Origin: Opitutales bacterium
Lineage (GTDB): Bacteria > Verrucomicrobiota > Verrucomicrobiia > Opitutales > Coraliomargaritaceae
Direction: 5' to 3'
NCBI GenBank assembly: GCA_018607135.1
Contig: JABBCA010000077.1
Location: 1-35,221 of the forward strand
DNA length: 35,221 bases
Numbering within the stretch: position 1 is the first letter of the stretch; each line of letters opens with the position of its first letter. The notes under the pieces were generated by a model. It was not told the origin of the DNA, did not search any database, and saw nothing but the letters and a program-made list of their open reading frames with translations. Shown here piece by piece: positions 1 to 35,221 of this stretch. Made by a program: the position numbers and the translations under genes.

Positions 1-4
1 AAAG

Positions 5-94
<90 letters not shown>

Positions 95-273
95 TTGGGA
101 AGCCGAGAAGCAAAGATGTGGAAATCCATAGGTCAATAGTAAACGACGAATTCCGTAGCTCACTTGCAATAAGCGTCGATTCGGTAACTGTTTCTGGGTT
201 GCTATTACGAGTGCCTGCCGCAACTCTCGTGGGTTGTTTTTACTCTCAACGCACCACTTTACCTCTCATCTTT

Positions 274-1323
274 GTGACTGATTCGGACCAGAACCATAGT
301 TTTACTCAACTTCCTCGCACGCACTTGCTCGCAGCTTTCATGTTAGTTGGGTTCGCTGCATTTATGGTCTGGGATCAGATTTATTGGTGGGGCACTCGCG
401 AGGATTATGGTTTTGGGTATTTAGTGCCTTTGTTTGCCGCTTATGTGTTATATGATCGTTGGCCGATAATTCGGAGCTATTTATTTTTTGGGCATCAACC
501 GGGTGATACTGCTGAGTCGGCTCCTCAATCGGATGGCGTGACCTCAGTGATTGAATGGGTGGCGTTGGCAGGCTTTATTGGGGCCATTGGCCTGTATGCA
601 ATTGGTGCTTTGTTACGCTCGGTTACGGGGCCACAAAATCCTGCATCGATGGCGCTCGCTGCGGGCTTTTCTGGGATTCTGTTGTCGACTGTTTTCGTCT
701 TCACTAAGAAGTCTGCAGATGGCACGGTGATGCCTCTGAAGCGGCGCTTGGCTCTGACAGGTGTCTTTTTGTTTCCCGCGCTGATCTGGCTGATTTCTGC
801 TCCTTTGGTTTCGGTATTAGAAACGTCGATTAAGGTCTTTTTGCTGACGAAGGTGACGGTTGTCGTATTTAGTATCTTTGACCTGTTGGGCTATGAATTG
901 CAACGAGAGGGAAACGTGCTCATTTTGCCGGAGGGGCGTGTGGGTGTTGAAGAGGCGTGTTCAGGCATTCTGTCATTGATGGCCTGTTTGTTTGCAGGCT
1001 CATTTCTAGCAGCGGTTTTCTTAAATCGTTTTTGGAAGAAAGTGTTACTCGTGTTGGTGGCGATGTGCTTGGCTGTCTTTACGAATTTATTGCGCAGTAT
1101 GTTTCTGACGCTCTGGGCATATCATTATGGCGCTGAGGCTATTGATGCGCATTGGGTGTTACCTCTATTCGGCGACATCGGCAGCGTGCATGACGTGGCA
1201 GGAATGGCAATTTTGGGCTTCACCTGTCTAGGGCTCATACTTTTATTGCCAGTCTTTAATTATAAGCTGCAGGATTTTGATGATGATTTTGATGAGGATG
1301 ACTCTGAGGAGGCTAGCTCCTAA
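274..1323 (+). CDS. exosortase/archaeosortase family protein
   Basis: Multi-pass membrane cysteine transpeptidase-like protein. Exosortases are thought to cut and sort proteins with a C-terminal PEP-CTERM-type tripartite signal during export to the envelope. Several hydrophobic segments are visible (from the LLAAFMLVGFAAF stretch onward). The three conserved catalytic positions are present: Cys229 in EEACSG, Arg274 in NLLRSM and His306 in GSVHDVAG (numbering from the GTG at 274). The open frame extends back into the tRNA, so the start must be downstream; the GTG at 274 and the ATG at 340 are both possible, and neither has a convincing ribosome-binding site. The C-terminus is acidic (DDDFDEDDSEE) and there is no fused EpsI domain. 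The stop overlaps the glgA start. No PEP-CTERM substrate gene is in the window, so the subtype is undetermined. Confidence 0.9.
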   Translation: MTDSDQNHSFTQLPRTHLLAAFMLVGFAAFMVWDQIYWWGTREDYGFGYLVPLFAAYVLYDRWPIIRSYLFFGHQPGDTAESAPQSDGVTSVIEWVALAGFIGAIGLYAIGALLRSVTGPQNPASMALAAGFSGILLSTVFVFTKKSADGTVMPLKRRLALTGVFLFPALIWLISAPLVSVLETSIKVFLLTKVTVVVFSIFDLLGYELQREGNVLILPEGRVGVEEACSGILSLMACLFAGSFLAAVFLNRFWKKVLLVLVAMCLAVFTNLLRSMFLTLWAYHYGAEAIDAHWVLPLFGDIGSVHDVAGMAILGFTCLGLILLLPVFNYKLQDFDDDFDEDDSEEASS

Positions 1324-2810
1324 TGGTCGCTAAGTTGAAGATATTGATGGTGGCGCCAGAGGTGACGCCGATTATAAAGGTCGGTGGACTCGCGGATGTG
1401 GTCGGTGCGCTGTCGAAGGCATTGGTCAAACGTGGGCATGATGTGCGAATCGTCATGCCAAAGTATGCAGGTATGAAGCATATCGAGGAGGCTAAGCCGG
1501 ATGAGCGTCCATTAGTGGTTCGCTTGGGGGGGCATGAGTCTTACGCGCGAGTGTGGCGGCAAAACTTGCCAGAGTCTGAGGCGAAGCTCTATTTGCTGGA
1601 GCATAACCAGTTTTTTGACGCACCTTCTGTCTATGTGGGGCCCAGTGGTAATGAGGATGATAACGCGCAGCGCTTCTCGTTTTTGTGTCGTGCTGCGATC
1701 GATTTGACTGACTATTTAGGTTGGGTGCCGGATGTCGTGCATTGCCACGATTGGGCGACAGGATTGACACCCATTTATCTGAATACGACTGAGCTGAACA
1801 AACCTATTGGCAAAGCGGCGTCGGTGCTGACATTGCATAACATGGAACATCAGGGTTGGTTTCACCGCAACATGGTTCGCTATGCGGCGCTGCCGGATTC
1901 AGTATTTAGACCTGATGGATTGGAATCTATGGGAGAGGCGAATATGCTGAAGGGCGGCATGTATCACTCGACTAAGATCACGACAGTGAGTCCAACCTAC
2001 GCTAAAGAAATCCAGACACCTGGAGGTGGTGGTGGCTTACACCATATTTTATCGGCTCGAATGAATGATTTGGTTGGAGTGATCAATGGGATCGACGAGA
2101 CTGAATGGAATCCTCAAACGGATCAATTAATACCTGCTCGTTTTACTGCGAAACGACTGAAGGGGAAGGCTCGCTGCAAAGAAGCCTTGCAGCGAGCCTA
2201 CGGCCTAAACGTGGATGCAACAATCCCTGTTTTTGCAGTGGTCTCTCGCTTGGCTAATCAGAAAGGTTTGGATCTACTCAGTGCGATCGGGCACCGTTTG
2301 ATGGCTGACATGCAAATTCAGATTGCTGTCTTAGGCACTGGAGAAGCGTGGCTTGAAAATGCCTTCCGCGAGTTGGCTCACCACTATCCGGGGCGCTTTG
2401 GGACGCGTATTGAATTTAGTAATGAGCTCGCACACCTAACCACTGCGGGCGCTGATTTTTTTGTAATGCCGAGTCGTTTTGAACCCTGCGGATTGGGGCA
2501 ACTCTATGCGATGACCTATGGCACCTTGCCGATTGTGCGAGCAACGGGTGGTTTGATCGATACCGTGGAGAAGTATTCTGAGTATTGCTCGACTGGCACT
2601 GGTTTTGTTTTCGATCATGCCACTGAGGATGGGCTCTACTACACCATGGGATGGGCCTGCTCCACTTATTATGACCGCCCTCAGGATATGCGCGTGCTAC
2701 AGCAAAATGCGATGCAGCAGTCCTTTAGTTGGGATCAGCCCGCCCAAGAATACGAAGCATTGTATGAGGAAGCTGTTGAAATTCGGCGCGCGGCATTTGA
2801 GCCTCGCTAG
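1323..2810 (+). CDS. glgA: glycogen (starch) synthase, GT5 family
   Basis: Transfers glucose from ADP-glucose to the non-reducing end of an alpha-1,4-glucan in cytoplasmic glycogen synthesis. At 495 aa it has the normal family length. The N-terminal Rossmann domain starts ILMVAPEVTPIIKVGGLADVV, containing the KVGGL ADP-glucose motif (Lys19). HDWATG and the HNMEHQG segment follow in the acceptor region. The C-terminal half carries VSRLANQKGLDL and the retaining-GT glutamate in PSRFEPCGLGQLYAM (about residue 387), followed by GTLPIVRATGGLIDTV. The start ATG overlaps the upstream exosortase stop (TAATG), implying translational coupling. No other glg gene is adjacent. Confidence 0.97.
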   Translation: MVAKLKILMVAPEVTPIIKVGGLADVVGALSKALVKRGHDVRIVMPKYAGMKHIEEAKPDERPLVVRLGGHESYARVWRQNLPESEAKLYLLEHNQFFDAPSVYVGPSGNEDDNAQRFSFLCRAAIDLTDYLGWVPDVVHCHDWATGLTPIYLNTTELNKPIGKAASVLTLHNMEHQGWFHRNMVRYAALPDSVFRPDGLESMGEANMLKGGMYHSTKITTVSPTYAKEIQTPGGGGGLHHILSARMNDLVGVINGIDETEWNPQTDQLIPARFTAKRLKGKARCKEALQRAYGLNVDATIPVFAVVSRLANQKGLDLLSAIGHRLMADMQIQIAVLGTGEAWLENAFRELAHHYPGRFGTRIEFSNELAHLTTAGADFFVMPSRFEPCGLGQLYAMTYGTLPIVRATGGLIDTVEKYSEYCSTGTGFVFDHATEDGLYYTMGWACSTYYDRPQDMRVLQQNAMQQSFSWDQPAQEYEALYEEAVEIRRAAFEPR

Positions 2811-2812
2811 CG

Positions 2813-3352
2813 TCAACTTACTAAGGGGCCTACGATGAATAAGAGCGCGCACATGAGGCCAATAAGAAATGCGTAAAAGCTCAGTCGTATCCAGCGGAAT
2901 TTTGGTTTCAGCACATCGTGGCTGAGGTGGTAGATGTCAGAAACCATGAGCTCGGTAATCGAATTGCGACTTTCGAGAGAGTTTTTCATCAAGGCCTTGT
3001 AGTCTGTTTCAGAATATTGCCAAATCCCGGAGAAATGCAGTAGATTGCCACTGCCAGTGGGGTCTAGTTTATAGCGTTTCGGCATTAAGCTGATGATTGC
3101 GAAAAAAATGCTTAGCGCTGCTGCTAGGATGAACAAAACGATGCCGAGCCGAATTTCTGGCTTGGCGTAGCCAGACAGCGTCAACGGGATAAGGAAAGCG
3201 TTGATTGTGATGATAACCTGTGCTCTACGATCGGCTAGCGAAATGTATTGCACATGCTTCGATTGCGCACTGCTGAGCACTGAGCCTCGTAGTAAAGCTG
3301 GCCAGTTAGTCGTATCCGCTTTGGATTTATTTGGCTCTGTGGGATTCTCCAT
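2813..3352 (-). CDS. Pycsar effector-like transmembrane protein (DUF5706/PycTM family)
   Basis: 179-aa membrane protein with three predicted hydrophobic helices, at about residues 46-61, 69-89 and 157-175. The pattern matches the PycTM (DUF5706) family: an ADRRAQVIITIN segment running into TM1 (40-51), a short turn, TM2 ending before MPKR, a soluble NLLHFSGIWQYSETDY region, a VSDIYHLSHDVLKPKFRWIRLS segment and a final helix. In the Pycsar anti-phage system, PycTM effectors are activated by cyclic CMP/UMP and disrupt the membrane. That is family knowledge. Here no PycC cyclase or other defence gene is adjacent, so a defence role is only a possibility. The gene is convergent with glgA, whose stop lies three bases away. 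Confidence 0.75.
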   Translation of the reverse strand: MENPTEPNKSKADTTNWPALLRGSVLSSAQSKHVQYISLADRRAQVIITINAFLIPLTLSGYAKPEIRLGIVLFILAAALSIFFAIISLMPKRYKLDPTGSGNLLHFSGIWQYSETDYKALMKNSLESRNSITELMVSDIYHLSHDVLKPKFRWIRLSFYAFLIGLMCALLFIVGPLVS

Positions 3353-3539
3353 AGTAGTTCATAAATAGCAAAGCCTGTGCCTGTCGATCTGGATGCGAAG
3401 TTTATCCTTTAAAAGTGTATTCAGAAAACAGGGTTCGGAAAAGAGGATTGATTCCAAAATACTGACTTCTGAGTTTAGATGGATTCTAGATCGAGCAGGA
3501 GATTGACGTATCTGATTATTGGGCCTCTATTTAAGCACA

Positions 3540-3965
3540 GTGAATGATCCTAATAGAGATTTTAATGAGGTAATACGCACGATCCGTAAGGAAGATCCGC
3601 GCTATGGGCGCGGTGCATATTTTTTTCTGAGGCAAGCGCTGGACTATAGTCTCAAGGAAATGCACAAGCAGGGGGTCTTGGATAAGAGTAATCATTTAAG
3701 TGGGCAGCAACTTCTTGAAGGGATACGGCTTTATGCCTTGGATCAATATGGACCCATGGCTCGGACAGTGTTTTCACACTGGGGCATTACTCAATGTAGA
3801 GATTTCGGAAATATAGTCTTCAATCTCGTTGAATGTCGTGTCCTCGGTAAGACGGATCAAGATAACCCGGAGGATTTTGACCACGGCTACAATTTTAAGG
3901 ACGCATTCGATGAGCCTTATTTGCCTGGTTTGAAGCCGACGACTAAGCGCCCGCCGCTACGTTAG
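3540..3965 (+). CDS. Minf_1886 family protein
   Basis: Small soluble protein of about 141 aa. It matches the Minf_1886 family, found mostly in Verrucomicrobia and Planctomycetes and of unknown function. The recognisable core is FNEVIRTIRKEDPRYGRGAY, then FFLRQALDYSLKEM, HLSGQQLLEGIRLYALDQYG, VFSHWGITQCRDFGNIVFNLVE and a C-terminal F-x-D-A-F-D-x-P segment. The open frame extends upstream to a TTG at 3519. The GTG at 3540 puts the conserved DFNEVI segment near the N-terminus as usual for the family, but the start is not certain. The stop overlaps that of the opposite coiled-coil gene by 4 nt. Confidence 0.85.
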   Translation: MNDPNRDFNEVIRTIRKEDPRYGRGAYFFLRQALDYSLKEMHKQGVLDKSNHLSGQQLLEGIRLYALDQYGPMARTVFSHWGITQCRDFGNIVFNLVECRVLGKTDQDNPEDFDHGYNFKDAFDEPYLPGLKPTTKRPPLR

Positions 3966-4573
3966 CTCGCTTCTTGGGCAATTTTATTGTCTAGAAACTT
4001 CTTTGCTTCGTGATCTTCTTCACGTTGCTCGACTTTTGCCTCACGCTCACTGAGCAACATGGTTTTTTCGATGAGGTCGTTCTCACACTTTGCGATGAAG
4101 TCTTCACGCTCTAAGAGCATTTGTTCCGCTTGCTTTATAGAGCTTTCTTGCTCATCCAGTTCTTTCTTCAAGGCCTCTAAAGCTTTGAGCTCTTCTTCGC
4201 TGATTTCGCGATCTGTTTGAGGTCGAATTCCAGCGGTTACAATTCGTGCAGAGAGTATCTTTTGATGTGCCTCAAGTAAGGCTTCTCTTTCATGTAGCTC
4301 ACGCTCGAAACTATGAAGGCGTTTTTCTTTTTCGCTGAGCAGGCCTTCGCGAACTATCAAATCGGATTGGAGGTCGAGCAGACCGGATTCAATTTCACTG
4401 TATTTACTGGAACTCGGCTGAACGCTTTGTGGGAGCTCGGGAAATTCGTCTTTCGGATCCATCAGTGGCTTTTTATTTCCTATTTCCTGCTTAGGCAAAG
4501 ACGAAATGGCCGGCTTCAAGCTGAGGCGGCGAGATGGTTGTCTATTTGGAGGTGGAAGTTCTTTAGCGCACAT
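3962..4573 (-). CDS. coiled-coil hypothetical protein
   Basis: 203-aa protein that I do not recognise. The first ~60 residues are proline- and serine-rich and probably disordered. The rest is highly charged (Glu, Lys, Arg) with heptad-like spacing, for example LQSDLIVREGLLSEKEKRL, FERELHEREALLEAHQKI, EELKALEALKKELDEQE and MLLSEREAKVEQREED. This indicates a long coiled coil broken by a short VTAGIRPQ segment. There is no signal peptide, transmembrane helix or catalytic motif. It probably acts as a structural or adaptor protein. Its 3' end overlaps the Minf_1886 gene on the other strand (shared TTAG), a compact convergent arrangement that fits a real gene. Confidence 0.75.
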   Translation of the reverse strand: MCAKELPPPNRQPSRRLSLKPAISSLPKQEIGNKKPLMDPKDEFPELPQSVQPSSSKYSEIESGLLDLQSDLIVREGLLSEKEKRLHSFERELHEREALLEAHQKILSARIVTAGIRPQTDREISEEELKALEALKKELDEQESSIKQAEQMLLEREDFIAKCENDLIEKTMLLSEREAKVEQREEDHEAKKFLDNKIAQEAS

Positions 4574-4857
4574 GATGTGTGTAATAAACGGTCGGTTTTA
4601 AAGTATAGGTATCACTGCCAAACTAAGGGCGGATTTTCAATGCTTGGTTTAGGATCTCGCTGATTATCTGTCGGTTAAACACTTTTATAACAAGACTGGT
4701 GCTCGAATTGGGGGATAGGCCTTAGCGGAGTCTGTGGAAATTAACGCACTAGATGGGACATACTATTCATAGCGCGCCGCTACACTTTTACATTTCTTTC
4801 ACTTAAAATGGAAACTTATTATGGAAATTTCTTTTAGAGAGCGAATAGTGGCAGCAA
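4574..4857. other. intergenic region upstream of the M16 protease
   Basis: 284 bases between two divergent genes. It is AT-rich near the M16 start. I see no RNA gene, strong inverted repeat or open frame with protein-like character. It presumably contains the promoters of both flanking genes, but no convincing -35/-10 pair could be assigned. Confidence 0.5.
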
Positions 4858-7446
4858 ATGGATATCAATTCTCCGAATTTGTCAGCAGAAGCGTCGAACG
4901 CGCTTATCGAGAGTCTTTACAGGGCACCTGTTGAGCGACATGTCTTACCCAACGGGCTCACTCTAGTGCATCGCCCTGACTTTTCGAGTGAGGTCGTCTC
5001 GGTGCAGGTATGGGTTAAGACTGGTAGCATTCATGAAGCCGCGATGATGGGGTCTGGGTTATCGCATTACTTAGAGCATATGCTATTTAAGGGAACGGTG
5101 CGACGAAATGGCAAAGCGATCAGTCGCGAAGTGCATGCGATGGGCGGCAGTATCAATGCGTATACAACTTTTGATCGCACAGTTTACTACATTGATGCAC
5201 CGTCGTCAGCGTTTGCACAGGTGGTTGATGTATTAGCAGACATCGTGCTCCACTCGACGCTGCCAGAGGCAGAAGTCCTTAAGGAACGTGATGTGATTCT
5301 CAGAGAAATTGATATGGGCTTGGATGATCCAGATCGTCAATTGAGTCAGGCGCTCTTTCGCACCGCTTTCCAGAGGCATCCTTATCGTGAGCCAGTCATC
5401 GGGCACCGTGACTTATACGAGCAGGTCACAGGTGATGAGTTGCGGGCTTATTATAATGAGCGGTATGTGCCTAACAATATGGTGGTTTCAATCGTGGGAG
5501 CAGTGGCTCCGGAGGATTGTCAAAGAGAAGTGAACGCAGCTTTTGGCGTGGTGTCTCGGGGGCGCTTAGCTCCAGTTCAAATTGAGGTCGAACCGAGGCA
5601 ACTCGCATCACGCCGTGAAGACATTATTGGAGAGTATAATATTTCGCGCGGCGGACTTGGTTTCAAGGTCCCCAACCTAAGCCATCCCGATTCGCCTAAA
5701 TTGGATGCACTTGCACATGCCCTAGGAGGAGGAGAAAGCTCTGTGCTCTGGGAACGTTTACGCAATCAAAGGAAATTGGTGCACTATATTGATTGTCGAA
5801 ACTGGAATCCCGGCTCTGAGGGCCTGCTCTGGATTTCTTATGTGTGTGATCCCGAAAAACAGGGGGAAGTGGAAGCGGCTATTTTGGCAGAAATTTCTGC
5901 TATATCGGTAAATGGTTTCGCGGAGGATGTCGTCGAGAAAGCTCGGCGGCAGGCGCTCAGTGCTGAGATCAACGGACGGAAGACGATGAGTGGGCAGGCC
6001 TCTCGCTTGGGGCTAGGCGAGCTAGTTGTGGGAGACATTAACTTTGGGCGGCGTTACCTTCGGCGTCTCAATTTGGTGACACCTGAAGATCTTCAAGCGG
6101 TCGCGGACTCCTATCTCGTCGACGAAACGATGTCTTGCGTGACGCTGGGTCCAGAGCTGAAGCCTGTTTCTGCAAGTGAAGTTGCGGACGAACTTTCATT
6201 GTCTCCATTTGAAGTGGTTCGATATGAAAGTGGTGCACGACTCTTACTGCAGGAGGATAAGCGCCTGCCGAAAGTCCATATACGTTGTATGATGCTAGGC
6301 GGGCCAGTATATGAGCCCGCAAATCAACGTGGTATTTCTGAGCTAATGGCGGAGTTGTTAATTAAGGACACGGTGAAGCGAAGCGCTGAGGAAATTTCCA
6401 GTTTGATCGAGAGTATCGGAGGACGGATCTCTGCGACTGGTGGCAATAATACAATTAGCTTTTCCATCGAGGTGTTGCCTACTGACTTGCCGATCGCACT
6501 GGAGTTGTTGGGTGACGCGCTGACCTGTCCTATCTTTGAGCAAAGCACATTTAGCATTGAGCGAAATAGTCAGGTTGCTGGGTTGAAGGAAGAGGATGAC
6601 GAGATCTTGGACTATGGGTTTCGTAAACTGCGCGAGCGTTTTTTTGCTGAGCATCCATTCGGGGTGGGGCCCAGTGGCTGCGTCGCCGACCTTGAAGCAA
6701 TCACTCGCGAGGATGTAGTCGCGCATTATAAAAAATTAGTATGCGCATCGAACGTGGTCGTCTCGATCTGCGGTGATTTTGAGCGAAAGACACTAGAAAA
6801 TGCGATGGAGCCATTGCTCAATGGGAGGCTACCTCAAATGGTATTTTCGAAATCGTCTTTGGCCGGTTTTTCAGGGCAATGTGTAACTGAAGACATACAG
6901 GAGCCGATGGACCGAGAGCAGGCCGTTGTCTTGCACGGATTTCCCGATGTCGGTGTGCTCCATGACGATTACGTGGTCGGAGAGGTCTTAAATGAATTGT
7001 TTAGTGGTATGTCGAGCCGCTTGTTTGAGCGTATTCGAGAAGACAAGGGAATGGCTTACTACGTAGGTTCGAGTCGGATTATTGGCTTAGAAACAGGAAT
7101 GTTTGTCTTTTACGCTGGAACACACCCATCGCAGGCTCAGGAGGTCGTGGTAGAGATCAATAATGAAATCGCGCGCGTTTCAGCAGGTGAGGTTTCTGAT
7201 GAAGAGCTGGAGCGTTGTCGGACTCGATTGAAGGCCGCGCGGCCAATGGGCCGTCAGACTATTGGTGCACGAGCAATGCATGCCGCGATACAGGAGTCTT
7301 ATGGCTTACCTACAGACGATGACGCTCAGCATGCGGCTAAACTAGATGCAATTGATGCGAACGAGTTAGCGAGTTTTGCTCGTCAACATCTAGCAGAAGC
7401 GCGCGGTATTCGCATGATTGTCGGTCCTATACCAGCTGCGGAGTAG
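4858..7446 (+). CDS. M16 family zinc metallopeptidase (two-domain)
   Basis: 862-aa member of the pitrilysin/insulinase (M16) family, with two fused M16 units as in M16C-like and PqqL-like proteins. The first unit starts VERHVLPNGLTLVHRPD. It has the inverted zinc motif HYLEH (His70, Glu73, His74) and the distal ligand Glu150 in LREIDM. The second unit (from about residue 450) lacks HxxEH and is the usual inactive partner. It carries the substrate-clamp signature SSRLFERIREDKGMAYYVGS. No signal peptide is apparent, so it is probably a cytoplasmic or membrane-associated peptidase that degrades peptides. The ATG at 4858 is the best start. The gene is monocistronic and faces the AP2-like gene. 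Confidence 0.93.
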   Translation: MDINSPNLSAEASNALIESLYRAPVERHVLPNGLTLVHRPDFSSEVVSVQVWVKTGSIHEAAMMGSGLSHYLEHMLFKGTVRRNGKAISREVHAMGGSINAYTTFDRTVYYIDAPSSAFAQVVDVLADIVLHSTLPEAEVLKERDVILREIDMGLDDPDRQLSQALFRTAFQRHPYREPVIGHRDLYEQVTGDELRAYYNERYVPNNMVVSIVGAVAPEDCQREVNAAFGVVSRGRLAPVQIEVEPRQLASRREDIIGEYNISRGGLGFKVPNLSHPDSPKLDALAHALGGGESSVLWERLRNQRKLVHYIDCRNWNPGSEGLLWISYVCDPEKQGEVEAAILAEISAISVNGFAEDVVEKARRQALSAEINGRKTMSGQASRLGLGELVVGDINFGRRYLRRLNLVTPEDLQAVADSYLVDETMSCVTLGPELKPVSASEVADELSLSPFEVVRYESGARLLLQEDKRLPKVHIRCMMLGGPVYEPANQRGISELMAELLIKDTVKRSAEEISSLIESIGGRISATGGNNTISFSIEVLPTDLPIALELLGDALTCPIFEQSTFSIERNSQVAGLKEEDDEILDYGFRKLRERFFAEHPFGVGPSGCVADLEAITREDVVAHYKKLVCASNVVVSICGDFERKTLENAMEPLLNGRLPQMVFSKSSLAGFSGQCVTEDIQEPMDREQAVVLHGFPDVGVLHDDYVVGEVLNELFSGMSSRLFERIREDKGMAYYVGSSRIIGLETGMFVFYAGTHPSQAQEVVVEINNEIARVSAGEVSDEELERCRTRLKAARPMGRQTIGARAMHAAIQESYGLPTDDDAQHAAKLDAIDANELASFARQHLAEARGIRMIVGPIPAAE

Positions 7447-7457
7447 TTTAACCGCAC

Positions 7458-7487
7458 AAAAAAAGCGCAGCTGAAGAGCTGCGCTTT
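7458..7487 (-). terminator. intrinsic terminator of the AP2-like gene
   Basis: Perfect 11-bp stem AAAGCGCAGCT / AGCTGCGCTTT (7462-7472 and 7477-7487) with loop GAAG. On the minus strand it is followed by seven T residues (7464-7458). It ends the minus-strand AP2-like transcript 28 bases after its stop. It may also slow readthrough from the M16 gene, but the plus side has only a short T-run. Confidence 0.88.
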
Positions 7488-7515
7488 GGGTAGAATTTAT
7501 TGTTAGCGTTGCGGA

Positions 7516-8007
7516 TTAGGCGTCGCGAGCACGCTTCTGGATGCTTAGTTTTTTGTAGAAACCTGGACCGTGTATTTCGCGCATCATTTTACGACGATGC
7601 TCCACTGCGAGTTTGAATGCTTTCTTTTCGCCGTATTTCTTAATGGAAAAAGAAGTGCACTTTTGCGTGCCAGGCTCAGGACGCCAGCTTACTGAGTAGC
7701 ATTCGTGTTTGGTGCCGTTCGGGCCGATCTTGGTCGTGCGGGAAACTCCGAGCTCGCCTGTCTTGTTGCGAGAATCAGAAACGACGATACGTCTTTGACG
7801 CGGTTTCTTTGGAATTTGCTCCAGTTCTTCATTGAGCTCATCGCGGTAGCCTTTAGCTAGCTTCTGTGCCTTACCTTTACCGCCGCATTTACGGTCGCTG
7901 AAGAGTTTTGAGTAGGTCTTGCCGTTGCGATAACCGCGAACGAACCAGCCATGTGTTGAGCCAGAATCTATCCGGCTGATACCTTTATTTGCTTTTGATC
8001 GTGCCAT
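7516..8007 (-). CDS. tandem AP2-like DNA-binding protein
   Basis: 163-aa, very basic protein. Two stretches resemble the three-strand/one-helix AP2/ERF-type fold seen in bacterial and phage proteins. Repeat 1 covers about residues 9-58: GISRID, then HGWFVRGYRNGK, KLFSDRK and a KAQKLAKGYRDEL helix. Repeat 2 covers about 84-142: GELGVSRT, CYSVSWRPEPG, CTSFSIKKYGEKKAFKLAVEHRRKM, which fits the family pattern better. No nuclease domain is fused, unlike HNH-AP2 homing proteins. It may be a small transcription factor or nucleoid protein. It is divergent from trpF and ends at a strong terminator. The AP2 assignment is by motif, and target and role are unknown. Confidence 0.7.
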   Translation of the reverse strand: MARSKANKGISRIDSGSTHGWFVRGYRNGKTYSKLFSDRKCGGKGKAQKLAKGYRDELNEELEQIPKKPRQRRIVVSDSRNKTGELGVSRTTKIGPNGTKHECYSVSWRPEPGTQKCTSFSIKKYGEKKAFKLAVEHRRKMMREIHGPGFYKKLSIQKRARDA

Positions 8008-8161
8008 AATCTATGTGTAGGGTGTGATTATTTTGAGTGTTATTTGATACATAAGTAAGTCTTAATAATTATGTAACTATCATGTAACGTAACTGGTGTT
8101 AGTAAACTTACAAGTCGTTACCTAGTTTAATTGTGATTTTTGTGTAATGTTATCAATTCAG

Positions 8162-8214
8162 CTCAGAACTCTGAGTTTTGAAATGCATTTTGCATTTGTG
8201 CTTTGCGCACAAAT
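8162..8214. promoter_or_regulatory. cluster of three inverted repeats upstream of trpF
   Basis: Within 53 bases lie three perfect dyads: CTCAGA-AC-TCTGAG (8162-8175), AAATGCA-TTT-TGCATTT (8181-8197) and ATTTGTGC-TTTGC-GCACAAAT (8194-8214). The last two overlap, so they are mutually exclusive as hairpins. They sit 23-76 bases before the trpF ATG, in the divergent region shared with the AP2-like gene. They could be operators for a dimeric regulator or alternative RNA structures in the trpF leader. Function is inferred only. Confidence 0.5.
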
Positions 8215-8237
8215 CACGAGTTTAGAATATCAAAAAC

Positions 8238-8885
8238 ATGGCGAATTCGGTAACAGTGAAAATTTGCGGTTTAACACGTGAGAGAGATGTCGCGCATGCT
8301 CTGAGCTTAGGTGCAGATTTACTAGGCTTTATCGTTTATGAGCCATCCCCACGTGGTTTGACAGTTGAAAGGGCACAAGAGTTGGCAGCTCTGGTGCCGA
8401 TCGGTCGTAGGGTGGTCGTCGATGTGGCTCCTTCAATTGAGAAGCTCAGTCAATGTTTGGATGCGGGATTTGATTATTTTCAAATTCATTTAGACGGATC
8501 TACCAATGAAGCGAGTGTCGCTGCTTGGTCTGAGCTGGTTGGTAAGTCCCGTTTATGGCTGGCTCCTCGGCTGAAGCCAGGCGAAGTGTTTCCAGAGCAC
8601 TTGCTTCAGTATGCGGAGACAATTTTGGTAGATACTTATTCTAGTGAACAAGTCGGTGGCACTGGGCAGACTGGAGAGTGGGGGGATTTCGCTCGTTGGA
8701 AGACTGATTACTCGCAGCAGCAGTGGGTCTTAGCAGGTGGCTTGAATGCTGGAAATATAACACGGGCAATCGCTGAGACGGGGGCCAGCCATCTTGACGT
8801 AAATAGCGGTGTGGAAATCCGTCCAGGAGTTAAAGATCACGAAAAGTTGGAATCTTTATTTGGCGTGTGTAAACAGAGTTTTTAG
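8238..8885 (+). CDS. trpF: phosphoribosylanthranilate isomerase
   Basis: Converts N-(5-phosphoribosyl)anthranilate to CdRP in tryptophan biosynthesis, in the cytoplasm. The 215-aa TIM barrel has the KICGLTR motif with the general-base Cys10, GADLLGFIVYEPSPRG, the catalytic acid Asp132 in LVDTYSSE, GGTGQTGEWGDF, LAGGLNAGNI and the phosphate-binding LDVNSGVEIRPGVKD end. The segment VVVDVAPS replaces the commoner VGVFVN strand and FQIHLDGS replaces VQLHG. These are mild divergences. It stands alone, with no other trp gene in the window. Three inverted repeats precede it and a weak stem-loop follows it. Confidence 0.96.
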   Translation: MANSVTVKICGLTRERDVAHALSLGADLLGFIVYEPSPRGLTVERAQELAALVPIGRRVVVDVAPSIEKLSQCLDAGFDYFQIHLDGSTNEASVAAWSELVGKSRLWLAPRLKPGEVFPEHLLQYAETILVDTYSSEQVGGTGQTGEWGDFARWKTDYSQQQWVLAGGLNAGNITRAIAETGASHLDVNSGVEIRPGVKDHEKLESLFGVCKQSF

Positions 8886-8888
8886 CCG

Positions 8889-8918
8889 TTCGGGTTGATA
8901 ACAGAGTTTCAACCCAAA
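8889..8918 (+). other. stem-loop just after trpF (TTCGGGTTGA family)
   Basis: TTCGGGTTGA (8889-8898) pairs with TCAACCCAAA (8909-8918), with one mismatch and a 10-nt loop, starting four bases after the trpF stop. There is no immediate T-run, though ACTTTTTAA lies 12 bases further on. A closely related stem-loop follows the CNNM gene at 29982-30013. It could be a 3'-end processing or termination element. Confidence 0.4.
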
Positions 8919-9125
8919 CTACGCAAACGAACTTTTTAATCAATAGGATTCAATTTGTAAGTGCCCTTATATCGGGCACATTTCAGATGCATCGCATTAG
9001 AAATGTGCTCACCCAGGGGGTGCTCATAAATTCCTTAAGCGGCCCGGGCACATGGCTGCCTGTCAGGCTAGCAGTCACTTATGTGTATACGCCTCCCTCG
9101 GCATTCAGTTGCCGGGTGCTAGCAC
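8908..9125 (+). repeat. structured intergenic repeat, copy A
   Basis: Non-coding element in the convergent gap between trpF and the histidine kinase. It matches, in inverted orientation, the sequence at 30432-30747. Identical blocks include 21 nt (8941-8961 with 30710-30690) and 22 nt (9047-9068 with 30604-30583). A stem-loop at 8976-9008 has the perfect arms GCACATTTC/GAAATGTGC enclosing ATGC-ATC-GCAT. Further dyads follow around CACCC/GGGTG and GCCTGTCAGGC, and the element ends near the palindrome GTGCTAGCAC. No ORF is present in it. Confidence 0.85.
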
Positions 9126-9184
9126 TTGTTTGAGAAGGTGTCGTTTCAAAATACTAATTGCGCTATATCGTTTAAAATACGCAG

Positions 9185-10999
9185 TTAAAGTGATTCTAGA
9201 TGTTTAGCGATTCGCTGGCACATCAACAGTTGTTCATCTTTGGGCATCAAGGCATGCGCTTCACTTAACTGCTTTAGCGCTGCAGCGACACCTTCTTCTC
9301 GTCTGAGATTTGAGAGCCCAGTCAGCTTGTGAAGGGAATTGCGAGTGGTTGATACCTTATTACTTTGTATCGCAACCTGCAGTCGCTCCAATTCCTTTAG
9401 AAATGCCGCTTGATATCTTTTCTTGAGTGCGAACGCAGCGTCGGGGTCGTTGTTTGCAATATAGTTTAAAAGGTTTTGCGTGTTAGGTTTTTTTGAAGTG
9501 GTTTTAAGCTCTTCGGAATCGCTTAAAATTTCAGTCAATTTAGTCTGATCGAGAGGCTTTTCGATGAAGTGATCAAAGCCATTTTCGAGGCATGCGGCTT
9601 CAGTCTCTGTGGTTAAGTAGGCACTCAGTGCGATGAGTAGTGGAGGATAGGACGGGCGTGCGGCTAAATACTCGATGACGACATCAATGCCGTTTTTCTT
9701 CGGCATATTTAGATCTAAAATCGCTAGAAAGTAGTCTTCTGATTTCAGTCGTTTCAGTGCCTCTACGCCATCTTGAGCCACATCGACCTGAGCCCCCATT
9801 TTTGATAGCAGCTCTTTACTGACATAACGATTGAAGTCCATGTCATCGGCAACAAGCACCTTTTTGTTTCTCAATAATTTTATGTTTTTATTGAGATGAG
9901 GAGTTTGATGATTGAGAGGCTCTCCGATGATTATTGGTATTTCGAGAACGAACTTAGAGCCTGATTTTGCTTGAGTGGTGGAGTCCAATCTTAGTGTGCC
10001 ATTCATAAGCTCGGTGAATTGGCGGGCGATGTTGAGGCCGAGCCCTGCCCCAGAGATTTGGCTCTCACCAGGCTCGCTAAGACGCGTGAAATCCGCAAAA
10101 ATATGTTTTTGTTTATCAACTGGGATGCCTGTTCCAGTGTCTTCAACGATAATGCGAGCCATCGTAGACGTCTCCGAAGTGATGAGGTCGAGTTTTAGAC
10201 CTATCCAACCTGCATTGGTATATTTTACTGAATTTGAAATTAGGCTGATTACAACCTGTTTGAACAACGCAGGATCTCCAACCCAGTAATTTTGGATGCT
10301 GGGAAGGTGAACCTTAAATTCTAAATTTTTATGGCTAGCGACTTCAGTATATGTTGAGACGACTTCATGAATGATGGATACTGCGTTAAAGCTGACCGCT
10401 CGCGCTAGGACAGTGCCTGCTTCTAAGCTACTGTAATCGAGCAATTGCCCGATGAGCCGGTGTAAATGGCTTGCGCAAGAGTGAAGGTAGTTGGCGCGCT
10501 CAATTTCTGTATGGTGAATATTCGGGTTTTCTTTCAAAAGCTCTGAAATTCCTAGGATCCCATTCAGAGGGTTGCGTATCTCATGGCTCATGCTTGCCAA
10601 GAAATTATGTTTCACTCTGTTTGCTTTGGTAAGCTCAAGGTTTTGCTTTTCGAGTTCGGCAGTGCGAAGCTGGACCAGTTGCTCTAATTGCTTATTTTTC
10701 TTTTTTAGCTGCAGCGTATATATTCGGCAGAAAATGAGACCTATCGCAAAAATACCTGCAAAATAGAGCAGGTTTCCTTCTATTGGCTCATGCAAACGGG
10801 CATGCGTAGTTTGAACTGAGCCATCTGCTTGGTGCTGGGTGATTTTAGGAGCTGTCCACGAGGATGAATCGGAATGAAGACGCTCTGCTCTAACTGCTGC
10901 ATTAAATATCTGAGTCATCCCGAGTGCTGCGATGCATATCAAGACGATATGCACTCTGCTTTGCTTGACTTTATGAGGTCGGCCTTGGCGTGAGGACAT
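9185..10999 (-). CDS. hybrid sensor histidine kinase with receiver and Hpt domains
   Basis: 604-aa membrane phosphorelay kinase. Two hydrophobic segments (about residues 17-36 and 77-94) bracket a short external loop of about 40 residues, too small for a known sensor domain. A coiled coil leads to the dimerisation H-box FLASMSHEIRNPLNGI, with phospho-His139. The catalytic domain has an N-box (SLISNSVKYTNAG), G1 (VEDTGTGIP) and G2 (GAGLGLNIARQF). A receiver domain follows with DDMDFNRY, phospho-Asp near 428 in AILDLNMPKKNG and Lys in FIEKPLD. A C-terminal Hpt helix carries HKLTGLSNLRREEG with His near 557. It is divergent from the response regulator at 11111, its likely partner through the Hpt domain. 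Confidence 0.93.
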   Translation of the reverse strand: MSSRQGRPHKVKQSRVHIVLICIAALGMTQIFNAAVRAERLHSDSSSWTAPKITQHQADGSVQTTHARLHEPIEGNLLYFAGIFAIGLIFCRIYTLQLKKKNKQLEQLVQLRTAELEKQNLELTKANRVKHNFLASMSHEIRNPLNGILGISELLKENPNIHHTEIERANYLHSCASHLHRLIGQLLDYSSLEAGTVLARAVSFNAVSIIHEVVSTYTEVASHKNLEFKVHLPSIQNYWVGDPALFKQVVISLISNSVKYTNAGWIGLKLDLITSETSTMARIIVEDTGTGIPVDKQKHIFADFTRLSEPGESQISGAGLGLNIARQFTELMNGTLRLDSTTQAKSGSKFVLEIPIIIGEPLNHQTPHLNKNIKLLRNKKVLVADDMDFNRYVSKELLSKMGAQVDVAQDGVEALKRLKSEDYFLAILDLNMPKKNGIDVVIEYLAARPSYPPLLIALSAYLTTETEAACLENGFDHFIEKPLDQTKLTEILSDSEELKTTSKKPNTQNLLNYIANNDPDAAFALKKRYQAAFLKELERLQVAIQSNKVSTTRNSLHKLTGLSNLRREEGVAAALKQLSEAHALMPKDEQLLMCQRIAKHLESL

Positions 11000-11110
11000 A
11001 AACGAATTCAGTTAGGTAAGTTTCGAGTTTTTGACATTATTCGGTAATAGTTGTTGGCCACAAATCAATTATCTCGTATCCATTGAACAGTTGAATTTAT
11101 TATCATAACC

Positions 11111-11779
11111 ATGAAGGCTTTAATCGTTGAGGATGAGGAACTCGTTCGCGAGTTGCTCGCAAGTATACTCGTTCGTGAGTTTGACTTTAAGGAGGTTGTT
11201 GAAGCAGGTGATGGTGAAGCTGCTTGGAAATTGTTCCAGCGGGAATCTTTTGACTTTGTGGTATTGGATTTGATGCTTCCTGAATTAGATGGACTCACCT
11301 TATCGCGCCGGATGCTAGATGCAGATCCCAATGTTCGAATACTGGCGCTCTCAAGTGAGTGTGATGAGTATTCCGTTCGCGAAGTGAATCGTAGTGGAAT
11401 TCTTGGCTTTGTGGACAAGCGAGAGATGACATTTGAAGTGCTCTTTGCAGCTTTTAATGAGGTGTCGGCGGGGCATGTTTATTACTCAGTCAATGCCCAA
11501 GAAATCATTACTCGTTTGTGGGAGGACCCTAACGCATATTACAAAGTGCTCTCGGATCGTGAGTTTCAAATATTGCGGTTGATCGCGCAGGGGTTTTCGC
11601 AGGAGAAAATAGGTGAGGATTTGGGGATTAGTGCATTTACGGTGCGCCGGCATAAGCACAACGCCATGAAGAAGCTCGATCTCAATGATGAGGCGAGCCT
11701 TTTACGTTTTGCCTTGGAGAAGGGGATTGTGAAGCACAAAGGTGGGCTGGATTGGACCGAGATGCCCCGTTCGAGTTGA
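11111..11779 (+). CDS. NarL/LuxR-type response regulator
   Basis: 222-aa two-component regulator. The receiver domain has the acidic pair in IVEDEE, phospho-Asp53 in VVLDLMLPELDG, Ser/Thr in ALSSE and Lys103 in FVDKREM. The C-terminal LuxR-type helix-turn-helix (about 147-190) reads LSDREFQILRLIAQGFSQEKIGEDLGISAFTVRRHKHNAMKKL, with the usual recognition helix. It lies divergently 111 bases from the hybrid kinase, so the two probably form one system. Target genes are unknown. The start ATG is well placed at the family N-terminus MKALIVEDE. Confidence 0.94.
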   Translation: MKALIVEDEELVRELLASILVREFDFKEVVEAGDGEAAWKLFQRESFDFVVLDLMLPELDGLTLSRRMLDADPNVRILALSSECDEYSVREVNRSGILGFVDKREMTFEVLFAAFNEVSAGHVYYSVNAQEIITRLWEDPNAYYKVLSDREFQILRLIAQGFSQEKIGEDLGISAFTVRRHKHNAMKKLDLNDEASLLRFALEKGIVKHKGGLDWTEMPRSS

Positions 11780-12055
11780 AGTGGGGCTGCGTCGCGCTTT
11801 AGGGCATTTTTTCGCCCGGGAGTTGTGTATTTTTTGTAGGAGCGGTTCAATCACCAGTGCGTGGTCACTCGCAAAGAGAAGATTTTACGCAGCCGAAACG
11901 GTAACGTTTTGAAGTGCGTGAAGTCAGCAGCAGTTCGTCCAAAATCTTACGATTTCGGCTATGGCCACCTATGAAACAATGACACACTCTCCTCAAGTTT
12001 TATGTTTTCTCTAAAGTGTTCTTTTGGGGCGTGGTCTCTAGAGTTGCTCTATGTT
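11780..12055. other. intergenic region without recognised gene
   Basis: About 276 bases (332 including the PEPCK terminator) between the convergent response regulator and PEPCK genes. Small dyads are visible, such as GGGC-ATTTTTTC-GCCC near 11802-11817 and a long-range AGCCGAAA/TTTCGGCT pair. I found no convincing ORF, tRNA or repeat shared with the rest of the window. Confidence 0.5.
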
Positions 12056-12090
12056 GCAAAAAAGGCACTTCCCGTTTGAGAAGTGCCTTT
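12056..12090 (-). terminator. intrinsic terminator of the PPi-PEPCK gene
   Basis: Perfect 11-bp stem AAAGGCACTTC (12061-12071) / GAAGTGCCTTT (12080-12090) with an 8-nt loop. Read on the minus strand it is followed by six T residues. It lies 22 bases beyond the PEPCK stop codon. Confidence 0.9.
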
Positions 12091-12111
12091 GAGTTTGAGT
12101 CGTTGGCTCTA

Positions 12112-15100
12112 TTAGACTGGCTGGCGGCCCAATGTGCCGATGAGTGAATCGATGTATTTTACCGAGCTGACTTTTTCGAGCTGCTCCTTCGCTGCCGTGA
12201 GACGCGACTCGATCTCTAGGTGTTTCGCGACTCCGCTATGGCTTCTCTTGTTCAAGAAGCTTGTGAGGTAGTCAACGTTTCCGGTCCACAATTTCTTGTC
12301 AGATTTCTGTTGGCTGAGTAGGCGCTCCTTATACCAGTCACTCTTCAGCATCGACTCGCGTGTGAAGAGCTCGCGGATTTCTGGATCCTGGAGTGTCTTA
12401 CCTTGGTATTCGCCAGTCATCATAATATTGAGAAGGGCCTTCAGCGGTGGGCAAGCTTGCTCGATACTGCCGTCAAGGAAGTAGTTCTCTGCGGCCTGCT
12501 TGTGCGCTGCTTCGATGGTTTCCATACCAATGATGAAGGTAGCCATGTCCTGTAGCTCGGGCTTGAGCATTTCTTCGCTGAGGACTGTCTCTGGATTGTT
12601 GAAGACACGACCGAAGAAAATACGCACAAACTTGGCAGTGATCCGGTAGCCGAGCAGGCTGGCTTTGACGGTCTTGCCTTCGTGCTCGAAGTCTTCGACT
12701 TTTTCAAGATAGCCATGCTCTAGCATCCATTTTGGATCTGTTTCGTGAGGCTTCATGCGGCACCAGATTTCTGGGACGAGGAGGCTGATGTCGTGATCCA
12801 CGCGGACATGTGGGCCGACGTAGCCAGCTGCAGTGATGAATGCCGGTTGCTCAGTTGCCAAGTAAGATACGAGCGCATTGTTCATATCGTAGATTGGTAA
12901 GAGGGCGTTGAATGGACCCTTGGTGAGCGCTCCTTCAGAACCTGCACCAGTTGTGGATGGAGACTTTCCTGTGATACTTGCAATATACTCCATGAACAAT
13001 TCTGGGAGTTCCATGTGGTGGATCGGGCTGAATGTGCAGAGTGGTTTCACGCCTGCTTCTGGCTCAGCCGGATTGTTGCGGCGACCGGGAAGGATCGAAG
13101 TCACAGGACGTAGCAGTGGTGACTGCGAGTCTTGTCGGCGATACAGACGTGAGCTCATGTCTGCCAAGTAGAGTCCGCGCTGGTCTTTCAAGTCTGGACG
13201 GACTTGGAGGTAACGTGGGTTCTTGGTTGGCTTACCATCCACGATACGTGGATACGCAGGTGTGGAATAGTAATCTCCCACCGGATTGTTCACGAAGTTT
13301 GTAACCATATCCTGCATTGGCTGTGTGTATTGGCCGAAGCGGATCGCATCTTCAATTTCGTTCTGGCCGTGTGCGGCATCCAGCGGCTCGTAGTTACTCA
13401 AAAAGCTGCCGTCAGAACTGAGGTCTTTTTCTGCCATGTGATCGTAACCACGAATGATCGCGTCGTCTGGACGCTGGAAGAAGCGATATTCACAATTGTA
13501 AACGAACTTCGCGGAGGGAGCGTCCCAACCATTCGGTAGGCTCTTGATTACATTGCTTGGTGCGACGGTCGATGCAGTGATATCGTCTTCAAGTGAGATT
13601 TTGGTCGCAGGCATGAAGTCTTTACGTAGACCAAAGGTGCGCCATGAACCCGTGTCGGTGTAACCGATACGCAGATATTGTGTCAGCATGGGCTGCTCGC
13701 GGTAGCGAAGGATATTGCCAGGCTCACCGTTGATGAGGTCAACGCTAAAGCGGTTGCGCCAATCGGTTCCCCAGTCTTCTTTATAGAAGCGTTTGATGAT
13801 GAGCACGAGTTCCTTCACATGCTGAGGTATACTCTTCAGCCATGTGTTATACTCTGGGGTGTAATCGCTCTTGGATTGAGTGAGTAGTTTGACCACCGAA
13901 CCCAGTGAACGTTCTTTGCCGAGAAGCGGGCGACCTGCCTTGCGATTTTTCTTCTCATCTTGGAAGCGCTGACCGTATTCGTAATTGATGATTTCTTCGG
14001 CTAGATCGAAGTCTTTCTTGAAGTCGCTCACAAAGACGGGACCAGAGATGATTGCGTCGGTGATTGGCTTAGAAATTTCAGACTTACCTCCACCGGAAAC
14101 GGTGCATGGTTTATGGCATACACGGCTTTCCGCAGTGTGGCCTACAAGACGCCAGCGGCGACCTTGTGCGGGCTGCATCATCTGCACTTTGTAGCCCGAA
14201 GGAAGCACGTAGGTGCGCTTGGGGAGTAGTTTGATGACCTGTTCTACGCCGTCTTTTCTCCAGCTGATCTTTTGTTGGTTGAGCTCAATGCGAGCGTCTT
14301 CTGGAATGTAGATAATGTCCTTGAATGTTTTATCGATGGCGTAGCCTTCGGGTTGCACATCGATTCGGTCGGAGTATCGGGCGAGCACACCGTCGAAGCT
14401 TTGGTCGACTTCGGGATAGTATTGGCTGAGTTGAAAGTCTTCGCCGAGGTCGTAGCCTGTGAATGCGAGCGTGCCACCAGCGTGTTCTTCTTCTGCAAGA
14501 CCGTGTAAGTTGGCAGAGAAACCAATCTGGGTCTTAACTTCCTTTTTGCAGTAACCGAAATAGTTGTCGGCAATCGCAGTAACTACGCGGCCAGAGGCGT
14601 CGCGGCAAGTGATCTTGAAGGCGCCTCCGTCATTGTAGAGTTCGTCTTCTTTCTCCCAGCACATGCCGTCACGTTTCTGGCGATCAGTGGCATCTGCGAT
14701 ATTGGGAAGGCCAAGTTCTTTCTTGGTGGTGCCCATAAGGTGCGGCGCAAGAATCACGCAACCGCTAGTGCCAGTCCAATGCTCTGGATCGAGACCTGCG
14801 TCGTTTTCTGCGATGAACGGGTCGCCGCCATTGCCGAAAATAGATTCAACAAAGTCGAGGTTACTAACCATGTTGCCAGGCGCGAAGAAGCGCACTTCCA
14901 TAGTCTTTTCCTTGGTGAAACCATCTACTTCCGGAACCACTACCGGACGGAGTAGGAGGGAGACCCATGATTTCGCAGGTCGGTCCTCATTCGCAAGGAA
15001 TGGAATCGTGGTCAATGAATCAGGAGCGGTAGTCAGCGCCTTTTTAAAGAGACGCGCGGCTGCAAGCGCAGGAACGGCCTTCTTATCATTAGGAATTGGC

Positions 15101-15567
15101 AAGCCGCCTTCTGCGACGTGAAACACGCCCTTTGTGGTGCGGCGGTCACTCTTCGGGTTGTGCAGGACACCCTGCTGGATGCGATAGGAATCAATGATGT
15201 CGGACGAGAAATGGTCGCCCTTAGCTGGGAGCGATAGTGTGCGGGCGATGCCGTGGCGATCCAGAATCAGCGTATTGTTTGGTAGATGTGGAATGTCGTT
15301 CACATCTAGGTCCCTGAAATACTCCATCAAAAAGCTTTGGATGCGCTGATCGCAAGGAGGTAGGTAATCTGCAAGCAGTCGTGATTTTTCTTGGTAGCTA
15401 TCCAGCAACGATTTGCTGAGTCCAAAAAATTCTGATTCTGCGATGTCCCCGAAAACGGGCTGACCAATCGAGATCAATTTTAAGTTCACATATTCCAACA
15501 TCGCCTTCTCATCGTATGATGATTCTGCGGTATCGGGATGCAGTCCAAGTTGTGTCTTGAATTCCAT
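12112..15567 (-). CDS. PPi-type phosphoenolpyruvate carboxykinase (diphosphate), EC 4.1.1.38
   Basis: Interconverts oxaloacetate plus PPi with PEP, phosphate and CO2, a pyrophosphate-linked step at the PEP-oxaloacetate node in the cytoplasm. The protein is about 1151 aa, about twice the size of ATP- or GTP-PEPCK and typical of the PPi family known from Propionibacterium and Entamoeba. Family segments seen include HNPKSDRRTTKGVFHVAEGG, GCVILAPHL, DNYFGYCKKEVKTQI, TVSGGGKSEISKPI (near residue 490), DDITASTV, CEYRFFQRPDDAI, HHMELPELFMEYI and the C-terminal SLIGTLGRQP. These agree closely with what I recall of the Propionibacterium enzyme. The start is placed at the MEFKTQ methionine (15567); the 14 extra upstream codons look like leader sequence. 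Confidence 0.92.
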   Translation of the reverse strand: MEFKTQLGLHPDTAESSYDEKAMLEYVNLKLISIGQPVFGDIAESEFFGLSKSLLDSYQEKSRLLADYLPPCDQRIQSFLMEYFRDLDVNDIPHLPNNTLILDRHGIARTLSLPAKGDHFSSDIIDSYRIQQGVLHNPKSDRRTTKGVFHVAEGGLPIPNDKKAVPALAAARLFKKALTTAPDSLTTIPFLANEDRPAKSWVSLLLRPVVVPEVDGFTKEKTMEVRFFAPGNMVSNLDFVESIFGNGGDPFIAENDAGLDPEHWTGTSGCVILAPHLMGTTKKELGLPNIADATDRQKRDGMCWEKEDELYNDGGAFKITCRDASGRVVTAIADNYFGYCKKEVKTQIGFSANLHGLAEEEHAGGTLAFTGYDLGEDFQLSQYYPEVDQSFDGVLARYSDRIDVQPEGYAIDKTFKDIIYIPEDARIELNQQKISWRKDGVEQVIKLLPKRTYVLPSGYKVQMMQPAQGRRWRLVGHTAESRVCHKPCTVSGGGKSEISKPITDAIISGPVFVSDFKKDFDLAEEIINYEYGQRFQDEKKNRKAGRPLLGKERSLGSVVKLLTQSKSDYTPEYNTWLKSIPQHVKELVLIIKRFYKEDWGTDWRNRFSVDLINGEPGNILRYREQPMLTQYLRIGYTDTGSWRTFGLRKDFMPATKISLEDDITASTVAPSNVIKSLPNGWDAPSAKFVYNCEYRFFQRPDDAIIRGYDHMAEKDLSSDGSFLSNYEPLDAAHGQNEIEDAIRFGQYTQPMQDMVTNFVNNPVGDYYSTPAYPRIVDGKPTKNPRYLQVRPDLKDQRGLYLADMSSRLYRRQDSQSPLLRPVTSILPGRRNNPAEPEAGVKPLCTFSPIHHMELPELFMEYIASITGKSPSTTGAGSEGALTKGPFNALLPIYDMNNALVSYLATEQPAFITAAGYVGPHVRVDHDISLLVPEIWCRMKPHETDPKWMLEHGYLEKVEDFEHEGKTVKASLLGYRITAKFVRIFFGRVFNNPETVLSEEMLKPELQDMATFIIGMETIEAAHKQAAENYFLDGSIEQACPPLKALLNIMMTGEYQGKTLQDPEIRELFTRESMLKSDWYKERLLSQQKSDKKLWTGNVDYLTSFLNKRSHSGVAKHLEIESRLTAAKEQLEKVSSVKYIDSLIGTLGRQPV

Positions 15568-15751
15568 AGATTTTATTTTCGATTTTATGATTATTGCTCT
15601 AATTCGCACGCACTTCCTTGGCCGTTTGGCCTTGTAGGTGTGTTTGTATTAGAAGTCTACTTTGATAAGTTTTGCTAATCTGATGTCAATAGCGTATTAG
15701 CTGGATGGTATTTTTACTATTAGTATCACTGTTTGCCGTGGAGTTTTATGG

Positions 15752-16312
15752 TTAGGCCCATTCTGGTGGGTTTTGTAATTCTGGTTTGAGAATACCGATC
15801 AGAGGCAGTTGGCGATAACGTTCAGCAAAATCTAAGCCGTAACCGACGACGAACTCGTCTGGGATTTTGAAGCCCACGAAGTCTGCCTCGAACTCGACAC
15901 TTCGTTTGGTGTGCTTATCAAGGAGCACACAGGTCTTGAGGCTTGCAGGTCCCATTTCTTTGATGATTTCGGAAACGCGAGCGAGTGTATTGCCCGTATC
16001 GAGAATATCGTCGATGAGGAGCACGTCGGCGCCTGCTAAGTCCAAGCGTATGCGATCTATGATCTCAGGTGCTTGCACAGGGCTGGTTTCATCGCGGTAG
16101 CTAGAGACTCGAATGCAATCCAGTTGGATGGGGATACTTAGCTGGCGGATCAAGTCGGCTACAAATATGATGGCTCCGTTAATGATCGCAATTACCGCGA
16201 CTTCCCTCCCTTCGTAGGCTAGATTGATTTCTTCGCCGAGCTCTGTGAGGCGTTTTCTGATGGTCGCCTCGGTGACTACGATTTTATCAATGTCTTCTAT
16301 GGGAGCTGTCAT
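15752..16312 (-). CDS. hpt: hypoxanthine phosphoribosyltransferase
   Basis: Purine salvage enzyme that makes IMP or GMP from hypoxanthine or guanine and PRPP. The 186-aa protein has the type I phosphoribosyltransferase fold. The PRPP-binding motif [14 protein letters not shown] is at residues 97-110. SSYRDET forms the flexible loop region, [33 protein letters not shown] the base-binding hood, and the end is [12 protein letters not shown]. The PPi loop reads INGAIIF where LKGSxxF is usual. It lies 69 bases downstream of the ROK kinase on the same strand and may be cotranscribed with it. Confidence 0.95.
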
Positions 16313-16381
16313 ATGTGTCAGGATGTGGGATATTAAATTTGGATTTGTTGGTTAGCAGTTTCTGAGCCGTTCTCAGAAATC

Positions 16382-17353
16382 TTATAATGAGTGCTCCGCT
16401 ACGAGCGCAGAGGCCCCTAAAATAGCGGCATCACCCATTGGCAGCGAAGAGACAATAATTTGAATTTTGTTTTTATAGGTGGGAATGAGGTGTTGCTCAA
16501 AGGCTCTTCGTAATGGATCCAAAAGCACTTCACCAGCATTCACGGGGCCGCCGAATAGGAAAAAGGCAGCAGGGCTGGTTACGAGCGCTGTCGATGCAAG
16601 TGCTTCTCCGAGTAGACGGCCTGTAAAGTCCATTGCAGCTTGAGCAATTTCGTCGCCTGCGTATGCGGCATCGGCGACATCTTTAGCGGTCACTTCTGAA
16701 ATGCGTTTGCTGTCGAGGATGGTTTTGCTGCCTTGTTGGGCAATCATTTCAAAGAAGGTGCGGCGAATGCCAGTTGCCGAGCAGTAGTTTTCTAGGCTGC
16801 CACGGCGACCAAAGCCGCAGTAGCGGCCATCTGGGATCACGCTGATATGTCCGATCTCGCCCGCAAATCCATCATGGCCATAGACCAGCTGATTATTGAC
16901 AAAGACACCACTGCCGAGGCCGGTGCCCAGTGTGATCATAATAAAGTCGGAGATATCCTTAGCTGCGCCGTAGATTTTTTCACCCAAAGCAGCCGCGTTG
17001 GCATCATTCGTGAGTTCGATGCGAGGTAGCTGGAGGCGCTCATGAAGTAGGGCCACGAGTGGGGTGTTGCCCTTAAAATTAAGATTAGGTGGGTCCTCGA
17101 TACAACCAGAGCGGTGGTTGCCGTTTGGGGCTCCAATACCAAAGCCGAGCCATTCGATGCTATCAGAACTCAAACTTTCGGTTTCTGCCATTACCTTACG
17201 CACGGCTTCTGCTAGGCGATTCGCATAGGCGGCTCCGTCAGTGTAATCGCTGGTCGAGAAACGTGTGCGCGCGATTACCTTACCGTCAACGTTGACGGAC
17301 CCGATACATGTGTTGGTGCCTCCTATGTCGGAGCCTAGTGTCATTTTTGTCAT
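16382..17353 (-). CDS. ROK family protein (glucokinase-like) with a degenerate zinc motif
   Basis: 323-aa ASKHA-fold sugar kinase candidate. The N-terminal ATP phosphate loop is LGSDIGGTNTCIG, the catalytic base is Asp117 in TNDANAAALGE, followed by LGTGLGSGVFVNN and the sugar/zinc-site EIGH (Glu166, His169). The ROK zinc signature CxCGxxGCxE appears here as CGFGRRGSLE (179-188). Cys179 is kept, but the second and third cysteines are Phe and Ser, so normal zinc binding is unlikely. The rest is intact, so it may be a zinc-independent glucokinase, consistent with glycogen and PEP metabolism genes in the same window. Substrate is not determined. Confidence 0.88.
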   Translation of the reverse strand: MTKMTLGSDIGGTNTCIGSVNVDGKVIARTRFSTSDYTDGAAYANRLAEAVRKVMAETESLSSDSIEWLGFGIGAPNGNHRSGCIEDPPNLNFKGNTPLVALLHERLQLPRIELTNDANAAALGEKIYGAAKDISDFIMITLGTGLGSGVFVNNQLVYGHDGFAGEIGHISVIPDGRYCGFGRRGSLENYCSATGIRRTFFEMIAQQGSKTILDSKRISEVTAKDVADAAYAGDEIAQAAMDFTGRLLGEALASTALVTSPAAFFLFGGPVNAGEVLLDPLRRAFEQHLIPTYKNKIQIIVSSLPMGDAAILGASALVAEHSL

Positions 17354-17518
17354 ATCTAATTCTGTTTAGTTGCCGGGGATCTTCATAGTTCTGTGAAGCA
17401 CATCGGATTTTTCAACTGATAAGTCGTTATCTGGTTGAATCTGCACTTTTACAGTGTGGGTGCTTCAATTTGCGAAGTGCTTGCCAAAGTCGAGAATCCG
17501 CATACACCTTCCGCCCGA

Positions 17519-17797
17519 ATGCTGAAAATCATTACAGGTATCGGTCGTTGGATTTTTTATTGGCTGTATTACATCAGCCTCATCTGCTTGATCGGAGCGG
17601 TATTGGGTGTGCTGACGCATGTGCTGTTTGCTCTTTGCTTTAGGGATCAAGCTGATCTCGCTTTTTACGCGTCCTTCGGATTTGTAAATGGCCTTAACTA
17701 CGCAGGCGTGTGGGCGGGGGGTGCTGCGATAGTGCTTTGTGTCTTAAGGGCGCGTAAGGAATACTTAGCCACACGCGCACCAGAAAAAGAGTCTTAA
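17519..17797 (+). CDS. small membrane protein of unknown function
   Basis: About 92 aa from the ATG at 17519; the open frame extends upstream to a TTG at 17435, but that extension is not hydrophobic and looks less natural. Two hydrophobic helices are seen, WIFYWLYYISLICLIGAVLGVL and a Gly/Ala-rich one around YAGVWAGGAAIVLCVL, then a basic tail (RARKEYLATR) that should be cytoplasmic. I do not recognise a family. The next gene starts two bases after its stop, so the pair is almost certainly an operon, located just upstream of tig-clpP-clpX. Confidence 0.65.
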   Translation: MLKIITGIGRWIFYWLYYISLICLIGAVLGVLTHVLFALCFRDQADLAFYASFGFVNGLNYAGVWAGGAAIVLCVLRARKEYLATRAPEKES

Positions 17798-17799
17798 TT

Positions 17800-18381
17800 A
17801 TGTCTAACACCAATCGAATTATCATTTATATTTGTGGGTTCATCATCGGGATGATGCTCGTGTCTATGCTCATGAATCGTCGCGCGGCGAAGGAGGAAAG
17901 CCGTCCAGATCCATGGTTAGTGCACAATCAAGCGATGATCGAGGCAGGTGCGAAGCCGCTACCAGAGCAGGTCGTAGAGTCGATGCGTGTCGGTGTCGTG
18001 ATCGATTTTGGCTATTTGCCGAGCGAAGCGTCACCTAAAGAAATGGTCTGGTTGCTGAAGTTTGAAGACAGCTATCCTTACGTGCGCGTCGTTCAAGACC
18101 TGCAAACCAAGGAGCTGAGCTATATGGCGGCGGATCAAATTGCGATTCACCTCAGAGAGGGAGTCGATGCGACCGAGCTGAAGCCGATGCTCGATGAACT
18201 CGGTCTGCGCCTGCGTATGTTTAATCGTAAGGAGCAACTCGTGATCATTGGCGTGCTCAGCACAGAGATTGACGCGATTCCAGCGACCATTCAGGCAATT
18301 CAGCCATGGGCGAAGCTATTTAGCACAGTAGAGCCCGACTTTCTTCGTTTTCAGCCTAAAAAGCCCGACAACTTGCGCTGA
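17800..18381 (+). CDS. membrane-anchored protein of unknown function, prodomain-like C-terminus
   Basis: 193 aa with one N-terminal signal-anchor (residues about 6-25, IIIYICGFIIGMMLVSMLM). The remainder is probably on the outer face of the membrane. From about residue 125 there is a two-strand/helix pattern: AIHLREGVDATELKPMLDELG, LRLRMFNRKEQLVIIGVLS, then a helix and KLFSTVEPDFLRF. This resembles the inhibitory prodomain of subtilisin/fervidolysin-type proteases (…VEPDy), but no peptidase domain follows. The similarity is by pattern only. It is cotranscribed with the preceding small membrane protein. Confidence 0.65.
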   Translation: MSNTNRIIIYICGFIIGMMLVSMLMNRRAAKEESRPDPWLVHNQAMIEAGAKPLPEQVVESMRVGVVIDFGYLPSEASPKEMVWLLKFEDSYPYVRVVQDLQTKELSYMAADQIAIHLREGVDATELKPMLDELGLRLRMFNRKEQLVIIGVLSTEIDAIPATIQAIQPWAKLFSTVEPDFLRFQPKKPDNLR

Positions 18382-18415
18382 ATCCGTATTCCGTTCAAGG
18401 AATGCAACATAGGCA

Positions 18416-18444
18416 TTGACCGAAAAAGACCTTTCCCCTTTATT
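18416..18444 (+). promoter_or_regulatory. candidate sigma-70-type promoter of tig
   Basis: TTGACC (18416-18421) and TTTATT (18439-18444) are separated by exactly 17 bases, ending 50 bases before the tig ATG. This is 5/6 and 4/6 agreement with consensus. It lies in the gap after the preceding operon. Seen by eye only. Confidence 0.4.
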
Positions 18445-18494
18445 GGCGCGCTTTTTCATTATCAGCCACTTACGGCACACCTTTAACTTTTCTT

Positions 18495-19829
18495 ATGAGC
18501 ACTGTAAAATCATCCGTCCAAGACGTAAACGAAACCCGCAAGACAATCACTGTTAGCGTTCCTGCTGCAGAAGTTGCTAAACAAGAAGCTGCCCTCATTA
18601 AGGACTTTCAGCGTAACGCTAAGATCCCTGGCTTCCGCCCAGGCAAGGCCCCTGAAAGCATGGTGCGCACTCGCTATGCGAAAGATCTTCAGCAAGAGCT
18701 TAAACAACGGGTGGTTTCCAAGGCACACGAAGAAGGTGTTTCTTCTTCAGAGTTGAACATTTTCCAAATCGTCGATCTTGAAGAAGGTGAAATCGCAGCG
18801 GACAAGGACGTAAGCGTGATTTTCACGGTCGATATCGTTCCTGAATTTGAGGTTCCTGCTTACGAAGGCTTGAAGGTGACCAATCAGCCCACTGAAGCGA
18901 GCGACGAAGAAGTGAACAAAATGATCGATCAAGTGCTGAGCCAACGTGCTGAGTATATTGTGGTCGAAAAAGCAGCAGCGAAGGGCGACTACGTTCGCTG
19001 CAGCTACGAAGGTAAGATTGGCGACGAAGCCGTTGCAGACCTCGTTCCTGATTCGCCAATGTATGGCACGCAAAAAACAACATGGGAAGAAGCGGGCAAC
19101 GAAGACTCTCCTGGTGTGAAGGCGATTGTTGAAGGCCTCATAGGTATGAGCGCTGGCGACGAGAAGGAAGTGACCATGGAGTTCCCAGAAGATTTCCAAC
19201 CTGAGGCGCTTGCAGGCAAAACCGCAGTTTACTCCCTCAAGGCTGAGGAAGTTCGCGAAAAGAAGCTTCCAGAAATGGATGAAGCGTTTTTCAAGAGCAT
19301 TCAAGTTGAAGACGAAGCGCAGCTACGTGAGCGCATCGGCCAAAACATCGAAGATCAAAAGAAGCAGCAAAATGCAAATGCGGAGCGCCAGCAAATCACT
19401 GAGCAGCTTCTCGCAGCAGTTGAGTTTGCGATTCCAGAAAGCGGTATCGAAAGCGAAACCGATGCAGTGCTTCGCGACTTTATGCAGCGCAACATGCAAC
19501 AAGGTGTCTCTGCTGAAGAATTCGAGAAGCACAAAGAGTCTCTTCATGAAGGTGCTCAAACGGCAGCTCGCGACCGTTTAAAGTCTCGCCTCATCCTCAG
19601 CAAGATTGCTGAACGAGAAAAAGTGAAGGCCGAGAATGACGACTTCAGCCGCATGATCATGATGGAAGCGCAGCAAACTGGCACCAAGCCAGACAAGCTA
19701 GTGAAGGAAATTCAAAAGGATCGCAGCCGCATCGACCGTATGCGTGGCGATATCATCCTGGGTAAGACAATGGATTTGATCATCGACAAAGCTGCGCGCG
19801 AAACAGTTGCAGCAACTGCCGACGCTTAA
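18495..19829 (+). CDS. tig: trigger factor, ribosome-associated chaperone and prolyl isomerase
   Basis: 444-aa cytoplasmic chaperone that docks at the ribosomal exit tunnel and helps nascent chains fold. The N-terminal ribosome-binding domain contains the signature as IPGFRPGKAPESMV near residue 45. The central FKBP-like domain (about 160-245) starts KGDYVRCSYEGKI and includes EALAGKTAVYSLKAEEV. The C-terminal arms are long, charged, helical segments. It is the first gene of the classical tig-clpP-clpX cluster. A strong terminator after it suggests clpP is also made from its own promoter. Confidence 0.97.
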   Translation: MSTVKSSVQDVNETRKTITVSVPAAEVAKQEAALIKDFQRNAKIPGFRPGKAPESMVRTRYAKDLQQELKQRVVSKAHEEGVSSSELNIFQIVDLEEGEIAADKDVSVIFTVDIVPEFEVPAYEGLKVTNQPTEASDEEVNKMIDQVLSQRAEYIVVEKAAAKGDYVRCSYEGKIGDEAVADLVPDSPMYGTQKTTWEEAGNEDSPGVKAIVEGLIGMSAGDEKEVTMEFPEDFQPEALAGKTAVYSLKAEEVREKKLPEMDEAFFKSIQVEDEAQLRERIGQNIEDQKKQQNANAERQQITEQLLAAVEFAIPESGIESETDAVLRDFMQRNMQQGVSAEEFEKHKESLHEGAQTAARDRLKSRLILSKIAEREKVKAENDDFSRMIMMEAQQTGTKPDKLVKEIQKDRSRIDRMRGDIILGKTMDLIIDKAARETVAATADA

Positions 19830-19850
19830 TTTGTATAAAAGCATTTGATT

Positions 19851-19883
19851 AAATAGGCACGGTCGATACCGTGCCTATTTTTT
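19851..19883 (+). terminator. intrinsic terminator after tig
   Basis: Perfect 13-bp stem AAATAGGCACGGT (19851-19863) / ACCGTGCCTATTT (19868-19880) with loop CGAT, followed by TTT so that six T residues run through the end. It lies 21 bases after the tig stop and 29 bases before the clpP start. Confidence 0.92.
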
Positions 19884-19907
19884 AATCCATACACGAAAGA
19901 TACCAAA

Positions 19908-20505
<598 letters not shown>

Positions 20506-20515
20506 GTCAGTCTGA

Positions 20516-20534
20516 GTTGATGGTTGTCATCAAC
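20516..20534 (+). other. stem-loop after clpP
   Basis: GTTGATG (20516-20522) and CATCAAC (20528-20534) form a perfect 7-bp stem with loop GTTGT, 10 bases after the clpP stop. There is no T-run, so it is more likely an mRNA 3'-end or processing structure than a simple terminator. Readthrough into clpX is plausible. Confidence 0.35.
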
Positions 20535-20642
20535 CGGCTCACTCGTAGTCTAGATCTATCAACATTTAGGACATCATTGCTCTGCTAAGGGTATACCATG
20601 TTCTAATATGCGTAATACTTAAACTTCTGAACTCTATTTTTT

Positions 20643-22016
20643 ATGGCTAAATCCACACGGATGACTTTTTGCTCATTTTGCGGCAAAGCGCAAAATGAAG
20701 TGCGCAAGATGATCGCAGGTCCTGCTGGCGTGCACATATGCGACTCCTGTGTATCGGTGTGCAAGACCATCATCGATCGTGAGCTCTCAGGCGCTGCTGC
20801 CGAAGACGCAAGCGGTGGAGGTAAAGACAAAGGCGGCGACAAAGGCCGGTTTAACCTATACAAGCCAGCTGAGATCACCGCTAAGTTAGACGAGCATATC
20901 ATCAGCCAAGATTACGCAAAGCGTGCTTTAGCCGTAGCCGTGTATAATCACTACAAGCGTCTGCGCTCGGAAGATCGCGTTGAGGCTGCTGCAGGCTTCC
21001 AAGATGTGGATAGTAAGTTTGCCGATGTTCAGATTGAAAAGAGCAACATCCTTTTATTGGGCCCAACGGGTAGTGGTAAGACACTGCTCGCGCGTAGCTT
21101 GGCGAAACTCCTCGATGTGCCCTTTGCAATTGCCGATGCAACCACATTGACAGAAGCAGGCTACGTAGGTGAAGACGTGGAGAACATTGTTCTTCGTCTC
21201 CTACAATCAGCCGACTACGATGTTGCCAAAGCAGAGTGCGGTATCATCTACGTCGATGAGATCGATAAGATCGGCCGTAAGACTGATAATGTATCCATCA
21301 CTCGCGATGTTTCGGGTGAAGGCGTGCAGCAAGCACTTTTGAAGATTCTTGAAGGCACTGTTTGCAACGTGCCACCTCAAGGTGGGCGCAAGCACCCGAA
21401 CCAAGAATACATCCAGTTAGATACTACGAATATTTTATTCATATGTGGGGGCGCATTTGTAGGGCTTGATAAAATTGTTCAAAGCCGAACAGGCTCTAAG
21501 GCAATGGGCTTTGATACGAGGCACAATGTCCGCCAAGATGAAGTGCCGCTCAGTCAATTATTGCGTGAAACACAGCCAGAAGACCTCGTGCACTTCGGTA
21601 TGATTCCAGAATTTATCGGCCGCTTACCAATGGTTGCTGTGTTGGATGAGCTCAGTCGCTCCGACTTGGAGCATATCTTGCAGAACACGAAGAACTCATT
21701 GCTCAAGCAATACGGTAAGCTCTTCTCAATGGAGGGTGTGAATCTGCATTTCACTAAAGATGCTGTGGCCGCGATTGCTGAGAAAGCGATCGAGCTGAAG
21801 ACGGGAGCACGTGCACTACGTTCTATCATGGAGCGCATTATGCTCGACGTGATGTATGAACTGCCACAAGCAGACAATGTTGAAGAAGTTGTGATCAACC
21901 GCGCTGTAGTGGAAGGCCGTGGTCAGCCCAAGCTTAAGCAAGCAGCTCCGAAGAAGGCGACTAAGAAGGCCGCATCCAAGTCCGCTGACAAAGATGAGTC
22001 CGCAGACGCGGCGTAG
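20643..22016 (+). CDS. clpX: Clp protease ATP-binding subunit, unfoldase
   Basis: AAA+ hexameric unfoldase that delivers substrates to ClpP. 457 aa. The N-terminal zinc-binding domain has Cys10, Cys13, Cys33 and Cys36 (CSFCGK…CDSC). The Walker A is [12 protein letters not shown] and the Walker [29 protein letters not shown] and the pore/IGF-region GFDTRHN follow, then sensor 2 in [15 protein letters not shown]. The C-terminus ends with an unusual Lys/Ala/Asp tail ([16 protein letters not shown]) beyond the core. 137 bases separate it from clpP. Confidence 0.97.
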
Positions 22017-22043
22017 TTTTTTTGGGTTTACTACCTTAAGATA

Positions 22044-25775
<3,732 letters not shown>

Positions 25776-25836
25776 CGGTCTCGCTAGAGTGCGGTGCGCA
25801 AATCGCAATGCAAGCAGAAGCTATTCATATATGTAA

Positions 25837-26556
25837 TTAGCGCTTTTTCAGCCATTCGGAACTCTCAAAGCGTTGGCGTTCCTCTTGGATGCGTTCGCTG
25901 TTGAATAGGGTTCGAAGGTCTTCAACGGTGCCTATTGGGATGTCCAGTGCTACGGAGAGTTCGTCGATGAGTGCCAGTTTGAAGGCTTCGTAGTCGAAAG
26001 TCTCGGGTAAGCTGGCGCGGTCGATGGAGCCCTGCACCAAGAGCCCTGCTTTGCTACGCTTCATGGCGGCGCCTGCTATTTTTCGGCCACTGGGCTGTAA
26101 GACGTCGCTCGCTGCTGGAGTGACGAAGCACTGACTTGCAGTTTTGCTGGGTGCTGCGGGAGCCTCGCCGCATTGGCGCGGGCAGGGGGCAAGTTGGCTT
26201 TCGATGTGTTGAGTCGAAAGTGCCGCCTGAATCGCTTGATGAATCAAGGTGTAAAGGTCGTTGGCGGGTGTATGCGCGGCCGGCAGATCGGTTTGTATGA
26301 TGAGCGCGTAGGTCCAGTCATTGCGATGATCCACGATGCCTCCTCCTGTGAGTCGGCGGCAGTAGCTGGCTTCAGGAGTTGCACTGGCTTCCTGCATGAA
26401 TGCAAATTTCTGGGTGTAGCCAAAGGTGATTGCTGGTTCGACCCAACCGTAATGGCGAAATGCTGCGAGACCTTCGGGAAGCGTTTCGAGCAGTGCGGCA
26501 TCGATGGCCATATTGGTGGGCGCATCGCCGAAGGCGTTGGGTAAGGTGATCAACAT
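25837..26556 (-). CDS. lipoate-protein ligase A / octanoyltransferase LipM-like protein
   Basis: 239-aa member of the biotin/lipoate ligase (BPL_LplA_LipB) fold, which attaches lipoyl or octanoyl groups to lipoyl domains of 2-oxoacid dehydrogenases and GcvH. It starts with NMAIDAALLE and has the RRLTGGGIVDH signature (about 67-77) and the catalytic-lysine segment SGRKIAGAAMKRSKAGLLVQGSI (about 155-177). ASQCFVTPAASDVL precedes this, with a cysteine where LipM-type enzymes have one. It lacks the C-terminal lipoate-activation domain of E. coli LplA. Ligase versus octanoyltransferase cannot be decided from sequence alone. It has only 7 bases to the upstream reductase gene. Confidence 0.85.
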   Translation of the reverse strand: MLITLPNAFGDAPTNMAIDAALLETLPEGLAAFRHYGWVEPAITFGYTQKFAFMQEASATPEASYCRRLTGGGIVDHRNDWTYALIIQTDLPAAHTPANDLYTLIHQAIQAALSTQHIESQLAPCPRQCGEAPAAPSKTASQCFVTPAASDVLQPSGRKIAGAAMKRSKAGLLVQGSIDRASLPETFDYEAFKLALIDELSVALDIPIGTVEDLRTLFNSERIQEERQRFESSEWLKKR

Positions 26557-26563
26557 GAGGCGA

Positions 26564-27469
26564 TCACGCGTTGAGTGGACGAATTTGAGTGAGCTCCTTA
26601 AGTTGTTCCTCGAAGCTTGCGGGCTTGGTCTTCAGTTTGCTGACGATTGGGTGCAGGTTGAAGGTCAGATTGGTTGGGCGATTCGCAAAGTCAGGATCGT
26701 CGTTTTTGCACACAGATTCGATTGAATCAAGTGGTAGCCCGAAGTGTTGCAGGATGCGTTGCCCCATTACGAAGCGACTGAGTGCATCGCTGCCCGCCCA
26801 ATGGAAAATGCCATGGAGGTCGCGACGTTCGGTGAGTTCAAGCATGACTTCGGCAACATTGGAAGCCGAGCAGGGTTGACGAATTTCGTCGCAAAAGAGC
26901 TTTGGTTTTTCACCAGATTGGATCGCAGCGAGTAGTTTTTCATGAACGCTTCGTTCGCCGCGAGGGCTGTTGCCCATTAGAATTGGAATGCGTAAAACAA
27001 CAGGGTCTTCTGGGTTGTGCTCTAGAACTTCGCGCTCCGCCATGAGCTTGGTTTGCCCATAGAGGTTGTTTGGAGCGGGCATGTCGGTAGAGCGATACGA
27101 TTCAGCACTGTGCCCATCGAATACCATGTCGGTTGAAATATGTATCAGTCGTGCGCCGATGTGCGTTGAGATCTGGGCGAGGAAGCGGGGGAGGGCGACG
27201 TTCACTTTTTCTGCCAGCTGTGGGTTGGCATCGACCTCTGCAGGGGATGAAATGGCTGCACAGTTGATGATCGCGTCGGGCCAAAGTTCTAAGCAAGTGG
27301 CGGTCAAGCTCTCGGGTTGGGTGGCATCGAATTGTATGCTCTGATGGACGCCATCCACGCTGGGCGAATGCTGGTTGTAAAGCGCGATGACTTTGTGTCT
27401 GCGGCGAACCGCCGCTTCTGCGTAGGCATTGCCAAGAAGGCCGCTGGAGCCGATGAGTAGAATCTTCAT
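26564..27469 (-). CDS. RmlD-like sugar-nucleotide reductase (extended SDR)
   Basis: 301-aa NAD(P)-binding protein. It starts MKILLIGSSGLLGNAYAEAA with the GxxGxxG Rossmann motif. ISTDMVFDG, the catalytic YxxxK as LYGQTKLMAE, and RIPILMGN follow the RmlD (dTDP-4-dehydrorhamnose reductase) layout. Substrate is not certain, since many RmlD-like proteins act on other sugar nucleotides or are MAT2B-like. The ATG at 27469 fits the family N-terminus; the open frame reaches 27520. It is divergent from hisC, with 64 bases between. Confidence 0.85.
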   Translation of the reverse strand: MKILLIGSSGLLGNAYAEAAVRRRHKVIALYNQHSPSVDGVHQSIQFDATQPESLTATCLELWPDAIINCAAISSPAEVDANPQLAEKVNVALPRFLAQISTHIGARLIHISTDMVFDGHSAESYRSTDMPAPNNLYGQTKLMAEREVLEHNPEDPVVLRIPILMGNSPRGERSVHEKLLAAIQSGEKPKLFCDEIRQPCSASNVAEVMLELTERRDLHGIFHWAGSDALSRFVMGQRILQHFGLPLDSIESVCKNDDPDFANRPTNLTFNLHPIVSKLKTKPASFEEQLKELTQIRPLNA

Positions 27470-27533
27470 AATTTGAGGGGTGGTTTTTGTTGCAATCGGT
27501 GCATCTCGACGCAAGTTCAAAGCCTAATAATCA

Positions 27534-28649
27534 ATGAAATACGCTGAACTTGCGAACTCCGGTGTTTTAGAACAGCCGGTCTATGAACCGGGGAAACCAA
27601 TCGAGACAGTTGCTCGAGAGTATGGTTTAGATCCTGCCCAAATTGCTAAACTCGCTTCGAATGAGAATCCGTTTGGCGCATCCCCTTTAGGCATGGCTGC
27701 TGCAAAGCGTGCGGTTGACTCGGCTCATTTATATCCAGATGGCGGATGCCATGACTTGCGCGCGAAGATCGCGGAAGTGCGCGGAGTGTCTGAAGGGAGT
27801 ATCTTGATTGGTAATGGTTCGAATGAACTCATTGAGCTGCTTGGGCACGCTTTTCTGAGGCCTGGCGATGAGGTGGTGATGGGGGACCAAGCGTTTATCG
27901 TTTATAAGTTGGTTGCGAAATTGTTTGGTGCGACACCAGTAGAAGTGGCGATGCCTAACTTTTGCCACGATGTGGATGCGATGCTGACGGCAGTGACGGA
28001 TCGCACGCGACTCTTGTTTGCCGCCAGTCCGAATAATCCAACAGGCATGGCGAATACTGAGGCAGATCTCATTCGCTTGGCTGAGAGTCTGCCTGAGCAT
28101 GTGATTTTTTGTCTCGATGAGGCTTATGCCGAGTATTTAGAGAATGCGCCTGATTTGCGTGCGATGATTGAGTCGGGACGCAAAGTAGTTTGCTTGCGCA
28201 CTTTTTCAAAAATTTATGGACTGGGAGGGTTGCGTGTGGGGTATGCTTATGGCGATCCCGATTTGATTCAATTGCTGCAACGTGTGCGTCAGCCCTTCAA
28301 CGTGAATTCTGTGGCTCAAGCCGCAGCCACCGCAGCGCTCGGTGATGATGCGTTCTTGGAGATGTGTCGCAGTGCGAATACTGCTGGCCGTGAAGTGCTT
28401 TGCGATGGATTGCAGGCGCTCGGTTTCGTGACATATGCGGGACAGGCTAACTTTGTTCTGTCAAACGTGGGCGATGGCGTGCAGGTCTTTAAAGAATTGC
28501 AGCAGCGAGGTATTATTATTCGCCCTTTGGCGCCCTATGGCATGCCAGAGTATGTTCGTATAACAATCGGCACAGCTGAAGAAAATAAGCGATTATTAGA
28601 GGCCTTGAGTGAACTAATGGAGAGCGGATTGACCGCAAGCGCACGATGA
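27534..28649 (+). CDS. hisC: histidinol-phosphate aminotransferase
   Basis: PLP-dependent class I/II aminotransferase converting imidazole-acetol phosphate to histidinol phosphate in histidine synthesis; some members also act on aromatic amino acids. 371 aa. LASNENPFGAS opens the core, then GNGSNELIELL, SPNNPTG (165-171), LDEAYAEY and the PLP-lysine Lys226 in RTFSKIYGLGGLRVGY. The arginine-bearing IRPLAPYGMPEYVRITIGT forms the carboxylate-binding end. Its stop overlaps the next start (ATGA). No other his genes are nearby. Confidence 0.94.
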   Translation: MKYAELANSGVLEQPVYEPGKPIETVAREYGLDPAQIAKLASNENPFGASPLGMAAAKRAVDSAHLYPDGGCHDLRAKIAEVRGVSEGSILIGNGSNELIELLGHAFLRPGDEVVMGDQAFIVYKLVAKLFGATPVEVAMPNFCHDVDAMLTAVTDRTRLLFAASPNNPTGMANTEADLIRLAESLPEHVIFCLDEAYAEYLENAPDLRAMIESGRKVVCLRTFSKIYGLGGLRVGYAYGDPDLIQLLQRVRQPFNVNSVAQAAATAALGDDAFLEMCRSANTAGREVLCDGLQALGFVTYAGQANFVLSNVGDGVQVFKELQQRGIIIRPLAPYGMPEYVRITIGTAEENKRLLEALSELMESGLTASAR

Positions 28650-29941
28650 GTGATGAATGGTTTAGTTTTTTTATCTCCTTTGGGGCCGTCGCAATGATGT
28701 TGGTTCTGCACGCCTATTTGGTGATGTGTGAGATTAGTTTAGTGAAGTTTCGTTATGGGGACATCGACGACGAGCAGTTGGAGCACCTGAAGAGGAGGGC
28801 TGGTATCGCGCAGTTAATTGAGCAGGGCGATCAAACTGGACGCGTGGTGCGCTTTAGTAAGACCTTATGCACGGTCGCAGTAGGGCTCTTGCTCATGCCG
28901 CTGGTAAGTGACTTTTTTGGTTTATTTTCGCTGGAGACTAAGCCTGATCGTTGGGTGGTGGTCTTGGTTTCATTCGTGTCTGCTGTGACGGTGCATTTCT
29001 TTTTTGCCGAGATTTTTCCGCGTGGGCTAGCGATGCGTGACCCTATAAAGGCGATACTCCATTCTTACCGTGTGCTAATGGTTTTTAAATTGGTGACGCT
29101 ACCAGTCATGTTGTTGTTTAGAGCCTTAAAAAAGGTGCTCTTTCGTCGATTAGGGGTAAATGTAGATGACGAATTGAACCCACTGGATGTGAATGTTCAA
29201 ATTAGGGCAATGGGGGAGGACGGCACGTCGATGTCTCCAGTGATTCGTCGAATTGTTTCTAGGACCCTGCAGGTTAAGGAACTGGTGGTGCATGATGTCT
29301 TATTACCACGTAGCCAAGTTGTTGTGTATGACTTAGAGTTGGGCGCTAAGGATAATTTACTCGTCATGAAGGAGGCTGGGCATACTCGTTATCCCCTTTG
29401 CCGAGGTGATCTGGATCATTGCCTCGGCATTATACACATTAAAGATATCTTTCGACTACGGGATTCAATGAGTGATTTAGACCCATTGGATTTGAAGCGT
29501 AATGTGGCCACGTTTTCTTTGGAAACCCCATTAGAAGAAGCGCTTGAGCGAATGTTGAGAGCGCAGTTTCACATGGCTTTGGCTGTCGATGAGTTTGGTG
29601 GTGTGGTCGGTGTGATCACACTAGAAAGTATACTTGAAGAACTTGTTGGTGAAATTCAGGATGAATTCGACAGTGAGGAGGAGGAGATTATTCCCATGTT
29701 GCAAGCTGGCAGCTTTCGAATCTCAGGGCTAACGCCGATTCATGATATCGAAGAACGCCTCAACGTAGATATTGATAATAACGAAGTCTCGACCTTTGGT
29801 GGGTTTATTACTGGCGAGCTTGGACATATCCCTGAACCCGGCGAAAAATTATCTGCTTGTGGGCTAGAAATTATCGTCGACGAAGTGAATGATCGCCGCG
29901 TCATCTCAACGACTGTAAGTAAGTCGAATGCTCTACCTTAG
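28646..29941 (+). CDS. CNNM/CorC (HlyC) family transporter-like protein
   Basis: 431-aa membrane protein with the DUF21-CBS-CBS-CorC_HlyC order. The N-terminal DUF21 membrane domain has about four hydrophobic helices, including the FFFAEIFPRGLAMRDP motif. Two CBS domains follow (about 205-320), with HTRYPLCRGDLDHCLGIIHIKD and MALAVDEFGGVVGVITLESILEELVGEIQDEFD. The C-terminal domain reads FRISGLTPIHDIEERLNVD…TFGGFITGELGHIPEPGE. Members transport or regulate Mg2+ and other divalent cations. The ATG overlaps the hisC stop by 4 nt. Confidence 0.93.
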   Translation: MSDEWFSFFISFGAVAMMLVLHAYLVMCEISLVKFRYGDIDDEQLEHLKRRAGIAQLIEQGDQTGRVVRFSKTLCTVAVGLLLMPLVSDFFGLFSLETKPDRWVVVLVSFVSAVTVHFFFAEIFPRGLAMRDPIKAILHSYRVLMVFKLVTLPVMLLFRALKKVLFRRLGVNVDDELNPLDVNVQIRAMGEDGTSMSPVIRRIVSRTLQVKELVVHDVLLPRSQVVVYDLELGAKDNLLVMKEAGHTRYPLCRGDLDHCLGIIHIKDIFRLRDSMSDLDPLDLKRNVATFSLETPLEEALERMLRAQFHMALAVDEFGGVVGVITLESILEELVGEIQDEFDSEEEEIIPMLQAGSFRISGLTPIHDIEERLNVDIDNNEVSTFGGFITGELGHIPEPGEKLSACGLEIIVDEVNDRRVISTTVSKSNALP

Positions 29942-29981
29942 CGATGAGGTGTCATGCCAATTGTTGGTGTTTTCTGTCAGA

Positions 29982-30013
29982 ATTGGGCTGAAGGATCTTA
30001 AGTTCAACCCGAA
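29982..30013 (+). other. stem-loop after the CNNM gene (TTCGGGTTGA family)
   Basis: ATTGGGCTGAA (29982-29992) faces TTCAACCCGAA (30003-30013) across a 10-nt loop; most positions pair, one as G-U. The right arm matches the arms of the stem-loop after trpF (8889-8918) and the single arm at 30733-30747. It lies 41 bases past the CNNM stop. Confidence 0.4.
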
Positions 30014-30065
30014 TTATGCAGGTATGCGTTCGATCAAGTATTAAGTCTTATATTTTCAAATTGTT

Positions 30066-30235
30066 TTAGGATGAAGTCGTTTCTTTTTCAAAGCCCATTT
30101 CTTTGAGAGTCTCCATTGCGAGCATACCGGCAATGATGGAGAGCTTTAGTTGCATCTGTTTTGACATTTCCAGTAGTGGGATGAAGTGCCCTTTAAGCAA
30201 GTGCCAGATAGCGGTGACAATCAGGTATTCGGTTT
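30066..30235 (-). pseudogene. possible gene remnant, 56-codon open frame
   Basis: The minus strand is open for 56 codons between stops, with an internal ATG at 30167 giving 33 aa (MSKQMQLKLSIIAGMLAME…). The translation upstream of that ATG (EYLIVTAIWHLLKGHFIPLL) is hydrophobic and protein-like, and the whole could be the tail of a lost gene, for example a mobile-element gene. I cannot name a family. No ribosome-binding site is evident. Confidence 0.3.
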
Positions 30236-30431
30236 CTCACCATGTGGGTGCGTTCCGTCGGCGCTCAATCAATAGAACGGAGAGTAACTCCAGCAGAATC
30301 CTCGAGCGTCTCCAGTAGCCACCCGTGGGTTTCGCAAATCACCCACGAGTCAGCTGCTCTACGTCCAGTTACCACCATGCTTAACAAGATTCTTTTGTTT
30401 AGTTGCATGATCGACGCATACCATCAATAGA

Positions 30432-30747
30432 ATGAGCTAGGTGCTCGGCAACTGACGAAGCTCGGCAGAGCGAAGATGGTGCACCTCTTGAGGTGTGCCC
30501 GAAGGGAAGGCGAAACGGGTGCCCTTTGGGCGGTTTCAACGAACAAGGCCGATGGAGTCACCGCTCAGCGGGATGACTGCTGGCCTGACAGGCAGCCATG
30601 TGCCTTGGTCGCCTAAGGGATTTTTGAGCACCCTCTTGGTGAGCACATTTCGAATGCGATGCATTAGAAATGTGCCTAATATAGAGAAGCTTACAAATTG
30701 AATCCTATTGCTCAGAAAGTCCCTTTGCATCGTTCGGGTTGAACCTT
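30432..30747 (-). repeat. structured intergenic repeat, copy B (longer)
   Basis: Inverted-orientation homologue of 8908-9125, with identical blocks of 21 and 22 nt. It conserves the stem-loop GCACATTTC / GAAATGTGC around ATGC-GAT-GCAT (30643-30675); the two-base internal bulges differ from copy A while every paired base is kept. It carries about 95 extra bases relative to copy A, roughly 30465-30560. These contain two more hairpins, GCACCTC-TT-GAGGTGTGC and GAAAC…GCCC-TTT-GGGC…GTTTC. No coding frame is supported. Confidence 0.85.
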
Positions 30748-30771
30748 TAGAGCACCCAATATACGGTAGAG

Positions 30772-30863
30772 TGTAGTGCCTGAGCTTGCTCAGGCCAGCA
30801 GTGCCTAATTCTGGATCCCAGCTTGCTCGACAATCGGGGCGACGAGCAAGCTCGCACACTACA
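30772..30863. repeat. REP/BIME-like paired palindromic element
   Basis: Outer inverted ends TGTAGTG (30772-30778) and CACTACA (30857-30863) enclose two palindromic units in opposite orientation: CCTGAGC-TT-GCTCAGG (30779-30794) and CGAGC-AA-GCTCG (30843-30854). AGCTTGCTCG (30820-30829) also pairs perfectly with 30843-30852. A third unit, plus orientation, lies at 33180-33203. The layout is that of a bacterial interspersed mosaic element; no REP-associated transposase (RAYT) is in the window. Confidence 0.75.
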
Positions 30864-31045
30864 GTTTTACGCATGAACTTTGAACTTTCGACAAACGCTC
30901 TAATCCTCTCTGTTTTCCATAAGTCTTTACCTTCCAAAGACTCGATTAAGATTACCATTACAGTTTCGACATACGCCTACAAAAATCGGAACCTGAGTTG
31001 TATTCATTTGTCAGCTTTTCTGTCTCAATACGATCTATTCACATC

Positions 31046-32500
31046 ATGAAATTATTAGCTGTATCTTTTCTTTCACTTGCGATGATTCACACTTTTGCAT
31101 CCGCGGAGGAGAATCCTAAACTCAATGTCACCGCCGATGAGCGATCAATTGTTGCGGCTGCTCCTGGGCAGATGGTGAGTTACGCCGATGTTTTAGACAG
31201 CGCGACTCCTTCGGTGGTTTCGGTGTATACTTCAAGAATCGTGACTGGCGGCACGCAACAACCAGTGCCTGAGTTTTTTCGTCAGTTTGGGATACCTGCA
31301 CCTCAGCAAAGTCAGCCGACTGAGCCTCAGCGTGAGCGTCGTGAATCCTTGGGTGTCGGATCAGGTGTCATCATTTCGAATGAGGGGTATATTATCACGA
31401 ATGCGCACGTCGTCATGGCCGGGCGCGGGCAGGCTGCCGATGAGATTTTGGTTCGGCTCAGCGACGATAGCGAATACGTGTCCGAGTTGATCGGCTTTGA
31501 CGAAAAAACCGATGTCGCGGTGCTTAAGATTGAGTCCGACACCGAGTTGCCAGCATTCAAGATTGCAGACAGCGAGCAACTACGAGTCGGGGATATTGTC
31601 TTCGCGATTGGTAATCCACTGAACGTGGGTCTGACGGTCACCCAAGGCATTATTTCGGCGACTGGCCGCACTTCCCGTGGTATTCTGGGCCCCGGTGGCT
31701 ACGAAAATTTCATTCAAACCGATGCTGCGATCAACCTTGGAAACTCAGGTGGCGCTTTGATTGATGCTGCGGGACGCTTGATCGGAATTAACACGGCGAT
31801 TGTTTCCCGCTCTGGTGGAAGCAATGGTATCGGCTTTGCGATCCCGACAAAGCTTGCCCTCAACGTGGCGCGTAATTTGATCGAACGCGGCTCGGTGCCA
31901 CGTGGATTGCTCGGGCTCTTTCCTGAAAACCTCGACCGCGATATGGCCGAAGCATTTGGCTTGGAAAGCACGCGTGGTGCGTTGGTCAATCAAGTGCAGC
32001 CGGACTCTCCAGCCGAGAAAGGCGGTATCCGTCATGGTGATGTGATTTTGAAGATCGATGCGATTGAAATCGAATCGGCTCCGCAGCTGCGCCTCGTGGT
32101 TTCTCAAACCTTGCCCGGCACCGAGGTGCTTGTCGAATTGGTGCGACAAGGTGAAACACTCAAGTTGCCAGTGGTTTTGGGTAGCCTCGATGGCTCTGTA
32201 GTGTCTTTAGAGCCAGAACAGACCATTTTGGAGGGCGTCAGCTTGGAAGTGCTCAGTGACGGGGCGCGCACTGCGCTGAAGGTGCCAGCAGATATTGACG
32301 GCGTCCTCGTCGGATCGGTTGCTGCAGATTCACCGTATGGCGATCGTGAAGAATTGACACAAGGAATGGTCATTCTCGAAGTGAACAGCGGTGCTGTCCG
32401 TGAACCTGCAGATGTGAAAGCACAACTTAAGGATGGAGCAAATCGCTTTTATGTTTGGTATCAAGGCACCCCGCGCTTCATTGTGCTTCGTGTGAAATAG
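31046..32500 (+). CDS. Do/DegQ-type serine protease (HtrA family)
   Basis: 484-aa periplasmic quality-control protease (S1C). A signal peptide covers residues 1-20 (MKLLAVSFLSLAMIHTFASA). The trypsin-like domain has the triad His121 (ITNAHVV), Asp157 (KTDVAVL) and Ser234 (LGNSGGAL). PDZ1 (about 275-370) includes RGALVNQVQPDSPAEKGGIRHGDVILKID. A second PDZ-like region (about 385-480) is more divergent (GVLVGSVAADSP…LTQGMVILEVN) and lacks the clear carboxylate-binding loop. The start is at 31046, where the signal peptide begins. YchJ follows after 13 bases. Confidence 0.95.
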   Translation: MKLLAVSFLSLAMIHTFASAEENPKLNVTADERSIVAAAPGQMVSYADVLDSATPSVVSVYTSRIVTGGTQQPVPEFFRQFGIPAPQQSQPTEPQRERRESLGVGSGVIISNEGYIITNAHVVMAGRGQAADEILVRLSDDSEYVSELIGFDEKTDVAVLKIESDTELPAFKIADSEQLRVGDIVFAIGNPLNVGLTVTQGIISATGRTSRGILGPGGYENFIQTDAAINLGNSGGALIDAAGRLIGINTAIVSRSGGSNGIGFAIPTKLALNVARNLIERGSVPRGLLGLFPENLDRDMAEAFGLESTRGALVNQVQPDSPAEKGGIRHGDVILKIDAIEIESAPQLRLVVSQTLPGTEVLVELVRQGETLKLPVVLGSLDGSVVSLEPEQTILEGVSLEVLSDGARTALKVPADIDGVLVGSVAADSPYGDREELTQGMVILEVNSGAVREPADVKAQLKDGANRFYVWYQGTPRFIVLRVK

Positions 32501-32513
32501 GCACCGACACTCG

Positions 32514-32930
32514 ATGCAAATTTCCTCCCAGTGCCCTTGTGGCCTTGAATCTGATTACGAGTCTTGCTGTGAACGTTACCACCTCGGGGCGGCAATTGCA
32601 CCGACCGCTGAAGTGTTGATGCGCTCTCGCTATTCAGCCTATGTGCGTGGGCATGTGGACTATTTGGTGTCGAGCACGCACCCGTCGGCTCGAACGAAGA
32701 ACCTAGCGGATGCCTATCGGCAAACTTCGGACTCGATTCAGTGGATTGGCCTCGAAGTCTATAGCACCTCGCAAGGAGGTGAGGGTGATCAAACCGGCAA
32801 GGTGGAATTCAAGGCGACTTACTTGCACAGTGGTGACAGCGCGGTGCATCATGAGCATTCCCGTTTTAAGCGACATTCGGGGAAATGGCATTATTTTGAC
32901 GGCGTGGTAAGCGACCGTTCCCTCAGCTGA
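32514..32930 (+). CDS. YchJ family (UPF0225) SEC-C motif protein
   Basis: 138-aa cytoplasmic protein. The N-terminal SEC-C metal-binding motif is CPCGLESDYESCCERYH, followed by the YchJ core MRSRYSAYVRGHVDYLVSSTHP, WIGLEVYSTSQGG and a C-terminal HEHSRFKRHSGKWHYFDG. The second SEC-C motif of E. coli YchJ is absent. The fold is NTF2-like and the biochemical role is unknown. Its stop overlaps the next start (TGATG), indicating coupled translation with the GIY-YIG gene. Confidence 0.92.
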   Translation: MQISSQCPCGLESDYESCCERYHLGAAIAPTAEVLMRSRYSAYVRGHVDYLVSSTHPSARTKNLADAYRQTSDSIQWIGLEVYSTSQGGEGDQTGKVEFKATYLHSGDSAVHHEHSRFKRHSGKWHYFDGVVSDRSLS

Positions 32931-33184
32931 TGTGGAGTGTTTACATGCTGCGTTGTGCCGACGATAGTCTATATACGGGCGTTGCGATGGATGTCGATCG
33001 ACGCGTTGAAGAGCATCAATCTCAAGGACCTAAGTCCGCCAAATACACCCGAGGTCGTGGACCTCTCAAATTGGTTTATCAGCGACAGGTCGGCACGCGA
33101 TCTGATGCTTGCGCCGAGGAGTATCGGATCAAGCAACTGTCGAAGGTGGAGAAGGAGAGAATGGTGAGAGGTGAGAGGTTGTAG
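32930..33184 (+). CDS. GIY-YIG superfamily protein (YhbQ/UPF0213-like)
   Basis: 84-aa single-domain GIY-YIG fold protein. The strand pair reads WSVYMLRCADDSLYTGVAMDVDRRVEEH (VYML for GIY, LYTG for YIG), then SAKYTRGRGPLKLVY and the glutamate helix EEYRIKQLSKVEKERMV. UPF0213 proteins of this type have been linked to DNA nuclease activity, but function is not settled. Its final codons and stop fall inside a REP-like repeat (33180-33203), so its C-terminus may have been set by repeat insertion. Confidence 0.9.
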   Translation: MWSVYMLRCADDSLYTGVAMDVDRRVEEHQSQGPKSAKYTRGRGPLKLVYQRQVGTRSDACAEEYRIKQLSKVEKERMVRGERL

Positions 33185-33203
33185 TGTGCGAGCTTGCTCG
33201 CGC
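33180..33203 (+). repeat. REP-like palindromic unit
   Basis: TGTAGTGTGCGAGCTTGCTC continuing to GCGC, centred on GCGAGC-TT-GCTCGC (33188-33201). It matches the reverse complement of 30843-30863 and, more loosely, 30772-30795. It begins within the last codons of the GIY-YIG gene and supplies its stop. Confidence 0.75.
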
Positions 33204-33238
33204 CGCAGAGCACAAGCTGCCTGATCCAGCGATACCAC

Positions 33239-33273
33239 AAAAAAGCCCGTTGGTCGGAACCAACGGGCTTTTT
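33239..33273. terminator. bidirectional intrinsic terminator
   Basis: AAAAGCCCGTTGGT (33241-33254) pairs perfectly with ACCAACGGGCTTTT (33259-33272) around loop CGGA. Runs of A on the left and T on the right give both strands a U-tract. It lies between the convergent GIY-YIG and Pal-like genes and probably serves both. Confidence 0.93.
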
Positions 33274-33298
33274 CAGAAATGTATGACGGGCTGTCTGC

Positions 33299-33895
33299 TT
33301 ATTTGAGGACGATTAAATCCGCACGACGATCTTGACCGGATTGGTCTTTAGAAAGTCCTGAAGTGGACTCTAGGCTTCCCTTGGAAAGTGTGTGCACGCG
33401 GTTGGCAGCGATGCCTAGGGCGATTACATATTCTCGTGCGCTGTTGGCGCGGCGCTCGCCGAGAGCGATGTTATATTCTGCAGTGCCATACCAGTCACAG
33501 TGACCTTCAATGAGTAATTGATCGGATGGATTACTGTTCAAGTGATCCGCTGCCTGCTGAAGTTTACTGCGCTCAGCGCCTGAAATCGAAGAGGAGTCGA
33601 AGCCGAAATAAACGGATGGAAGGAGGCCTTCGACCATATCCATACCATTGTATTTGCCGTTGCTGATGCCTGCATTACCGTCGCGAAGCTCAAGGTCGCC
33701 GTCGATGCCGTCGATACCGAAGCCATTGGCTGGACCTGCAGGTATCAGGTCGTCGCCGAGGCCGCCGCTCATGGAACCACGATCACCAAGACCCGTTCCG
33801 CGGTCGGATGGCGTGGGGGCCTGTTTGCGTGTGCAAGCAGGTAGGAGGAGTGCTGCAACGAGGAGGGTAAGGAAAATGCGTGCCGTCTTATACAT
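33299..33895 (-). CDS. peptidoglycan-associated lipoprotein (OmpA/Pal family)
   Basis: 198-aa outer-membrane lipoprotein. The signal ends in lipobox LLPAC with the lipidated Cys21 (from the ATG at 33895, which places the basic MYKTAR start correctly; the longer frame to 33937 does not give a normal signal). A Gly/Asp-rich linker covers about 25-90. The OmpA-C peptidoglycan-binding domain follows: [46 protein letters not shown], and a terminal DRRADLIV. This is the Pal signature, though no tol genes lie beside it. Confidence 0.93.
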
Positions 33896-33994
33896 AGAAT
33901 CAAGAATGTGGTAGCATGATTTGTATCTCGCAAACATTTTCCTTTATTCTTCGATAGAAATCACGCCTCCAACGCAGATAGTTATCCACAGTTT

Positions 33995-34825
33995 ATGAAA
34001 AACCGCCCGAAAGTCTTCTTAATCGATAACGGATCGTTGCGCCCAGCTGCAACGTTTGGCTTGCGCGCGCTTTCGGCAAAACTTTCTGAGCGTCTCGATT
34101 TAAGTGTCGAGCCTGTCAGTCTGCTGCATTCACACAAGATCCCCGCAGAGAAGATTGGCGGGTTGCCTGCGACCATTGTTCGGCGTCAATTGAAAGCGTG
34201 CGTCGCGGCGGGAGAGCGGGAGTTGATCCTGCTGCCACTGTTTCTGGGCCCAAGCTCAGCCATTGCGGATTACTTGCCAGAATTGATCGAGGAAGCACGG
34301 GCAACCGCTCCAGACCTAAATGTGCGCATTGCGGCCCCGCTTGTAGGGGCAGATGTTGAGGCACCAGATCCACGACTCGCCGAAATCCTCGCCGATCATG
34401 TGCGTGAGGTCATACACCGCAATGGTCTCGTCCGTCCGCAAGTTGCCTTGGTCGATCATGGCACACCGATGCGATTGGTGAACACCGTAAGAAATGCGGT
34501 CGCCCGTCAGCTGGAATCGCTCTTGGCTGAGGATGTGCGATCCGTCATCGCGGCATCGATGGAGCGACGTGAGGGAGACGCCTATGCGTTCAATGATCCA
34601 CTTCTAGAAAATCTAGGAACGGTCTCAGAACCAGTCAGTGACTGCGTCGTGGCAATGTTTTTTCTTTTACCCGGTCGACACGCAGGCCCAGGCGGCGATG
34701 TGGTGGAAATCTGCGATGGCTTACTCGAAAGCAAATTCTGCGAGCGTATACATCAGACCCCGCTCATGGCCGAGCACCCGAAATTATTGGAGATTTTATC
34801 AGACCGCTTGTCGGTAGTTTGGTAG
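33995..34825 (+). CDS. duplicated CbiX/SirB-like chelatase-fold protein
   Basis: 276-aa protein with two tandem CbiX-like halves. CbiX and SirB insert Co2+ or Fe2+ into sirohydrochlorin for cobalamin or siroheme. The first half has FLIDNGSLRPAA, where Asn12 stands for the metal-binding His of the GHGS motif, and LLPLFLGPSSAIADYLPEL, where the second His is also replaced. The second half keeps His155 (LVDHGTP) and His229 (FLLPGRHAGPGGDV), so a metal site there is plausible. No cobalamin or siroheme genes are adjacent. It could be a chelatase or a metal chaperone. Confidence 0.82.
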   Translation: MKNRPKVFLIDNGSLRPAATFGLRALSAKLSERLDLSVEPVSLLHSHKIPAEKIGGLPATIVRRQLKACVAAGERELILLPLFLGPSSAIADYLPELIEEARATAPDLNVRIAAPLVGADVEAPDPRLAEILADHVREVIHRNGLVRPQVALVDHGTPMRLVNTVRNAVARQLESLLAEDVRSVIAASMERREGDAYAFNDPLLENLGTVSEPVSDCVVAMFFLLPGRHAGPGGDVVEICDGLLESKFCERIHQTPLMAEHPKLLEILSDRLSVVW

Positions 34826-34917
34826 GGCTTTGGCGAGTGGTGGCCATCTCAGTCGTATTTGAGTGCTCAGATCCGATTGCGGGAACCAAAAGAGAGAATA
34901 TCTCCTTCGGAAATCAT
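34826..34917 (-). pseudogene. remnant of a MazF/PemK-type toxin, frameshifted and truncated
   Basis: The minus-strand ATG at 34917 overlaps the antitoxin stop (ATGA), as in type II toxin-antitoxin operons. Its frame reads MISEGDILSFGSRNRI and stops. Removing one CT unit from the CTCTCT run would instead give GDILFWFPQSDLST, which resembles the MazF/PemK N-terminus (GDIVLxxFPxSDL). Sequence beyond about 34826 is the 3' end of the CbiX gene, so the toxin C-terminus is missing. This is called by motif only. Confidence 0.6.
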
Positions 34918-35111
34918 TCGAGCTTTTCGATGATGTCTGATCCAGAGTAGAGGCGCTCCGCATCCTCCATGCCACGCATGGCTGTTGCAAGCGAAGCGTC
35001 TCCGAAATCATTCTCTTCGTCTTTTCTTTCTTTCGCCTTCAAAAACTCCACGAATTCAAGCACTTCCGACTGTTTTTCTGGGCGATGGGCGAACGCGAAG
35101 CGTTCGTCCAT
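34914..35111 (-). CDS. DUF2281-like antitoxin, N-terminus probably altered
   Basis: 65-aa acidic protein. The core PEKQSEVLEFVEFLKAKERK and the C-terminal SLATAMRGMEDAERLYSGSDI match DUF2281-type antitoxins, whose usual start (a helix ending LPEEKQxEVLDFVEFL) is replaced here by MDERFAFAHR. That N-terminus is encoded by a palindromic hairpin (35083-35113), so the original start may have been lost. It overlaps the toxin remnant by 4 nt. With no working toxin beside it, the gene may be a relic or a solitary antitoxin. Confidence 0.65.
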   Translation of the reverse strand: MDERFAFAHRPEKQSEVLEFVEFLKAKERKDEENDFGDASLATAMRGMEDAERLYSGSDIIEKLE

Positions 35112-35113
35112 CG
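35083..35113. repeat. hairpin palindrome over the antitoxin start
   Basis: CGATGGGCGAACGC and GCGTTCGTCCATCG are 14-base arms with one G-T mismatch around loop GAA. It covers the antitoxin ATG (35109-35111). A second palindrome CGCG-GAG-CGCG lies close by near 35138-35148. Both look like REP-type sequence. Confidence 0.6.
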
Positions 35114-35221
35114 ATGAGCACTATCGCGACTGAAGCGCGGAGCGCGAAAGGAGTTGATAGGTGCGACTGGATGTGTGCTGGGTAACCGGTTCATTGATTA
35201 AAGAGTGAGATAGTATGAATA

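Follow-up and report, generated by a model that had tools for sequence, protein, structure and literature searches.

The window, which is the whole stretch of 35,221 nucleotides analysed here, contains two similar repeats on opposite strands, referred to as copies A and B. Flanking copy A are a trpF-like gene and, convergent with it, a gene for a hybrid histidine kinase, and copy B has a CNNM/CorC-type gene on one side and a trypsin/PDZ (DegP-like) protease gene on the other, as assigned with Pfam. Both repeats are decayed MITE copies and the features at the two loci are:

8238-8885, plus strand: trpF-like gene (Pfam), flank of copy A
8908-9114, plus strand: copy A, a MITE with its left terminus kept and its right terminus gone; 87.9% identity over 8908-9114 to a complete copy in genome G008
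8908-8912, plus strand: TTCAA, the 5-mer outside the left end of copy A, presumed left half of a target duplication by comparison with 20 two-ended copies
8913-8925, plus strand: left terminal inverted repeat of copy A, CCCAAACTACGCA, with one mismatch to the terminal pattern
8976-9008, plus strand: left-arm apical hairpin of copy A, GCACATTTC..GAAATGTGC, pairing as helices 4-5 of the whole-element consensus A3
9047-9119, plus strand: right-arm core of copy A, decayed; partial match of covariance model R1 at 9048-9119 (E 1.8e-4)
9185-10999, minus strand: hybrid histidine kinase gene (Pfam), convergent flank of copy A
30003-30743, minus strand: copy B, the long variant of the MITE (about 325 bp), with both flanking 5-mers and a nested insertion
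30008-30020, plus strand: right terminal inverted repeat of copy B, CCCGAATTATGCA
30021-30422, minus strand: 402-bp insertion nested in copy B, with its own inverted repeats GGTATGCGTCGATCA / TGATCGAACGCATACC
30643-30675, minus strand: left-arm apical hairpin of copy B
30726-30738, minus strand: left terminal inverted repeat of copy B, CCCGAACGATGCA

An earlier note on this DNA had reported the two similar stretches on opposite strands, and their likeness is indeed far above chance, with 85% identity over 171 positions of the core in a BLAST search within the window (E 2.8e-45). Also as reported, a 21-nt block (from 8941 on the plus strand and 30690 on the minus strand) and a 22-nt block (9047 plus, 30583 minus) are identical in both copies, and the stem GCACATTTC/GAAATGTGC is found in copies A and B alike. 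Copy A covers 8908-9114 on the plus strand, with weak similarity that continues to about 9124. For copy B the strand was right but the extent was too short, since the 402-bp insertion splits the right terminus from the body and the full copy covers 30003-30743. The statement that neither copy has an ORF is true for copy A at a threshold of 90 amino acids, but copy B is overlapped by a mechanically called ORF of 140 amino acids (30536-30958, minus strand). Copy B belongs to a longer variant, with about 92 additional bp, and has 93-97% identity to copies on C13, C93, C94 and C105. It is bordered by TTCAA and TTGAA, which form no direct repeat, and covariance model R1 gave no match at copy B. The nested 402-bp insertion (inverted repeats GGTATGCGTYCGATCA) is probably another small mobile element; by eye, a short minus-strand reading frame ends inside it. 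Beside copy B, at about 30775-30885 of the window, lies a further palindromic repeat with a REP-like look, GCGAGCTTGCTCGTC...GAGCAAGC...CTGAGCTTGCTCAGG.

The earlier note counted only two copies, but the 3.53-Mb draft genome has the repeat at at least 28 places on 23 contigs, a count in which pieces of one copy and antisense self-matches were merged and some places hold half a copy where a contig ends. A terminus was also seen at three additional weak places. The terminal pattern, read at 26 places, is CCC[AG][AG]A[CT][GT]ATGCA, inverted at the two ends. It occurs 40 times exactly in the own genome and 92 times with one mismatch, against 27 times for the reversed pattern. Twenty copies have both ends: 11 of 233/234 bp, three of 324-325 bp, three longer ones (636, 731 and 1067 bp) that by eye contain other insertions, and three short or rearranged ones (88, 135 and 159 bp). 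Identical 5-mers border 10 of these 20 copies (shuffled mean 4.2, p 0.0025; 9 of 20 if the right border of the copy on C94 is not shifted by one base), and inverted 5-mers border one of them. The duplicated 5-mers are mostly TTNAA. One pair reads GTGAA/GTGAA, which indicates that the 5-mer is not merely part of the terminus. Half of the two-ended copies have no identical 5-mer, and neither window copy shows a duplication, copy A having lost its right end. Placement is mostly intergenic, and among 18 own copies with mechanically called ORFs around them nine lie between convergent genes, seven between tandem genes and one between divergent genes, while one is unclear. The family thus has the traits of a MITE, one of the options that the earlier note had offered: terminal inverted repeats, a 5-bp target-site duplication, and a short, non-coding sequence in many copies.

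By eye, two MITE copies of G000 (L004/L027 and L009, on C105 and C87) are split by an element that ends in GGTTCTTCGCTATTTTTAGTGGAT or similar, and a similar end also cuts copy L118 in G031. Loci L143-L144 and L147 (G044, G001) are very short, about 40-70 bp; their ends are similar, with at most three mismatches on the right, and they look like derivatives that arose by internal deletion.

The consensus structure of 13 whole elements from four genera (A3) has a base made up of the termini and two arms, the left one and a right one of about 104 nt; minimum-energy folds of single elements match it only partly. In A3, 51 cells showed double changes compared with 15.6 after shuffling. The core was followed in a structure-blind alignment (A1) of 36 out of 43 sequences, from which L006, L010, one L216 copy, L127, L109, L138 and L155 were excluded because they were near-duplicate, divergent or rearranged. 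In A1, 83.2% of the cells were paired versus 64.2% after shuffling. Both sides of the pair had changed in 165 cells, versus 58.8 +/- 6.1 in shuffled alignments (0 of 500 reached this) and 30-43 with slid partners, a comparison that is biased in favour of the drawn structure over its slid versions because it was drawn by hand from these very sequences. Covariation was present in all five core helices, and helix 2 was paired in just 59% of its cells in A1. The RNAalifold consensus of A1 recovered the structure only in part; folding contributed little to its energy (-0.38 of -4.56 kcal/mol), though 20 of its 22 pairs had double changes. A second alignment (A2) holds 102 model matches, 96 of them distinct (L006 fell short of E 0.001); since it was fitted to the model, its covariation count leans toward that model. 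Unpaired positions are conserved as well. A C.C mismatch is kept in 33 of 36 rows of A1 and 80 of 96 rows of A2, and the internal loop has T and A on its 5' side and C on its 3' side in 36/36 rows of A1, with T in 96/96 and C in 94/96 rows of A2 on opposite sides. The strong covariation supports that the pairing of the interior is kept by selection, as the earlier note had suggested. The repeat is a dispersed MITE with defined termini, target duplications in half of its two-ended copies and a conserved structure.

The spectrum of base pairs bears on the form in which this structure is selected. In those columns of A2 with more than 70% Watson-Crick pairs we counted 1600 Watson-Crick, 29 G-U (1.8%), 40 A-C and 112 other combinations, and over all pairs of A1 these numbers were 800, 34, 51 and 119. 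G-U was no commoner than A-C (p 0.23) and rarer than in 14 tRNAs of the same loci (24 of 311; Fisher p 3e-7), a control of which only the G-U share was used as the Aragorn brackets may show allowed pairs only. An RNA under selection should favour G-U over A-C. Since it does not here, the data favour pairing kept at the DNA level, in a cruciform or single-stranded hairpin or through palindrome correction, rather than as RNA. A structured non-coding RNA family or cis-acting RNA that is selected as a transcript and was dispersed by accident would agree with the covariation in all core helices and with the conserved loop bases. It is nevertheless improbable, given the base-pair spectrum, the many copies between convergent genes and the outcome of the Rfam searches: the window at gathering scores gave a tRNA as its single match and none at the elements, and seven loci searched up to E 5 gave a single match at chance level (E 1.6), which does not lie on the element.

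We give a similarly low probability to a purely mutational origin, in which template switching during replication perfects palindromes and the structure as such is unselected. Perfectly paired arms that differ in sequence among copies of one genome, and pairs that are almost all Watson-Crick, would be in line with this. The C.C mismatch and the loop bases are conserved, however, and palindrome correction would erase such mismatches, which counts against this origin and disfavours palindrome correction alone as the cause of DNA-level pairing.

Among 91 relatives, TTNAA followed by the terminus was found in eight genomes, one of them the own genome, and the control gave a single match across the whole set; 10 of the 17 sites outside the own genome were inspected. 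At one of these ten, in Coraliomargarita sp. SDUM461004 (G004), TTGAA+CCCGGATTATGCATTAG directly abuts a C-terminal transposase fragment of 217 amino acids, whose stop codon falls within the terminus and which has a matching right end. The fragment is of the IS1380 type (NF033539, E 7.5e-27; PF13701, E 2.2e-15), and its NF033539 score of 94 bits compares with a full-length cut-off of 180. Among the 91 relatives at E 1e-20 it matched itself and a more distant gene of G054 (36% identity), and among 372 genomes of the order at E 1e-30 only itself; an intact autonomous partner with MITE ends was found in neither set. The G054 gene encodes a full-length IS1380-family transposase (NF033539, 220 bits, above the cut-off) and is bounded by the ends CCTGGATCCC / CCTGGATTCC with TATTA on each side, or with a 4-bp duplication ACGT if the border is shifted. 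In the own genome no pair of termini 0.8-3.5 kb apart was seen by eye to enclose a transposase gene. Two pairs were rejected as autonomous insertion sequences: the one on C105 (1067 bp) is a MITE with another element inside, and the one on C93 (1024 bp), which encloses an AsnC-like regulator gene and lacks TTNAA, matches by chance.

Members of the IS1380 family normally have ends that start with CC and make duplications of 4-5 bp. The MITE is alike in its CC-starting ends and 5-bp duplication, and in G004 a truncated transposase of this type stands behind a MITE terminus; the G054 member likewise has ends that start with CC and GATT and a 5-bp duplication. Unlike the family, the MITE is non-coding, prefers TTNAA and has an elaborate conserved interior. 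A further parallel comes from the eukaryotic piggyBac superfamily, which duplicates TTAA and has ends that mostly start with CCC, and for which the prokaryotic IS1380 group was used as an outgroup (PMC10813416). The ends, which were the only feature compared with that account, resemble each other in TTAA/CCC and TTNAA/CCC, whereas the MITE is bacterial and has a 5-bp target with a free central base. Because of the G004 remnant, the G054 ends and the piggyBac/IS1380 likeness, the window repeat is classified as a MITE, most likely of the IS1380 type. We infer that an IS1380-type transposase once acted on the family and has now been lost from, or is unassembled in, the own genome.

We consider it likely that the repeat is a non-autonomous MITE, most probably mobilised in trans by an IS1380-family DDE transposase, with a right arm kept by selection on DNA-level pairing. 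The CCC...GGG termini would serve as recognition sites for the transposase, and the element would go into 5-bp TTNAA targets that become duplicated. The right arm would be an older module under selection for pairing of the DNA that may be extruded as a hairpin or cruciform. A protein could bind its conserved unpaired bases (the C.C mismatch and the TCA/CTC internal loop) and so aid spread or persistence, and the transcript would not be the form under selection.

Mobilisation as a REP/BIME-like repeat by a RAYT (Y1 HUH) seems even less probable than an RNA or a mutational origin. REPs are described as 20-40 bp long with GTAG or CGTC tags (PMC3733652). REP/BIME and CGTC repeats with RAYTs resemble the MITE as intergenic palindromes, and in most MITE copies one strand has a GGAG-like sequence where the apical stem begins: the reverse strand there reads GGAG-hairpin-TGAC, and CTCC (reverse-strand GGAG) is present in 28 of 36 rows of A1. 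PF01797 also has 13 matches in the own genome, one of them below the cut-off, which fall at 10 places. However, the other eight rows have TTCC, CGCC or TGCC, and in a strict search of the flanks, over roughly 1 kb or less where the contig stopped, the motif was found at none of these 10 places and at none of six PF01797 loci in four other genomes. Genome G071 has 50 copies of the right arm and no PF01797 match at E 1e-3. Unlike a REP, the MITE is not a palindrome of 20-40 bp with a GTAG-type tag but several times longer, and it has no association with PF01797 genes. Taken as a whole, the earlier interpretation is partly supported: the MITE, for which the transposase remnant in a relative is further evidence, and selection on structure have support, REP/BIME has none and a small-RNA family is not favoured. 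A recent segmental duplication, or chance likeness of two intergenic stretches, might come to mind where one window holds two similar stretches, but is refuted by the number of places, the defined termini and relatives in other families; the earlier note had named just two copies without covariation as the outcome that would speak for it, and many copies with covariation were found.

The distribution of the right arm is wider than that of the MITE. Of the order, 372 genomes were searched with model R1 at E 1e-4, and 25 of them, own genome included, had the arm, under nine family labels; copy counts are lower bounds because ten candidates per genome were scored. Some of these genomes have elements without IS1380-type ends. 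Since the arm occurs in other families without the MITE termini, IS1380 transposition leaves the arm itself unexplained. Beyond the order, R1 at E 0.01 gave 17 weak matches in G274, of the same phylum, and three in G455. The G274 family shares the apical motif but has a different stem (best R1 E 3e-4). For G455 (L138), no family is shown in its phylum, since 17 other genomes with the pattern compare with 10 matches of the reversed pattern and the adjacent 5-bp stem was by eye seen in none. A search of viral contigs with one exact pattern gave no matches.

In the Puniceicoccaceae MAG G071, 47 of the 50 matches are crowded into 70 kb, and all but two of these 47 (45) share one strand (binomial p 1.6e-11, which treats copies as independent though tandem groups are not). 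Among the G071 copies that were folded or read, many have the arm as part of a Y-shaped element, which also comprises a base stem and a left arm; the latter has about 12-13 perfect pairs and varies among copies. By eye, a similar left arm (GGATG...CATCC) is present in G073, G475, G069 and G536, and once in the own genome (C102). Hairpin shape, more than sequence, is common to elements scattered over a bacterial order, and the structure spans two kinds of element across it. It is possible, if rather unlikely, that Opitutales have a so far undescribed class of mobile DNA defined by structure, of which the right arm is the mark. These would be Y-shaped elements with a base stem, a variable left arm and a conserved right arm, which a recombinase would recognise as extruded hairpins and insert in fixed strand orientation, and of which one lineage would have been captured by, or have borrowed, IS1380 ends to become the MITE. 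An integron attC array was rejected as an explanation of the G071 copies clustered on one strand: the ORFs that separate them occur on either strand, and the five of ten scanned ORFs that Pfam named are ordinary or, in two cases, phage-like. A GTTRRRY-type end was not seen by eye in this cluster.

Small intergenic bacterial MITEs whose transcripts can fold are known as ERIC and Correia elements (PMC10969869). The likeness is one of description; for the MITE studied here covariation was measured and the arm also occurs in another type of element. No description of this repeat was found in the open-licence PMC literature among the matches listed. It provides a measured case of a bacterial repeat that retains pairing and specific mismatches despite sequence divergence across families, with a base-pair spectrum that suits DNA better than RNA, and it opens to experiment the question of which protein, if any, reads hairpins extruded from these chromosomes. 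With its TTNAA/CCC ends the repeat would parallel, in bacteria, the TTAA/CCC target use of piggyBac.

In G071 (L249-L253, C11, 57-127 kb) the clustered copies lie among chromosomal genes, such as one for cytochrome c552, with phage- or gene-transfer-agent-like genes interspersed (terminase, Gp84/BR0599 hub). In G086 (L254-L256) right-arm clusters occur on three contigs, on one strand per contig, and by eye the neighbouring sequence resembles the ends of Rhs-repeat proteins.
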